A program made the translations under genes and the position numbers. From contig NZ_CABJFS010000001.1 in NCBI RefSeq assembly GCF_902364945.1, positions 248,001 to 312,000 on the forward strand: a stretch of 64,000 nt of DNA, in the 5' to 3' direction. Origin of the DNA: Collinsella aerofaciens. GTDB taxonomy: Bacteria; Actinomycetota; Coriobacteriia; Coriobacteriales; Coriobacteriaceae. Under the pieces are notes generated by a model. The model worked only from the letters and a program-made list of their open reading frames with translations. It was not told the origin of the DNA and made no database searches. Every line of letters begins with the position of its first letter. Position 1 is the first letter of the stretch. This document shows, piece after piece, positions 1-64,000 of this stretch.

Positions 1-4
1 GGGG

Positions 5-145
5 CGGATCCCCGGCCCGGGCGGCACAGGGGTTAAGTTTGCTGCTCTACAGTCCTGGCTCGCACGGAGGCCACATTAAGTGGCCTCCGGCTCGTGCGGA
101 ACTCGCGACAAACTTAACCCCTGTGCCGCCCGGGCCGGGGATCCG
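5..145. repeat. Nested long palindrome, conserved core, copy 1
   Basis: Arms 5-41 and 109-145 are perfect reverse complements (37 bp). Between them, 51-100 is a core with its own hairpin: a 10-bp stem at 65-74 and 80-89 around the loop ATTAA. The same core recurs at 13036-13085, where the flanking arms are a different sequence but again perfectly self-complementary. No coding potential is credible here; an open frame from 80 to 337 is the palindrome read through. It lies beyond the 3' end of the anti-sigma gene. Function unknown. Confidence 0.85.
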
Positions 146-193
146 ACGTGCTCGTCGGGGCAACGTTCTCTACTAAAAAGGGGGCAAGTCTAT

Positions 194-244
194 ACCTGCC
201 AAAAAGGGACAGGTTTATTTTGGTCGGTTTTATCTGGGAAAACG
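194..244 (+). repeat. Dispersed palindromic repeat R1, copy 1
   Basis: About 50 bp built on a CCTGCCAAAAAGGGACAGG left part and a TTTTGGTCGGTTTTATCTGG right part; the ends are partly complementary, giving a hairpin. Near-identical copies lie at 32874-32924 (same strand) and 2003-2043 (opposite strand). All are intergenic. Confidence 0.8.
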
Positions 245-330
245 CCGCTCTTCACGGTGATCCGCATCCATTTGCCACGTTCTTCCGAGAATCAGACAAA
301 TAGCGTTCAATCTAACCGTCCATATAACGC

Positions 331-364
331 AAAATAGGCCGCTTTCCCTCTTGGGAAGCGGCCT
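331..364 (-). terminator. Intrinsic terminator after anti-sigma gene
   Basis: Hairpin with AGGCCGCTT and AAGCGGCCT arms, followed on the minus strand by a TTTT tract. It sits just past the stop of the minus-strand anti-sigma gene and ends that two-gene operon. Confidence 0.8.
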
Positions 365-369
365 AGACC

Positions 370-1446
370 TTACGAATAGACGATGGTAAAGGGTACTTTC
401 GTTTCGGTCTCCCCCGTTGATGTGTACCTCGCGCCCTCGAGGGTTACCGAGACCACTTGATCGACATCAATCAACTTCGTTGGCACCCAAATGTTCTCTC
501 CGCTATTGCGTGCCATCGAAACATAGAAATTGTACGCCCCTGCGTCGTCATCTTCGATAATCTGCTCCGATCCATCCTTGTAGCTGACGGTCAGTTTATG
601 ATCAACTGCTTCATAGCCCAGATCATCGATGTGCGTCTGGATGGAAAACGGGCTGATCTCGAGAGGCGAGTCGTCGGAGCGGAGCTCCTTTGTATCGACG
701 TGCGCTCCGACGTTAAACTCTGGCGTCGATACCTCGATCACCTTCGCATCCTCACCTTTGCCCTCCGTCCAACTGATATTCCAGGTGACCGCATGTCGTA
801 AATCTCGATCGCGATTCCAAGATGCAAAGTACATCGTGCCGTTAATGACCGTGTCGCTTGATGTGTCTTTATCAATGGTGCAGCGTGTATCAGCCCATTC
901 CTCGCCGAAGTTCATGCTGGGTGTACTGACGCCCCCTTCTTCTTCACCATAGAGAACAAGTTCGCCAAGCTCTGCCGCCGGCTTGTAGTAGTTAACGCCA
1001 TTCGGATTGGACAATGTAAACGTCACAGCACCGCAACCGTTCTCGTCGATTGCCATCTCATGAATGTCGAGCGTATAGCCGTTGCCCTCGACGGACAGAT
1101 TGACCTTCTGGACTGCACCCTCCAGGCTTTGGGGCGCGATACCACCACCAAACTCTCTGGTGTAGGTATATTTCGTCCCCGACGAGCCGCCATTTGTCCA
1201 GGTAACGGACTCTCCGTTGCCATGGTTTCCCCAGGCAGAGGCAAAATAACTGGAATTGACAACAGCGTAGGCGACCCCTCCGGTCGCCAGCACTCCGGCA
1301 AGACATCCGATTACGGCAACATACAGAGGCTTCGCGTGACCCTTTCGGCGAAGCGGCTCGCCAGCAGCGGCATAAAGAACACGGTCAGCAAGATCGCTAT
1401 CGGCTTGGACGGACTCGAAGGCCTGCTTGATCTGGTTGGATTTCAC
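370..1446 (-). CDS. Membrane-anchored anti-sigma factor, DUF4179-like
   Basis: 358 residues. A basic cytoplasmic N-terminus of about 40 residues is followed by one membrane segment (about 41-64, AVIGCLAGVLATGGVAYAVV) and a long extracytoplasmic domain rich in beta-prone stretches, the layout of DUF4179/RsgI-like anti-sigma proteins. It starts at GTG 1446 behind AGGAGG six bases upstream. The start lies inside the 3' end of the upstream ECF sigma gene (50-bp overlap), which implies translational coupling. Expected role (inferred): hold the sigma factor at the membrane until an envelope signal. The sensor ligand cannot be read from the sequence. A second pair of the same design is at 36930-38601. 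Confidence 0.7.
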   Translation of the reverse strand: MKSNQIKQAFESVQADSDLADRVLYAAAGEPLRRKGHAKPLYVAVIGCLAGVLATGGVAYAVVNSSYFASAWGNHGNGESVTWTNGGSSGTKYTYTREFGGGIAPQSLEGAVQKVNLSVEGNGYTLDIHEMAIDENGCGAVTFTLSNPNGVNYYKPAAELGELVLYGEEEGGVSTPSMNFGEEWADTRCTIDKDTSSDTVINGTMYFASWNRDRDLRHAVTWNISWTEGKGEDAKVIEVSTPEFNVGAHVDTKELRSDDSPLEISPFSIQTHIDDLGYEAVDHKLTVSYKDGSEQIIEDDDAGAYNFYVSMARNSGENIWVPTKLIDVDQVVSVTLEGARYTSTGETETKVPFTIVYS

Positions 1447-1915
1447 GGTCGCCCTCCTCTAGGATGAACTTGAGCTTCGATCTGCCGCGAGCTAAACGCG
1501 TTCGAACGGTCGCGGCTGGCACATGCAGTAACTCGGCAATTTCTGAAGTCGAGAAGCCCAGATAGTAATAGAGCACGATAGGAATACGGAATCGCTCCGG
1601 AAGTCGCATAACGTCTGACAGGACCGCCTTGGTCTCCTCCTGCGCCGTCGAAAGCGAATCGGCCAGATTCTCAATATCCTCCACGCGCCTCCACGGCTTT
1701 CGAAAGAGAGATTTACATTCATTGATCGTGACCCGGATAAGCCATCGACGAAGATGCTCCCAGTTTTCAAATTGCGCGTCGCTTTTGAGCAACTTAAGAA
1801 AGACGTCTTGAGCGACATCGTCGGCGTCAGCGCGATCACGCAGATACGTCAATGCGATCCGAAACACGACATCCCGGTGGTCTTCGACCGCCTGTCTAAA
1901 AGCTTGTTCTTCCAT
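1397..1915 (-). CDS. ECF-type RNA polymerase sigma factor
   Basis: 172 residues from ATG 1915, which has GGGAGG five bases upstream; an in-frame GTG at 1921 overlaps that Shine-Dalgarno and is rejected. Region 2 is seen near residues 10-75 (DADDVAQDVFLKLL, then WLIRVTINECKSLFRKP) and region 4 near 105-160 (LPERFRIPIVLYYYLGFST, then EIAELLHVPAATVRTRLARG, the recognition helix-turn-helix). Region 3 is absent, as in group 4 sigma factors. It is co-transcribed with, and overlaps, the anti-sigma gene. Such pairs usually activate their own promoter; no promoter was confirmed. Confidence 0.88.
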   Translation of the reverse strand: MEEQAFRQAVEDHRDVVFRIALTYLRDRADADDVAQDVFLKLLKSDAQFENWEHLRRWLIRVTINECKSLFRKPWRRVEDIENLADSLSTAQEETKAVLSDVMRLPERFRIPIVLYYYLGFSTSEIAELLHVPAATVRTRLARGRSKLKFILEEGDREIQPDQAGLRVRPSR

Positions 1916-2002
1916 AATCACCTCCCGGTGACATTAATGGTTCTCGATGAGGCCCTCACCATAGATACGCTCTGGCCGGACGAAATGTTTCAAATTCAAG
2001 CA

Positions 2003-2043
2003 GGAAAAACCTACCAAAATATACCTGTCCCTTTTTTGGCAAG
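2003..2043 (-). repeat. Dispersed palindromic repeat R1, copy 2
   Basis: Minus-strand copy of the element at 194-244: read in reverse it gives TTGCCAAAAAAGGGACAGG, then ATATTTTGGTAGGTTTTTCC. It lies between the sigma gene's upstream side and the rpoC terminator. No gene is seen in 1916-2226. Confidence 0.75.
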
Positions 2044-2082
2044 GGATCAACGGAACGCAACAGGTTGAGCATACGCAAGCGA

Positions 2083-2182
2083 GCGGCCCCCAGAGCGTAC
2101 AAGGTGGCATGAAAAAGGCAGGGCATTGACCTTTTGGTCATGCCCTGCCTTTTGAATGACAGATTGTAGCTCTGGGGGCCGC
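2083..2182 (-). terminator. Terminator of the rpoBC operon inside a larger palindrome
   Basis: An inner hairpin at about 2111-2154 (arms AAAAGGCAGGGCAT and ATGCCCTGCCTTTT) is followed on the minus strand by T residues and suits rho-independent termination after rpoC. It is enclosed by a perfect 14-bp outer inverted repeat, 2083-2096 and 2169-2182 (GCGGCCCCCAGAGC and its complement). A further hairpin at 2199-2220 lies directly after the rpoC stop but has no T tract. Confidence 0.75.
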
Positions 2183-2226
2183 GCAGCGACGGAGGTCGCC
2201 GCCGTTCGTTAGAACGGCGGAACTAG

Positions 2227-6705
<4,479 letters not shown>

Positions 6706-6711
6706 AGTCAA

Positions 6712-10203
<3,492 letters not shown>

Positions 10204-10276
10204 CAGGTTTTTCCTCCTTCACGGAAATGCTCGGTGGGTTGGCGAGGCATAGCTTCGCCAGTTATCGCAACCTAAT

Positions 10277-10304
10277 AGTTTATCAGGTACCGACCGTTGG
10301 GCAA
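10277..10304 (-). promoter_or_regulatory. Candidate rpoB promoter
   Basis: On the minus strand TTGCCC (10304-10299) and TAAACT (10282-10277) are 16 bp apart, about 75 bp upstream of the rpoB start. A terminator separates galU from this point, so a dedicated promoter is expected. The hexamers are imperfect. Confidence 0.4.
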
Positions 10305-10436
10305 GAAAAGCCTTGACGCGATTGAGTTTTTGGAGTAGCAAAGTTTTTCGGCAGAAAATATGCAGGTAGATGTATGTGTATCGAACATCTGTTCATATAT
10401 TTTCTGTGAACAGAGGGCCGGCAATCGCAGCTCTTA

Positions 10437-10471
10437 TAAAAAACGGGCGCGAACCGAGGTCCACGCCCGTA
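10437..10471 (-). terminator. Terminator after galU
   Basis: Stem ACGGGCG/CGCCCGT with the minus-strand tract TTTTTT directly after it, 20 bases past the galU stop. It isolates galU from rpoB. Confidence 0.85.
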
Positions 10472-10490
10472 AATGTCGATGCCCGAAGGC

Positions 10491-11399
10491 TTACTTGCGC
10501 ATCAATCCGCCGCGCTCGTCGATGGCGTCCCAGAAGGCATCGGCAAAGCGGGGGTCGCTTGCAGCCATGAGGGCGTTGGTGGCCATCCAGCCAGAGGGAG
10601 TGCCGGTGTCGTAGCCCGACAGCGGGTCGATGACGACGGCGTACATGGCCTCGCGGTCGAGCGAACGGGCCATGGCGTCGGTGAGTTGGATCTCGCCGCC
10701 CTTGCCGGCCTGCTGATCTGCCAGCAGGTCCATGACCAGCGGGCTCAGCAGGTAGCGACCGACGATGTACAGGTTGGACGGAGCAGCCTCGGGAGCGGGC
10801 TTCTCGACCAGACCGCCGATGCGCCAGACAGCGCCCGGCTCGGCATCGGCAACGTCCTCGGCGCCCTCGAGCGAACCGACGCGCTCGCCGGCGATAACAC
10901 CGTAGCGGCTGACTTCCTCGGGTGAGCAAGCAGCGACGGCGATAACCGAAGCGCCACCGTGCTCCTTGGAAACGGCGAGCATCTTGTCGCAGATGTCGCG
11001 GTTAGGCACAACGTAGTCGCCCAGAAGAACCAAGAAGTTCTCCCCTGCCACGGCGTCGGCAGCAGAGCGGATAGCATGGCCGAGGCCCTTGGGCTCGTAC
11101 TGATAACGGAAGTCGACCGGCATACCGCCAGCGTGGGCGACGGCATCGGCATAGGCGTTCTTGCCGCGCTCGCGCAACAGGTTCTCGAGCGAACGGTCGG
11201 GCTGGAAGTAGTTCAGCAGCTCGGGCTTGCCGGGCGAGGTAACGATGATGGCGTCGTCGACCTCCTCGGGGTCGAGTGCCTCCTCGACGACATACTGGAT
11301 GACCGGCTTGTCGAGCACCGGCAGCATCTCTTTGGGCGTGCACTTGGTGCCAGGCAGAAAACGCGTGCCAAGACCGGCGGCGGGGATGATTGCCTTCAT
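10491..11399 (-). CDS. galU: UTP-glucose-1-phosphate uridylyltransferase
   Basis: 302 residues. Makes UDP-glucose from UTP and glucose-1-phosphate for cell-wall and exopolysaccharide synthesis. The N-terminal nucleotide-binding signature AAGLGTRFLPGTKCTPKEML is at residues 6-25; further hallmarks are KPVIQYVVEEA, the EPKGLGHAI loop and VVIDPLSGYDTGTP near the C-terminus. The start is ATG 11399 (MKAIIPAAG) behind AAAGGA; the open frame extends 28 codons further but that extension has no family similarity. It lies between rplL and rpoB on the same strand, with terminators on both sides, so it is probably a monocistronic insertion into the ribosomal/polymerase block. Confidence 0.95.
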   Translation of the reverse strand: MKAIIPAAGLGTRFLPGTKCTPKEMLPVLDKPVIQYVVEEALDPEEVDDAIIVTSPGKPELLNYFQPDRSLENLLRERGKNAYADAVAHAGGMPVDFRYQYEPKGLGHAIRSAADAVAGENFLVLLGDYVVPNRDICDKMLAVSKEHGGASVIAVAACSPEEVSRYGVIAGERVGSLEGAEDVADAEPGAVWRIGGLVEKPAPEAAPSNLYIVGRYLLSPLVMDLLADQQAGKGGEIQLTDAMARSLDREAMYAVVIDPLSGYDTGTPSGWMATNALMAASDPRFADAFWDAIDERGGLMRK

Positions 11400-11644
11400 G
11401 TTATTCAAAGATCCTTTCGCAGGCGCAAAAGCGCCCCGTGCGTGCGGCGCACAGCCGCAGACCAAATTGCGATACCCAAGCATCTTACCGCTGGAACTAT
11501 ATGTCGCTACAAGGCAGAGACAATTCTTCAGCAGGTCAACGCAAATTATTGCTCGAATGGTGCAATTTTATTGCCCAACGACAGGGCACCCGATACGACG
11601 CAAATCACAGAACATGGCAGTTTGAGCAACCGATGCCGAGGGGC

Positions 11645-11686
11645 CAAAAAACAAAAAAGACGGGGCTCGCAATGCGAACCCCGTCT
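11645..11686 (-). terminator. Terminator after rplL
   Basis: Stem AGACGGGG/CCCCGTCT closing on TCGCA/TGCGA, followed on the minus strand by TTTTTTG and TTTTTTGG. It ends the rplJ-rplL transcript. The rest of 11400-11713 holds the galU upstream region; no further gene is seen there. Confidence 0.9.
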
Positions 11687-11713
11687 GCAAAGAAATCTGG
11701 CGAGAAAGCCTGA

Positions 11714-12091
11714 TTACTTGAGGGTGACAGCAGCGCCAGCAGCCTCGAGCTTCTCCTTGGCAGCCTCGGCGTCCTCCTTCTTGGCACCCTCGAGAACAGC
11801 CTTGGGAGCGCCCTCGACGACCTCCTTGGCCTCCTTCAGGCCAAGGTTGGTGAGCTCACGGACGGCCTTGATGACCTGGATCTTGTTGTCGCCGAAGCCC
11901 TCGAGCACGACGTCAAACTCGGTCTTCTCCTCGGCCTCAGCAGCGCCAGCAGCGGGAGCGGCGACAACAGCGGCAGGAGCAGCGGCGGAAACGCCGAAGG
12001 TGTCCTCGATAGCCTTGACGAGCTCGGAAGCCTCGAGAAGGGTCATTTCCTTAAGAGCATCGATGATCTCATCGGTGGTAAGCTTAGCCAT
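11714..12091 (-). CDS. rplL: 50S ribosomal protein L7/L12
   Basis: 125 residues from ATG 12091 (MAKLTTDEI). The acidic stalk protein recruits translation factors. The N-terminal dimerisation domain ([20 protein letters not shown]) is followed by an Ala-rich hinge at about 40-55 and the C-terminal factor-binding domain ([20 protein letters not shown] and [20 protein letters not shown]). It is about 100 bases downstream of rplJ in one operon. Earlier in-frame starts add only unrelated residues. Confidence 0.97.
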
Positions 12092-12193
12092 TTCTAAGTC
12101 CTTTCGGTTTCCGTGTCTGTGCACGGAGATCAGTTAAAACACGGCGCGAATGCGCCAGGGGTGCGGCGTTGCCGCCGCGGGTGAAAACAGCGA

Positions 12194-12715
12194 CTAGGCT
12201 GCCTTCTGCTCGGAGACCTGCTGGATCGAACGAGCGAGACCAGAGGAAACGCCGTTGACGCAGACAGCAATGTCGCGAGCGAAACCGGAGATGAGACCGG
12301 CGATCTGACCGAGAAGCTGATCCTTGGTGGGCAGCTCGGCGATAGCCTTAACATCATCAGCGGAAACGGCCTTGCCGTCGGAGATACCACCCTTGATCTC
12401 AAGGACGCCCTTGGACTTAGCGGAGAAGTCCTTAAGGGCCTTAGCGGCCTCGACCGGCTCGGTCTCGTAGAACACATAAGCGACGGGGCCGGCGAGGATC
12501 TCGTCGATCTCGGGCTGCTCCTGGTTCTTGAGAGCGATCTTGACCAGGTTGTTCTTGTAGACCTTCATCTCGGCGCCGCACTCGCGAAGCTGATGACGCA
12601 GCTCCTGAGCCTGCTTAACCGTCAGACCGTTGTAGTTGACGACGAACAGACCGGCGTTCTCGGCGATACGGGACTCGATCTCTGCAACCTTGTCGATTTT
12701 GTACTGCTGGGGCAT
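12194..12715 (-). CDS. rplJ: 50S ribosomal protein L10
   Basis: 173 residues, ATG with GGAGG eight bases upstream. L10 anchors L12 dimers to the stalk base. Landmarks: the N-terminal rRNA-binding part (residues 1-100, VVNYNGLTVKQAQELRHQLR and MKVYKNNLVKIAL), VAYVFYETEPVEAAKAL, and the C-terminal helix that holds L12 dimers. It is preceded by a long untranslated leader with an attenuator hairpin, as expected for autogenous control by the L10-L12 complex. Confidence 0.97.
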   Translation of the reverse strand: MPQQYKIDKVAEIESRIAENAGLFVVNYNGLTVKQAQELRHQLRECGAEMKVYKNNLVKIALKNQEQPEIDEILAGPVAYVFYETEPVEAAKALKDFSAKSKGVLEIKGGISDGKAVSADDVKAIAELPTKDQLLGQIAGLISGFARDIAVCVNGVSSGLARSIQQVSEQKAA

Positions 12716-12931
12716 AAATTACACCTCCTCGAATTCTTTCCGGGCACGGTCCGCCACAAGGACGTGACGGGGGCATGTCCAAAAAGAAAGCCCCCGCGCT
12801 GCATGAGCGACGGGGGCGAGAAGACATATCTACTCGACCACCTCGGCTGGCGGGATATCCCATTAAGCTCGCGGGCGATGCCCGTTTGCACCGGCTGTCT
12901 CTGGCAGCGGATTCGTGCGTGAACCGAAAGT
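12716..12931 (-). promoter_or_regulatory. Putative L10 leader with attenuator
   Basis: About 210 bases of untranslated leader between the promoter and rplJ. It contains a strong terminator-like hairpin at 12776-12818 (stem GCCCCCG/CGGGGGC then minus-strand TTTCTTTTT). Known rplJL leaders bind L10(L12)4 to control readthrough. The hairpin is seen directly; the L10-binding fold is inferred from position and not verified. Confidence 0.6.
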
Positions 12932-12960
12932 ATTATGGCGGGGACCCCGGCGTCGGTCAA
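12932..12960 (-). promoter_or_regulatory. rplJL promoter
   Basis: Minus strand TTGACC (12960-12955) and CATAAT (12937-12932), spaced 17 bp. The -35 box overlaps the outermost arm of the nested palindrome at 12957-13159. Confidence 0.6.
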
Positions 12961-13159
12961 CGGGCGCGAGGATTCGTCCACAAACCCTGCATACGCTCCG
13001 GCCCGAGGGGACGGGTCGAGATTTTCGCTCGGTCAAGTCCTGGCTCGCACGAAGGCCACATTAAGTGGCCTTCGGCTCGTGCGGAATCTACGAAAATCTC
13101 GACCCGTCCCCTCGGGCCGGAGCTGCAGTAACTTTGCGGCGAATCCTCGTGTCCGTTGA
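12957..13159. repeat. Nested long palindrome, conserved core, copy 2
   Basis: Perfect 33-bp arms lie at 12995-13027 and 13091-13123. Outside them, 12957-12976 and 13140-13159 are complementary with two mismatches. The core at 13036-13085 matches the core at 51-100 almost base for base; the inner stem differs by paired changes (GGAGG/CCTCC there, GAAGG/CCTTC here), so pairing is preserved. The arms share no sequence with copy 1. It fills the gap between the rplJ promoter and the aminotransferase gene; no gene is seen. Confidence 0.88.
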
Positions 13160-13218
13160 GCGGCGCGCCCCACTCACAATCCTTAAGTCGGTGGGCTGAT
13201 GTGTTGCGTCCCTGGTGG

Positions 13219-14355
13219 CTATAGAGTTGAGACGAAGGTGGACAGGCGGCGGAGGCCTTCGTCTAGGTCTTTGTCGGAGACGCAGTAGCTTAGGCGGATG
13301 TGGCCTTCGGTGCCGAAGCAGTTTCCGGGAACTAGGGCTACGTTGGCCTCTTTGATGGCTTTGATGCAGAAGTCTTCGCTTGTTAGGTCGAACTGCTTAA
13401 TGCTGGGGAAGGCGTAGAAGGCGCCTGCCGGTTCTACTACGTCGAGGCCCATGGCGTTTAAGGCTGCGAGCACGCGTTCGCGGCGGGCTCGGTAGACTTT
13501 GAGCATGGGGGTTGGGTCGACGGTCAGGGCTCGGGCTGCGGCGTCCATTTCGAAGGAGACAGCACTCGATACTAAGTATTGGTGAGCCTTTGCGATCTCG
13601 GCGATGACGGGGGCTGCGGCTGCGAGCCAGCCCAAGCGCCAGCCGGTCATGGCCCAGGGCTTGGAGAAGCTCTCGATGACTACCGTCTGCTCGCGCAGTT
13701 CTGGGTGTCGCTGGGCAAAGCGCTCGTAGCCATCCACATAGACCAGACGGTTGTACACGTCGTCGCAGACCACGTAGATGCCCGCCTGCTCCGCCACGTG
13801 CGCCACGGCGTCGAGCGAAGCCGCGTTGAGGATGCAGCCCGTGGGGTTGTTGGGCGAGCAGATGACGATGGCTTTGGTCGCCGGCGTCACGCAAGCACGA
13901 AGTGCGTCTTCGTCAATCTGAAATTGCGCAGGCTCCGTATCCAAAAAGACCGCCTTGGCATGGTTGGCCACGACGATGCTCTCGTACAGGCCAAAGGCCG
14001 GCGTGGGGATAATGACCTCGTCGCCGGGGTTGAGCATAGCCATGAATGTTGCCGACAGGGCCTCGGTCGCGCCGTCGGTTAGGATGACCTCGTCGGCCGA
14101 AAACGCCAGGCCCGCGTCATCCATATATTTGGACAGTGCATCACGCAGGGCGGGGCGACCGTTGTTGGGCGGATAGTGCGTGTCACCGCGGTCCAGCGCG
14201 GCGGTCACCTCGGCGCTAATCACATCGGGCGTGGGAAAATCGGGCTCGCCGAGCGCAAGCGCGATGCACCCCGGGTGCTGGGCGGCGAGCGCGTTGATCC
14301 GGCGGATACCGGAGGGCTTGAGCGTGGCAAGCGAGGTATTCATGGGCAGTCGCAT
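13219..14355 (-). CDS. PLP-dependent aminotransferase, class I/II
   Basis: 378 residues, fold-type I aminotransferase of the AspC/PatA subgroup. Seen in order: the substrate-loop region GEPDFPTPDVI (about 36-46), NNGRPALRDALS, SPNNPTGCILNAASLDAV (about 170), the tyrosine-containing VCDDVYNRLVY, the Schiff-base lysine in SFSKPWAMTGWRLGWL (about 230) and the substrate-carboxylate arginine in HIRLSYC near the end. Likely transfers amino groups between an amino acid (aspartate, alanine or aromatic) and 2-oxoglutarate; the exact substrate cannot be told. ATG 14355 follows GAAAGGA by five bases. It stands divergent from the next gene. Confidence 0.85.
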   Translation of the reverse strand: MRLPMNTSLATLKPSGIRRINALAAQHPGCIALALGEPDFPTPDVISAEVTAALDRGDTHYPPNNGRPALRDALSKYMDDAGLAFSADEVILTDGATEALSATFMAMLNPGDEVIIPTPAFGLYESIVVANHAKAVFLDTEPAQFQIDEDALRACVTPATKAIVICSPNNPTGCILNAASLDAVAHVAEQAGIYVVCDDVYNRLVYVDGYERFAQRHPELREQTVVIESFSKPWAMTGWRLGWLAAAAPVIAEIAKAHQYLVSSAVSFEMDAAARALTVDPTPMLKVYRARRERVLAALNAMGLDVVEPAGAFYAFPSIKQFDLTSEDFCIKAIKEANVALVPGNCFGTEGHIRLSYCVSDKDLDEGLRRLSTFVSTL

Positions 14356-14448
14356 GGCGTTCCTTTCGTAAGGGTTGCACTAGGATAGCGCGGCGGGGCG
14401 CCGCCAGACGGTGTAACCTAAACGGAAACGAGCCGGAAAGGAGATGGC

Positions 14449-15111
14449 ATGGAGACGACCGCGCGTAGCGACGTACCAAAAACACTGCAAACCATTGCGT
14501 ATATCAGCATTCCCAATAGCGCCGATCTTGAGTTTTTGCTTTGGGACCTGCAGGATGCCATCGCCGCCTATGCACAGCTTTCCGGCACTGCACTCCCCCG
14601 CCCAGTCGACTTGAAGGCAAATGACGCCGGCAGCGTTGCCGATGGCATCGTGCTGGCCATTGAAGATATGGCTGACGATGAGACGTTGACAGCCATCGAG
14701 CAGGCGCTTGAGCGCTTTGGCAGTACGGGAACGCGTGTCTACGCCGTGATTAGAGCCGCACAACAGGGCGCTGAGCAGGCGCGTGGGACCGCCGTTCGCT
14801 TGCACAAGGCATGCGAGCGCCATGACCAATTGTGGTGTGGCGGCGTTGCCATCTGCGCCGGCAGCGGCATCGCAGCGCTTCGCCATTCCCCACGCATGGG
14901 ACTCTTGCGGCGACCATTTTCGGAAGCGATGGATAAGCTTGTGGGCGCTGTGCGCATGGGCTGCTCCGTCGAGCATGCACAGCGACTTGGCGGCGGCAAT
15001 GCCGCCAACGTCGACGCCGACGGCATGGTTTGCGCCGAGCCAGCCGTGCCCGCGCCGGTCTGGCGAGGCGTTCTGAAACACCTCGGCGCCCACACTCAAT
15101 CAATAATCTAA
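14449..15111 (+). CDS. Uncharacterised protein, possibly flavodoxin-like
   Basis: 220 residues, ATG behind AAAGGAGA. The C-terminal half (a VYAVIRAAQQGAEQAR strand-helix, then LWCGGVAICAGSGIAAL) resembles the C-terminal part of NADPH-dependent FMN reductase or flavodoxin-fold proteins of gut anaerobes, in which a GGGxGIGAG-like stretch follows a conserved tryptophan. The N-terminal half is divergent, and a phosphate-binding loop typical of flavodoxins is not obvious. No signal peptide or membrane segment. It converges on the DNA glycosylase gene with a single base between stops. The flavodoxin assignment is tentative. Confidence 0.5.
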   Translation: METTARSDVPKTLQTIAYISIPNSADLEFLLWDLQDAIAAYAQLSGTALPRPVDLKANDAGSVADGIVLAIEDMADDETLTAIEQALERFGSTGTRVYAVIRAAQQGAEQARGTAVRLHKACERHDQLWCGGVAICAGSGIAALRHSPRMGLLRRPFSEAMDKLVGAVRMGCSVEHAQRLGGGNAANVDADGMVCAEPAVPAPVWRGVLKHLGAHTQSII

Positions 15112-15112
15112 A

Positions 15113-15676
15113 TTAATGAGCTGCCCAGTCAACGGCTTCACTCCAACGCTCGACAAGCCGCTCCAAACGCCACGCCGCGTTGGCAGGACTTGTCGAGGGC
15201 AGGACGATGGCGGGCAGCCCCGTCCGATCTTGCAAGTAGCGTTTGTAGAGTCGCCCTGCCGTGCCGCCGTTACAGACAACGGCCTCGATCGGCGCGGCAT
15301 CGGTAATGCACTCGATATGTGCCGGCACAACGTTGCGAATGCTCGCGTCACTCGAGCCCTTAATGTCGCAGCCCTCAATCACATCCCACAGGGCTACGCC
15401 GCCGTTCAGCAGCATGGATCGCTTGGCGGCAATCGAGGCGTCGAGCGTCGCAGGCTCGCTGCCTGCCAAAGGGTCGCCCTCGTTGGGCGGCACGGGCACA
15501 CCGAGACACGCGGCCATCACGCGCCAAAAGCGATTCTGAGGGTTGCCGTAATAAAAGGCATTGGCGCGCGAAAGCACCGAGGGAAACGACCCCAGCACCA
15601 AAACGCGCGAGTGCTGGTCGAACACGGGCTCAAACCCATGCTCAATATGTTGATAGCCCACGTCGGACGCAGCCAT
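15113..15676 (-). CDS. DNA-deoxyinosine glycosylase, UDG superfamily
   Basis: 187 residues. The N-terminal motif LVLGSFPSVLSRANAFYYG, with NPQNRFWRVM next to it, and the C-terminal LPSTSPANA are the signatures of family 6 uracil-DNA glycosylase relatives, which excise hypoxanthine from deaminated DNA in base excision repair. Central ALWDVIEGCDIKGSSDASI fits the same family. Length is normal for the family. The start ATG 15676 lies three bases after the amylase stop, so the two genes are likely co-transcribed, an unexpected functional pairing. Confidence 0.85.
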   Translation of the reverse strand: MAASDVGYQHIEHGFEPVFDQHSRVLVLGSFPSVLSRANAFYYGNPQNRFWRVMAACLGVPVPPNEGDPLAGSEPATLDASIAAKRSMLLNGGVALWDVIEGCDIKGSSDASIRNVVPAHIECITDAAPIEAVVCNGGTAGRLYKRYLQDRTGLPAIVLPSTSPANAAWRLERLVERWSEAVDWAAH

Positions 15677-15679
15677 GGC

Positions 15680-17056
15680 CTAGGCCCTCAACAGATAGCG
15701 CACCTCGTAGGGCGCAAGCTCAAGGGAGCCCGCCAGCTCGACCGTGGGCACGCCGTCGCCAAGCAGGTCGACGAAGGAGCCGTTGAGCTCGCCGGCGCCA
15801 AAGGTGTAAGGCTCGTCCACGGCGTTCACCGCCACGAGCACCGTCGCGCCGTCACAGGCGCGCTCGAACAGCAGCTGCTTGTTCTGGATCACCACGTTGC
15901 GATAGGCACCGTAGTTGAGAGCACGGGCAGCCGCGTCGTCGGCCGAGCGAAGGTGCGCAAGCCGCGTGATGAACGCCGTCAGCTCGTTGGGCGCAGGCTC
16001 ATCGAGCGCAGGGCGCAGCGCCCAGTCGCCATCGGGGCCGCCCTTTTCGCCAGCAATTCCCCACTCGCTGCCATAGTAGACGCACGGGATGCCTGGCATG
16101 CCAAAGAGCATGCCGTAGGCAGGACGTAGACAGGACTTGTCGGTGAGGATGCTCGCCAGGCGCGGTACATCGTGGTTGTCGACAAACGACAGCAGATGTT
16201 TGCCGCGGTAGATGCACCACGGATCGCCGCCAAACTGGCGGTGCAGCGAATGGGCGATCTCGAACATATTGACCGAGTTAAAGCTGGAGTACAGGCCCTT
16301 GTAGCACTCGTAGTTGGTGCAGGAGTCGAGCATCTCGTCGTTGACGATCTGGTTGTAGTCGTCGTGGAGCGTCTCGCCGATCAGCACAAAGTCGGGCTTG
16401 AGCTCACGGGCAAAGGCGTGCAGGCGGCGCATAAAGTCGCGGTCGAGCATATAGGCAACGTCCAGGCGCAGGCCGTCGACGCCAAAGACGTCGGCCCAAC
16501 GGCGCACAGACTCGAGCAGGTAATCGACCACAGCGGGATTTTGCAGGTTGAGCTTCACAAGCTCAAAATGGCCTTCCCAGCCCTCGTACCAAAAGCCGTC
16601 GCCATAGCAGGAATCTCCGTCAAAGCTAATATGGAACCAGTCCTTGTAGGGCGAGTCCCACTTGCGCTCCTGCACATCGCGGAAGGCCCAAAAGCCGCGA
16701 CCGACGTGGTTGAAGACGGCATCAAGCACCACGCGGATGCCATGGGCGTGCAGCGTGTCGCATACGGCGGCAAAGTCGGCGTCCCCACCCAGGCGACGGT
16801 CGATATGGCGCAGGCTGCGCGTGTCGTAGCCATGGCTATCGGACTCAAGCGGAGGGTTGATCAGCACGGCACCGATACCGAGCTCCTGCAGGTAATCGGC
16901 CCATTGGGCGATTTTCATGATGGGGGCATCGGGATTGGACGCGGTACCGGCAGCTTGGGAGAGCTCGTCCTCGGCAACGGGCGCGACGTTCTCGCGCGGA
17001 GCTCCACAAAAACCCAGCGGATAGATCTGGTAGAACGTCGTCTCGTATGCCCACAT
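15680..17056 (-). CDS. Alpha-amylase family glycoside hydrolase (GH13)
   Basis: 458 residues from ATG 17056 (GGGAGG five bases upstream; the GTG at 17080 is rejected because the Shine-Dalgarno lies inside that extension). All four GH13 regions are present: I VVLDAVFNHVG, II GLRLDVAYML with the nucleophile Asp, III VLIGETLHDD with the acid/base Glu, IV FVDNHDVPRL. No signal peptide, so it acts in the cytoplasm, probably on maltodextrins or cyclic dextrins, like neopullulanase or maltogenic-type enzymes. It lacks the N-terminal domain of classical neopullulanases and starts almost directly with the barrel. A maltose transporter is not nearby. Confidence 0.85.
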   Translation of the reverse strand: MWAYETTFYQIYPLGFCGAPRENVAPVAEDELSQAAGTASNPDAPIMKIAQWADYLQELGIGAVLINPPLESDSHGYDTRSLRHIDRRLGGDADFAAVCDTLHAHGIRVVLDAVFNHVGRGFWAFRDVQERKWDSPYKDWFHISFDGDSCYGDGFWYEGWEGHFELVKLNLQNPAVVDYLLESVRRWADVFGVDGLRLDVAYMLDRDFMRRLHAFARELKPDFVLIGETLHDDYNQIVNDEMLDSCTNYECYKGLYSSFNSVNMFEIAHSLHRQFGGDPWCIYRGKHLLSFVDNHDVPRLASILTDKSCLRPAYGMLFGMPGIPCVYYGSEWGIAGEKGGPDGDWALRPALDEPAPNELTAFITRLAHLRSADDAAARALNYGAYRNVVIQNKQLLFERACDGATVLVAVNAVDEPYTFGAGELNGSFVDLLGDGVPTVELAGSLELAPYEVRYLLRA

Positions 17057-17128
17057 AGCAACCTCCCGGTAATCTTTCACGCAACGCCATCCATTGTATG
17101 CCCGCCGCGCATCCCCTCCCCCAAAATA

Positions 17129-17195
17129 AGTTGCGGTGAAATAGGGACTGTTGAGACCAATAAACCGGGCAAACAGTCTCTATTCCACCGCAACT
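17129..17195. repeat. Dispersed hairpin repeat R3, copy 1
   Basis: A 67-bp imperfect palindrome: AGTTGCGGTGAAATAG at the left, and CTATTCCACCGCAACT at the right. Copies are at 21577-21643 and 25403-25468. It lies between the MFS gene end and the amylase promoter region, and may double as a terminator or boundary for the exporter gene; there is no T tract. Confidence 0.8.
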
Positions 17196-17210
17196 GATGA
17201 GGGAACGTGA

Positions 17211-18407
17211 TTAGGCGACGGGCTTTGCGCGGCGTATGGCCGGGAACAGCACCGTAATGGCGAGGATGACGCCCACGACGGTAATCGCCCCGCCCGCGAA
17301 GCCAATCCAGGTGATACCGGGACCCGAAACCACGGCGCCGCCGATCGCGGTGCCCGTGCCGATGCCGAGGTTAAACAGGCCCGAGAAGATCGACATGGCG
17401 ACGGCCGACGAATCCGCCGGCGTGTACTTGATGAGCTCGGCCTGAAACGCCACGTTAAAGGCCGTGGAGCAGCAGCCCCATAGCGCGCAAACAGCGAGAA
17501 CGGCGACGAGCGACGGTGCAACCGGACCCATGAGCAGCAGAGCCACAGGCACGCCGGAGAGTGTGATAGCCAAGAACGGAAAGCGATGGCCATCGAACAG
17601 TCGGCCGAACAGCCAGCTTCCGAGCAGACCGGAGCAACCAAACGCCGTCAGCGTCATGGTGATGGCGCTTGCGTCGACATGGGCGACCTGCGCCAGGAAG
17701 GGCTCGATATAGCTGTAACCCGCGTAGTAGCCGGTCGCCATAAAGACCGTGACCGCGTAGAGCGCGATGAGGAACGGGTTCTTGAGCAGCTCGGGCAGCT
17801 GTTTGACGGTAAAGCGCTCGCCCGCCGGCATGGCCGGGAACACCGCTGCCTGATACACCACCGAAGCGGCAGAGAGGGCCCCAACCACGGCGAATGTCAT
17901 GCGCCAGCCCACGGCCAGTCCGATGGCGCGGCCGATCGGCAGGCCAAAGATCTGCGCGATGGACGAGCCCGTGGCGATCATGCTGATGGCGAGCGCCCCG
18001 TGGCGCGTGTCAACCAGACGCGACGCCATGATCGAGGCGACCGACCAGAACACGGCATGCGCGCAGGCGACCACCAGACGCGCGCAAACCAAAATAGGAT
18101 AGGTAGGCGCCACGGCCGACAGAAACTGCCCGAGCGAGAACACGGCAAGCACGCCGAGCAGCATACGCTTGAACTCAAAGCGCGAGGCAAACACCATAAG
18201 CGGCAACGACAGCAGCATGACGCCCCAGGCGTAGACCGAGATCATGATGCCGGCCTGGGCCTCGGTAAGCGAGAACGACGCGGCGATATCAGTCAGAAGG
18301 CCAATGGGCATGAACTCCGACGTGTTGAATACGAACGCGCAGCAGGCGAGCCCGATAAGCGGGAGCCACTGCTTGAGTGAGATGCCATCTTGCCTTGCCT
18401 GAGTCAT
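17211..18407 (-). CDS. MFS exporter, sugar efflux/AraJ-like
   Basis: 398 residues from ATG 18407 (GGAGAGG upstream). Twelve predicted membrane segments; the N-terminus LPLIGLACCAFVFNTSEFMPIGLLTDIAASF is of the SotB/AraJ (DHA1) type: FNTSEFMPIGLL, then LTEAQAGIMISVYAWGVMLL and the loop FASRFEFKRMLL (motif A-like). Members export sugars, arabinose or drugs by proton antiport; the substrate here cannot be assigned. A hairpin repeat marks its 3' side and it has its own upstream gap. Confidence 0.8.
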   Translation of the reverse strand: MTQARQDGISLKQWLPLIGLACCAFVFNTSEFMPIGLLTDIAASFSLTEAQAGIMISVYAWGVMLLSLPLMVFASRFEFKRMLLGVLAVFSLGQFLSAVAPTYPILVCARLVVACAHAVFWSVASIMASRLVDTRHGALAISMIATGSSIAQIFGLPIGRAIGLAVGWRMTFAVVGALSAASVVYQAAVFPAMPAGERFTVKQLPELLKNPFLIALYAVTVFMATGYYAGYSYIEPFLAQVAHVDASAITMTLTAFGCSGLLGSWLFGRLFDGHRFPFLAITLSGVPVALLLMGPVAPSLVAVLAVCALWGCCSTAFNVAFQAELIKYTPADSSAVAMSIFSGLFNLGIGTGTAIGGAVVSGPGITWIGFAGGAITVVGVILAITVLFPAIRRAKPVA

Positions 18408-18457
18408 GTAGGAAACCTCTCCGATTGTCTTGAGCGGTGGGCGATTATATAGCAACG

Positions 18458-18489
18458 ACCCCGCATCCGTCAGTACAGATGCGGGGCCG
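18458..18489 (-). terminator. Hairpin terminator after feoB
   Basis: Stem CCCCGCATC/GATGCGGGG with a 10-base loop, 45 bases past the feoB stop. Only a weak T-rich stretch follows on the minus strand, so termination is likely but not certain. Confidence 0.6.
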
Positions 18490-18530
18490 CAATCAACTCA
18501 ATACACAGAGGTGGCGACGTCAATTAATAG

Positions 18531-20891
18531 CTAAGCCAACCCCAGCAATATGCCCGCCGAATGCACGACAAACGCCACGATCCAGGCGACCGTCACCTGA
18601 AACGCGAACACGGCAACGGCATAGCGCGCGCCCAGCTCACTCTTGACGGCGCCGATTGCCGCTACGCAGGGCGGGTACAGCAGCGTAAAGACCAGGAACA
18701 CGTAAGCGGTAAACGGCGAAAACATGGTCGACAGTGCCGCGGGCGATGTTGCACCCAAAAGCACGGTGAGCGTCGAGATGACGCTCTCCTTGGCGATAAG
18801 TCCGGTGACGAGCGCCGTGGATGCTCGCCAATCGCCAAACCCAAGCGGCGCCAGCGCCGGCGCGATGATGCTGCCGAGACCCGCAAGCAGGCTTTGCGAC
18901 TGATCGGCGACCACATTAAAGCGAATGTCGAACGTCTGAAGGAACCAGATGACCACGGTAGCGGCAAAGATAATGGTAAAGGCCTTGGTAATAAAGTCCT
19001 TGGCCTTATCCCATGCCAGCATCACCGTCGTCTTGACGCTCGGCAGACGGTAATTGGGAAGCTCCATGATAAACGGCACCGGGTCGCCCTTAAATGCCGT
19101 GCGGTTGAGCACCAAAGCCGCGATGCAACCGACCGCAATGCCAATCAGATAGAGCGAGACCATGGCGGGAACTGTCGCCTGCGGGAAAAACGCCCCGCAC
19201 AGCAGACCGTAGACCGGCAACTTGGCCGAACAGCTCATGAACGGCGTGAGCATGACCGTCATCTTGCGGTCGTGCTCGGATGGGAGCGTACGGGTTGACA
19301 TGATTGCCGGCACGGTGCAGCCAAAACCGACGAGCATGGGCACAAAGCTGCGACCCGACAGGCCAAAGCGACGCAGCACCTTATCCATGACAAAGGCCAC
19401 GCGCGCCATGTATCCGGAGTCTTCCAGAATGGAGAGGAACAAGAAGAGCACGACGATAATCGGCAGGAAGGTCAGCACGCTGCCCACACCCGTAAGCACG
19501 CCGTCGACAGCCAGCGAGCGCACCACGTCGTTGGTGCCGAACGCCTTGAGGCCCGCATCGGCCGAGGCGATGATGACCGCGATGCCGTCCTCCATGAGTC
19601 CCTGCAGCGCCGCGCCGATCACGCCAAACGTCAGCCAAAAGACGAGACCCATGATCACCAGGAACGCCGGAATGGCCGTGTAGCGACCCGTCAGGATGCG
19701 GTCGATCTTGACGGAGCGCACGTGCTCGCGGCTCTCATGCGGCTTGACGACGCAGCGCCCACACACGTCGCCGATAAAGCTAAAGCGCATATCGGCCAGC
19801 GCGGACAGGCGGTCGGTGCCGGCTTCGCCCTCCATCTGGGTAATGATGTGCTCGATAGCGTCGAGCTCATTGCGATCCAGGTGAAGCGCCTCGGTCACCA
19901 GCTCATCGCCCTCAACCAGCTTGGTCGCTGCAAAGCGCACCGGGATGTGCGCCGTCACGGCATGGTCCTCGACAAGGTTGGCAATGCCGTGGATGCAGCG
20001 ATGCAGTGCACCACCGTCCGAGCCATCGGGCGCGCAGAAGTCCAGGCGACCGGGGCGCTCGCGGAACCGCGCCACGTGCAAGGCATGATCTACCAGCTCG
20101 CCGATACCCTCGTTGCGGGCAGCGCTAATGGGGACAACAGGCACGCCCAACAGGCTCTCGAGCAGGTTGACGTCCACGGCGCCGCCGTTGGCCGTCACCT
20201 CGTCCATCATGTTGAGCGCGATGACCATGGGGCAGTCGAGCTCCATAAGCTGCAGCGTCAGGTACAGGTTGCGCTCGATATTGGTGGCGTCGATGATATC
20301 GATGATGGCATCGGGATGCTCGTCAAGGATAAACTGGCGGCTCACAATCTCCTCGCCCGTGTACGGCGACAGGGAGTAAATGCCGGGCAGGTCGGTAACG
20401 CTCGCCTCGGGGTGGTTACGGATAGTGCCGTCCTTGCGGTCGACCGTCACGCCGGGAAAGTTACCGACGTGCTGGTTGGAGCCCGTAAGCTGGTTGAACA
20501 GCGTGGTCTTACCGCAGTTTTGGTTGCCGGCGAGGGCAAAGTGCAGCGGTGCGCCCTCGGGCACGGCCGTTTTTGCCGCACGGGGCGAATACGTCCCCTC
20601 GCCGAGTGCCGGATGCTCCGTCGTGCCGATTGCAGCGTTAGCGCGCGGACCCATATCGGTATCGTGAATGCCCACGAGCTCAATGCGGGCGGCATCGTCC
20701 TTGCGCAGTGTCAACTCGTAGCCACGCAGACGGATCTCGAGCGGATCTCCCATAGGGGCGTATTTCATCATGGTGACTTCGGTGCCCGGCGTGAGGCCCA
20801 TGTCCAAAATATGCTGTCGGAGCGCCTGATCATCGGATGTCACCGATGCGACAACGGCGTCCTTTCCAATCTCGAGTGTATCGAGCTTCAC
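18531..20891 (-). CDS. feoB: Ferrous iron transporter, FeoA-FeoB fusion
   Basis: 786 residues, GTG start with AAAGGA upstream. Residues 1-75 form a FeoA-like SH3 domain (LDMGLTPGTEVTMMKYAPMG, DPLEIRLRGYELTLRKDDA). A linker leads to the G domain: G1 GNQNCGKTT (about 122), G3 DLPGIYSL, G4 NMMDE, then the regulatory helices and a Nramp-like membrane domain with about eight segments, including two gate motifs (LVGFGCTVPAIMSTRTL and the CSAKLPVYGLLCG cysteine motif). It imports Fe2+ under anoxic conditions. No separate FeoA or FeoC gene is adjacent. A GGTTAGCC element upstream resembles half of a DtxR/IdeR box, but this is weak. Confidence 0.94.
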   Translation of the reverse strand: MKLDTLEIGKDAVVASVTSDDQALRQHILDMGLTPGTEVTMMKYAPMGDPLEIRLRGYELTLRKDDAARIELVGIHDTDMGPRANAAIGTTEHPALGEGTYSPRAAKTAVPEGAPLHFALAGNQNCGKTTLFNQLTGSNQHVGNFPGVTVDRKDGTIRNHPEASVTDLPGIYSLSPYTGEEIVSRQFILDEHPDAIIDIIDATNIERNLYLTLQLMELDCPMVIALNMMDEVTANGGAVDVNLLESLLGVPVVPISAARNEGIGELVDHALHVARFRERPGRLDFCAPDGSDGGALHRCIHGIANLVEDHAVTAHIPVRFAATKLVEGDELVTEALHLDRNELDAIEHIITQMEGEAGTDRLSALADMRFSFIGDVCGRCVVKPHESREHVRSVKIDRILTGRYTAIPAFLVIMGLVFWLTFGVIGAALQGLMEDGIAVIIASADAGLKAFGTNDVVRSLAVDGVLTGVGSVLTFLPIIVVLFLFLSILEDSGYMARVAFVMDKVLRRFGLSGRSFVPMLVGFGCTVPAIMSTRTLPSEHDRKMTVMLTPFMSCSAKLPVYGLLCGAFFPQATVPAMVSLYLIGIAVGCIAALVLNRTAFKGDPVPFIMELPNYRLPSVKTTVMLAWDKAKDFITKAFTIIFAATVVIWFLQTFDIRFNVVADQSQSLLAGLGSIIAPALAPLGFGDWRASTALVTGLIAKESVISTLTVLLGATSPAALSTMFSPFTAYVFLVFTLLYPPCVAAIGAVKSELGARYAVAVFAFQVTVAWIVAFVVHSAGILLGLA

Positions 20892-21012
20892 GCGCTCATC
20901 CTTTCGTTAGACGCGGTTAACCGTTTACCGGGGCTAACCAACTCGTAACGACAAATGATAGCGCTCTGAACTATTTTATAAAGTCAAATACCGATGTTTA
21001 CCTGCGCAAACT

Positions 21013-21333
21013 TTATGCGATGCGCCCCGAAAGCTCTTTGCGCATACCGCTCAGCGAGATCGAAACGGAACCCGACCGCGCGGTGGCAGTGAGTCGATCA
21101 CCCTCGACTGACCCCGTGCATGTAAAGGGTGCCTTGCCCATCAAGACGTGGGAGATAGTACCCGAGAGTTCAAAGAAATCGCCCTCAGCGCGGGCACTCG
21201 AGAGAGCGATATTGAGACCCCTGACGTTTAGTACTGCCCTGAGCACGCCGTTCACCCCATGTGAAAACGTCACCTCGCCGCGTTTACTCCCCACCGGCGT
21301 CTGGGCCGAAACCACATACGTACCCTCGAGCAT
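21013..21333 (-). CDS. Small conserved-looking hypothetical protein
   Basis: 106 residues from ATG 21333, which has GAGGAGG four bases upstream; an upstream in-frame start at 21369 lacks a site. The sequence alternates short beta-prone stretches with polar turns (LEGTYVVSAQTPVGSKRGEV, GDFFELSGTISHVLMG, FTCTGSVEGDRLTATAR), suggesting a small beta barrel of lipocalin or immunoglobulin-like size, with no signal peptide, cysteine pair or membrane segment. I do not recognise the family. It lies alone upstream of feoB on the same strand. Confidence 0.6.
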   Translation of the reverse strand: MLEGTYVVSAQTPVGSKRGEVTFSHGVNGVLRAVLNVRGLNIALSSARAEGDFFELSGTISHVLMGKAPFTCTGSVEGDRLTATARSGSVSISLSGMRKELSGRIA

Positions 21334-21461
21334 GGCTCCTCCTCTGAGTAGGCTTTTTGAAATGGCCATCTAGTCTACTTTGCTGCGAGACGGCTTGCCC
21401 AGAAACCGCGAGCACACAATGACGTTCAATCAACAGATTGCTGCAAGGGAAGCAAGCGTGC

Positions 21462-21560
21462 AAGGGGGACAGATTACTTTTGACACCATTTGCGCCAACG
21501 GACGGGATGCGGAGCGACGACCGTGCAGGTGGATTCCGGATCGTCGCTTCCTCCGTCCCC
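21462..21560. repeat. Imperfect long hairpin
   Basis: GGGGGAC at 21464-21470 is matched by GTCCCCC near 21555-21561, and an inner imperfect stem (GCGACGACCG with CGGATCGTCGC) occupies 21513-21547. Intergenic, no coding potential; 21334-21796 otherwise holds only repeat R3 and a terminator. Confidence 0.5.
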
Positions 21561-21576
21561 CAGCGAATCAAAACGA

Positions 21577-21643
21577 AGTTGCGGTGGAATAGTTCCTGTT
21601 TGATGCTTTAACCAGCAAAAACAGGAACTATTTCACCGCAACT
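21577..21643. repeat. Dispersed hairpin repeat R3, copy 2
   Basis: Arms of 25 bp, 21577-21601 and 21619-21643, complementary with one mismatch (AGTTGCGGTGGAATAG on the left). Same family as 17129-17195 and 25403-25468. Confidence 0.85.
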
Positions 21644-21644
21644 G

Positions 21645-21685
21645 CAAAAGCCCGCGCTGGCAACAAATGTCACCTGCGCGGGCTT
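21645..21685 (-). terminator. Terminator after the antiporter gene
   Basis: Stem GCCCGCGC/GCGCGGGC with a minus-strand TTTT after the stem. It lies about 110 bases past the stop of the APC-family gene. Confidence 0.7.
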
Positions 21686-21796
21686 GGCGGGCGTTCAAAA
21701 AGGCACGTTACAGAGACCCACATCAGTTATGGAATGCCGAGCAGCACCGATGCGCGATGCCCGCTGGCTTACCAAGCAACGAAGCTCGCCGTAGCC

Positions 21797-23260
21797 TTAG
21801 ACAATCGGCGCAATGCCGGCAAAGTGCAGATACAGCGAGATAACTGCCACGACAATGACCACCGCTGCGATCAGCTTGTCGTGCAGATGCGGAAGCACCT
21901 GCTTGCCGCGGCCGCGCTCGCCCAGAATATAGACGGGGATGGCTGGGGCAAAAAGGATCGTCGTGATCATGACGCCCTGAAGACCCGTCGACCACACAAG
22001 GAACAACGTGTAGATAAAACCGAGCGTACCGAAGAAGCGTGCCTTGCCAACGCTTGGCGCATGCGGCCCGTCCAGATGCTCGTTCTTCCAGCCGATCACC
22101 ATGTAATAGGCAGCCGAACAGACATACGGAACTAAAATCGTGTTGACCGCGCAGCTATAGAAGAACTGGTAGGTGCTCGCCGCCACATACGAAACAATCA
22201 AGAAGAGCTGCGTGATGCCGGAGCTTACGAGAACCGTTACCACCGGGGCATCGTGCTTGTTCGTCTTAGCAAACGCCAGCGGGAAGGAGCCCTGACGCGC
22301 CGCCTCAAACGGCGTCTCGGATGCAATGATGACATAGCCCAGCATCGCACCGACCAGCGAGAGAATAACGCCAAGGTTTACGATGGCTGCACCAACCGGA
22401 CCGATTGCGCACTCAAGAATTCCCGCCATGGAGGGCGTTGCAAGTTGTGCCATCTCCTCGCGCGGCATAATGCCGAGCGACAGCATCGAGATAATCAGAT
22501 ACAGCGTAAACACGGCTGCAAATCCAAGCGCCGTCGAACGACCGACGTCGCGCACATACTTTGCACGGCCCGAAATGACGACAGCGCCTTCGATACCCGT
22601 AAAGACCCAGACAAGGGCAATCATGGTCGAGACAACCTGCTCACCAAAACCGGGGCCAGCCGGCTCTCCCCAGAAGTTGTCCATAAAGATATCGACGTTG
22701 AACTTACCCAGGAGCACAATGCTCAGCACAAAAAGCCCCAGCGGCACCAGCTTCGCCAAGGTGACGATCGTGTTGATGCCGGCAGCTTCCTTAACGCCGC
22801 GAAGCACGAGAGCGGTTAGGAACCACAAAAACACGCTGGCGCAGACGATGGAAAGCATATTGTTGCCCGTACCGAACGCAGGGAAGAAATAGCCCAGCGC
22901 GCTAAACAGCAAGAGCGCAAAGCTCACATTGGAAAGACATGCGCTGATCCAGTAGCCCCAAGCGGAGTTGAATCCAACGTAATCGCCAAAACCGGCCGCA
23001 GCGTATGCATAGATGCCGCCAGTCAGGTCTGGACGAGCCTGAGATAAACCGTTGAATACCATCATCAGCGCAAAGACGCCAATGAAGCAAATTCCCCACG
23101 AAACGATAACCGCGCCGGTATTGGCTCCGCCTGCCGCCATATCGCCGGCAAGAGAAAAGATGCCGCCGCAAATGCTCGCAGTGATGACCATCATGGTCAG
23201 ACGAAAGAGATCGAGGCCATTAGGGTCGATAATCTCTTCATTTTGAGCTTTAGAGGCCAT
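21797..23260 (-). CDS. APC-family basic amino acid antiporter, ArcD-like
   Basis: 487 residues with about 12 membrane segments. The N-terminal segment LTMMVITASICGGIFSLAGD carries the glycine-rich substrate loop of the APA subfamily (arginine/ornithine and related antiporters); WVFTGIEGAVVISGRAKYV is the matching family stretch around TM6. In the arginine deiminase pathway ArcD swaps arginine for ornithine. Here the only enzyme beside it is a DDAH-like hydrolase, so exchange of a methylated arginine for citrulline or ornithine is a reasonable inference. It is 109 bases downstream of the hydrolase on the same strand, with a hairpin between. Confidence 0.85.
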   Translation of the reverse strand: MASKAQNEEIIDPNGLDLFRLTMMVITASICGGIFSLAGDMAAGGANTGAVIVSWGICFIGVFALMMVFNGLSQARPDLTGGIYAYAAAGFGDYVGFNSAWGYWISACLSNVSFALLLFSALGYFFPAFGTGNNMLSIVCASVFLWFLTALVLRGVKEAAGINTIVTLAKLVPLGLFVLSIVLLGKFNVDIFMDNFWGEPAGPGFGEQVVSTMIALVWVFTGIEGAVVISGRAKYVRDVGRSTALGFAAVFTLYLIISMLSLGIMPREEMAQLATPSMAGILECAIGPVGAAIVNLGVILSLVGAMLGYVIIASETPFEAARQGSFPLAFAKTNKHDAPVVTVLVSSGITQLFLIVSYVAASTYQFFYSCAVNTILVPYVCSAAYYMVIGWKNEHLDGPHAPSVGKARFFGTLGFIYTLFLVWSTGLQGVMITTILFAPAIPVYILGERGRGKQVLPHLHDKLIAAVVIVVAVISLYLHFAGIAPIV

Positions 23261-23297
23261 TGTATGTGCACCCCCTTCATCATGTGATCGAACGAAA

Positions 23298-23334
23298 GAT
23301 GGCCCGGACGTCCCGAATCGGGTGCCGGGCCATC
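23298..23334 (-). terminator. Intercistronic hairpin between hydrolase and antiporter
   Basis: Perfect 10-bp stem GATGGCCCGG/CCGGGCCATC, followed on the minus strand by TTTCGTT. It may attenuate or stabilise the transcript so that the two genes are expressed at different levels. Confidence 0.55.
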
Positions 23335-23369
23335 GGTCAAGCGATCATCAGACTGTTACAGCTATCGCG

Positions 23370-24146
23370 TTAGAAGCGCAGCGACAGGCAAGAAAGGCCG
23401 CCGTCGACCTTGCGATACTCGGAGGTGTCGACGACGAGCGTCTTGTAGCCCAGATCCTGCACGGCCTTGAGCACGGTCGGATAGCCCTCGGCAACGATGA
23501 CCGTACCGTTGACCCAGATGCAGTTGGCGCCGTAAGCCTCGTCCTCGGGCACGACGATCTTGTTGTACTGGGCAAAGTCGGGCTTATCGATGAACTCACC
23601 AGAGACGAGCATGTTGTTGTCCTCGATATAGTTGACGCCCGTCTTGAGGTGCAGGACCTCCTCCAGCGGAACCTCGGAACCCTCGAGGCCCCAGCCCTCG
23701 AGAATCTCGCAGAACTGGCGGATGCCCTCTTCGTTGGTGCGAGCGGAGCGACCGACGTAGAAATGGTCGCCGACCATCATGACGTCGCCGCCGTCGAGCG
23801 TGCCCGGAGAAACGATGTGCTTAACATGCTCGTCGTCAAAGAAGCGGCGGACGGCCGGCTCGATCTCATCCTTCTCGCCGTTGCGGCTATCGGCACCGGG
23901 GTTGGTAATGATGGCGCCGCAGCGAGTGATAACGGCCGGATCTTCGACGAAGCAGCTGTCGGGATACTGCTCGAGAGCCGGCAGCACCGACACGTCAACG
24001 CCGCACTGCTCGAGTGCGTGCTCGTAATCGTAATGCTCCTCGATAGCGCGCTCGTAGATGGGCTGGCCAAGCTCGGGAGCGCTCGCGATGCCATTGCTCA
24101 GGGACTTGCCGGGACGACGGATGATGACGTGGCTGAACTTGGTCAT
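23370..24146 (-). CDS. Arginine-deiminase-fold hydrolase, DDAH-like
   Basis: 258 residues, ATG with AAGGAGG upstream. Guanidino-group modifying fold: DSCFVEDPAVITRCGAIIT near residue 63 (substrate and catalytic acid), LDGGDVMMVGDHFYVGRSAR, the catalytic histidine in EEVLHLKTGVNYIE (about 167) and the nucleophilic cysteine in GGLSCLSLRF at the C-terminus. The length and the CFVED/LHLK/GGLSCLS set fit dimethylarginine dimethylaminohydrolase better than ArcA (about 400 residues). Probable reaction: methylated arginine to citrulline plus methylamines; plain arginine or citrulline use cannot be excluded. Likely controlled by the divergent GntR regulator. Confidence 0.82.
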   Translation of the reverse strand: MTKFSHVIIRRPGKSLSNGIASAPELGQPIYERAIEEHYDYEHALEQCGVDVSVLPALEQYPDSCFVEDPAVITRCGAIITNPGADSRNGEKDEIEPAVRRFFDDEHVKHIVSPGTLDGGDVMMVGDHFYVGRSARTNEEGIRQFCEILEGWGLEGSEVPLEEVLHLKTGVNYIEDNNMLVSGEFIDKPDFAQYNKIVVPEDEAYGANCIWVNGTVIVAEGYPTVLKAVQDLGYKTLVVDTSEYRKVDGGLSCLSLRF

Positions 24147-24242
24147 GATGATCCTCCTTGGATCTCATAGTACTGAGCGGACTTCCTTGCGTCCGCCTTC
24201 CTTCCGATGGCTTTATCTTAGGGTGTCTTTGCTGTTTTGTAT

Positions 24243-24254
24243 ATTGTATACAAT
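24243..24254. promoter_or_regulatory. Probable GntR-type operator
   Basis: Perfect 12-bp palindrome ATTGTATACAAT in the divergent gap between the hydrolase and the GntR gene. FCD-type GntR regulators bind short sites of this look (TTGTATACAA). A TATAAT box for the regulator lies at 24330-24335. Confidence 0.65.
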
Positions 24255-24400
24255 CCTGAACGGTAGATATTTTTCGGTGAACGTATTTTTGCTTCCTAGG
24301 GTCAGGTAGCGTGATTTAGCTGGTCGTTCTATAATCAAATTAGCCTATTCAAACCAAACGTATTTAAATTTGAAAATATACAGTTAAGGTATATAAGCTC

Positions 24401-25051
24401 ATGGAAACACTCAGAAGACCCTTGAAGGATCATGTATACGACTATATTTCGAGTCGCATAGACGCCGGCGAGCTTTCGGCCGGCGACCGTGTGAGCGAGC
24501 AAGCGATCTGCGATGCCATGGGCGTGTCGCGCACGCCGGTTCGCGAGGCGCTCATCCAGCTGGCAAGCGACGGCTATCTGGACAACCTCCCCCGCCGCGG
24601 ATTCCGCGTCCGTGGGTTCGATCAGCAAAACGCCGTTGAAGTCTTTGAGATTATGGGGCCGCTCGACGGGCAGGCGGCATACCTTGCCTGCCCCCTCCTG
24701 ACCGAAGAGGACATCATGCAGCTAAAGTTCTTGGTTGGATCCATGGACCTCGCGATCCAAGGCGGTCTTATCCGAAAGTACGACGACATTCAGCGGGACT
24801 TTCACCTTACGTACTTCAACCGCTGCGGCAACGACCGTCTGCGCGACATGATTTCGCAACTCGAGCGTTGCTTTATCAAACGCGATTACGAGACCGTCGA
24901 TCAGGAGACGGCGTGCAAACTGCTGGGTATAGCCAATGCCGAGCATGCCCACATTCTTGAGCTGTTCGAAGCGCGGGATGCGGCGGCCGTGCGAGACTAC
25001 GTTCGCGATGTCCATTGGAACACGGAGAACGCCCAGTTCACCGTTTGGTAG
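24401..25051 (+). CDS. GntR family regulator, FadR/FCD subfamily
   Basis: 216 residues. Residues 8-75 form the winged helix (LKDHVYDYISSRIDAGELS, DRVSEQAICDAMGVSRTPVR, EALIQLASDGYLDNLPRRGF); residues about 85-210 form an all-helical FCD ligand domain with candidate metal ligands Asp (IQRDFHLTYF) and His, and AEHAHILELFEARDAAAVRD. FCD regulators usually sense small carboxylates or amino acids. Divergent from the hydrolase/antiporter pair, with a palindromic operator between, so it most likely controls them (inference). Confidence 0.88.
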   Translation: METLRRPLKDHVYDYISSRIDAGELSAGDRVSEQAICDAMGVSRTPVREALIQLASDGYLDNLPRRGFRVRGFDQQNAVEVFEIMGPLDGQAAYLACPLLTEEDIMQLKFLVGSMDLAIQGGLIRKYDDIQRDFHLTYFNRCGNDRLRDMISQLERCFIKRDYETVDQETACKLLGIANAEHAHILELFEARDAAAVRDYVRDVHWNTENAQFTVW

Positions 25052-25150
25052 GAAAGCAACAGGGGACGACATCGGTCTTAAACCTTGACGCCAGCACCGC
25101 CCAAACTGATCCATTTTCCTCCGTCCCCGAGGGATCAGCGACGCCCTTCT

Positions 25151-25398
25151 GGAAAGCGCATCCCACCATCCGGGCGAATTCCGGGATACCGTTTCCCGAT
25201 GGGGCCTCTCGGGGAAATTGCGTCCCAGAATTCTGGCTCGAAACGGGATATGGTTTCCCAAACAGGCCTCTTGCGGAAAATGCATCCCGGAATCCCTGCC
25301 CGAAACGGGACGCGCTTTCCCAGTCGAGGCCCTACGGGAAACTGCATCCCGGAATCCACGCCCAAACCGGGACGCAGTTTCCGGGCGGGGCATCAAAA
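25151..25398. repeat. Tandem array of four 62-bp hairpin units
   Basis: Units begin at 25151, 25213, 25275 and 25337, an exact 62-bp period. Each unit is itself an imperfect palindrome: GGAAA-N-TGCATCCC at the start and GGGACGCAGTTTCC-like at the end (25337 unit: GGAAACTGCATCCCGG against CCGGGACGCAGTTTCC, one mismatch). Units differ by scattered and paired substitutions. It directly follows the GntR gene and abuts repeat R3. Short open frames through it are not credible genes. Confidence 0.85.
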
Positions 25399-25402
25399 AC
25401 AA

Positions 25403-25468
25403 AGTTGCGGTGGAATAGTCCCTGCTTGGGCTGGTTGAGGGCTTAAATAGGAACTATTTCACCGCAAG
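25403..25468. repeat. Dispersed hairpin repeat R3, copy 3
   Basis: AGTTGCGGTGGAATAG at the left and CTATTTCACCGCAA at the right, the same ends as the copies at 17129 and 21577, with a more diverged centre. It lies between the 62-bp array and the esterase gene end. Confidence 0.8.
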
Positions 25469-25491
25469 TTATTGAGGGGATGTCCGTCCTC

Positions 25492-26391
25492 TTACAGATG
25501 GCGTTCCAAAAAGCGGAAAGCTAGGCGAATCCAGGGGCGGACGGCCACTTGCTTGTCCTCATTGTCGACCGCGGTGTTGGCGTTGCCGAGCGAAAGGCCG
25601 TGACCGCCCTGGTCAAAGACGTGCATTTCGCATGCAACACCCTCCTCGGCCATGCGCTGCGCAAACGGGTAAACCTGCGCGATCGGCGCCGTCTTGTCGT
25701 CGGACACGCCCCACACAAAGGTCGGGGGCATCTGACGCGAAACATGCGTGGTGGGGCAGATGTCGGCCAGGTGCTCGTCGGTCGCCTCGCCGCCCGTCAC
25801 CATCGACAGATAGTCGTTAAGCAAATCGCGCCCCGTCTTGCCACCCGTCTTGGGCACGCGCAGGTCGATGCGCGGGTCGCGCGTCTGCATATCACGCACA
25901 TAGGCAAGGTCGAGCAACGGATAGCCCAGCACCACGGCGTCGGGACGAATATCCTCCGGACGAGCCCCTGCCAGGCCCGCGAAGGGACCAGTCTTCCACT
26001 GCGTTGCCAGCGAAGCGCAAATCATGCCGCCCGCCGAGAAGCCCACGATGCACACGCGCTTGGGATCGACATGCCACTCGTCGGCGTTGGCGCGCACGGT
26101 AGCAACCATCTTGGCAAGGTCTGCCTGCGGGTGCGGAAAACTCACGTCGCCCGTGGCGCTCGTCACATAGCTGAGCACAAAGGTCTGGTAGCCGCGGTCC
26201 AAAAATGCAAACGCTACCGGGTCCTGCTCATGCGGAGCGATATGCGTAAACCCGCCTCCGCCGCAGATGATCACCGCGGGGCGGCGGCCATTGGGCTTGT
26301 CGGGCAGCGGCTCGGCACCCAAATACGTAAACGTCGCCGGATATTCCTCGGTCGGCTCCTCGCCCCACAGTGCGTGATTCTCGACAATCAT
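25492..26391 (-). CDS. Alpha/beta hydrolase, carbohydrate esterase-like
   Basis: 299 residues from ATG 26391 (AAGGGAG five bases upstream; the open frame runs 69 codons further without family features). Oxyanion-hole stretch VIICGGGGFTHIAPHEQDP (about 55), nucleophile elbow VGFSAGGM (Ser near 137), and the catalytic His in DQGGHGLSLG near 270, with the acid in WGVSDDKTAPI. This matches BD-FAE/acetyl-xylan esterase-like enzymes that deacylate plant glycans or small esters. No signal peptide, so intracellular. No glycan genes are adjacent, so the substrate is open. Confidence 0.82.
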   Translation of the reverse strand: MIVENHALWGEEPTEEYPATFTYLGAEPLPDKPNGRRPAVIICGGGGFTHIAPHEQDPVAFAFLDRGYQTFVLSYVTSATGDVSFPHPQADLAKMVATVRANADEWHVDPKRVCIVGFSAGGMICASLATQWKTGPFAGLAGARPEDIRPDAVVLGYPLLDLAYVRDMQTRDPRIDLRVPKTGGKTGRDLLNDYLSMVTGGEATDEHLADICPTTHVSRQMPPTFVWGVSDDKTAPIAQVYPFAQRMAEEGVACEMHVFDQGGHGLSLGNANTAVDNEDKQVAVRPWIRLAFRFLERHL

Positions 26392-26634
26392 ATGTGCTCC
26401 CTTCGCGCAATTCGTGCGCACTATTTTTCCGCTCTCAAGCGTACCCCAGTTGGGCCCAGGGCGCAGAAACACTCCCGCAATAAGTTCACCTTCAACTGAT
26501 ATATCACATAATCCCAGCTCAGGACCATCGTTGAGCAGCGTAGAATAGGGGCGTTGACCAAGCCGCGAAACACATATGAAACGTTTCCGGCAAACCAAAC
26601 GCGCGATATGCGCCTATTTAAGTTGGAGGCAACT

Positions 26635-27198
26635 ATGGGTCTGCTCGATTCGCTTAAGTCCACCTTCACCTCGACCGGCGAGGCGTCCATTCCGCCCGCA
26701 GCAAGCTTCGCCACCCGCGAAGGCGTCATCTACGCCCCCGTCAACGGCGTGCTCGTCAACCTGGACGAAGTTCCCGACGAGACCATCGCCTCGGGCATGC
26801 TTGGCCAGGGCTATGGCATCGAGCCCATTACCGGCACCATCTATGCGCCCGCCAACGGCCGCATCGGCGCCACCACCGTCACCAACCACTCCATCGGCAT
26901 GATCACCGAGGACGGTCTTCGCGTGTTCATCCATGTCGGCCTGGGCACCGTGGAAATGAATGGCAAGGGTTTTGCCCGCTTTGTCGAGATGGGCGATGTG
27001 GTCAAGGCGGGCCAGCCGCTCATCAGCTTCGACCGCGACGCCATTAAGGCCGCTGGTCACGAGGATATCGTGACCGTCATCGTCTCCGAGCTCGATCGCC
27101 TTAAGAGCATCGACCATGTCGGCGAGTCCGGAACGCTTATCGGCGGCAACCCGCTTGTCAAGCTGGGCGACCCGCTGCTGGTGGCCAAGACCAAGTAG
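26635..27198 (+). CDS. PTS glucose-type EIIA component, single domain
   Basis: 187 residues from ATG 26635 behind TTGGAGG. Passes phosphate from HPr to an EIIB. The phospho-accepting histidine is H100 (VFIHVGLGTVEMNG) and the second active-site histidine H85 (TNHSIGM); the 15-residue spacing equals that of E. coli EIIA-Glc (75/90). GTIYAPANGRI and SGTLIGGNP complete the family pattern. A short extra N-terminal segment (about 20 residues) precedes the domain. There is no EIIBC next to it; it could serve the EIIBC at 47783-49183, which lacks its own EIIA (inference). Confidence 0.93.
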   Translation: MGLLDSLKSTFTSTGEASIPPAASFATREGVIYAPVNGVLVNLDEVPDETIASGMLGQGYGIEPITGTIYAPANGRIGATTVTNHSIGMITEDGLRVFIHVGLGTVEMNGKGFARFVEMGDVVKAGQPLISFDRDAIKAAGHEDIVTVIVSELDRLKSIDHVGESGTLIGGNPLVKLGDPLLVAKTK

Positions 27199-27231
27199 CC
27201 AGGTCCCGCGCTACACAGCCAAAAGACACCA

Positions 27232-27275
27232 CGAAAAGCGCCCGCGACCATTTGGTCGTGGGCGCTTTTCGTTTG
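27232..27275 (+). terminator. Terminator after EIIA
   Basis: Hairpin CGAAAAGCGCCC/GGGCGCTTTTCG with inner stem CGACC/GGTCG and a T-rich 3' side, 33 bases past the stop. Confidence 0.85.
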
Positions 27276-27378
27276 AAAACCATCCCGTCAATGCCTTGTC
27301 TGTATAGCCCAAATGAGCCGAGCTGCTAGAATATCGAACTGTATGGATAACTATCATTCAACCGTTATGGGAGGATAC

Positions 27379-28782
27379 GTGAACCGCACCAAAATCGCGC
27401 AGCTCTATACGCACGCCGAGTCGCTCGGTGGCCAGACCGTCACCGTTGCCGGCTGGGTCAAGTCCGTCCGCGACATGAAGAACTTTGGCTTTGTTACGCT
27501 CAACGACGGCAGCTGCTTCCGCGACCTGCAGGTCGTCATGAACCGCGAGGCGCTCGACAACTACGACGAGATCGCCCATCAGAACGTCTCGGCCGCACTC
27601 ATTTGCACCGGCACCGTCAAGCTGACGCCCGATGCGCCCCAGCCTTTCGAGCTTTCTGCCACTTCCATCGAGGTCGAGGGCGTCAGCGCCCCGGATTACC
27701 CGCTGCAGAAGAAGCGCGCGACCGTCGAGTTCCTGCGCACCCAGCAGCACCTGCGCCCGCGCACCAACCTGTTCCGCGCCGTGTTCCGCATCCGCTCTGT
27801 CGCGGCTGCAGCCATCCACCGCTTCTTCCAGGAGCAGGGCTTTGTCTACGTCAACACCCCCATCATCACCACGAGTGACTGCGAGGGCGCCGGCGAGATG
27901 TTCCGCGTGACCACGCTCGACCCCAAAAATCCGCCCCTCACCGAGTCCGGCGAGGTCGACTGGAGCCAGGACTTCTTTGGCAAGCATGCGAGCCTCACCG
28001 TGTCCGGCCAGCTCAATGCCGAGAACTTTGCCATGGCCTTTGGCGACGTGTATACCTTTGGCCCCACCTTCCGCGCCGAAAACTCCAACACCACGCGCCA
28101 CGCCGCCGAGTTTTGGATGATCGAGCCCGAGATGGCCTTTGCCGATCTGAACGACTACATGGATAACGCCGAGGCCATGCTCAAGTACGTCCTTAAGGAC
28201 GTTATGGCCACCTGCCCCGACGAGCTCAATATGCTCAACAAGTTTGTGGACAAGGGCCTGATCGAGCGCCTGGACCATGTGGCAAACTCCGACTTTGCCC
28301 GCGTTACCTACACCGAGGCTGTCGAAATCCTGGAGCAGGCAGTCGCTGCTGGCCACCAGTTTGATTACCCCGTCAGCTGGGGCATCGACCTGCAGACCGA
28401 GCACGAGCGTTTCCTGACCGAGGAGCACTTTAAGCGACCGACCTTCGTAACCGACTACCCGGCCGAGATCAAGGCGTTCTACATGCGCATGAACGAGGAC
28501 GGCAAGACCGTCGCCGCCGCCGACTGCCTGGTTCCCGGTATCGGCGAGATTATCGGCGGCTCCCAGCGCGAGGAGCGCCTGGATCTGCTCGAGGCCCGCA
28601 TCAAGGACCTGGGCATGAATCCCGAGCAGTACAAGTACTACCTTGACCTGCGCCGCTACGGTTCCTGCAAGCACGCCGGCTACGGCTTGGGCTTCGAGCG
28701 CTTGGTCATGTATCTGACCGGCGTGGGCAACATCCGCGACGTCCTGCCGCACCCGCGCACCGTGGGCAACGCCGACTTCTAA
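27379..28782 (+). CDS. asnS: Asparaginyl-tRNA synthetase
   Basis: 467 residues from GTG 27379, which has GGGAGG four bases upstream; this gives the usual bacterial length (E. coli 466), whereas earlier in-frame ATGs (27343, 27367) add unrelated residues. The N-terminal OB-fold anticodon domain ([20 protein letters not shown], about 15-40) is followed by the class II core: motif 1 [20 protein letters not shown], motif 2 [20 protein letters not shown] (about 250), and motif 3 [15 protein letters not shown] near the C-terminus. No T-box leader is seen upstream. Confidence 0.96.
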
Positions 28783-28822
28783 TCGCCACAGCGCCACCAA
28801 ACGCGTTCCAGCGCATCATGCC

Positions 28823-28855
28823 AGCGCCTCTCGGCAAGCCGAGGGGCGCTTTTTT
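28823..28855 (+). terminator. Terminator after asnS
   Basis: Stem AGCGCCTCTCGG/CCGAGGGGCGCT with loop CAAG, followed by TTTTT. Strong rho-independent form. 28856-29031 holds only the upstream region of the next gene. Confidence 0.92.
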
Positions 28856-29031
28856 CAACAGTATCCGTCAAGCTTTTGGCAAGATTTTGGTCAGTTGAGC
28901 AGGGCTGTTGAAAACTCGACCCGCCGCTTGCCGACGACTACCGACCGCCCGGAGCGTCCTGCACCCCTGGGAAAGCCCCGCGCCCTAGGCTCCATACCGT
29001 CGCCACCCAAAACGGAAAGGACGTAGATGCC

Positions 29032-29817
29032 ATGACCGAAACCGCTGTTGAAACTTACGAGACCACGACGAGGGGCGCCGCCTCGATGGCAGCCTATCGC
29101 GCCGTTCGTATCTTGCAACTATTAAGCGAAAACACCGGCGAGGACAAGGCCATGCTTTCCGATGAGTTGATCAGGCGCCTCGCCCATCCCGACGACCCCG
29201 CCCGCATGCCCATCTCGGCGGCGCGGCGCAGCATCTACACCGCCATCTCCGCACTTCGCCATGCCGGATACGAAATTGAGTACAAGCGCGGCGTGGGGTA
29301 TCGACTCTTGACCCGTCCACTCACCGACGAAGAGGTCATCCGCCTCCACGGCATGGTCATGCGCAACCGTTCTACGCCCATCGCCATCCGAAAAAGCATG
29401 GCGCAGCACTTGGTCGCCATGGCGAGTGCCGACGTTCGCGGCTACCTCGATGCACCCGAGCCCGCTCCAAGCGCGGGCAGCAAATCCACCAAGGCCCCGC
29501 GCACGCCCGTCAAGCGCATCGACACCTGCGAGCTCATCGAGCAGGCCATCGACCACGGAACCACGGTGAGTTTTGATATTTCGAGCGTCACGGCACGTGG
29601 CGAAACCGAAGTAGCGCGGATGACGCTCCGGCCCTTTGCCATCAAGCAACGAGACGGCATCTCGTATTTGCTGGGAACGGTCTATGACGCCCGAGGCGCC
29701 GATGACACGCTGCGTACCGTAGAGATTGGCCGCATGAGAAACGTCACCACGCGTCTCCTCGACGGCAAGAAGCTCTTCGCCGCCCTGGACGAGGACGACA
29801 CCTCGTCAGCCGCATAG
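29032..29817 (+). CDS. HTH transcriptional regulator with WYL-like domain
   Basis: 261 residues. The N-terminal part (about 18-95) carries a helix-turn-helix (YRAVRILQLLSENTGEDKAM, then SAARRSIYTAISALRHAGYE, IEYKRGVGYRLL), the wing typical of DeoR/WYL regulators. The C-terminal part (about 165-255) has VSFDISSVTARGETEVARMTL and RPFAIKQRDGISYLLGTV, resembling a WYL-type ligand domain, though the WYL triplet itself is replaced by SYL. An Ala/Pro/Ser linker joins them. Ligand and targets unknown; it is followed by a separate promoter for the ABC importer, which it might control. Confidence 0.72.
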   Translation: MTETAVETYETTTRGAASMAAYRAVRILQLLSENTGEDKAMLSDELIRRLAHPDDPARMPISAARRSIYTAISALRHAGYEIEYKRGVGYRLLTRPLTDEEVIRLHGMVMRNRSTPIAIRKSMAQHLVAMASADVRGYLDAPEPAPSAGSKSTKAPRTPVKRIDTCELIEQAIDHGTTVSFDISSVTARGETEVARMTLRPFAIKQRDGISYLLGTVYDARGADDTLRTVEIGRMRNVTTRLLDGKKLFAALDEDDTSSAA

Positions 29818-29886
29818 GACCCTTCGCCGCCCATTCGACTACCCGTACCGCCCATCCGATTCTGTATTAAAAAACCCGCCAGGTTA

Positions 29887-29914
29887 TTGTAAAAATGGAC
29901 ATCCGCGCTACTAT
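29887..29914 (+). promoter_or_regulatory. Candidate promoter of the ABC importer
   Basis: TTGTAA (29887-29892) and TACTAT (29909-29914) are 16 bp apart, 64 bases before the lipoprotein start. A short inverted repeat, TGCACT/AGTGCA, follows at about 29934 and could be an operator. Confidence 0.5.
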
Positions 29915-29977
29915 AGTTCCACTTGCACTTTGTTTGAGTGCAGTGTTTCCAGCTATTTCTATACTGGGGGTAACGAT

Positions 29978-30958
29978 ATGAAGGACATCACCATCAGCCG
30001 CAGGAGCCTTCTGGTCTCCGCCGGTCTGCTCGCACTGGCCCCGCTTGCCGGATGCGGCGGCAACTCTGGTTCCGGCTCCGCAGCCGCCGGTTCCGACTAC
30101 ACCATCGGCGTTCTGCAGCTCACCGAGCACTCCGCACTCGACGCCGCCAATGACGGCTTTGTCAAGGCCATCAAGAAGAGCGGCCTTAAGGTCAAGATCG
30201 ACCAGAAGAACGCCCAGAACGACCAGTCCACGTGTAAGTCCATCGCCGACAAGTTTGTGGGCGACAACGTCGACCTGATCTACGCCATCGCCACGCCTGC
30301 CGCGCAGGCCGCCGCCGGCGCCACGGCCGATATCCCCATCGTGGGCTGCGCCATCACCGACTACGCCGCCTCCGGCCTGGTCCAGGACAACGACAAACCC
30401 GGCACCAACGTCACTGGCGCCTCCGACCTCACCCCGGTCGCCGAGCAGCTCGAGATGATGCAGAAGGTCCTGCCCGACGTAAAGAAGGTCGGTCTGCTCT
30501 ACTGCACTGCCGAGTCCAACTCCGACGTCCAAATCAAGGCCGCCAAGAAGGAACTCGGCAAGCTGGGCCTGGAGTACACCGACTTCACCGTCTCGAGCTC
30601 CAACGAGATCCAGTCCGTCGTCGAGTCCGCCGTGGGCAAGGTCGACGCGCTCTACTCCCCCACCGACAACACCATCGCCGCGGGCGCTTCGCAGGTCGGC
30701 CAGATCTGCAAGGAGAATAAGCTCCCCTTCGTGACCGGCGAGGAGGGTATGTGCATGGCCGGCGGCCTGTTCACCCTCTCCATCAACTACGAGGATCTGG
30801 GCTACGCCGCGGGCGAGATGGCCGTCAAGATCCTGAAGGGCGAGGCCAAGCCCGAGGATATGCCGATCAAGCACCTCTCGAGCAAGGACCTGGTCGTCGT
30901 CAAGAACGACGAGATGGCCGAGGCTCTGGGCATCGACCTCTCCGCTCTGGACGAGTAG
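29978..30958 (+). CDS. ABC transporter substrate-binding lipoprotein
   Basis: 326 residues from ATG 29978. Twin-arginine-like SRRSLLVSAGLLALAPLAGC N-terminus with lipobox LAGC (lipidated Cys about 27), then a Ser/Gly linker and a two-lobed ABC_sub_bind (DUF534-type) domain: GVLQLTEHSALDAANDGF, IPIVGCAITDYAASGLV, VTGASDLTPVAEQLEMM, VGLLYCTAESNSDVQIKAA, ALYSPTDNTIAAG, PFVTGEEGMCMAGGLFTLSI. Related proteins (TrpX type) bind tryptophan or other aromatic or small ligands; the ligand here is not determined. First gene of a three-gene importer. Confidence 0.88.
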   Translation: MKDITISRRSLLVSAGLLALAPLAGCGGNSGSGSAAAGSDYTIGVLQLTEHSALDAANDGFVKAIKKSGLKVKIDQKNAQNDQSTCKSIADKFVGDNVDLIYAIATPAAQAAAGATADIPIVGCAITDYAASGLVQDNDKPGTNVTGASDLTPVAEQLEMMQKVLPDVKKVGLLYCTAESNSDVQIKAAKKELGKLGLEYTDFTVSSSNEIQSVVESAVGKVDALYSPTDNTIAAGASQVGQICKENKLPFVTGEEGMCMAGGLFTLSINYEDLGYAAGEMAVKILKGEAKPEDMPIKHLSSKDLVVVKNDEMAEALGIDLSALDE

Positions 30959-31029
30959 CGGTATGCGCGGCGATGTGCCTAGGGCCCATACTCGCGCCGT
31001 TGCCGTGTTATTCAATATCTGAGCCACAG

Positions 31030-31058
31030 GGGCGAACGCCAAAGACCGGCGTTCGCCC
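31030..31058 (+). terminator. Hairpin between binding protein and permease
   Basis: Perfect 11-bp stem GGGCGAACGCC/GGCGTTCGCCC with a 7-base loop and only a weak T stretch. Likely a partial terminator or mRNA stabiliser that raises binding-protein expression relative to the permease. Confidence 0.6.
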
Positions 31059-31162
31059 TGCTTGTTACGGATGAGACAAAACATCCGGCCGCAGCTCTTT
31101 CATGCATTGTTACCGCTATCATGGTGACTCACGTGTCTACCCTATCCTAGGAGGTATGAAGC

Positions 31163-32086
31163 ATGCTCATTGCATTGCAGGGCGCCGTTTCGCAGGGCGT
31201 CCTCTGGGGCATTATGGTGCTTGGCGTGTTTATCACGTTCCGCCTGCTCGACATCCCCGATATGACCTGCGACGGCAGCTTTGCCCTCGGCGGCTGCGTC
31301 TGCGCCGTACTCATCGTCAATAACAACGTCGACCCGCTGCTCGCCGTACTGGCCGGCATGTGCGCCGGCGCCATCGCGGGCGCCGTCACGGGCATTCTGA
31401 CCACCGTCTTCGAGATTCCCGCGATCCTCGCCGGAATCCTCACCCAGATCAGTCTGTGGTCCGTCAACCTGCGCATCATGGGCAAGTCCAACACGCCCAT
31501 CCTCGCCAAGGGCACCATCTTCTCGTCTGTTAGCAACATGACGGGCCTGCCGCAGTCCACCGTCGCCATCATCCTGGGCATCTTGCTCGCTGTGGCTATC
31601 GTCGCCATCCTGTATTGGTTCTTTGGCACCGAGATCGGCTCGGCACTGCGCGCCACCGGCAACAACGAGTACATGATCCGCGCCCTGGGCGTCAACACCA
31701 ACTCCACCAAGATGATCGCGCTGGTGCTCTCCAACGCCCTCATCGGCCTTTCGGGCGCGCTCATCTGCCAGAGCCAGAAGTACGCCGACATTGGTATGGG
31801 CACCGGTGCCATCGTTATCGGTCTTGCCGCCATTGTTATCGGCGAGGTGCTCGGCCGCCTGCTGCCCGGCGGTCTCACGCAGTTTAGCGTCCGCCTGGCC
31901 TCCGCCGTCTTTGGCTCCGTGGTCTACTTCCTCATCCGCGCCATCGTGCTGCAGCTGGGCATGGACGCCAACGACATGAAGCTGCTCTCCGCTGTGATTG
32001 TCGCCGTGGCCCTGTGCGTGCCCGTGGTTTGGGAGCGTTACAAGCTCCGCAGCTCCTACACGAGGGGAGATGAGGCAGATGCTTAA
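31163..32086 (+). CDS. ABC transporter permease
   Basis: 307 residues, ATG with AGGAGG upstream. About eight membrane segments of the branched-chain/sugar (BPD_transp_2) type: GVLWGIMVLGVFITFRLLDI, DMTCDGSFALGGCVCAVLI with the conserved D-x-x-x-D-G-S-F stretch, and the loop ALRATGNNEYMIRALGVN that contacts the ATPase. It is the membrane subunit of the importer whose lipoprotein is 200 bases upstream. Its last codons overlap the ATPase gene by 8 bp. Confidence 0.9.
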   Translation: MLIALQGAVSQGVLWGIMVLGVFITFRLLDIPDMTCDGSFALGGCVCAVLIVNNNVDPLLAVLAGMCAGAIAGAVTGILTTVFEIPAILAGILTQISLWSVNLRIMGKSNTPILAKGTIFSSVSNMTGLPQSTVAIILGILLAVAIVAILYWFFGTEIGSALRATGNNEYMIRALGVNTNSTKMIALVLSNALIGLSGALICQSQKYADIGMGTGAIVIGLAAIVIGEVLGRLLPGGLTQFSVRLASAVFGSVVYFLIRAIVLQLGMDANDMKLLSAVIVAVALCVPVVWERYKLRSSYTRGDEADA

Positions 32087-32873
32087 GCTCTCGCACGTCA
32101 AGAAGACCTTTAACAAGGGCACCGTCACCGAGAAGCGCGCGCTCACCGGCGTCGACCTTACCCTCAACGACGGCGACTTTGTAACTGTGATCGGCGGCAA
32201 CGGCGCCGGCAAATCCACGCTGCTCAACATGATTGCCGGCGTATATCCGCTCGATTCGGGCGTTATCGAGCTCGACGGCACCGACATCTCGCGCCTGAGC
32301 GAGTCGCAGCGCGCCAAGTACCTGGGCCGCGTGTTCCAGGACCCTATGCGCGGTACCGCTGCCGACATGCAGATCGCTGAGAACCTGGCCCTCGCCAAGC
32401 GCCGCGGCCAGCGTCGCGGTCTTTCGTGGGGCGTCACCAAGGCCGAGAAGGACGAATACGTTGAGTTGCTCAAGCGCCTGGACCTTGGTCTGGACACGCG
32501 TCTCAACGCTAAGGTCGGTCTGCTCTCGGGCGGCCAGCGCCAGGCACTCACCCTGCTCATGGCCACGCTCACCAAGCCGCGCCTGCTGCTGCTCGACGAG
32601 CACACCGCGGCCCTCGACCCCAAGACGGCATCGAAGGTGCTCAATCTGACCGAGGAGATCGTCGACGAGAACCACCTGACCACGCTCATGGTCACGCACA
32701 ACATGAACGACGCCATCCGTCTGGGCAACCGTCTGATCATGATGCACGAGGGCCATGTGATCTACGACGTGGCCGGCGACGAGAAGAAGTCGCTCACCGT
32801 GGCCGACCTGCTGCAGAAGTTTGAGGAGGTCTCGGGCGGCGAGCTCGCCAACGACCGCATGCTGCTGAGCTAA
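32079..32873 (+). CDS. ABC transporter ATP-binding protein
   Basis: 264 residues. ATG 32079 is chosen because GAGGGGAG lies nine bases upstream; ATG 32070 is too close to it. Walker A GGNGAGKST (about 40), Q-loop VFQDPMRGTAADMQIAENLA, signature LLSGGQRQALTLL (about 147), Walker B RLLLLDEHTAALDPKTA, switch histidine MVTHNMNDAIRLGNRL. It powers the importer formed with the preceding permease and lipoprotein. Its stop codon directly abuts repeat R1. Confidence 0.93.
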   Translation: MLKLSHVKKTFNKGTVTEKRALTGVDLTLNDGDFVTVIGGNGAGKSTLLNMIAGVYPLDSGVIELDGTDISRLSESQRAKYLGRVFQDPMRGTAADMQIAENLALAKRRGQRRGLSWGVTKAEKDEYVELLKRLDLGLDTRLNAKVGLLSGGQRQALTLLMATLTKPRLLLLDEHTAALDPKTASKVLNLTEEIVDENHLTTLMVTHNMNDAIRLGNRLIMMHEGHVIYDVAGDEKKSLTVADLLQKFEEVSGGELANDRMLLS

Positions 32874-32924
32874 ACCTACCAAAAAGGGACAGGTTTATTT
32901 TGGCAGGTTTTATCTGGGCAAACG
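32874..32924 (+). repeat. Dispersed palindromic repeat R1, copy 3
   Basis: Begins at the first base after the ATPase stop: CCTACCAAAAAGGGACAGG and TTTTGGCAGGTTTTATCTGG. Differs from copy 1 at only a few positions, and its AAACCTACCAAAA/TTTTGGCAGGTTT ends pair. Confidence 0.85.
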
Positions 32925-32926
32925 TC

Positions 32927-32966
32927 AAAACCGCCGCAAAGGGTCAGACACCTTTGCGGCGGTTTT
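32927..32966. repeat. Dispersed hairpin repeat R2, copy 1
   Basis: AAAACCGCCGCAAAGG at the left, CCTTTGCGGCGGTTTT at the right. The T-rich ends on both strands mean it can also act as a bidirectional terminator for the ABC operon. Other R2 copies: 33972, 36706, 38719 and 40429. Confidence 0.85.
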
Positions 32967-33205
32967 CGCATATTATGTCGATAATCCAGCGGCAGCAGAA
33001 ACCACTGGTTAAGAACTAAGGAAACTACCATGAGAAGACTCCTTCCCGTCTTGCCTTGACCGCCGCGCATCTCGCCGGTGCGCTCACCGGTGCCCCAGCC
33101 CGCGCCGCTGCGACCACCCTTCTCAAGTTGTCGGCCTGTCCGATGTGATCGGACGGGCTTCTTGGTGGGTATCATGGTTGAACGATCATGAGGAGGTTTC
33201 CCTAC
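32967..33205 (+). other. Intergenic stretch with possible degraded short frame
   Basis: No intact gene. An ATG at 33030 behind AAGGAAA opens a nine-codon frame (MRRLLPVLP); a frame change near its end would give a further hydrophobic, codon-biased run (LTAAHLAGALTGAPARAAA) ending before 33150, like the start of a decayed exported protein. A small hairpin GTCCGAT/ATCGGAC lies at about 33137-33153. The decay reading is weak. Confidence 0.3.
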
Positions 33206-33973
33206 ATGGAATTGTTTGAGCCAATTCTTCATTTCTTTGCACAACGATGGGTCCACAACATCATCTGGGCAGGTATCTTGGCTATCGGCACCGCCGTTGC
33301 CGCCAAGGTCGCGTCCAAGACCCTGCACCACCTGCTTAGCCGCGACGACAACCCACTCCCTTCATCAAGCATCTTCATCAACATCGCGCGCGCCGTCATA
33401 TGGACGATCGGCGGCAGCTTTATCCTCGACAACTGCTTTGGCATTAATGCAAACGCCCTCGTCGCCGCTCTTGGCGTCGGCGGCATCGCCATCTCACTCG
33501 GCTTTCAGGACACGCTTTCAAACCTTATCGGCGGTATGCAGGTTACGTTTATGGGCATCATCAAGCCCGGCGACAATATCGAAGTCGGCGGCGTGTCGGG
33601 CGTGGTCCAAGATATCACCTGGCGCCATACGACCATCGAAGATGCCTGCGGGCAGACCATCATCGTCCCCAATTCAAACATCTCCAAGAACACGCTCGTC
33701 CACCTCATGCCCTTTGGACGCGTGGCCGTCCCCGTTGCCGTAAAGGACACGTCCAAGTGGGCCTCGTTGGACGCGCTGGCAGATGAGCTTACCGACGCCA
33801 CCAAGGCCGCGGTGCTTCCCATCTCTGGCTTTGACAAGGAGCCGTACGTGCTCTTTAGCGAGATCGGCGACTTTGGCGTCAAGGGCAAAATCATCTTTAT
33901 CGTCAGCGACGATAGCACCACCTTCACGGCAGCCGACGCCTGCATCCGCGCCATCGCCCCCACCATCGCCTAA
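33206..33973 (+). CDS. MscS-type mechanosensitive ion channel
   Basis: 255 residues from ATG 33206 (AGGAGG nine bases upstream). Two to three N-terminal membrane segments; the last is the pore-lining TM3 with the Gly/Ala pattern ALVAALGVGGIAISLGFQDT followed by LSNLIGGMQ, then the beta domain (MGIIKPGDNIEVGGVSGVVQ, ITWRHTTIEDACGQTIIVPN) and a short C-terminal domain. It releases solutes on hypo-osmotic shock. The gene stands alone between two R2/R1 hairpins. Confidence 0.92.
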   Translation: MELFEPILHFFAQRWVHNIIWAGILAIGTAVAAKVASKTLHHLLSRDDNPLPSSSIFINIARAVIWTIGGSFILDNCFGINANALVAALGVGGIAISLGFQDTLSNLIGGMQVTFMGIIKPGDNIEVGGVSGVVQDITWRHTTIEDACGQTIIVPNSNISKNTLVHLMPFGRVAVPVAVKDTSKWASLDALADELTDATKAAVLPISGFDKEPYVLFSEIGDFGVKGKIIFIVSDDSTTFTAADACIRAIAPTIA

Positions 33974-34011
33974 AACCACCGCAAAGGGGACAGGCACCTT
34001 TGTGGTGGTTT
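33972..34011. repeat. Dispersed hairpin repeat R2, copy 2
   Basis: AAAACCACCGCAAAGG/CCTTTGTGGTGGTTT around GGACAGGCA; overlaps the mscS stop codon and probably terminates that transcript. Confidence 0.85.
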
Positions 34012-34067
34012 CGCATCGTGGTACCATGGTTCATATCGTTGTTTAAACGACTAAGGGAGTAGACACC

Positions 34068-35990
34068 ATGGAAGAGGCCTATCGTCAAGCGCGCAAGCGC
34101 GGCGAACAGGGACGCCGTCGCGCCATCAGCCAAAGCGAGCATCCATATCTTACGGACCTCGACAGCTTGGTCGCCCAGCTTCCCTGCGGGCAGCGCGAGA
34201 ACATCGGCCTGCGGGACATTCCGCTCGAAATGGTCGTCGGCACGGTTACCAAAGGTCGCCAGTCCGCCTTTTCGTGTAACTTTATGCCGCTGCTCCCCTG
34301 GAATACCGAATTCGCCCGCAAATGGTCCAACCTCTACGATATCCAAATCTCCGAGGGCTACCGCGACCCCATCATCGTCACCGAGTTCATGCACCGCTTT
34401 TACGTCCAAGAGGGCAACAAGCGTGTCAGCGTCCTCAAATTCCTTGACGCTCCGACGGTTTCGGCCAAGGTGACGCGTCTGTACCCCGGTAAGCGGGATT
34501 CCGTCGAGAGCCGCCTGTACGGTGAGTTCTGCGCGTTTTGGCGCGTCTGCCCCCTGTACGAGATTGAGTTTTCGCGCGAGGGCAGCTACGAGATGCTTGC
34601 CAAAATGCTCGGCCAAGATCTTGTCGAAAAATGGCCTCAAAAGAAGGTCGACTACCTACGTCACACCTTCCTGCTCTTTAAGCGCGCCTATCTTCGCGCG
34701 GGCGGCGACCACTTGGACATTACGCCTGCCGATGCCATGCTCGTCTACCTCAACGTCTACAACCAGGACCGTCTGCTGGATACGCCGACGGATATCGTCG
34801 TCAACCGTCTGTGCAAGATTTGGCGCGAGCTTGTCATTGCCGGCAAAAGCGACGAGGACAAAGTCGATCTTGTCGAAGCGCCGCAGCCCAACGAGAAAGA
34901 GGGCGCACCGACAAAAGCTACCTCGGGCGTGCTCAACTTCTTTATGAGCAAGACCGTCTACTCCACTGCCAATCCCATGCGAATCGCCTTTATCCACGAG
35001 TTTCCCTGTGCCACGTCGAGCTGGGACAGCCTACACGACCAGGGCCGCCGGTATCTTGATGAGCACTTTGGCGGCATCGTGCGCACCGAGGCGTTCGAGG
35101 ACTGCCACGATTCGGACGTGTTCTACGCCGCCGTCGAGACAGCCGTAAAGCACGGGGCGAACGTCATCTTCTCGACCTCACACCGGCTCATGGAATACAC
35201 GCTCAGGGCGTCAGTCGAGTATCCCCAGGTGCGGTTCCTTAACTGCTCAATCGGCCTTCCCCACCAAAGCGTCCGCTCGTACTTTGGAAAGATGTACGAG
35301 GCCAAGTTCCTACTGGGCGCCCTTGCCGCCAGCATGGCCGACAACCACCGTATTGGCTACCATGCGTCGGTCTTCGCCTCGGGCGCGCTGAGCGAAATCA
35401 ACGCCTTCGCTATCGGTGCCTCGCTGCTCGACCCTCGTGCGCAGATTATCCTCACTTGGGGAGATGTTCCCGCCGGCGGTCTTGCCGAAGCCATGTGTCG
35501 CGAGGGCGTGAGCGTCATGACCGGCGCCGATATGTCCAAGTCTCTCGAGGACCCCACCGCCTACGGGCTTCACCGTCTGGTAAACGGCAAGGAAATTACC
35601 GGTATTGCTATGCCGGTATGGAACTGGGGCCGTTACTACGAACTCATCGTACGCAGCCTACTGCACGGCACATGGGACGAGACCGCCGATGACCAGCAGG
35701 TGCACGCCGTCAACTACTGGTACGGTATGAGCTCCGGCGTCATCGATATTCGCTACGCTCCGGGCCTACCCTATCAGACGCGTAAACTTGTGCAGCTGCT
35801 TCGCAACGGCATTGTCGAGGGCTCCATCAACCCATTTGGCGGCGAGCTCCACAGCCAGGACGGCGTGGTTCAGATTGAGGGCTTCCCTCCCCTGCCGAGT
35901 ACGCAGATTGTCGAGATGAACTGGCTGGCTGACAACGTTATAGGCTCGATTCCGCAGCTCGATAACGAGCCGGAGGTCCGTGCCCTATGA
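34068..35990 (+). CDS. ParB-like N-terminal domain fused to a BMP/PBP1 binding domain
   Basis: 640 residues, no signal peptide or lipobox. Residues about 50-130 resemble a ParB/Srx-type domain (GLRDIPLEMVVGTVTKGRQS, then GYRDPIIVTEFMHRFYVQEG, NKRVSVLKFLDAP); 130-290 are helical. From about 300 (NPMRIAFIHEFPCATSSWDS) to 600 it follows the basic membrane protein (BMP) periplasmic-binding fold, with GANVIFSTSHRLMEYTLRAS, LLGALAASMADNHRIGYHAS and SGVIDIRYAPGLPYQTRKLV. BMP proteins normally bind nucleosides outside the cell; here the domain should be cytoplasmic, suggesting a nucleoside or nucleotide sensor. It overlaps the following phosphoesterase by 4 bp. Confidence 0.78.
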   Translation: MEEAYRQARKRGEQGRRRAISQSEHPYLTDLDSLVAQLPCGQRENIGLRDIPLEMVVGTVTKGRQSAFSCNFMPLLPWNTEFARKWSNLYDIQISEGYRDPIIVTEFMHRFYVQEGNKRVSVLKFLDAPTVSAKVTRLYPGKRDSVESRLYGEFCAFWRVCPLYEIEFSREGSYEMLAKMLGQDLVEKWPQKKVDYLRHTFLLFKRAYLRAGGDHLDITPADAMLVYLNVYNQDRLLDTPTDIVVNRLCKIWRELVIAGKSDEDKVDLVEAPQPNEKEGAPTKATSGVLNFFMSKTVYSTANPMRIAFIHEFPCATSSWDSLHDQGRRYLDEHFGGIVRTEAFEDCHDSDVFYAAVETAVKHGANVIFSTSHRLMEYTLRASVEYPQVRFLNCSIGLPHQSVRSYFGKMYEAKFLLGALAASMADNHRIGYHASVFASGALSEINAFAIGASLLDPRAQIILTWGDVPAGGLAEAMCREGVSVMTGADMSKSLEDPTAYGLHRLVNGKEITGIAMPVWNWGRYYELIVRSLLHGTWDETADDQQVHAVNYWYGMSSGVIDIRYAPGLPYQTRKLVQLLRNGIVEGSINPFGGELHSQDGVVQIEGFPPLPSTQIVEMNWLADNVIGSIPQLDNEPEVRAL

Positions 35991-36697
35991 ATATCCTAGC
36001 CATTGCCGATGTAGAGGAGCGATGCCTGTGGGAGTGCTTTCGCAAGGAGCGCTTTGAGGACGTTGACCTGATTCTATCCGCAGGCGACCTGGATCCGGAC
36101 TATCTTGAGTTTTTGGTCACTGTCATCAACAAACCGCTTGTGTACGTTCGTGGCAACCACGACGACCGCTACGCGCGCCATGCACCGGGCGGGTGCATTT
36201 GTGTTGAGGACAGCGTATATGTGTACCGAGGTATTCGCATTGCGGGTCTGGGCGGTTCCATGCGCTACCGCGACGGCGCGAACATGTATACCGAGCGCGA
36301 GATGGCAAAACGCATGCGCAAGCTATCGCGAAAAATCGCACTGGTAGACGGATGCGATATTCTACTTACCCATGCACCCGTCGCAGGCATGGGCGACCTG
36401 GACGACCTGCCGCATCGAGGATTCGAGTGCTTTAATGCGGCTCTTGAGTCTTGGGGTCCCGACTATATGATTCACGGGCATGTGCACCAAAGCTACGGCC
36501 CCAACTTTCAACGCGAGCGCCAACACCCATGCGGAACGAAGATTGTCAACGCCTGCGGCTATACCAAGATCGAAATTGACGAGGCGCGCTACCCCACGCG
36601 CGGTTGGAAGGCCGCTTGGCTCAACTCGCAAACCATGCGCCGCGAGCTCAAACGCCACGAAGCAATCGAGTCTTCAACCGCCAGAACCCCCTGGTAA
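35987..36697 (+). CDS. Calcineurin-like metallophosphoesterase
   Basis: 236 residues. Metal-binding motifs in order: DVE near residue 8 (the usual D-x-H has Glu in place of His), SAGDLDPDYLEFL (about 31), RGNHDDRYARH (about 55), LLTHAPVAGMG (about 125) and IHGHVHQSYG (about 160). The enzyme family cleaves phosphodi- or monoesters, including cyclic nucleotides. ATGA overlap with the ParB-like/BMP gene shows translational coupling, so the substrate may relate to the ligand of that sensor (inference). A terminator follows. Confidence 0.88.
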   Translation: MNILAIADVEERCLWECFRKERFEDVDLILSAGDLDPDYLEFLVTVINKPLVYVRGNHDDRYARHAPGGCICVEDSVYVYRGIRIAGLGGSMRYRDGANMYTEREMAKRMRKLSRKIALVDGCDILLTHAPVAGMGDLDDLPHRGFECFNAALESWGPDYMIHGHVHQSYGPNFQRERQHPCGTKIVNACGYTKIEIDEARYPTRGWKAAWLNSQTMRRELKRHEAIESSTARTPW

Positions 36698-36705
36698 CTG
36701 CCAAC

Positions 36706-36744
36706 AACCACCACGAAGGGGATAGGCACCTTTATGGTGGTTTT
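36706..36744. repeat. Dispersed hairpin repeat R2, copy 3
   Basis: AACCACCACGAAGGGG and CACCTTTATGGTGGTTTT ends. The following 21 bases (36745-36765, GCTGACTCGTCCGACCTGTC) are repeated after copy 4 at 38761, so the repeat unit extends beyond the hairpin. Confidence 0.85.
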
Positions 36745-36809
36745 GCTGACTCGTCCGACCTGTCCATCACGGTGCTTGTGTAATTAACGAGAACACTCAT
36801 TGTTTTGTA

Positions 36810-36838
36810 AGGACGGCGCTCACGTGCCGTCTTTTTTT
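36810..36838 (+). terminator. Terminator after the BMP/phosphoesterase operon
   Basis: Stem GACGGC/GCCGTC with a short loop, followed by seven T residues. Confidence 0.9.
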
Positions 36839-36929
36839 GTCAACTTATGCAGTCTCGACCGTGTTGTATGTAGAGGGACCTCGCGAGACGCCTTCCCTAT
36901 ATCCACCACGACCAATTGGAGGTGACACT

Positions 36930-37490
36930 ATGCCTGCACGCCGTAACCGCAATAGCACGCTCCGATGCGATGCCGATCAGATCGAGCGGGAAGCAAAGCG
37001 CTTGGTCGACACGTATTCCGACCTCATCCTTCGATTGTGCTATTCGGCCCTTGGATCCGCTGACGACGCTCAAGACATCTGCCAGGACACGCTGATCAAG
37101 ATTCTCCAACGCACTCAACCGTTCGACTCGCTCGAACACGAACGTGCTTGGGTGATCCGAGTCGCACTGAACGCATGTCGCGATATCGGCCGTACGCACG
37201 CGAATCACCCGGTTGTCGACCTCGATTCGCTCCCCGATTTCTGCGCACCCGTAACACATACCGAGCAAGAATTCGCGCAACGCGACTGCGCCATTCTTTC
37301 CGCTGTCACGGCCCTGCCTCAAGCACAGCGCATCGCCATCTTTTTGCACTACTACGCAGGCATGAGCATCAGGGAAATCGCAGACGCCGTTCACGCGACG
37401 CCAGCTGCAACCGCCCAGCACCTTAGCCGCGGACGTGCGTCACTTCGGCTTTCCTTGAAAGGAGACCACAATGACTACGAATTCGAATGA
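36930..37490 (+). CDS. ECF-type RNA polymerase sigma factor, second pair
   Basis: 186 residues from ATG 36930 behind TTGGAGG; the frame extends 31 codons further without a ribosome site. Region 2: LVDTYSDLILRLCYSALGSA, DDAQDICQDTLIKILQ, ERAWVIRVALNACRDIGR; region 4: ALPQAQRIAIFLHYYAGMSI, REIADAVHATPAATAQHLSR. It is close in architecture to the sigma gene at 1397-1915. Its 3' end overlaps the anti-sigma gene by 20 bp. Confidence 0.88.
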   Translation: MPARRNRNSTLRCDADQIEREAKRLVDTYSDLILRLCYSALGSADDAQDICQDTLIKILQRTQPFDSLEHERAWVIRVALNACRDIGRTHANHPVVDLDSLPDFCAPVTHTEQEFAQRDCAILSAVTALPQAQRIAIFLHYYAGMSIREIADAVHATPAATAQHLSRGRASLRLSLKGDHNDYEFE

Positions 37491-38601
37491 CTATCGCCAC
37501 GCCCTGGAGCACATTTCGTTTACCGATAATGCGAAGCAGCACATGGCAAACTCGATTGCTCAGTCCGTCGCCTCGAGCGATGCGGCGACCGCTCAAAGCA
37601 ACTTTAATGGCACGCGACGCAAGCCGCGCATCGCCCGCCATCCCGTAAGAACAGTCGCTCGCATTGCCGCTGTAACGGCAGTCCTCGCTATCGTCATTGG
37701 AGGCGCTGGCACGGCTATGGCAACAGGCGTCCTGCCGCTTCCTTCTGACATGCTTTCCGACATCTTTGACGGACCTGCTTCTCAAACCGAGATCATCGAC
37801 CGTATTGGCCGGCCCGTCGGTGCTAGCTGCTCCAACAACGGAGTCACCGTGACCGCCGACGCCATCATGGGCGACAAGGATATGGTTACCATCGCCTATA
37901 CGCTTACGTTCGACGATCCCGCTGCCCTGAAAAAGCTTTCCGAGCCGGGCGAGAACGGAACTATCGCCGGAAGTGTCGATGGAAACGTATACGTTGATGG
38001 CGAGCATGGCGGCCAAGGCCAATCATGGCTCATTGACAAGAACCCCAATGACTCCAGCATTCAATACTTTGCACAGTTCAGCGTTGAATCACCCGGCCTT
38101 ATGGGCAGGACCGTCCGCACGCATATCAACTCTCTCGTTGTGCCACGTGCTGGCAAAGAGCTTCCCGAGTATAAGAAAATACTTACGGGCCCATGGGATC
38201 TTAAGTTCCAGCTGAATTACGAAGATACATCCGTTACGATTCCCGCGCCCAAATCGGTCAACTTTAACGGCACCAAGGCGACGATTCAAGAGGCCACCGT
38301 ATCCTGCGTTGGCGTTTCAGTCCGCTACAACATAGATCGTTCCATCGAACACGACAACAACAGCGGCAAGATGTCTCAAAACATGGAGGAGTCTATGGAT
38401 GCCGTTGGCAACATACCCCTCATCGTGACGTTCAAAGACGGTCATGTTGAGGACGCAACCAGCCACAGCGGCTATTTCGCAAATAAACTGGATAACGGCA
38501 CCACTGATGTCCACAAGACCTGGCCGTTCTCGCAAGTTTGTGACACAGACAAGATTGCAAGCGTACAAATTGGCGATACGGTCATTCCCATGAATTCGTA
38601 A
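37471..38601 (+). CDS. Membrane-anchored anti-sigma factor, DUF4179-like
   Basis: 376 residues, ATG with AAGGAG upstream inside the sigma gene's 3' end. N-terminal 55 residues are polar and basic, one membrane segment follows (about 60-84, AAVTAVLAIVIGGAGTAMAT), then an exterior domain of about 290 residues with SNNGVTVTADAIMGDKDMVT and IAYTLTFDDP, the DUF4179 look. Same order and design as the pair at 370-1915, where the sequence is clearly different, so the two pairs are paralogous systems rather than a recent duplication. Signal unknown. Confidence 0.72.
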   Translation: MTTNSNDYRHALEHISFTDNAKQHMANSIAQSVASSDAATAQSNFNGTRRKPRIARHPVRTVARIAAVTAVLAIVIGGAGTAMATGVLPLPSDMLSDIFDGPASQTEIIDRIGRPVGASCSNNGVTVTADAIMGDKDMVTIAYTLTFDDPAALKKLSEPGENGTIAGSVDGNVYVDGEHGGQGQSWLIDKNPNDSSIQYFAQFSVESPGLMGRTVRTHINSLVVPRAGKELPEYKKILTGPWDLKFQLNYEDTSVTIPAPKSVNFNGTKATIQEATVSCVGVSVRYNIDRSIEHDNNSGKMSQNMEESMDAVGNIPLIVTFKDGHVEDATSHSGYFANKLDNGTTDVHKTWPFSQVCDTDKIASVQIGDTVIPMNS

Positions 38602-38718
38602 CGCTACGCGGCTCGTATATGCACCCGGTTCCGCACTTCGCGTCTAAAGATGCGCTGTCATCGAGCAGCGTGAGCGCAAGGCCGCCCGTATGGTCGGCTG
38701 GGAACACCTCGTTGCGCT

Positions 38719-38760
38719 AAAAACCACCACGAAGGGGACCGGCACCTTTGTGGTGGTTTT
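38719..38760. repeat. Dispersed hairpin repeat R2, copy 4
   Basis: AAAACCACCACGAAGGGG with CACCTTTGTGGTGGTTTT; probably terminates the anti-sigma transcript. The downstream 21 bases match those after copy 3. Confidence 0.85.
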
Positions 38761-38790
38761 GCTGACTCGTCCGACCTGTCCCAACGGTTT

Positions 38791-38927
38791 GTCTCAATCT
38801 GTAACAGGTAGGGCCCAAATAATCGGTTAGCTGTTACAGATCGAGACAGACCACGGATGCTCAGCCGAAAATCTCAATCTGTAACAGGTAGGAACGATTT
38901 TGCCCCTTAGATGTTACAGATTGAGAT
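38791..38927. repeat. Regular alternating 17-bp repeat array, locus 1
   Basis: Four 17-bp repeats in alternating orientation at 38791-38807, 38831-38847, 38871-38887 and 38911-38927 (consensus RTCTCAATCTGTAACAG and its complement). The three intervals are each exactly 23 bp with different sequence, so the period is 40 bp. An identical layout exists at 49471-49607. It fills the gap between the anti-sigma gene and the leuB remnant. Confidence 0.88.
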
Positions 38928-38952
38928 ATTTGACAGCTTGAATCGGCATCGC

Positions 38953-39592
38953 CTACAGCGCGGCGACGACCTTGTCGCCCATCGTCGTGGTGCCGAGGAT
39001 CTTATCTGCCGGGGTGTTGACATCGGCGATGTCACGGGTGCGCCAGCCCTCGTCGAGCACGCGCGCCACGGCGCTCTCGATCCACGCGGCTTGCTCGCCC
39101 ATGTCGAGCGCGTAGGTCAGCAGCATCGCCACCGACAAGATTTGAGCCAGCGGATTGGCCACGCCGAGCCCCGCGATGTCAGGAGCGCTGCCAGCGCTCG
39201 GCCCAAACAGCGATACGCCATCATCCAGCGAGGCAGAGGCAAGCATACCGAGCGATCCGGTAATCTGAGCCGCCTCATCGGACAGGATGTCGCCGAACAT
39301 GTTCTCCGTCACCACGACGTCAAAGTCTGCCGGTCGACTGATGAGCTGCATGGCGGCGTTGTCGACGAGCAGGTCCTCAAGCTCCACGTCGGAGTACTCC
39401 TCGTCTTGCACGCGATGCACGATCTCGCGCCACATGCGGCTCGTCTCCAGCACGTTGCGCTTATCAACGCTCGTCACCTTGCCGCGACGTTTGCGCGCCG
39501 CCTCAAATGCCTGGCGCGCAATGCGCTCAATCTCGTACTCGCGATACTCCATCACGTCGACCGCACGCTGACCGGCCGCACCCGCAGCGCCC
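38953..39592 (-). pseudogene. leuB: leuB remnant (3-isopropylmalate dehydrogenase C-terminal part)
   Basis: Only about the last 205 codons remain. Recognisable: [80 protein letters not shown], and [20 protein letters not shown]. The normal YEP-(I/V)-HGS stretch before SAPDIAG reads FGPSAGS, so decay has begun. The N-terminal half, with most of the NAD and substrate site, is missing and replaced by a leuA remnant in another frame (join at about 39571-39593). The protein could not be a functional dehydrogenase. Confidence 0.85.
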
Positions 39593-40159
39593 GCGCAGGT
39601 CACGGATGCGGGCGCCAAAGTCCCACGGCATGTTGTAGCCCATCGTATCGGGGATGTTCACGACCGTGGCACCGGCCTTTACGGCCGCCTCGATAATGCG
39701 CACCAGAAACTCCTGATCGGAGCGGCCGGCATCCTCGGCATAAAACTCAACATCGTCAACGAACTTGCGAGCATGTTTGACGGCATGGATCGCTCACTCA
39801 ATTGCCCTTTCCTCAGTCATATGGAGCTTGTCGCGCAGGTGACTGGTGCTCACACCCAGCCCTGTATGGATACGGGGCCTCTGGGCCGTTTTGAGCGCCT
39901 CTGCAGCCACTTCGATATCCCTGTCGACAGCGCGCGTCAGGCCGCATACCGTGCATCGGTCGCCCGCAATCTTGCCAATCTCCTGTACGGAGCGAAAGTC
40001 ACCAGGACTCGAGATGGGAAAGCCCGCCTCGATAACGTCCACGTTCATGCGCACCAGCTGGCGGGCGATGAAGAGCTTTTCCTCGGTATTCATGCTGGCG
40101 CCCGGCGACTGCTCACCGTCGCACAGGGTGGCGTCAAAGATTGTGATTTTGCGGCTTAT
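39593..40159 (-). pseudogene. leuA: leuA remnant (2-isopropylmalate synthase N-terminal part)
   Basis: Translation reads [68 protein letters not shown], then after an in-frame TGA at 39796-39794 it continues in the same frame with [20 protein letters not shown] and INIPD-type [13 protein letters not shown] before leuB begins. Three lesions: ATA at the start position five bases after AGGAGG (40159-40157), Cys for the catalytic Arg of TLRDGEQ, and the TGA where Trp is expected. All are consistent with single G:C to A:T changes. The C-terminal regulatory part, leuC and leuD are absent. Confidence 0.88.
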
Positions 40160-40224
40160 ATGTTCCTCCTGATTGACCGTTTTATGACAGATGGCTTTCA
40201 GGAGAGAGAGAAGGCCTAGAGATA

Positions 40225-40284
40225 GAAAAATACCCGTGTCGCTCATCACGCCTGAAAGCGGCAGACGATAGCGCACCCGGGTAC
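40225..40284 (-). terminator. Leucine attenuator terminator
   Basis: Minus-strand hairpin with ends TACCCG/CGGGTA and inner CTGCC/GGCG stems, then TTTTT. It lies between the leader peptide and the leuA remnant, the position of a transcription attenuator. Confidence 0.75.
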
Positions 40285-40312
40285 AACAAATCGTTATAGC
40301 GAGATTACAACC

Positions 40313-40372
40313 CTAGCGCGCTATCCAATCTAGTAGCGCTAGGCCTAGGAGCTGTTGCGTGTTCTTAAACAT
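40313..40372 (-). CDS. leuL: Leucine operon leader peptide
   Basis: 19 residues, MFKNTQQLLGLALLDWIAR, ATG 40372 with AAGGGAG six bases upstream. Five leucine codons lie within ten, four of them CTA, which is rare in this genome, so ribosome stalling on leucine shortage is plausible. A terminator hairpin follows at 40225-40284. This is the classical attenuation layout: stalling frees an antiterminator. The regulated genes behind it are now remnants. Confidence 0.85.
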   Translation of the reverse strand: MFKNTQQLLGLALLDWIAR

Positions 40373-40397
40373 GTTGGGCTCCCTTCGGCCTCGGGTA

Positions 40398-40426
40398 GTA
40401 CTACATCGCGCTAAAGTACAACACAA
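40398..40426 (-). promoter_or_regulatory. Candidate leu leader promoter
   Basis: Minus strand TTGTGT (40426-40421) and TAGTAC (40403-40398) with 17-bp spacing, about 25 bases before the leader peptide start. Confidence 0.5.
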
Positions 40427-40428
40427 GT

Positions 40429-40468
40429 AAAACCACCACAAGGGTGCCTGTCCCCTTCGTGGTGGTTT
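40429..40468. repeat. Dispersed hairpin repeat R2, copy 5
   Basis: AAACCACCACAAGGG with CCCCTTCGTGGTGGTTT; inverted relative to copies 2-4. It lies between the leu promoter and the rplA terminator. Confidence 0.85.
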
Positions 40469-40472
40469 CGTT

Positions 40473-40518
40473 GACTCAAAAGCAAGAGACCCGGTCCTGC
40501 ACAAGGCAGAACCGGGTT
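40473..40518 (-). terminator. Terminator after rplA
   Basis: Stem ACCCGGT/ACCGGGT extended by CTGC/GCAG, with CTCTTGCTTTT after it on the minus strand. Confidence 0.8.
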
Positions 40519-40558
40519 TCTTTAGCAATGCTTGCTTTGCTCAGGCAGTAACTAAAAG

Positions 40559-41266
40559 TTACTCAGCCAGGAAGTCACGCTGGACAGCGGGATCGACCTT
40601 GACGCCAGGGCCCATGGTGGAAGACACGGAGATGGACTTGACGTACTTGCCCTTAGCAGAAGAAGGCTTGACGCGCAGGATCTCGGTGTACAGGGCAGCG
40701 TAGTTCTCGACGAGCTGCTGCTCAGAGAAGGACTTCTTGCCCAGGGGCACGTGGCAGATGCCGTAGCGGTCGGCGCGATACTCAACGCGGCCGGCCTTGA
40801 GCTCGGAGACCATCTTGGCGACGTCCATGGTCACGGTGCCGAGCTTAGGGTTCGGCATGAGGCCACGGGGACCAAGAATCTTACCGATGCGGCCAACCTT
40901 GGCCATCATGTTCGGCGTAGCGATAGCGGCGTCGAAGTTGATCTCGCCCTTTTGAATCTGGGCGACGAGCTCGTCGGAACCGATGATGTCGGCGCCGGCA
41001 GCCTCGGCCTCGCGGGCCTTCTCGCCCTCGGCGAAGACGGCAACACGAACGGTCTTGCCGGTGCCGTGGGGCAGGGAGATGGAACCACGGATGTTCTGGT
41101 CAGCCTTACGAGTATCGATGCCCAGACGGAAGTGAGCCTCGACGGTCTCGTCGAACTTGGCGGTGTCGAGCTCCTTGATGAGCTTGGCAGCCTGAAGGGG
41201 GGTGTAGAGCGTGGCGCGGTCGATCTTCTCGGCAGCGGCGTTATAGCTCTTACCATGCTTAGCCAT
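40559..41266 (-). CDS. rplA: 50S ribosomal protein L1
   Basis: 235 residues from ATG 41266 (AGGAGG eight bases upstream; an ATG two codons earlier is too close to it). Family motifs: [81 protein letters not shown]1 binds 23S rRNA at the E-site stalk and, in many bacteria, represses its own rplK-rplA mRNA. It follows rplK but is about 28 kb from rplJ-rplL. Confidence 0.97.
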
Positions 41267-41383
41267 GTGCATTACCTCCTGTGGTTAAACGGGCGTGAGC
41301 CCTCCCACATCGTATCGTGTGCCCTATTGCACACATATAACGGGCGCCCCGGTCGGAGCACCCGTCATTACCTAAAGAAATCG

Positions 41384-41812
41384 CTACTCAGCGATGGTGA
41401 CGCCCATGGAACGGGCGGTACCGGCGATGATCTTCTTGGCGGCGTCAATGTCGTTGGCATTGAGGTCCGGCATCTTGATCTCGGCGATCTTGGTGAGCTG
41501 CTCCTGGGAGAGCTGACCGACCTTGTCGGCCTGGGGCTTAGCGGAACCAGACTTGAGGTTCAGCTCCTTCTTGATGAGGTGAGCCGCCGGCGGGGTCTTG
41601 GTGATGAAGGAGAAGGACTTATCCTCGTAGACAGAGATCTCAACGGGGATGATGTCGCCCTTCTTGTCCTGCGTCTCGGCGTTAAAGGCCTGGCAGAACT
41701 GCATGATGTTCACGCCAGCAGCGCCCAGGGCGGGGCCGACGGGAGGAGCGGGGTTAGCTGCACCAGCAGGAATCTGGAGCTTAATGACGTTGGCAACCTT
41801 CTTCTCAGCCAT
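41384..41812 (-). CDS. rplK: 50S ribosomal protein L11
   Basis: 142 residues from ATG 41812 (AAAGGA upstream). Landmarks: [36 protein letters not shown], and C-terminal [27 protein letters not shown]. It forms the GTPase-associated region with 23S rRNA and contacts elongation factors. Follows nusG in the usual order. Confidence 0.97.
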
Positions 41813-41932
41813 GGTCATTCCTTTCGAATCACGAGTGTGAAGTACTTGCTATATCGTAAGCACGCACGTGTTAGAAGCACTCCTGAGATGAGCAGTCACA
41901 GAAGAAGCACGCTCGCGCGAACGGACGCAAAC

Positions 41933-42469
41933 TTAAGCGATGACAGCGACCTGGTTAAAGTCGAGCTCGACCGGCGTCTCGCGGCCAAAGATCATCAGCG
42001 TGACCTTGAGCTTGCCTGCCTCGGTATTAACCTCGGAGACCTTGCCATCAAAGTCGGTAAGCGGGCCATCGGTGACGCGGACGGACGTGCCGACCTGAAT
42101 ATCGACCGAGGTGCGCTTGGGCGAATCGCCCTTACCGGGACGACGAGTCATCTTATTGTACTCGTCGCGGGAAAGCGGAGCGGGCTTGCCGTTGCCGCCC
42201 AGGAAACCGGTGACGCCGGGCGTGTTGCGAACACACGTCCAAGCATCGTCATCCATCTCCATGCGGACCAGGACATAACCCGGGAAGATCTTGGAATCCT
42301 TGGTCTCACGCTTGCCACCCTCTTTAATCTCGGTGACGCGCTCCATAGGAATCTCGATATCAAAGATACGGTCCTGCATGCCCATAGTCTCGATGCGATG
42401 CTCGAGATCGGACTTAACGCGGTTCTCGTATCCAGAGTAAGTGTGAACGACGTACCAACGCTTAGACAT
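41933..42469 (-). CDS. nusG: Transcription termination/antitermination protein NusG
   Basis: 178 residues. NGN domain at about 1-115 (RWYVVHTYSGYENRVKSDLE, IFPGYVLVRMEMDDDAW, NTPGVTGFLGG) and KOW domain at about 125-178 (VGTSVRVTDGPLTDFDGKVS). It binds RNA polymerase and couples it to translation or Rho. Three bases separate it from the secE stop; its Shine-Dalgarno overlaps that stop. Confidence 0.96.
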   Translation of the reverse strand: MSKRWYVVHTYSGYENRVKSDLEHRIETMGMQDRIFDIEIPMERVTEIKEGGKRETKDSKIFPGYVLVRMEMDDDAWTCVRNTPGVTGFLGGNGKPAPLSRDEYNKMTRRPGKGDSPKRTSVDIQVGTSVRVTDGPLTDFDGKVSEVNTEAGKLKVTLMIFGRETPVELDFNQVAVIA

Positions 42470-42472
42470 GGT

Positions 42473-42811
42473 TTAGCCCCTCAATCCAGAGAACAGAGCG
42501 AGAGCCTCGCCAAAGCCAGCATCGAGCAGAGCGATGACGACGCCGACGATGATCAGAGAAGCGCAAACGACGACCGAGTAGTTCACGAGCTCCTTCTTAT
42601 CGGGCCACGTGACACGCTTCATCTCGGACTTGACCGAAGCGAAATACTTCTTGGTGCGGGCGAAGAAACCAGGCTTCTCGTTCTTCTTGGACTTCGCAGC
42701 CTTCTCGTTCTTCTTGGCAACGGCCTTCTTGGCCTCAACCTTGGAGTTGGCGGCAGCGTTATTGGCAGGTGCCGACTGCTGAGCCTTCTTCTTGTTCTTC
42801 TTGTTGGCCAT
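42473..42811 (-). CDS. secE: Preprotein translocase subunit SecE
   Basis: 112 residues. A Lys/Ala-rich N-terminal half (repeated KKNEKAAKSKKNEK) precedes the conserved SecE core: FFARTKKYFASVKSEMKRVT, WPDKKELVNYSVVVCASLI and one C-terminal membrane segment. It clamps SecY in the translocon. The charged extension is longer than in many SecE proteins. A hairpin (CGTAAGC/GCTTACG, 42853-42877) lies between it and tRNA-Trp. Confidence 0.93.
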   Translation of the reverse strand: MANKKNKKKAQQSAPANNAAANSKVEAKKAVAKKNEKAAKSKKNEKPGFFARTKKYFASVKSEMKRVTWPDKKELVNYSVVVCASLIIVGVVIALLDAGFGEALALFSGLRG

Positions 42812-42887
42812 TTGGGTTACCTCCGCGCAATGCGCTTATACATGAGTAAACCGTAAGCCCCCAATTGGGAGCTTACGGAATAATGAC

Positions 42888-42963
42888 TGGCACGCCAGGA
42901 AGGACTCGAACCCTCAACACTCGGTTTTGGAGACCGATGCTCTACCAATTGAACTACTGGCGT
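42888..42963 (-). tRNA. tRNA-Trp (CCA)
   Basis: Cloverleaf on the minus strand: acceptor ACGCCAG/CTGGCGT, D arm with AATTGGTAGAGC, anticodon CCA in CGGTCTCCAAAACCG, T arm GGTTCGAGTCC, encoded 3' CCA. It lies between rpmG and secE, a common arrangement. Confidence 0.96.
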
Positions 42964-42976
42964 ATATGACTAGAGA

Positions 42977-43126
42977 CTAGCGAGTCTCTTTGTGCAACGT
43001 GTGGTGACGGCACCAGGGGCAATACTTCTTGATCTCCATACGATCAGGCATGTTCGACTTGTTCTTGGTGGTCGTATAGTTGCGGCGCTTGCACTCAGTG
43101 CACGCAAGAGTAACTAGAGTACGCAT
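42977..43126 (-). CDS. rpmG: 50S ribosomal protein L33
   Basis: 49 residues, [20 protein letters not shown], ending [12 protein letters not shown]. Four cysteines in two CxxC pairs (ACTEC, YCPWC) bind zinc, the C+ form of L33. Located directly upstream of tRNA-Trp and secE as in many bacteria. Between it and the tuf terminator, 43127-43341, I see no gene. Confidence 0.95.
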
Positions 43127-43341
43127 GTATCCTGAACCTTTCATTTCCGCCCCGTACGGGCACGAGATGGTACTTTATCAGCTCTATGTAAGTGCTGTCA
43201 ATGAAAACCTCGAATCAATTGGTTCTCGGTGGATCCATTCATATTTGGAACACATCAATGAAGCCATCGAGAGCTAATCGACGGTGCAACCAGGACCATT
43301 ATTGATCCTCTCGACACCAGCAACGGCTCAATATCCATTGC

Positions 43342-43380
43342 AGAAAAGAACCCGGCACCCATATAAGTGCCGGGTTCTCT
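43342..43380 (-). terminator. Terminator after tuf
   Basis: Perfect 12-bp stem AGAACCCGGCAC/GTGCCGGGTTCT with minus-strand TTTTCTGC after it, 25 bases past the tuf stop. Confidence 0.9.
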
Positions 43381-43403
43381 AAGTCAACTATCAGAGAGCT
43401 AAT

Positions 43404-44594
43404 TTACTCAATGATCGTGGAGACGATGCCCGAACCGACGGTGTGGCCACCCTCGCGGATAGCGAAGCGCAGGCCCTCCTCCATGGCGATCGGGTGGATG
43501 AGGTCGCCCTCGATGGTGATGTGGTCACCAGGCATAGCCATCTCGGTGCCCTCGGGGAGCTTGACCGTACCGGTAACGTCGGTGGTACGGAAGTAGAACT
43601 GAGGACGATAACCATCGAAGAACGGGGTGTGACGGCCGCCCTCCTCCTTGGTCAGAACGTAGATCTCGCCGGTGAACTTGGTGTGCGGGGTAACCGAACC
43701 GGGCTTGCAGAGAACCTGGCCGCGCTCGATGTCCTCGCGCTTGATGCCGCGGAGCAGCAGACCGACGTTGTCGCCAGCCTCGCAGAAGTCCATGGACTTA
43801 CGGAACATCTCGATACCGGTAACGACGGTGTTCTGGGTATCCTTGATGCCGACGATCTCGACGGGCTCGTTGAGCTTGAGCTCACCGCGCTCGACACGGC
43901 CGGTAGCAACAGTACCACGGCCGGAGATGGTCATAACGTCCTCAACGGCCATCAGGAACGGGAGGTCGTTGTTACGAGCAGGCGTCGGGATGTACTCGTC
44001 GACGGCGTTCATGAGCTCGCGGATAGCGTCCATCCACTTGGCGTCGCCCTCGAGAGCGCCCAGAGCGGAACCACGGATGACGGGGATGTCGTCGCCGGGG
44101 AAATCGTACTCGGAGAGGAGCTCACGGGTCTCCATCTCGACGAGGTCGATGAGCTCGTCATCGTCAACCATGTCGCACTTGTTCAGGAAAACGACGATGT
44201 AAGGAACGCCAACCTGACGGGCGAGCAGGATGTGCTCGCGGGTCTGAGCCATGGGGCCGTCGGTAGCGGCGATGACCAGGATAGCGCCGTCCATCTGAGC
44301 AGCACCGGAGATCATGTTCTTGACGTAGTCAGCGTGGCCCGGGCAGTCAACGTGAGCGTAGTGACGGGCAGCAGTCTCGTACTCGACGTGGGAGACGGAG
44401 ATCGTAATGCCGCGCTCGCGCTCCTCGGGAGCCTTGTCGATGTTCTCGAACGCAGTGAAGTCAGCCTTGCAGCCCTCGGTCTCGGAGAGAACCTTGGTGA
44501 TGGCGGCGGTCAGCGTGGTCTTGCCGTGGTCGACGTGACCAATGGTGCCGATGTTAACATGCGGCTTAGTGCGCTCAAACTTCTCTTTGGCCAT
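43404..44594 (-). CDS. tuf: Elongation factor Tu
   Basis: 396 residues from ATG 44594 (GAGGAGG upstream). G1 [10 protein letters not shown]2 around RGITI, G3 [14 protein letters not shown]4 NKCDMVDD, G5 SALGALEGD; domains II and III follow ([10 protein letters not shown] near the end). It carries aminoacyl-tRNA to the ribosome. It stands apart from fusA and the str operon and is instead downstream of three tRNA genes with which it may be co-transcribed. Confidence 0.98.
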
Positions 44595-44690
44595 AAAGCC
44601 CTCCTCTAAACAGGTCGTCCCCGGACGGGACTTTGCCTTTATACCATAGTAGCCTCTCAACATACTATTGAGAAGCCACCGTGTTACCTA

Positions 44691-44767
44691 TGGTAGCGGT
44701 GACTGGATTCGAACCAGTGACGCCACGGGTATGAACCGTGTGCTCTAACCAACTGAGCTACACCGCC
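44691..44767 (-). tRNA. tRNA-Met (CAT), elongator type
   Basis: Acceptor GGCGGTG/CACCGCT (one G-U pair), D arm AGCTCAGTTGGTTAGAGC, anticodon CAT in CGGTTCATACCCG, T arm TGGTTCGAATCCA, discriminator A and encoded CCA. The first pair G-U makes it elongator rather than initiator. Confidence 0.95.
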
Positions 44768-44770
44768 GGA

Positions 44771-44846
44771 TGGAGCCTGCAACCAGACTTGAACTGGTGA
44801 CCTCTTCGTTACCAACGAAGTGCTCTACCGACTGAGCTATACAGGC
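44771..44846 (-). tRNA. tRNA-Thr (GGT)
   Basis: Acceptor GCCTGTA/TGCAGGC, anticodon GGT in TTCGTTGGTAACGAA, T arm CAGTTCAAGTCTG, discriminator T, encoded CCA. Three bases from tRNA-Met. Confidence 0.95.
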
Positions 44847-44856
44847 ACTTGACGGG

Positions 44857-44938
44857 TGGGAGCTATAGGATTCGAACCTATGTAGGCAGAGCCAACGGGT
44901 TTACAGCCCGTCCCCATTAACCACTCGGGCAAACTCCC
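44857..44938 (-). tRNA. tRNA-Tyr (GTA)
   Basis: 82 bases with a long variable arm; acceptor GGGAGTT/AGCTCCC, anticodon GTA in CGGGCTGTAAACCCG, T arm AGGTTCGAATCCT. After discriminator A the genome reads CCC, not CCA, so the tail must be repaired by tRNA nucleotidyltransferase, unlike the other tRNAs here. Confidence 0.95.
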
Positions 44939-45000
44939 AATCGTTCAAGTATCCGCAGGTTCTTTGGTCTTTTGGACCGCCGCCCCCGCGAACGAAAAAG

Positions 45001-45030
45001 ATAATACGATGCAACCTTGGGGGCTGTCAA
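45001..45030 (-). promoter_or_regulatory. Promoter of the tRNA-Tyr/Thr/Met operon
   Basis: Minus strand TTGACA (45030-45025, consensus) and TATTAT (45006-45001), 18 bp apart, 63 bases before tRNA-Tyr. Probably also feeds tuf. Confidence 0.75.
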
Positions 45031-45243
45031 CGAAAACCTCTAGATACACGGTTCCGGGCGTATCTATATAGCCGTGACCTGCGGTTTTGTTGAGTTTGGA
45101 TGTGAAGGACGGTGGTTTTGGATACAGCGGTGACGTTTCCCAAGGTAACACTTTGGTGTAGTGGAGTACACCTTCAGGATCGAACTTCGATAACAGCCTA
45201 TTTGCACCTATATATAGGTCGAGATCGGGCTTCCGCGGCAGAT

Positions 45244-45357
45244 TCGAGCGTGGATTTTCTCCCGTTTGAAATCGAGCGTGGATAATCTCCCACTATTGGC
45301 GTGCCCCCAAGGCCAAAGTGGCAGATTATCCACGCTCATTCTCCAGGCGGGAGAACT
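45244..45357. repeat. Repeat R5 (GAGCGTGGAT), left side of bgl cassette
   Basis: Two direct copies of a TCGAGCGTGGAT unit (45244, 45273) and one inverted copy; 45275-45293 and 45319-45337 form a 19-bp inverted repeat with one mismatch, and TTCTCCCG/CGGGAGAA enclose them. A related block lies at 49376-49445 beyond the other end of the cassette. 44939-45369 holds no gene. Confidence 0.8.
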
Positions 45358-45369
45358 ATAGAGCCGCAA

Positions 45370-46203
45370 CTACTCGGGCCAGGCCAAAGTAGACCCATAG
45401 AGCGGCTCCCCCTTGGTGCAGGGGTAGCGACTCAAGTAACACGACGATAGCAAGTCGAAGAAATAAGTCATGGCATATTTCGAATAAACGCCGAGTCGGT
45501 CAATTCCGTTTCCCGCATTACCAAGACGATATACACGGTCAAAAGACCTCGATTTGTCATCGTTGCTAAACGCAGTAATTAGAATCTTCCTGCCCGAACG
45601 GCAATCAAGATACTCACGCGCCTGTGACGCAAATAGCCCGGAGACCGATACGAGAATTATCAATGACTGCGAAGTGTCTCCCATGTTTTTCAATTCCGCG
45701 ACGTTAGCCCCAGCAACTATGCGAACTATCTTGCCCGCATAAAACATTTCCTGCTGAAATCGTACGAGATTGGCGCTCACATTATTGGTGCACCAGATTT
45801 CAACGTTTTTATGGCCATCAATTTCGTCGGCAAGGTGCTTAATAGCGATATCGGACACGCCGCTTTCGACCTCAGCGAACATCTCGATCATGCGAACGTC
45901 GAGCTCTGCCCTGTACTCCTCGTAGCCAAATTCCTCCTCTCGATGGCTTAAGTCGCTTGGAAAGACTGATTGAGTAAATGATTCTTTCAAATCGCTAAGA
46001 GACTGGTAGCCCAATCGATTGCAGAAACGACGAACAGCGGAACGGGTCACGAATGCATCGCGGGTTATTGCGGCAACATTGATTTCGCTCGAACGCCTAA
46101 TGTGAGCGATGAGATATCGAGCGATGGCGGCATCGTTTGACCCAAACTCGCTGTTGATGATGGAGCTAATGCGATTGAGCACATCGAAGTCATTGATATT
46201 CAC
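45370..46203 (-). CDS. MurR/RpiR family transcriptional regulator
   Basis: 277 residues if started at GTG 46203, which has GAGGG six bases upstream; an in-frame ATG at 46242 would add 13 residues but lacks a ribosome site. N-terminal RpiR-type helix-turn-helix at about 1-80 (DAAIARYLIAHIRRSSEINV, FVTRSAVRRFCNRLGYQSLS); the C-terminal SIS-like sugar-phosphate domain (about 110-260; VEIWCTNNVSANLVRFQQEM, SLIILVSVSGLFASQAREYL, KILITAFSNDD) is weakly conserved. Divergent from the beta-glucosidase operon and probably its regulator, sensing a phospho-sugar (inference). Confidence 0.85.
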   Translation of the reverse strand: MNINDFDVLNRISSIINSEFGSNDAAIARYLIAHIRRSSEINVAAITRDAFVTRSAVRRFCNRLGYQSLSDLKESFTQSVFPSDLSHREEEFGYEEYRAELDVRMIEMFAEVESGVSDIAIKHLADEIDGHKNVEIWCTNNVSANLVRFQQEMFYAGKIVRIVAGANVAELKNMGDTSQSLIILVSVSGLFASQAREYLDCRSGRKILITAFSNDDKSRSFDRVYRLGNAGNGIDRLGVYSKYAMTYFFDLLSSCYLSRYPCTKGEPLYGSTLAWPE

Positions 46204-46245
46204 GTGATCCCTCTTTCCGCTCTCCTCGATATTATGGTTCATTTA

Positions 46246-46283
46246 TTGAATCAAACAGCTTTGGTCGTTCTCCTATGATTCAA
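46246..46283. promoter_or_regulatory. Candidate RpiR operator in the divergent region
   Basis: Inverted repeat TTGAATCA (46246-46253) and TGATTCAA (46276-46283) with centres 30 bp apart, between the regulator and bglA. Position and symmetry suit a regulator dimer site. Confidence 0.5.
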
Positions 46284-46354
46284 ATCAGTTGACGTCATCT
46301 TAATCGTAATTCCGTCACACGTATCCACCGTGTTGAATGATGGAAAGGGGATTC

Positions 46355-47773
46355 ATGGGCAACGTGAACAACATGCCGTTTCTCTGGGGTTCCGCCACAG
46401 CGTCTTATCAGTGCGAGGGTGCCTGGAACGAAGACGGCAAAGGCCTCGGCGAGTGGGATTTCTTTAACCACACAAGCAATAAGAACATCAACCATGTTGA
46501 CGGTGATGTATCTTGCGACTTCTACCATCGCTATGAAGAAGATATCCGCATGATGAAAGAAGGCGGACAAAACACCTATCGCTTCTCTCTTTCATGGAGT
46601 CGAATCATCCCCACGGGTATCGGCGAAGTGAATGAAGAGGGTATCGATTTTTATAATCGAGTCATTGATTGCTGCCTCGAAAATGGCATAGAGCCCAACG
46701 TTACGCTGTTCCATTACGATCTGCCATTCACGCTTGCTTGCAAAGGCGGATGGCTGAACAACGACATGGCAGAGTGGTTCTGCAAATACGCCAAGATTTG
46801 CTTTGAGCGCTTTGGAGACCGCGTCAAAATCTGGGCTACCGTTAACGAGCCGCATTTCTACAGCTACTGCGTAAACATGTTGGGCAACTATCCCCCCAAT
46901 CGATCGCTCGACGTTCAGTCGTACATGCAGTTTCAATACAACCTGATGCGCGCAAGCGCACTCGCAGTCCGAGCATATCGTCAAATGGGCTACGACGGCA
47001 TCATCGGCGCCGTCCACGATGGCGGCGTTGTCGAACTCGACCCGGCAACCGAGCACCCTGATGACGTATTTCGATACGCAGACTTTTTCGCCAATCGCAT
47101 GATTCTGGCACCAGCGCTTCAGGGTCAACTGCCGCCAGAAATGGACGAAATCCTTGAAAAACTTGGCGTCTCGCTCTATCGATCCCCAAATGACGTAGAA
47201 GAATTCAGAGACGGTAAAGTCGATTTTATTGGACTCAACGTGTATTGCCGAGAGTATGTAACCGACTGGCACGGTGGAGAGCTTGCCGTTTCGGCGAACA
47301 ATAAGGGCGGTTCGAGCAAAAAAGTCGAAGGAAAATGCATTGCGCCCTTGTTTGAAAGCGCCCGCGACAGCAATGTTCCCCGCAATAAATGGGGCCGCGA
47401 AATACTCCCAAGTTGCATGTATTCAACCATCATGGATGTCCACGAGCGCTATGACGCGCCCCGCATCTTTATTACGGAAAACGGACATGGCGCCTATGAG
47501 CAACCAGACGCAGACGGAATGATCCACGATGATGACCGCATCGAGCTTCTGGGCCAGTTCATCGAGCACATGATGAGGGCTAAGCGCGACGGCGCGCGCG
47601 TTGAGGGCTACTACCTCTGGTCGACGATGGATCTGTATAGCTGGATCAACGGCTACGAAAAACGATACGGACTTGTCCACATCGACTTCGAGAACAATCT
47701 GGAGCGCACCCCCAAAAAGAGCTGGTATTGGTACCGAGACCTTATCTCGAAGTATCAGGAGCAGGAAGGTTAG
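46355..47773 (+). CDS. bglA: 6-phospho-beta-glucosidase (GH1)
   Basis: 472 residues from ATG 46355 behind AAAGGGG; an ATG six codons earlier is less well placed. GH1 barrel: N-terminal FLWGSATASYQCEGAW, acid/base Glu in TVNEPHFYSYC (about 165), nucleophile Glu in FITENGHGAY (about 375), and WSTMDLYSWINGYEKRYGLV near the C-terminus. The Tyr/Lys pair in the final loop region fits the phospho-glycoside subgroup, and an EIIBC follows nine bases later, so it cleaves phosphorylated beta-glucosides (cellobiose, arbutin or salicin type) after PTS uptake. Confidence 0.93.
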   Translation: MGNVNNMPFLWGSATASYQCEGAWNEDGKGLGEWDFFNHTSNKNINHVDGDVSCDFYHRYEEDIRMMKEGGQNTYRFSLSWSRIIPTGIGEVNEEGIDFYNRVIDCCLENGIEPNVTLFHYDLPFTLACKGGWLNNDMAEWFCKYAKICFERFGDRVKIWATVNEPHFYSYCVNMLGNYPPNRSLDVQSYMQFQYNLMRASALAVRAYRQMGYDGIIGAVHDGGVVELDPATEHPDDVFRYADFFANRMILAPALQGQLPPEMDEILEKLGVSLYRSPNDVEEFRDGKVDFIGLNVYCREYVTDWHGGELAVSANNKGGSSKKVEGKCIAPLFESARDSNVPRNKWGREILPSCMYSTIMDVHERYDAPRIFITENGHGAYEQPDADGMIHDDDRIELLGQFIEHMMRAKRDGARVEGYYLWSTMDLYSWINGYEKRYGLVHIDFENNLERTPKKSWYWYRDLISKYQEQEG

Positions 47774-47782
47774 GAGAAAGAG

Positions 47783-49183
47783 ATGAAATATCAGGCAATG
47801 TCCGAAACAGTCCTAAAGGCTGTTGGCGGCAAAGAGAACATTACATCGGTAACTCATTGTGCGACGCGCCTTCGCATCGACGCACGAGACACCTCGATCA
47901 TCGATCTCCAGCTCGCCAAATCGGCCGATCAGGCGCTCGGGGCAGTAGTCAGCGGTGGCCAGCTTCAGGTGATCATCGGCCCCAACGTCACCGAGGCTTA
48001 CAACGACTTCCTCGACTTCGCGGGAATCGAAGTCGGCGGCGGCGCGGTTGCCGATGATGCCCAAACCGCCAAGGATCTTGCAGAGGGTATCAAAAGCGGC
48101 AACACTGCCATGAGCCTGGTTGAGAAATTCGGAAATGTCTCCGCACAGGTATTCATGCCCATCGTCCCGGCGCTCATCGTAGGCGGACTCATTCTTTCGA
48201 TTAAGAATCTCCTGGTCAATTATTGTGGATTGAGCACCGATAGCGGAACTGCTCAGGTTCTGCTGGCGATCTTCAGCGCCTCATTTAGCTTCCTGCCCGT
48301 TTACCTAGGCTACCAGCTCGCCGCTGTCATGAAGATGCAGCCTATCATGGGCGCGCTGCTGGGCGCAATCATGATTAGCTCGTCTATTAGCGGTGCTGAG
48401 GGTCTCGACTTTCTTGGCATCCCCATCCCGACGAATGACTACTCGAGCACGGTGGTGCCAATCGTACTGGGCGTTGTGTTCATGTACTTTGTTGATCGCG
48501 GTCTTCAGAAAATCATCCCGGACGTTACCAAACTGTTCTTGAAGCCGCTACTCACCATGTTTATCGTCGTGCCTGTTGAGCTGATTATCCTCGGCCCCGC
48601 CGGCAGCATGATGGGCTACGCGCTGAGTGATGCCGTCACGTGGCTCATGGATAACGTGGCATTTATCGCTACTCCAATCCTTGCAGCCCTTAACCCCTAT
48701 TTTGTCATGCTCGGTCTTGATAAGGCCTACATCGCAATCGAAGTTACGAGCTTGGCGCAGCTCGGCTGGGCGCCCATCATCTTTGGCTTCATCTCAAACC
48801 TCTGCATTGGCGGCACGAGTCTCGCCTTGGCAACTGCAATGAAAGGCAACAAGGAGAAGAGGGGTATGGTCACCACGGTTGCCGTCACCGCACTCTGCGG
48901 CGTAACTGAGCCCGCGTTCTACGGCTGCCTCATCGAGCGTCCCCGCCTGCTTGTCGGCACGGCAATCGGCGCCCTCTGCGCGGGACTCCCCGCAGGTATC
49001 TTCGTCCTGAAGGAGTATGTTGCGGGAGCATGCCCCGGCCTTCTTTCGGCGCTGATTTTTATCGCTCCCGATGGATCCATGGGCAACTTCGTACTGGCGT
49101 GCGTTGTCGCCGTCATCGCCATCGTCGTCTCGTTCATCGCTGCACGCGTGATCATCAAGAAGAACCCCAACTATATTGAGTAA
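47783..49183 (+). CDS. PTS beta-glucoside transporter EIIBC
   Basis: 466 residues. EIIB domain at 1-85 with phospho-cysteine C26 in THCATRLRI; then a glucose-superfamily EIIC from about 105, with around ten membrane segments and the GVTEPAFYGC loop near residue 377. Glucoside permeases of the BglF type usually carry a C-terminal EIIA (about 625 residues); here the protein ends after EIIC (KKNPNYIE). The phosphate must come from a separate EIIA, possibly the one at 26635-27198. Shine-Dalgarno AGGAGA overlaps the intergenic nine bases. Confidence 0.92.
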   Translation: MKYQAMSETVLKAVGGKENITSVTHCATRLRIDARDTSIIDLQLAKSADQALGAVVSGGQLQVIIGPNVTEAYNDFLDFAGIEVGGGAVADDAQTAKDLAEGIKSGNTAMSLVEKFGNVSAQVFMPIVPALIVGGLILSIKNLLVNYCGLSTDSGTAQVLLAIFSASFSFLPVYLGYQLAAVMKMQPIMGALLGAIMISSSISGAEGLDFLGIPIPTNDYSSTVVPIVLGVVFMYFVDRGLQKIIPDVTKLFLKPLLTMFIVVPVELIILGPAGSMMGYALSDAVTWLMDNVAFIATPILAALNPYFVMLGLDKAYIAIEVTSLAQLGWAPIIFGFISNLCIGGTSLALATAMKGNKEKRGMVTTVAVTALCGVTEPAFYGCLIERPRLLVGTAIGALCAGLPAGIFVLKEYVAGACPGLLSALIFIAPDGSMGNFVLACVVAVIAIVVSFIAARVIIKKNPNYIE

Positions 49184-49283
49184 ATGCCCGCTGTTTGCAT
49201 TGGGGACATCCTCGGCAGACCATTAGCAAGAACCCAAGAAGTCCCTTAGGAGCTCGATTAATCCATTCGGATTCCTGAGGCAC

Positions 49284-49324
49284 AAACGACCCCGATTCCA
49301 CAATGAAATCGGGGTCGTTGTTTC
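49284..49324 (+). terminator. Terminator after the bgl operon
   Basis: Perfect 13-bp stem AACGACCCCGATT/AATCGGGGTCGTT followed by TGTTTCT, 100 bases past the EIIBC stop. 49184-49715 otherwise contains only repeats. Confidence 0.85.
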
Positions 49325-49375
49325 TAAAGCCGTCGATAGACAATCGGTGTTTACCTTAGCCCCCTATCCAAGTTA

Positions 49376-49445
49376 ATTATCCACGCTCGTTCTCCGGTCG
49401 GGAGATTTTCTTCTCTCTCGTGTCCAGAAATCCACGCTCGAGCAG
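49376..49445. repeat. Repeat R5, right side of bgl cassette
   Basis: TTATCCACGCTCGTTCTCC, then CGGGAGA, and a second TCCACGCTCGAG at the end. The first part matches 45326-45354 on the other side of the bgl cassette. Confidence 0.7.
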
Positions 49446-49470
49446 GACATCCAGGACCGTACCCGCCCTT

Positions 49471-49607
49471 GTCTCGATCTGTAACAGCAGGAGACCTATT
49501 CCGCTTCTACATGTTACAGATCAAGATATTCCTAAAACACCCTAAGTTTCATCTCAATCTGTAACAGTTAGATGCCAAATATCGGTCTTGGCGTTACAGA
49601 TTTAGAC
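49471..49607. repeat. Regular alternating 17-bp repeat array, locus 2
   Basis: Repeats at 49471-49487, 49511-49527, 49551-49567 and 49591-49607 in alternating orientation, with three 23-bp intervals: the exact geometry of 38791-38927. Consensus RTCTCAATCTGTAACAG. The left-orientation copies are best conserved; the inverted ones carry 1-4 changes. The intervals share no clear similarity with those of locus 1. Confidence 0.88.
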
Positions 49608-49715
49608 AAACTGGAGGACGAGACAAACCAAAAACGGGATGGGCGCTAACCCAATGGCGCACCACCTAAATAGAAACGGGCCCTGTCCCACAAGGAACAG
49701 AGCCCGAAACTCTCA

Positions 49716-49790
49716 TGGAGCCAGTGACAGGAATCGAACCTGCAACCCACTGATTACAAATCAGTTGCGCTACCGTTGCGCCACACTGGC
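49716..49790 (-). tRNA. tRNA-Thr (TGT)
   Basis: Acceptor GCCAGTG/CACTGGC, D arm GGCGCAACGGTAGCGC, anticodon TGT in CTGATTTGTAATCAG, T arm CAGGTTCGATTCCTG, encoded CCA. Confidence 0.95.
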
Positions 49791-49942
49791 ACACTTGGCG
49801 CTTTCGCGCGAAGCCAATTAAGAATAAAGGAATTGCGGACGAGGCGCAACAGGCCGCGCGGCGTTATATAAATATGCAAAATCCAGCAACAACACGTACC
49901 AAGCCCGTTCATTTCTGTCAGTTCGCCCTCAATCTTAAAACT

Positions 49943-50004
49943 CTTCGCCAGAACGAATAGTTTTAATTACAATTGGCTATATAAAACTATTCGTTCTGGC
50001 GAAG
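49943..50004. promoter_or_regulatory. Perfect 23-bp inverted repeat, likely operator/promoter
   Basis: 49943-49965 and 49982-50004 are exact complements (left CTTCGCCAGAACGAATAG, five more bases) around a 16-bp AT-rich centre that includes TATATA. It ends ten bases before the HTH-HipA gene start, so it is probably the autoregulatory site of that gene. Confidence 0.75.
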
Positions 50005-50013
50005 GGTTTCGCG

Positions 50014-51354
50014 ATGTTGACTACAAAGGAAGCAGCCGAACTGCTCGGCATCACCCCGCGCAGGGTGCAGGAGCTCATTAAGAACGGCGCGCTGACCGCC
50101 CGCAAGGCTTCTGGCGTGTGGCTTATCGACAAAGACAGCGTAGACACGCGACTCCGCTCCGCAACCAAAAGAGGGGGACGGCCTCGTCGCGGGCATGGGA
50201 AAAGCGAAATCGCATTTACCCTCATGAACCGCACGCACGAAGTGGCCCAGCTGGTCTACAGCAGATCACGGAAAGACTTCACCCACATCGGCGCCGACGT
50301 CGATCGTGCCCACGCCCCTATTGGAGTACTTGGCCCCAATAGTCCCGTGTCGCTCGACTCTTTCCGCATTTGGTGGCGAGGCCGCGGTATCCCGCTCGCG
50401 CGCATTGGGCTTGCATCCCTGTTGGCAGAAGCAGCAGTCGATGTTCCCGACGAACTCATCCAGCGAAATCTTGGCCTCTCCTTATCCGACCAGTATTGGA
50501 TTAGACCCCAAGGCTCCGGTCTCGCGTGGGAAGATATCAATTTCTTCAATAATGCTTTTGACGACGTCTCTCTCAGCATCGCGCCCTTCGCCCCAGAGGG
50601 CAAGGCAGCTGCCGCAAAGCCCGACAACACCTCGGACGGCAATCTTCAAAAGTACTGGACATGCGAGGATGACCGTCGAATACTCCACAAGGCAGGTGCG
50701 CACCTGAACCAGGAACCCTATAACGAGATGGTGGCGACCGCACTTCACCGTCGCATCCTAAACGCTTGCGATTATGTACCCTATTCGCTCGAAGGCACAG
50801 GTACTTCTGCCTTGAGCACATGCAATGTCTTCTTAACTGACGAAGAAGAATATGTCTCTGCGTTCTATGTAAACCAGCATGCAAATGCAGACGAGCGACT
50901 AACCGATTACGAACGGTATGTAGCAAACTGTGAGGAGCTTGGAGCGACAGATATAAAAGACGCCCTTGACCGCATGATCGTATGTGACGACATCATTGCC
51001 AACTACGATCGTCATTGGCGCAACTTCGGCCTCGTGCGAAACGTCAACTCACTGGTCTGCAGACCAGCCCCCATCTTCGATTCGGGCTCATCACTCTGGT
51101 GCAACATATCACTAGAGGAGCTTAGGGCGGGAGAGCACAGTTTTACCAGCGCACAATTTCATTCAAGCCCCGCCAAACAAATGTTGCTCGTCGAGGACAT
51201 GGGCTGGTTTGACGGCGACAAACTCGAAGGCTTCGTTGGCGAGGCAATCGAGATTCTGTCCAGAAACAACGCGCTCACGGCAAGGCTGCCATATCTAAAA
51301 GAGGCGCTTACATGGCGCCTCCGTAGAATGATCGACATCGCTGAATGGAGTTAG
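50014..51354 (+). CDS. HTH-HipA-like kinase fusion protein
   Basis: 446 residues. Residues 1-50 are an excisionase/MerR-like helix-turn-helix (LTTKEAAELLGITPRRVQEL, IKNGALTARKASGVWLIDKD). The C-terminal half resembles the HipA kinase core: a glycine loop region SDGNLQKYW (about 210), EPYNEMVATALHRRI, the catalytic loop DDIIANYDRHWRNFGLVRN (about 328) and PAPIFDSGSSLWC in place of the metal-binding DFG-type motif. The middle, about 60-200, matches nothing I recognise. HipA and its DNA-binding partner are normally two genes; here they are one. TTG/ATG start uncertainty is small; ATG is at 50014, close to a weak GAAGGG. No separate antitoxin is adjacent. Confidence 0.72.
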   Translation: MLTTKEAAELLGITPRRVQELIKNGALTARKASGVWLIDKDSVDTRLRSATKRGGRPRRGHGKSEIAFTLMNRTHEVAQLVYSRSRKDFTHIGADVDRAHAPIGVLGPNSPVSLDSFRIWWRGRGIPLARIGLASLLAEAAVDVPDELIQRNLGLSLSDQYWIRPQGSGLAWEDINFFNNAFDDVSLSIAPFAPEGKAAAAKPDNTSDGNLQKYWTCEDDRRILHKAGAHLNQEPYNEMVATALHRRILNACDYVPYSLEGTGTSALSTCNVFLTDEEEYVSAFYVNQHANADERLTDYERYVANCEELGATDIKDALDRMIVCDDIIANYDRHWRNFGLVRNVNSLVCRPAPIFDSGSSLWCNISLEELRAGEHSFTSAQFHSSPAKQMLLVEDMGWFDGDKLEGFVGEAIEILSRNNALTARLPYLKEALTWRLRRMIDIAEWS

Positions 51355-51381
51355 CGAGACAGCGTCGCGCCGTCAGCTCCC

Positions 51382-52059
51382 CTACCTCCCGCGCAGGGCC
51401 TTGAGCTTGGCCAGGGCATCGGGGCTCAGGCGACTGCCCAGAGTCATCTTGATCTGCGGAGCTTCCTCTGCCTCGTGAACGTCGTTGTCGATCTGTTTGA
51501 TCTCGTCCACCAGCATACGGCTCGAGATGCGCGTGACGCCCTTGCCCATGACGACGGCCTGTATTGTGCCGTCACTCGATACCACGGAGCACGCGCGGCC
51601 TTCCTCACGCGCCTCGATGCAGAGCTTCTGCACCACGGTATCGGCAGAGACGCCCGTCGGCGAGAACTCGATGCGCACGCCGCGGGCCGGTAGGTTGGGG
51701 CGCTCGTTGGAGATGTTGCCCGCGCCGTCGAACACGATCACGGCCTCGTAACGGCCCTGGGCAAACGCCGCGACATCGTTGATAAGCGCAGTACGAGCCA
51801 TATCGTGGACGTCGCTGGAATATGGATCGTCGGAATGGTCGTAGACGAGCTTTTCGTAGCGCTGCGTGCAGTGGATCACGTTGTAACCGTCGACCACCAG
51901 CAGCTCGGGCTTGTTGGAGTGCACCGTCGAGACTGGGTCGGCGATAGCCTGCGCAAACGCATTGCCGCCCACGCCGTAGGTCGCGGCCGAAACAATCGGC
52001 TTGGCCGAGCCCTCGCCAAAGCGCTTGGCCTTGGACTTGGCGCGGTTCTTCTTGGACAT
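51382..52059 (-). CDS. NYN domain protein, YacP/Rae1-like RNase
   Basis: 225 residues, ATG with GGAGGAG upstream. After a basic N-terminus, the NYN/PIN-like fold starts at LLVVDGYNVIHCTQRY (about 55), with acidic residues at INDVAAFAQGRYEAVIVFDG, GVSADTVVQKLCIEAREEGR and VVSSDGTIQAVVMGKGVTRI. Rae1/YacP proteins cut mRNA in the ribosomal A site. It is the last gene of the disA-ispD-ispF-cysS-rlmB operon, three bases after rlmB, the place where yacP is found in Bacillus. Confidence 0.88.
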   Translation of the reverse strand: MSKKNRAKSKAKRFGEGSAKPIVSAATYGVGGNAFAQAIADPVSTVHSNKPELLVVDGYNVIHCTQRYEKLVYDHSDDPYSSDVHDMARTALINDVAAFAQGRYEAVIVFDGAGNISNERPNLPARGVRIEFSPTGVSADTVVQKLCIEAREEGRACSVVSSDGTIQAVVMGKGVTRISSRMLVDEIKQIDNDVHEAEEAPQIKMTLGSRLSPDALAKLKALRGR

Positions 52060-52062
52060 GCG

Positions 52063-52977
52063 CTACTCCTCCCCCATGAGCTCGCCGGCATTGCGGCGCA
52101 GCCACTCAAAGCACAGCGCGGTGGTCGCCTGGGCCACATTGAGACTCTCGGTCATGCCGCGCTGGGGAAGCTTGGTCAAAAAGTCGCATTTCTCGAGCAC
52201 CAGGCGCGAGATGCCGTCGCCCTCGGACCCCATGACGAGCGCAACGCGGCCCTCGAAGGGGGCGTCCCAGCAGCTGCCCTCGGCGTGCTCGGAGGCACCG
52301 CCCACCCAAAAGCCAGCGGCCTTAAGATCGTCGAGTGCACGGGCGATGTTGGGCACCTGCGCGATGGACAGATGCATGACGGCACCGGCTGAAGTCTTGT
52401 AGCTGCCCACAGTCACGCCAGCGGCACGCTTGTTGGCGATGATAACGCCCGCGGCGCCCACGACCTCGGCGGAGCGCACGATGGCGCCGAAGTTACCGTC
52501 GTCGGTCACGTGGTCGAGCACCACGACAAGCGCCGGACCGTCGCCCGCGCGGTCGAGGATATCGGCGACATCGGCATAGGGGAAGTTGCCTACCTCGAGT
52601 GCGATGCCCTGGTGAGCGCCATGGCTCGACAGCGCATCGAGCTGTGCACGCGGCACGTACTTAATGCGGACACCCGCGGCATTGAGGTCATCGACCAGGC
52701 GCGACAGGGCGGCATCGCGCTCCCCGCCCTCGGCGATGAGCGCGCACTTGATGGGAAAACCGGTGCGTAGCGCCTCGGCGGCAGCACGACGGCCTTCAAT
52801 AAACTCGCCCTTGGGAGCCTGAACAGCGTCGCGGTTGCGATCGCGCTGCGGACGAGCGGCCTGGGCGCGATCGCGCTGGCCCTTAGGAGCGGCAGCGCGA
52901 TCATTGCGGCGAATCGGACGCGAGCCAGAAGCAGCCTGCTTGCCGCCACGAGGCGCACGCTTGCGATTGTCGGCCAT
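52063..52977 (-). CDS. rlmB: 23S rRNA 2'-O-methyltransferase, RlmB-type SpoU
   Basis: 304 residues, ATG with AAGGAGG upstream. A basic, low-complexity extension (about 1-55, Arg/Ala/Gln-rich) precedes the substrate-binding domain (FIEGRRAAAEALRTGFPIKC) and the knotted SPOUT domain: motif 1 VVLDHVTDDGNFGAIVRSAE, motif 2 LVMGSEGDGISRLVL, motif 3 GMTESLNVAQATTALCFEW. Likely methylates G2251 of 23S rRNA. The extension is longer than in E. coli RlmB. Confidence 0.93.
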   Translation of the reverse strand: MADNRKRAPRGGKQAASGSRPIRRNDRAAAPKGQRDRAQAARPQRDRNRDAVQAPKGEFIEGRRAAAEALRTGFPIKCALIAEGGERDAALSRLVDDLNAAGVRIKYVPRAQLDALSSHGAHQGIALEVGNFPYADVADILDRAGDGPALVVVLDHVTDDGNFGAIVRSAEVVGAAGVIIANKRAAGVTVGSYKTSAGAVMHLSIAQVPNIARALDDLKAAGFWVGGASEHAEGSCWDAPFEGRVALVMGSEGDGISRLVLEKCDFLTKLPQRGMTESLNVAQATTALCFEWLRRNAGELMGEE

Positions 52978-53011
52978 AGGACGGCCTCCTTAAATAGATA
53001 ACGAACAAGAA

Positions 53012-53114
53012 TCGACCGTTCGAGCCGCGGCACCTTGCCTTTCAATCGTCGGGCATGACCACCAGGTCTATGCCCTCCTCTTTCAAGGCAATCTGCCGCA
53101 CCTCGAACGGTCGA
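53012..53114. repeat. Nested hairpin between cysS and rlmB
   Basis: Perfect 13-bp outer arms TCGACCGTTCGAG (53012-53024) and its complement (53102-53114), an inner GGCAA/TTGCC-type stem, and a central hairpin GGGCAT/ATGCCC at 53051-53075. It occupies the 143-base gap inside the operon, so it is transcribed as a long RNA hairpin. Confidence 0.75.
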
Positions 53115-53120
53115 CAAATA

Positions 53121-54587
53121 CTAGAGACTCTTAATACGAGTGCCCGCGGCCGTATCCTCAATGGTGAGGCCCAGGTCCTTGAGCTGGTCGCGAATGGCAT
53201 CTGCCAGATCCCAGTTCTTGGCGGCACGGGCCTCGGCGCGAGCCTCGAGAATCTTAGCAGCGGCCTCATCCACGTCGTCACCAGTGTAGGCAACCAAACC
53301 GGCGGCAACGCCCAGCAGACCCAGCGGCAGCTCGACCTTGGGCTCGGGAAGTTCAACGCCAAACGCATCGATCAGCTCGGCCAGCGTATCGGCGGCAGCC
53401 AGGACTGCGGCCTTGTCGGCAGCATCGCCCGCCTGCTCCAGATACTGATTGCACTCGGTGACAAAGCCAAAGACGGCACCCATGGCACCGGCGGTGTTAA
53501 AGTCGTCGTCCATGCACTCCTTAAAGGCGGCACGGGTCTCGGCGGCCTTGGCGGCAAACGCCTCGGCGGCAGCCGCATCGGCATCGGCCGTCGCGTGGTT
53601 CGCAGCCCAACGCAGGTTCTCGACCGTACCGGCAATACGCGTGAGCGAATTCTCGGCGCCCTCCAGGCGCTCCCAGGAGAAGTCGAGCGGTGAGCGATAG
53701 CTCGTCTGCAGCATCAGCAGGCGCAGGGCGGCAGCGGAGTGCTGCTCGAGGACCTCGGCCAGCGTAAAGAAGTTGCCGAGCGACTTGGACATCTTCTCGC
53801 CGTCTACCAGCAGCATGCCCGTGTGCATCCAAGTGTTGGAGAAGCCCTGGTGCCAGGCGCAGGTGGCCTGGGCGCACTCGTTCTCGTGATGCGGGAAGGC
53901 AAGGTCGGAGCCGCCGCCGTGGATATCGATCGGGGTGCCCAGGTAGCGGTGCACCATGGCGGCACACTCGGTGTGCCAACCGGGACGGCCTTCGCCCCAG
54001 GGGCTCGGCCAGCTGGGCTCGCCGGGCTTGGCAGCCTTCCACAGGGCAAAGTCGAGCGGGTCGTTCTTGTCCTCGTTCTCCTCGATGCGCGCGCCAACCA
54101 TAAGGTCGTCGATGTTGCGGCCCGAGACCTGACCATAGTTGGGATCGCTGCGCACGGCAAAGTACACATCGCCGTTATCGGCTGCGTAAGCGTGGCCCTG
54201 CTCGATAAGCGTCTTGATCATGGCGATCATGGGGCCGATCTCCTTGGTGGCGCGGGGGCGCACATCGGGATCGAGCACGTTGGCGGCGCGCATGACGCCG
54301 ATGAACTTGTCGGAAAACTCCGTCGCGACCTCGGCAGCCGTACGGCCCTGCTCGTTGGCGCGCTTGATGATCTTGTCATCGACATCGGTGAGGTTCTGGG
54401 CGAACGTGACCTCGTAGCCGCTCGCGATGAGCCAGCGACGAATCACGTCAAAGCTGATGAACGTACGGGCGTTGCCGATGTGGATGTTGTCGTAGACCGT
54501 GGGGCCGCACACGTACATGCGGACCTTGCCGGACTCGATGGGCTGGAACTCTTCCTTTTTATGGGTAGCGCTGTTGTAGATACGCAT
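53121..54587 (-). CDS. cysS: Cysteinyl-tRNA synthetase
   Basis: 488 residues, ATG with AAGGAG upstream. Class I: HIGH motif in TVYDNIHIGNARTF (about 37) with the zinc-binding Cys in MYVCGPTVYD, further zinc ligands in WHTECAAMVHRYLG and IHGGGSDLAFPHHENE, the KMSKS signature KMSKSLGNFF (about 270), DALR region and the C-terminal helical domain. It follows ispF with overlap of regulatory signals, and lies upstream of rlmB. Confidence 0.97.
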   Translation of the reverse strand: MRIYNSATHKKEEFQPIESGKVRMYVCGPTVYDNIHIGNARTFISFDVIRRWLIASGYEVTFAQNLTDVDDKIIKRANEQGRTAAEVATEFSDKFIGVMRAANVLDPDVRPRATKEIGPMIAMIKTLIEQGHAYAADNGDVYFAVRSDPNYGQVSGRNIDDLMVGARIEENEDKNDPLDFALWKAAKPGEPSWPSPWGEGRPGWHTECAAMVHRYLGTPIDIHGGGSDLAFPHHENECAQATCAWHQGFSNTWMHTGMLLVDGEKMSKSLGNFFTLAEVLEQHSAAALRLLMLQTSYRSPLDFSWERLEGAENSLTRIAGTVENLRWAANHATADADAAAAEAFAAKAAETRAAFKECMDDDFNTAGAMGAVFGFVTECNQYLEQAGDAADKAAVLAAADTLAELIDAFGVELPEPKVELPLGLLGVAAGLVAYTGDDVDEAAAKILEARAEARAAKNWDLADAIRDQLKDLGLTIEDTAAGTRIKSL

Positions 54588-54590
54588 TCG

Positions 54591-55085
54591 TTACTCCTTA
54601 ACGGTTTTCTGTAGCAGGCAGACGGCCCAGGCGCCAATTCCCTCGCCTTGACCTTCCCAACCGAGTTTTTCGGTCGTGGTGGCGGCGACGCCCACGTTTT
54701 CGACGTCAACGCCCAGAGCATGGGCGAGGTTGGTGCGCATGGCATCGCGGTGCGGGGTGATCTTGGGCTGCTGACAGGCAATGGTGCAGTCGGCATCGAC
54801 AAACTCAAAGCCCAGCTCGCGCGCATAGTCCATCACACGGGCAAGCAGCACCATCGAGTCGGCGCCCTCATAGGCGGGGTCGGTATCGGGGAATAGCTTG
54901 CCAATGTCTCCCCCACGGCAGGCACCCAGAATGGCGTCGGCCAACGCGTGCGCAAGCACATCGGCATCCGAGTGGCCCAGCAGGCCGCGCTCATAGGGAA
55001 TGTCGACCCCGCCGATAATACATCGACGCCCCTCCACCAAACGATGGACGTCGTAGCCGTGGCCAATGCGCAGGTTACTGAACAT
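54591..55085 (-). CDS. ispF: 2-C-methyl-D-erythritol 2,4-cyclodiphosphate synthase
   Basis: 164 residues from ATG 55085 (MFSNLRIGHGYDVHRL), overlapping the ispD end by 11 bp. Zinc ligands in GHGYDVHRL (D, H) and the later GHSDADVLAHALADAILGA; C-terminal IGAWAVCLLQK. Fifth step of the MEP isoprenoid pathway, next to ispD. An upstream in-frame start at 55118 lies deep in ispD and is not needed. Confidence 0.95.
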   Translation of the reverse strand: MFSNLRIGHGYDVHRLVEGRRCIIGGVDIPYERGLLGHSDADVLAHALADAILGACRGGDIGKLFPDTDPAYEGADSMVLLARVMDYARELGFEFVDADCTIACQQPKITPHRDAMRTNLAHALGVDVENVGVAATTTEKLGWEGQGEGIGAWAVCLLQKTVKE

Positions 55086-55803
55086 GGGGAAGGTCCTCTC
55101 CCTCGGCCATGCGGCCAAGCAGAATCGCGGTTACGGGACGCAGGTCCTCGGGCACCGTCACCTTAAGGTTATCGCGCGGGCTCTGGACACAGCGGACACG
55201 CCCGCCCATGCGCTCGACCAGCGAAGAATCGTCGGTCCCGATAAAGCCCTCGGCGATAGCTGCGGTGTGGGCGCGCTTCATGGCGTCGACGCTAAAGATC
55301 TGCGGTGTCTGCGCGGCCCAGTAGAGCTCACGCGGCGGCGTCTCGACGATATTGTCGCCGTCGACGATCTTGAGCGTGTCGATCGCGGGCTGACCGCATA
55401 CGACACCGTCGAGCGAGCGGTCGCCCACAAGCACGTCGATCGCATGATCGACGGCCTCGGTCGTGATGAGCGGACGGGCGCCGTCGTGGATGGCGACATA
55501 TTCGAAACCCGCCGGAACCGCATGCACGCCGGCACGGGTGGAATCCTGACGGGTATCGCCGGCATCGGCGAAGCTGATGGGCGTGTCATAGTCAAACGGG
55601 TCGATGGCCAGGCGGCGCATCTCGGCACGGCGCTCGGCAGGACACACCACCACGATGTGGCCGACCTTGTCGCTACGATCGAACGCGCGGATGGACCAGC
55701 TCATGAGCGGACGGCCCGCCACGTTAACGAGCTGCTTGCCGCCGGGATTTCCAAAGCGCTGGCCGCTACCGCCGGCAACGACCACGGCGCATACGGGCGC
55801 CAT
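55075..55803 (-). CDS. ispD: 2-C-methyl-D-erythritol 4-phosphate cytidylyltransferase
   Basis: 242 residues. CTP-binding VVVAGGSGQRFGNPGGKQLV (about 8-27), then VAIHDGARPLITTEAVDHAI and AAQTPQIFSVDAMKRAHTAA, and TDDSSLVERMGGRVRCVQSP, the IspD pattern. The start codon shares its A with the disA stop (TAATG), so translation is coupled. Third step of the MEP pathway. Confidence 0.95.
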   Translation of the reverse strand: MAPVCAVVVAGGSGQRFGNPGGKQLVNVAGRPLMSWSIRAFDRSDKVGHIVVVCPAERRAEMRRLAIDPFDYDTPISFADAGDTRQDSTRAGVHAVPAGFEYVAIHDGARPLITTEAVDHAIDVLVGDRSLDGVVCGQPAIDTLKIVDGDNIVETPPRELYWAAQTPQIFSVDAMKRAHTAAIAEGFIGTDDSSLVERMGGRVRCVQSPRDNLKVTVPEDLRPVTAILLGRMAEGEDLPHVQ

Positions 55804-56870
55804 TATGCGTTCCCCTGTTTGGTGCCCTTCATGCGGTACAGCGAGTCCGCAAGAATGGCAGGATTGTTGACGCCAAAGTCGCCCAAGCGCTCCGGATCCT
55901 CGCTGATGTCATCCATGAGCTCCTGCAGCGAGCCGTACTCGTCGACGATCTTCTCGGCCACGCCGTCGCGCACGACGGACACGCGCGAAAGCGTACGCAG
56001 GCCCAGCGGCGTCATGACGGAGTCCTCGTCCAGGTCGTCGTAACCCAGAACCGCCGCCACATGCTGTGGGTCGGACAGGTCCTTAGGTGTCATACGGCTT
56101 AGGTTGGCGCGAATCTTCTCGGCATTAGCCTCGGAAGAATCACTTGCGTAGTCGCGGATCATCAGGTCATACTCGGTATCCATGCTGGAGCCCGCGAGCT
56201 GCTCGAGCTGCATCTGCACGAGCTTGCCCTGGTTGCCCAACTTGACGATGCAATCCTTAAGCTCAGTCTTTGCCTGCTGCATGATCTCGAAGCTCGAGAA
56301 AATACCGGTAATGTCGGCGAGCGTAACGTAGTCGTCGAGCTCGAGGGCCGTCAGGCGCAGCAAGGAGCGGTCGAGCGACTGACGGGTAGTCTGGAGCGTG
56401 GCGACGAGCTGGTTGACCGAGCTCATGATGGTGGTGACGGGCTGGATCTCGTAGCTCTTGCCGTGAACGTACACGTTGACGACGGCACGACGGGCCGAGA
56501 CCGAGATCACAATGGCATCGGTGAGCACCGACATGCGAGCGGCGGTGCGATGACGCATGCCCGTCTCGCTCGTGGCAAGCGAGGGATCGGGATTGAGATG
56601 GAAGTTGGCGCGCAGGATCTGGGTGAGGTCGCCGTCGATGACGATGGCGCCGTCCATCTTGGAGAGCTCGAACAGACGGTTCGAGGTGAACGAAATGTTG
56701 AGCGGGAAGCCGTCGTTACCGGCAGCGAGCACGTTTTCGGTGTCGCCAACGCAGATAAGGGCGCCCAGGTGACCGGCGATGATCATGTCGAGGGCAGTGC
56801 GGATCGGCTGACCAGGTGCCGTCAGACGGATGGCCTGTTCCATACGCTTTTGCAGCTCGTTCTTATCCAA
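55803..56870 (-). CDS. disA: DNA integrity scanning protein, diadenylate cyclase DisA
   Basis: 355 residues. The DAC domain (about 10-145) has the catalytic DGA motif (KMDGAIVIDGD, about 73) and GMRHRTAARMS (RHR, about 107); the central helical spine follows, then a C-terminal helix-hairpin-helix DNA-binding part (LRTLSRVSVVRDGVAEKIVD, EYGSLQELMDDISED). It makes c-di-AMP from two ATP and scans DNA for branched structures. First gene of the disA-ispD-ispF-cysS-rlmB-NYN operon. radA, its frequent neighbour, is not seen in the 226-base gap upstream. Confidence 0.96.
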   Translation of the reverse strand: MDKNELQKRMEQAIRLTAPGQPIRTALDMIIAGHLGALICVGDTENVLAAGNDGFPLNISFTSNRLFELSKMDGAIVIDGDLTQILRANFHLNPDPSLATSETGMRHRTAARMSVLTDAIVISVSARRAVVNVYVHGKSYEIQPVTTIMSSVNQLVATLQTTRQSLDRSLLRLTALELDDYVTLADITGIFSSFEIMQQAKTELKDCIVKLGNQGKLVQMQLEQLAGSSMDTEYDLMIRDYASDSSEANAEKIRANLSRMTPKDLSDPQHVAAVLGYDDLDEDSVMTPLGLRTLSRVSVVRDGVAEKIVDEYGSLQELMDDISEDPERLGDFGVNNPAILADSLYRMKGTKQGNA

Positions 56871-57096
56871 GGCATCGCTCCCATCGTATACGCTCCATAA
56901 ACGCTAAATAGTTTCTCACGGTTTGTCCCCGCGGCGCTCGCGAAATCCGATGCTTACAGAATGAGCGAACACCGCTAAGATAGCTAATTTGGGACGGGCT
57001 CTTTTGACTACCCACTCAACCATTTGCCAAGGATAGTCTTTATGTTGCTCCCCCAAGAGGTACACGCGGGCCCGCCCGCAGAGAGGGAGCCAGACT

Positions 57097-57675
57097 ATGG
57101 GACTCGCAGAGCTCGTGCTGCTCGCCGTTGGCCTTTCGATGGACGCCTTTGCCGTATCCATCTGCAAGGGCCTTGGCATGAAGAAGATCAACCTTAAGGT
57201 CGCCGTAGTGCTCGGCCTGTTCTTTGGCGGCTTCCAGGCCGGCATGCCCGTGATCGGATGGGCGCTTGGCAGCCAGTTTATGGGCATCATCGGCCCCATC
57301 GACCACTGGATCGCCTTTATCCTGCTCGCCTTCATTGGCGGCAAAATGCTGTGGGAGGCCTCTACCGAGGACGAGGATGAAGGCGACGGCGAGGATGCCG
57401 AAAAGATTGACCTGGGCGAGTACCTGATCCTCGCCATCGCCACCTCAATCGACGCCCTAGCCGTAGGCATCTCATTTGCCGCGCTCTCGGTCGACATCAT
57501 GCCCGCCGTGTCGCTCATCGGCATCACGACCTTTATCTTCTCCGTCGCCGGCGTAGCGATCGGCCACACCTTTGGCGCGCGCTACGAAAAACCCGCCACC
57601 ATCGTGGGCGGCGTCGTGCTCATCCTTATCGGGCTTAAGATCTTACTTGAGCATCTGGGGATTCTCGCGATATAA
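57097..57675 (+). CDS. mntP: Manganese efflux pump MntP
   Basis: 192 residues, six membrane segments. Two half-repeats each with a conserved Asp in the membrane: LAVGLSMDAFAVSICKGLGM (D16) and LAIATSIDALAVGISFAALS (about 118), plus the acidic cytoplasmic loop STEDEDEGDGEDAEK. Exports Mn2+. GAGAGGGAGCC precedes ATG. The upstream 120 bases are structured-looking (GCGGGCCCGC) but I cannot recognise the yybP-ykoY manganese riboswitch there. Confidence 0.94.
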   Translation: MGLAELVLLAVGLSMDAFAVSICKGLGMKKINLKVAVVLGLFFGGFQAGMPVIGWALGSQFMGIIGPIDHWIAFILLAFIGGKMLWEASTEDEDEGDGEDAEKIDLGEYLILAIATSIDALAVGISFAALSVDIMPAVSLIGITTFIFSVAGVAIGHTFGARYEKPATIVGGVVLILIGLKILLEHLGILAI

Positions 57676-57740
57676 AAAACGCCTCTCATAAGCCAACGTC
57701 AATGTAGGGATCTCATGCAGAGTTTTGCATAATGCCTTTT

Positions 57741-57785
57741 CGTGCAGACTTTTGCATGTCATACTGATATGCAAAAGTCTGCACG
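57741..57785. promoter_or_regulatory. HipB-type operator upstream of hipBA
   Basis: Perfect 17-bp inverted repeat CGTGCAGACTTTTGCAT (57741-57757) and its complement (57769-57785), with a third half-site GCAGAGTTTTGCAT at 57718-57731. It covers the promoter area of the hipB gene and fits cooperative autorepression. Confidence 0.8.
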
Positions 57786-57798
57786 TTAGGAGATCGCC

Positions 57799-58230
57799 GT
57801 GGATAACCTTCCCATCACCACACCGCGCCAAGCTGGCATCTACGTGCGCCAGGCACGCGAGACTCAGGGTCTCACCCGTGCCGCCCTCGCCAAAAAGGCC
57901 GGTGTTTCGGAGCGCCTGCTCGCATCGCTCGAGCTAGGAGACGCCACGGGTATTCGGCTCGACAAGTTGCTGACCGTTTTTAACGCACTCGGCATAGGTC
58001 TCTTTGTGCAAAGCGATAACGACTCCATCGCATCGCCCTCTGAACATCCGACGACGATAGCGGACCTCCCTATCGCAAACTCGAATGCCCTGCCAAAGCC
58101 AAGCGTAGGCAGACGACCCGCTCGACAAGGAACGCCATCTTCCTATGGTGCCTTGCTGGCCCAAATCGCAGCCGAGCAAGGCCTTTCCGGCACTTCAGAC
58201 CTCTCCTTTGGCTGTAAGGTTGTGAAATAA
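57799..58230 (+). CDS. hipB: HipB-like antitoxin, HTH (XRE)
   Basis: 143 residues, GTG start with GGAG six bases upstream. XRE helix-turn-helix at about 10-68 (AGIYVRQARETQGLTRAALA, KKAGVSERLLASLELGDATG, IRLDKLLTVFNALGIGLFVQ). The tail of about 70 residues is longer than in E. coli HipB (88 residues) and is Ser/Pro-rich, ending FGCKVVK. Its stop abuts the hipA start. It should bind the operator just upstream and neutralise HipA. Confidence 0.85.
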   Translation: MDNLPITTPRQAGIYVRQARETQGLTRAALAKKAGVSERLLASLELGDATGIRLDKLLTVFNALGIGLFVQSDNDSIASPSEHPTTIADLPIANSNALPKPSVGRRPARQGTPSSYGALLAQIAAEQGLSGTSDLSFGCKVVK

Positions 58231-59535
58231 ATGGCAGAAATGGAGCTTGCGACCCTCATTTGTGGCGAAATCGCAGGCACTCTCCGGCAAGACGAGCATG
58301 GACTCTGCAGCTTTGTATACGCCCCAGCCTATCGCGGAGCACCGCTATCGCTAACAATGCCGCTTTCCAATCGCACGTATGGCCATAACATCGTCCGCCC
58401 GTTCCTATTTGGCCTTTTGCCCGACAGTCAAGAGCAGCGTCGCGCTATTGCCGCCGAGCATGACGTTGCATCCAACAACCCCGTCGCCCTCTTGTGCCAT
58501 ATCGGTCTTGACTGCGCGGGGGCCGTTCAGTTTTGTCGAACCAATCAATTAGGCGCCGCCCGCGGCAGGGTCTCGGCATACCGCCCGCTTACTAATTCTC
58601 AAATCGCTCACAAGCTCAAAGCAATTCGCGATGACGAAAGAGAGACATGGATGGGCTCCAACGAAAGCTGGTCCCTGGGCGGCAACCAAGGCAAATTTGC
58701 ACTAGCTTGGCATGATGGCCAATGGTGCGAATGTCTAGGGTCATCCCCCACTACCCATATCTTCAAAAATGGTGTCGTTGGGTTCAAACATCAGGCCTTA
58801 AACGAATTCGTCTGCATGAAAACGGCTCAGCGCGTTGGCATTCCAACTGCCAACGTCTCCTATTGCACATTTGAAGACGAAGCCGCACTCGTCGTTGAAC
58901 GGTACGACAGAATGGTCAATAGCAGCGGAAATATCGAAAGGCTGCATCAGGAGGACTTTTGCCAGGCGCTCGGTGTATTGCCAAGCCAGAAATACACCGC
59001 CGACGGAGGACCGACTACACGAGACATCCAAGAACGACTGATTAGCACAGTCCCCCACCACATGAATCTTGTGCTTTTTACCTATATGTTGTTCTACAAC
59101 GCCATTATCGGAGCGCCTGACGCACACGCTAAAAACTACTCGCTCATCCTTGGCAAAGGCACAAACGCGGCGCTCGCACCCATGTACGATGTCGCGTCGG
59201 GTTTGGCATATGAGCGCATGCGCCGCCGGGCGCGCCTTGCCATGAGCGTTGGCGGCGAAAATCGTGTGGGGCGCATCGGTCCAGCCGCTATCCGCCGATA
59301 CCACGGTATGGGCGACTCCGCGCTGGAGGCGACGCTCACCGATGCCGGGCTATCCGAGAAGTTTTGCTTTGCGACCATGATGGACCTCGCCTACGAGGTG
59401 CCCATTTGCATGGAAGAGGTCATGGACGAATACGCCGACTTACCCGGCATGGCGGACCTGCGCGAGCATATGCTCGGCCCCGTCCGCGAAAACTGCCAGC
59501 GAACCCTCGACCTCATCAGGGCGGATATGGGCTAG
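58231..59535 (+). CDS. hipA: HipA-type serine/threonine kinase toxin
   Basis: 434 residues. N-terminal subdomain 1 (RPFLFGLLPDSQEQRR; about 50-70), the autophosphorylation loop ESWSLGGNQGKFALAW (about 147), kinase core (FVCMKTAQRVGIPTANVSYC, VVERYDR, EDFCQALGVLPSQKY) and the catalytic segment IGAPDAHAKNYSLIL with APMYDVASGLAYE (about 290-325). E. coli HipA phosphorylates GltX and causes persistence; the target here is not known. Directly follows hipB, zero-base gap. Confidence 0.88.
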   Translation: MAEMELATLICGEIAGTLRQDEHGLCSFVYAPAYRGAPLSLTMPLSNRTYGHNIVRPFLFGLLPDSQEQRRAIAAEHDVASNNPVALLCHIGLDCAGAVQFCRTNQLGAARGRVSAYRPLTNSQIAHKLKAIRDDERETWMGSNESWSLGGNQGKFALAWHDGQWCECLGSSPTTHIFKNGVVGFKHQALNEFVCMKTAQRVGIPTANVSYCTFEDEAALVVERYDRMVNSSGNIERLHQEDFCQALGVLPSQKYTADGGPTTRDIQERLISTVPHHMNLVLFTYMLFYNAIIGAPDAHAKNYSLILGKGTNAALAPMYDVASGLAYERMRRRARLAMSVGGENRVGRIGPAAIRRYHGMGDSALEATLTDAGLSEKFCFATMMDLAYEVPICMEEVMDEYADLPGMADLREHMLGPVRENCQRTLDLIRADMG

Positions 59536-59564
59536 ACGCCAATCAATTTCCCATTTCTTAAAAG

Positions 59565-59608
59565 AAGAGAGGGGACACCTGTCGCAAAAGACCGGGCACC
59601 CCCTCTCG
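59565..59608. terminator. Hairpin between hipA and pepD
   Basis: GAGAGGGG with CCCCTCTC and a large loop, between convergent genes; no T tract, so a weak bidirectional terminator. Confidence 0.4.
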
Positions 59609-59662
59609 TAATGTCATTTGCAATCCGCTAGCACGTGGCTCGGACTGCTGCTAGCGCAACCT

Positions 59663-61120
59663 TTACGCGGCGAGGCGCTTGAGCACGTCGATGAGCAGCT
59701 CGTAGAAGCGCTCGGCAGAAGCGAGCTCCATGCTCTCGTCCGGGGTGTGGACATCGGAGAGCGTCGGGCCCACGGCGATGGCGTCCAGGCCGTGCAGGGC
59801 CTCGGCAAACAGGCCGCACTCAAGGCCGGCGTGAATGGACTCGATGCGCAGCTCGGAGCCAAAGAGCTCGCGATAGCTCTCGACAAAGACGTCGCGGACC
59901 GGCGAATGCTCGGCATAGCTCCAGCCGGGATACTCGAACTCAAACTTGGCGTCGAAGCCCAGGACATCGGCAAGCGTCTGCAGACGATCCTTGAACTCGT
60001 TCTGCAGCGAGGTGATCGAAGAGCGCGGGGACAGCATGATCTTGACCTCGTCGTCAGAAGTGGCGACCACGCCGATGTTGGAGGAAACCTCGACGGAGCC
60101 GTCGGTGGCGACGTTGCGGCGGATCACACCGTTGGGGGCAAGACGCAGGGCGCGGATGAGGGCAAGCGCGGACTTCTCGTCCATGGCCTCGACCTCAGCG
60201 TTGTCGGCGATCTCGACAGTGCAGGTAAAGCCGGGGTCGAAGACCTCGAGCTCGGCGGTAACGTCGGCGATGATGCCCTTTGCGATCTGGGCCGCGGCCT
60301 CGGCGGCAGCGTGGTCGGCATAGACCAGAACAGCCTTGCACTCACGGTTGATGGCGTTGTCCTTGGTGCCGCCGTTAAAGCTAACGATGGCAGGCTCGCC
60401 GGCAACCATCAGGCGGTCGATGATGCGGGCCATGATGAGGTTGCCGTTGCCGCGCTCCAGGTGGATATCGCTGCCGGAGTGACCGCCCAGCAGGCCGGAG
60501 ATGTCGAGCGTGAGGGCGCTACCGGTCTTGTGCTCGCGCGTGATCGGGCAGGTGTAGGTAACGACGACGCCGCCGGCGCAGCTCACGGTGGCAACGCCCT
60601 CTTCCTCGGAGTCAAGGTTAATCATGGTGCGGGCGCTAATCTGGGACTTGTCGAGCGTCTCGGCGCCGACCAGGCCAGTCTCCTCGTCGGTGGTGAATAC
60701 GCACTCGAGGGCCGGATGGACAATCGAATCGTCGTTGAGCACGGTAAGCATAAGCGCGACGGCGATACCGTTGTCGGCGCCCAGAGTGGTGCCGTTAGCG
60801 GTGAGGACGCCGTCCTTGACGACCAGGTCGATACCATCGGTCGTAAAGTCGTGCTCAACGGAGCCCAACTTGTCGCACACCATATCGATGTGGCCCTGCA
60901 GCATCACGGTCGGAGCATTCTCGGCGCCGGCAGAAGCGGGCTTGCGAATGATGACGTTGTAGACCTCGTCCTGGTACACATCGAGGCCGCGCTCCTTAGC
61001 AAACGCAACCAGGAAATCGCTGATGCCCTTCTCGTTGCCAGACCCACGGGGGATCGCGCTGACCTCCTCAAAGAAATGGAACAGCTGGGCGGGCTCGTAG
61101 CCGGTGATCTTGTAATCCAT
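59663..61120 (-). CDS. pepD: Aminoacyl-histidine dipeptidase (M20, PepD)
   Basis: 485 residues from ATG 61120 (AAGGAGG upstream; the frame runs 35 codons further). M20 metal ligands: His and Asp in QGHIDMVCDK (about 78), Asp in LGADNGIAVAL (about 118), Glu pair in FTTDEETGLVGAETL (about 147), and HAGLECGLF near the C-terminus. The lid domain lies between about 185 and 380. It cleaves dipeptides such as carnosine-type Xaa-His in the cytoplasm. Confidence 0.93.
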   Translation of the reverse strand: MDYKITGYEPAQLFHFFEEVSAIPRGSGNEKGISDFLVAFAKERGLDVYQDEVYNVIIRKPASAGAENAPTVMLQGHIDMVCDKLGSVEHDFTTDGIDLVVKDGVLTANGTTLGADNGIAVALMLTVLNDDSIVHPALECVFTTDEETGLVGAETLDKSQISARTMINLDSEEEGVATVSCAGGVVVTYTCPITREHKTGSALTLDISGLLGGHSGSDIHLERGNGNLIMARIIDRLMVAGEPAIVSFNGGTKDNAINRECKAVLVYADHAAAEAAAQIAKGIIADVTAELEVFDPGFTCTVEIADNAEVEAMDEKSALALIRALRLAPNGVIRRNVATDGSVEVSSNIGVVATSDDEVKIMLSPRSSITSLQNEFKDRLQTLADVLGFDAKFEFEYPGWSYAEHSPVRDVFVESYRELFGSELRIESIHAGLECGLFAEALHGLDAIAVGPTLSDVHTPDESMELASAERFYELLIDVLKRLAA

Positions 61121-61268
61121 GGTGCCTCCTTGGCGCAACTGGTTAGACAGTAAGACATGCGTCTTGTATATTCCCAGACTTTGCGTGCATAAACCAGTCG
61201 AAAACGCCGAGCGCCCTTGCATCATCGGCTAACGGCGGGGAAACGCCACTTTATTAAGATAAAGCAGG

Positions 61269-61790
61269 CTAGACGGGCCGTGCCGAAGGGGCGTTGGACC
61301 CTTCAACCAACCTCAACGCCTGTTGAACATTAATGCATACACCATTGGTATGTTTAATAAGATTCTTGTCCTCCGTCACAACGTAATCGGCATCAATGCG
61401 ATTGGCGACGCCCAGCATCAGGTCGTCCTCAAAGTCATTGTGGTGGTACTTGAACACAAAGGAGTCGAAGACCTCGTCTGCACCGACCGGGGCGATGAGG
61501 GCTAGCTCGCGCATCTGTCGAACGCATGCCCAAGTCGTTTCGTCTGCCGCCGCAATGGCGTTATCGCTCAGTGAGCCAGTCTTTCTTCGGCACTCCTGCT
61601 TGATTGCCGCCGAGACAAGATATGAAACGTCTTTGACCGAAAGCGACGAGGCAAACAGGGCAATCCGCTCCGAGGCGTCGGCAATCTCGATCAGATGGAC
61701 GACATTTGCCGTACGGTCGGACCTGCCAGAAAAATAATCCATCCATACGTTGGTATCGATTAACAGCTTGAGGACGCCTTCTGTGCTCAT
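61269..61790 (-). CDS. PIN-domain toxin
   Basis: 173 residues from ATG 61790, overlapping the antitoxin stop by 4 bp (ATGA). PIN fold: first acidic residue in LLIDTNVWMDYFSGRSD (D12), central acidic cluster in HNDFEDDLMLGVANRIDADY, and VTEDKNLIKHTNG near the end. A magnesium-dependent ribonuclease that cuts RNA; VapC-like but slightly longer than usual (about 130-140). Its partner is a RelB/DinJ-like protein rather than VapB. Confidence 0.82.
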   Translation of the reverse strand: MSTEGVLKLLIDTNVWMDYFSGRSDRTANVVHLIEIADASERIALFASSLSVKDVSYLVSAAIKQECRRKTGSLSDNAIAAADETTWACVRQMRELALIAPVGADEVFDSFVFKYHHNDFEDDLMLGVANRIDADYVVTEDKNLIKHTNGVCINVQQALRLVEGSNAPSARPV

Positions 61791-62146
61791 AGTTCCACCC
61801 ATTCGGGATAGCGCTCCGCCATGGCCTCCTCATAGAGGTCGTCATAGTCTCCCGAGAACTCAGGGATGGGGATGCCGTATTTGAGGCACGAATCGCGAAC
61901 GATATGGCTGCCTTGCGCGGCCCTTGACTCCATGCGCTGGGGCTCCACTCCGTCAGAAACCGGAGCCGCCGCGTCTCCCTTCGAGGGCATGTGTCCGTTA
62001 ACGACCAGATACTCCCAAAGTGTCCGAACGGCTTGTGACGGCGTCATGCCAATATGAGTCAGGACGGCGTCTCCCGCCTCTTTGAGCTGGCGATCTATAC
62101 GCACGTTCATCTGAACTGGCCGCGTGTCGAGTATTGACGTAGGCAT
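61787..62146 (-). CDS. RelB/DinJ-like antitoxin
   Basis: 119 residues. The N-terminal ribbon-helix-helix reads VQMNVRIDRQLKEAGDAVLT, HIGMTPSQAVRTLWEYLVVN, the RelB/DinJ pattern. The acidic C-terminal tail (FSGDYDDLYEEAMAERYPEW) should wrap the toxin. It precedes and overlaps the PIN gene, and a 9-bp inverted repeat lies upstream. Confidence 0.82.
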   Translation of the reverse strand: MPTSILDTRPVQMNVRIDRQLKEAGDAVLTHIGMTPSQAVRTLWEYLVVNGHMPSKGDAAAPVSDGVEPQRMESRAAQGSHIVRDSCLKYGIPIPEFSGDYDDLYEEAMAERYPEWVEL

Positions 62147-62155
62147 ATCAGCTCC

Positions 62156-62186
62156 TTTGCTATACTATATCTCGATTTTAGTATAG
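62156..62186. promoter_or_regulatory. Operator/promoter of the RelB-PIN locus
   Basis: Inverted repeat TGCTATACT (62156-62164) and AGTATAGCA (62178-62186), ten bases from the antitoxin start, overlapping a likely -10 element. Fits autoregulation by the ribbon-helix-helix protein. Confidence 0.6.
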
Positions 62187-62211
62187 CACGGCAGATTGAA
62201 GCGCATTTCAA

Positions 62212-62248
62212 TAGAAATGGGGGCGCTTCCTTATCGGAAACGCCCCCG
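62212..62248 (-). terminator. Terminator after clpC
   Basis: Stem GGGGGCG/CGCCCCC extended by TTCC/GGAA, with minus-strand ATTTCTATT after it, 23 bases past the clpC stop. Confidence 0.85.
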
Positions 62249-62270
62249 TTATACAAGGTATGTTTAATCC

Positions 62271-64000
62271 CTACAGCGCACCAGAGCCGGCTTGCATCAT
62301 ACCGCCGGGGCCCGAGGTCACGCCGCCGCTCACGGGCGCGGCGTTGCCGGTGTGCGGTGCCGCCGGGGCGGTATCGCCACCGAGCGTGCCCGCCGGACGC
62401 GGTGCCGGGATCTCGCCCGTGCCGTGGCTAAAGACAAACTTGCCATCGGCCACGTCGCACAGGACGGTATCGCCCTCGCCCCACTCGCCGGCCAAAAGCT
62501 CCTCGGACAGCGGGTCCTCGATGAGCTTTTGAATAGCACGGCGCAGCGGACGCGCACCGTTGGTGAGGTCGGTGCCCTCGGCCACGATCTTGTCATAGGC
62601 CGCATCGGTGAGCTTGATGTTCATGCCGTTGGCAATCAGGCGCTGGCGCAGATCGTCCACCAGCAGGTGAGCGATCTTGGTCAGGTTCTCGCCCGAGAGC
62701 TTCTGGAACACCACGATGTCGTCGATGCGGTTGAGCAGCTCGGGGCGGAACAGACGCTTGAGCTCGCCCATCGCGCGGCCGCGGATCTCACTCGAGGTGA
62801 GGCCCTGCTCGCCGGTGGTGCCAAAGCCCACGCTCGCATCCTGCGCGATCTCGCGGGCGCCCACGTTGGATGTCATGATGATCACGGTGTTGCGGAAGTC
62901 GACCGTCTTGCCCTGGCTATCGGTCAGACGACCCTCCTCCAGCACCTGCAGCAAGATGTTGAAGATATCGGGGTGCGCCTTCTCGATCTCGTCGAACAGC
63001 ACGACCGAGTACGGGTGGCGACGAACGGCCTTAGTGAGCTGGCCGCCCTCGTCGTGACCAACGTAACCCGGAGGGCTACCGATGAGCTTGGATACCTCGA
63101 ACTCGCTACCGAACTCGGACATGTCGAAGCTGATGAGCGCATCCTTGCTGCCAAAGAGGTACTCGGCGAGCGTCTTGGCGAGCTCGGTCTTGCCTGTGCC
63201 GGTGGGACCCAGGAAGATAAAGCTGCCGCCGGGGCGACGCGGGTCCTTGAGCGGCGAACGGCTGCGGCGCACGGCCTTGGCGACGGCCTCGACGGCCTCG
63301 TTCTGGCCGATAATGCGGGTCTTGAGCACGCTTTCGGTCTGCAGCAGGCGACGGCTCTCGCTCTCGGTGAGCGAGGAAACCGGCACGCCCGAGGTCACGG
63401 ACACGATGTCGGCAATCTGACTCACGTCGATGGTGAGCGGGCTGGCGTCGAGCTCGGCGGTCCAGGCAGCCTTGGCCTCGGCGAGTTCAATCTCGGCAGC
63501 CTTCTGCTGCTCGGTGATCTCGGCGGCCTTGTTCATGTCGTCGCTCTCGGTAGCCTCCTGTGCGGCAGCCTTGAGTTCCTCGATGCGATGCTCGGCCTCG
63601 CGCACCGGCTCGGGTGCGCGATTCGCGGCGATGCGAGCGCGGGCACCGGCCTCGTCAATGAGGTCGATGGCCTTATCGGGCAGGAAGCGATCCTGGATGT
63701 AGCGGTTGGAAAGGTTCGCAGCGGCCTCGACAGCACCCTGTGTGTAACGCACATGGTGGTGCTCCTCGTAGCGCGGCTTGAGCGCGGTCAGGATCTTGAC
63801 CGTGTCCTCGACGCTCGGCTCCTCGACATCGATGGTCTGGAAGCGACGCTCAAAGGCCGGGTCCTTGGTGAGGTACTTGCGGAATTCCTCGGCCGTGGTG
63901 GCGCCGATAATCTGGAAGGCACCACGCGCGAGCACGGGCTTGAGCATGGAGCTTGCATCGATGGATCCCTCGGCAGAACCGGCACCGATGATGGTGTGCA
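62271..64000 (-). CDS. clpC: ATP-dependent Clp protease ATP-binding subunit ClpC (5' end outside window)
   Basis: The last 575 or so codons of a Hsp100 unfoldase; the frame is open to base 64000 (TIIGAGSAEGSIDASS in the D1 domain). Seen: end of D1 with ATTAEEFRKYL, the M-domain coiled coil (about 130-170, EAEHRIEELKAAAQEATESD), D2 Walker A GPTGTGKTELAKTLAE, Walker B VVLFDEIEKAHPDIF, sensor VIIMTSNVGAREI, and a Gly/Pro-rich C-terminal tail (PGGMMQAGSGAL) that is longer than in Bacillus. The M-domain length supports ClpC over ClpA/ClpB. It works with ClpP to degrade proteins. Confidence 0.93.
   Translation of the reverse strand, partial: HTIIGAGSAEGSIDASSMLKPVLARGAFQIIGATTAEEFRKYLTKDPAFERRFQTIDVEEPSVEDTVKILTALKPRYEEHHHVRYTQGAVEAAANLSNRYIQDRFLPDKAIDLIDEAGARARIAANRAPEPVREAEHRIEELKAAAQEATESDDMNKAAEITEQQKAAEIELAEAKAAWTAELDASPLTIDVSQIADIVSVTSGVPVSSLTESESRRLLQTESVLKTRIIGQNEAVEAVAKAVRRSRSPLKDPRRPGGSFIFLGPTGTGKTELAKTLAEYLFGSKDALISFDMSEFGSEFEVSKLIGSPPGYVGHDEGGQLTKAVRRHPYSVVLFDEIEKAHPDIFNILLQVLEEGRLTDSQGKTVDFRNTVIIMTSNVGAREIAQDASVGFGTTGEQGLTSSEIRGRAMGELKRLFRPELLNRIDDIVVFQKLSGENLTKIAHLLVDDLRQRLIANGMNIKLTDAAYDKIVAEGTDLTNGARPLRRAIQKLIEDPLSEELLAGEWGEGDTVLCDVADGKFVFSHGTGEIPAPRPAGTLGGDTAPAAPHTGNAAPVSGGVTSGPGGMMQAGSGAL

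Follow-up and report, generated by a model that had tools for sequence, protein, structure and literature searches.

Arrays of a 57-bp inverted-repeat unit confined to one Collinsella clade, a candidate DNA-level docking platform for a sequence-specific protein

Results

Two arrays of alternating repeats in the window

Few genetic tools are available for Collinsella aerofaciens, a bacterium common in the human gut. The window analysed here, a stretch of 64,000 nucleotides of its genome, contains two intergenic arrays of short repeats. The first lies between a gene for a DUF4179 protein and the 3′ end of a leuB-like gene, and the second between a PTS EIIBC gene and a tRNA gene (Table 1). The original prediction, made from the letters of the window, described four 17-bp repeats in alternating orientation with 23-bp intervals and a 40-bp period, together with a second copy of this arrangement, and all of these features are exact in the window. 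Allowing up to three mismatches, RTCTCAATCTGTAACAG has eight matches, at 38791 (+), 38831 (-), 38871 (+), 38911 (-), 49471 (+), 49511 (-), 49551 (+) and 49591 (-), where 0.13 would be expected by chance; eight matches were reached in 0 of 100 shuffles of the window. The period had also been described as close to four helical turns, which is approximate only, since 40 bp corresponds to 3.8 turns at 10.5 bp per turn.

Table 1. Features of the two arrays and their surroundings. Positions are those of the window.
Feature	Position	Strand	Description
DUF4179 gene	37471..38601	+	left of array 1
Terminator-like hairpin of upstream gene	38720..38760	+	separate, outside array 1; from RNA fold
Array 1	38791..38927	.	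two 57-bp units and a 23-bp linker
Unit 1 (array 1)	38791..38847	.	repeats 38791-38807 (+) and 38831-38847 (-); 23-bp interval with central AAATAA
Linker, units 1/2	38848..38870	.	23 bp
Unit 2 (array 1)	38871..38927	.	repeats 38871-38887 (+) and 38911-38927 (-); interval centre ATTTT
leuB-like gene	38953..39603	-	3′ end faces array 1
PTS EIIBC gene	47783..49183	+	left of array 2
Array 2	49471..49607	.	two 57-bp units and a 23-bp linker
Unit 3 (array 2)	49471..49527	.	repeats 49471-49487 (+) and 49511-49527 (-)
Linker, units 3/4	49528..49550	.	23 bp
Unit 4 (array 2)	49551..49607	.	repeats 49551-49567 (+) and 49591-49607 (-); last repeat with 3 mismatches
tRNA gene	49719..49790	-	right of array 2

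The unit is rigid and the array is looser

In the nearest genome compared (G001), 101 repeat matches were found within three mismatches, against one for a reversed control pattern. Scanned repeat by repeat, the arrays of this genome follow a +,-,+,- order with even repeat numbers, the exceptions being overlapping or weak (3-4 mismatch) extra hits, which indicates that the family is built from 57-bp inverted-repeat units, of which G001 has 46 in 19 arrays. Two further genomes, G042 and G014, have 18 arrays with 43 units and 16 arrays with 41 units, respectively. Arrays hold one to five units, and 46 of the 53 arrays in these three genomes hold two to five, mostly with differing interiors.

At the array loci of the same three genomes, facing repeats are separated by an inner interval of 23 bp in 130 of 131 cases, the single exception measuring 24 bp, and the spacing of other genomic copies is thus not random. 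Of the 81 linkers that join units, 52 have 23 bp, 26 have 24 bp, two have 22 bp and one has 16 bp, and inner interval and linker differ in how often they are 23 bp or some other length (Fisher p = 4e-13). The unit is therefore rigid and the array looser, so that, of the uniform 40-bp period initially proposed, the fixed inner interval stands whereas 29 of 81 linkers depart from it.

Across 50 units, the half-site can be written as RTCTCRATCTGTAACA, after which come two variable bases, TAG in many units, a G+C-rich stretch of five bases and finally the A/T centre; the DNA just outside the repeat is A/T-rich. The whole interval accordingly has the plan nnTAG, G+C-rich, central A/T, G+C-rich, CTAnn, and AAA or TTT occupies its middle three positions in 130 of 162 distinct units. 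TGT-A-ACA is the only symmetric part of the 17-bp repeat. Pairs of units with at least 20 of 25 identical interval bases number five in G001, two in G042 and eight in G014, where a column-preserving shuffle within each genome gives 0.15, 0.08 and 0.17. The intervals had been called unrelated; they have a common plan and are shared within genomes above the shuffled expectation, although it remains the case that most interiors differ.

The array family is confined to one clade

Searching 43 Collinsella genomes with the core pattern gave 22-58 units in each of 22 genomes, a single unit in two and none in 19; with up to three mismatches allowed, three of the 21 array-poor genomes have one unit. 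No unit was found in the other 152 of 153 genera in a 396-genome sample of the class, and one exact unit form, searched for in public genome contigs, turned up in six stretches, all from Collinsella. The family is confined to one clade. In a DnaA tree of 29 genomes, which included nine of the 22 array-bearing ones, these nine group together, apart from the other Collinsella, on a very long branch (1.76 changes per column).

Genomes G028 and G030 each carry a single unit upstream of clpB. The clpB region of G028 is 90% identical to that of G001, and that of G030 is 98% identical to G028, despite DnaA proteins that are less than 58% identical to the query. This unit is therefore best read as transferred, and the transfer of clpB was likely recent. 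The product of the TetR gene beside the lone unit was considered as the binder and rejected, since G028 and G030 were the only genomes of the 43 to give a match (E up to 1e-20) and the unit looks transferred. The single unit of G013 adjoins a tRNA-like sequence near a contig end. No equivalent family of other sequence was found in a 400-kb sample of the array-free genome G028, in which no fixed-distance inverted word occurs more than four times; dispersed words of AAAATGTGTGGGGTTTA (9-10 times) and AGTTAACTCTCG (nine times) were noted in this sample (L101-L120).

Among plasmid records there was one match, a 900-kb C. aerofaciens record that is filed as a plasmid but carries gltB and smpB, and no arrays were found in phage records. 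On a prophage-like IMG/VR contig (IMGVR_UViG_2857861838, L068) the array lies in the host part: homology to G042 extends 73 bp beyond it, and an integrase gene, with a PHROG integrase match of 3.7e-28 and no Pfam match, lies further on, at about 120 bp from the array. No description of the repeat letters or of Collinsella repeats was found among the open-access papers listed by the literature searches. One paper gives one Collinsella RNA candidate and 250 palindromic candidates (PMC8040213), which may overlap the family described here.

Repeat cores are conserved between species

Matched units were compared between species, with the core defined as repeat positions 2-4 and 7-16. In 125 one-way-best unit pairs, the number of differing sites is 65 of 3250 (2.0%) in the core, 777 of 3125 (24.9%) in the interval, 4017 of 20314 (19.8%) in the 110-bp flanks and 231 of 750 at repeat positions 1, 5 and 6. 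Some of these pairs are probably paralogs, since the intervals diverge more than the flanks and more than they do in a reciprocal set. That set of 72 reciprocal-best pairs gave the same picture, with a core that is about 2% different and an interval that is 17% different, and because units were detected via their repeats (up to four mismatches a side), which under-counts strongly decayed ones, the core conservation is biased somewhat upward. Lone repeats make up three of 268 sites. Two purine positions swap A and G in 26% and 36% of the reciprocal pairs, and this free toggling indicates that mutation is not low there.

The evidence favours a DNA-level element over RNA

Pairing between the two arms of a unit is possible, and strong folding was obtained around array 1, at z = -8.7 over 236 nt that also hold the separate terminator-like hairpin preceding the array. 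In addition, a stop codon is no more than 60 bp away from 11 of 29 arrays. Since arrays near stop codons may be transcribed and their arms can fold, an RNA role is possible at some loci. As an account of the family, an RNA element, either a bidirectional terminator or an mRNA-stabilising hairpin, is highly improbable. The two halves of the interval match each other less than shuffles do (0.322 vs 0.423; none of 1000 shuffles scored lower), and matching between the two repeats shows no clear excess (0.904 vs 0.899, 128 of 1000 shuffles as high) apart from a weak one at repeat position 5 (19 of 1000). These values are for 162 distinct units, in which no compensatory pairing was seen in the intervals; a set of 73 units gave the same result. 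No structure was obtained on folding two variants of the 17-bp repeat.

No terminator-like site was detected in window positions 38500-39000 with a loop limit of 8, and the seven such sites around array 2 all lie outside it. No conserved T run was seen beside the repeat in 50 units, and a search of the window with Rfam gave five matches, all of them tRNAs and none at the arrays. The earlier dismissal of a terminator is thus upheld, and we rejected an RNA hairpin or terminator as the identity of the arrays on the grounds that covariation is absent, that terminators are separate from the arrays, and that 18 of 55 arrays lie between divergent genes.

Arrays occupy gaps of every orientation beside unrelated genes

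None of the 55 arrays in the window, G001, G042 and G014 lies inside a called gene. Nineteen are between convergent, 17 between codirectional and 18 between divergent genes, with one at a contig edge, and as orthologous loci were counted once per genome these orientation counts are not independent. Array-free gaps of at least 150 bp at the same loci comprise 23 convergent, 39 divergent and 57 codirectional cases. Array ends come as near as 8 bp to stop codons and stay at least 66 bp from start codons, bar one at -17 with simple gene calls.

The 53 gene starts that arrays face are at a median distance of 169 bp, where operators do occur, and the arrays could in principle be operators through which one regulator governs a defined regulon. 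We consider this very unlikely, given that the neighbouring genes are functionally unrelated and often housekeeping (tuf, prfC, clpB, glmS, gltB, dxs and others), that 19 of the 55 arrays lie between convergent genes, and that prfC is found with or without an array. An origin-terminus bias was likewise discarded, the origin-ward trend of arrays in G042 not being significant (p = 0.09). The array sites were also considered as DnaA boxes. TGTAACA was absent from eight dnaA-gene loci taken with about 1.5 kb on each side (five array-bearing, three array-free), but the canonical box was also absent from the five array-bearing ones, so that this absence says little about such a reading.

Turnover of units and arrays at single loci

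At the gpm-gltB locus, one, two or three units are present in the eight array-bearing genomes compared, with shared intervals and whole units absent in register. The gpm protein search matched 12 of 43 genomes at the cut-off, and the four array-free genomes among them have different upstream DNA and no empty site. The prfC locus has two to four units in 11 of 21 genomes and no array in the other 10, which indicates that the array is not needed there; G027 (72% complete) gave no match in the prfC search. These arrays include several largely different interval sets with unchanged repeats at the same position in different species. Compared with the empty sites, the 11 filled genomes contain the array and 36-54 further bases, and inspection by eye revealed no clear duplication of the target. 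Since the early-branching genomes G029, G043 and G012 of the clade have the array, the empty sites are more simply read as losses. A comparison of strains, as had been suggested at the outset, therefore reveals both presence or absence of an array (prfC) and variation in unit number (gpm-gltB).

In one G042 unit (L081, ~2658-4100) lies a 1.4-kb insertion with inverted terminal repeats and, by eye, the same short sequence on both sides, resembling an insertion sequence that hit the palindrome.

Synteny often breaks at or near arrays

Among 35 comparable array pairs from G001, G014 and G042, 21 align on one side only, against seven breaks in 152.6 kb of flank, a comparison in which the pairs are not independent and which has no control matched for intergenic length. 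In 12 of the 21 one-sided pairs, from four loci, the alignment ends within the array or at its far edge, in one case via an insertion inside a unit; several of the remaining pairs break at 48 to ~830 bp from the array. A stretch of ~27 kb in G042 (L161/L162, G042:C1 ~1050.9-1078 kb) is bounded on either side by array units; at the corresponding place, G001 and G014 have a single two-unit array. It contains kinase, HSP70-VWA, double-GTPase and zinc-ribbon genes, and no integrase or recombinase was found among the 10 of its proteins that were scanned. Left of array 2, the window has ~4 kb, including a PTS gene and genes for an RpiR-type regulator and a family 1 glycosyl hydrolase, that G001, G042 and G014 lack next to the same left flank, and the leuB-like gene next to array 1 is matched in only three of the 22 array-bearing genomes.

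These breaks, the G042 island bounded by units and the rarity of the leuB-like gene that adjoins array 1 are what would be expected if the arrays were recombination sites, that is, hot spots for the exchange of gene modules either by a dedicated recombinase or by homologous recombination via the shared repeats. We nevertheless regard this as decidedly unlikely to be what the arrays are, since several breaks are displaced from the array, the ~4-kb insertion of the window stops, by eye, about 100 bp from array 2, and intergenic gaps are natural insertion points. Of the recombination site cluster originally listed as a possibility, the association of breaks with arrays stands; a recombinase is absent from the 10 island proteins, although homologous recombination would suffice.

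Discussion

Relation to known repeat systems

BIMEs are described as REPs at regular spacing whose orientation alternates, with IHF, gyrase and PolI binding to the E. coli elements (PMC2817692); REPINs are inverted REP doublets that cluster beside RAYT genes and whose spacers keep their length and their hairpin pairing with compensatory changes (PMC3116915); and REPs are imperfect palindromes, with a stem of 5-13 bp in the GTAG families, that have a GTAG or CGTC tag at one repeat end (PMC3733652). Set against these descriptions, the Collinsella arrays resemble BIMEs and BIME-2 arrays in being intergenic, regularly spaced, alternating repeats in tandem modules. They resemble REPINs in their inverted doublet unit, with conserved ends, a less conserved interior of kept length, some tandem clusters and single ends as remnants. 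However, the Collinsella repeat is not an imperfect palindrome or hairpin and has no fixed tag, with GTAG at positions 18-21 in just 32 of 324 half-sites and CGTC or GACG in the first 24 bases of 21 of 324. The inner distance is fixed to the base, usually around an A-tract centre, and, unlike BIMEs, arrays lie in divergent (18 of 55) as well as convergent (19 of 55) gaps. No RAYT gene is flanked by Collinsella repeats in G001, G042 or G014, and, in contrast to REPINs, the unit is shorter (57 bp), the spacers have no compensatory changes and the arrays of these three genomes are not beside RAYT genes. Because the hairpin, the GTAG/CGTC tag, the flanking RAYT gene (three genomes) and the compensatory spacer changes are all missing, we do not class the family as BIME, although in layout it works like one.

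A selfish origin was also weighed, in which a transposase, RAYT or another, spreads the paired ends and these are conserved because it needs them, with host function secondary or absent. It would explain the BIME/REPIN-like build (alternating, regular, extragenic inverted doublets with less conserved spacers), and the interval sequence that paralogous units have in common, and Y1_Tnp genes are present in 37 of 43 genus genomes. Those genes occur in array-bearing and array-free genomes alike, and a RAYT-driven REP was rejected on this basis. G042 and G014 have two and four Y1_Tnp genes, respectively, all of them more than 100 kb from the nearest listed unit, and the single one of G001 is on contig C32, which has no repeat among the matches listed; G007 has an IS200-type copy ~2 kb away from an array. 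The repeat lacks a hairpin and, mostly, GTAG, compensatory changes are absent, resident matched copies hold their cores while neighbouring bases diverge, and G001 has no lone repeat-ended element among the matches listed (100 of 101). Selfish repeats therefore seem an unlikely explanation of the arrays. The non-autonomous mobile unit initially envisaged is possible for the origin of the family, but no autonomous partner with the same ends was found in G001 among those matches, of which all with up to two mismatches belong to arrays, and the arrays at the loci compared look inherited, lost or exchanged.

The lack of such a partner, together with tandem linkers of ~23 bp, also sets the family apart from MITEs, with which it shares the form of a short inverted-repeat element dispersed between genes. 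Integron attC sites, recognised by IntI, occur as one site per cassette, and tandem units of one fixed length argue against them. As in a CRISPR, short repeats alternate with variable intervals of constant length, but the Collinsella repeats change orientation, the intervals are inherited and in part related by descent, and there are 16-19 arrays in each of three genomes. No Cas family was found among 40 of 41 array-flanking genes of the window and G001 (Pfam, E up to 1e-5), so that CRISPR, which had been dismissed from the alternation alone, stays rejected.

A docking platform for a predicted DNA-binding protein

Of the possibilities raised at the outset, a multi-dimer protein-binding platform fits best: the half-sites are frozen, the inner spacing is invariant, there is no sign of RNA pairing and all gene orientations are used, the binder itself being a predicted one. 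We thus favour, as the probable explanation, that the family is a DNA-level docking platform for a sequence-specific protein, a reading that draws on the geometry, clade restriction, core conservation, missing compensatory pairing, intergenic placement and turnover observed above. The platforms would be intergenic and spread genome-wide, with a working unit of 57 bp in which two inverted RTCTCRATCTGTAACA half-sites, each in a 17-bp frame, stand exactly 23 bp apart around a central A-tract. Each unit would be bound by the putative protein, most simply as a dimer or tetramer touching both half-sites. A long asymmetric half-site placed head-to-head at one exact distance around an A-tract would suit a dimeric DNA-bending protein, and its 17 bp are presumably similar in length to the half-sites of proteins with two HTH motifs, such as those of the AraC family.

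Tandem units would seat several such complexes side by side, and these may bend or wrap the DNA, organising or insulating it on a local scale, in a way comparable to the binding of gyrase by the BIME-2 arrays of E. coli. As unit number varies and the array is absent at some loci, the function would be collective and not essential at any single gene. A broader and more tentative version of the platform reading is a clade-specific chromosome-architecture system, in which the putative protein would occupy the 22-58 A-tract-centred 57-bp units of each genome, side by side on arrays of one to five units, and set loops or boundaries, its sites doubling as junctions for module swaps. We see this as possible, though on balance doubtful.

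The regularity and constraint of this repeat family, and its restriction to one clade, point to a DNA-binding protein with no description in the literature searched, and the 57-bp unit offers an exact bait with clear mutant controls for finding it. Presence or absence and unit number at fixed loci provide natural experiments and a marker for strain typing. The family also separates features that are confounded in BIMEs, since it combines regular alternating arrays with repeats that form no hairpin and no flanking RAYT gene.

Other features of the window

Three minor observations concern the surroundings of the arrays. The leuB-like gene seems to be split across reading frames (38953-39750), its Pfam match covering only profile positions 148-348 of 348. 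Repeats of the TTATCCACGCTC type were noted by eye at 45320-45350 and 49370-49445, flanking the inserted stretch with the regulator, GH1 and PTS genes, and also beside the same array (array 2) in G001, G042 and G014. Finally, an inverted repeat at 49943-50004 with exact 23-bp arms (49943-49965 and 49982-50004) lies directly upstream of an HTH_17 gene at 50014, and a similar HTH_17 gene is found near an array in G001.
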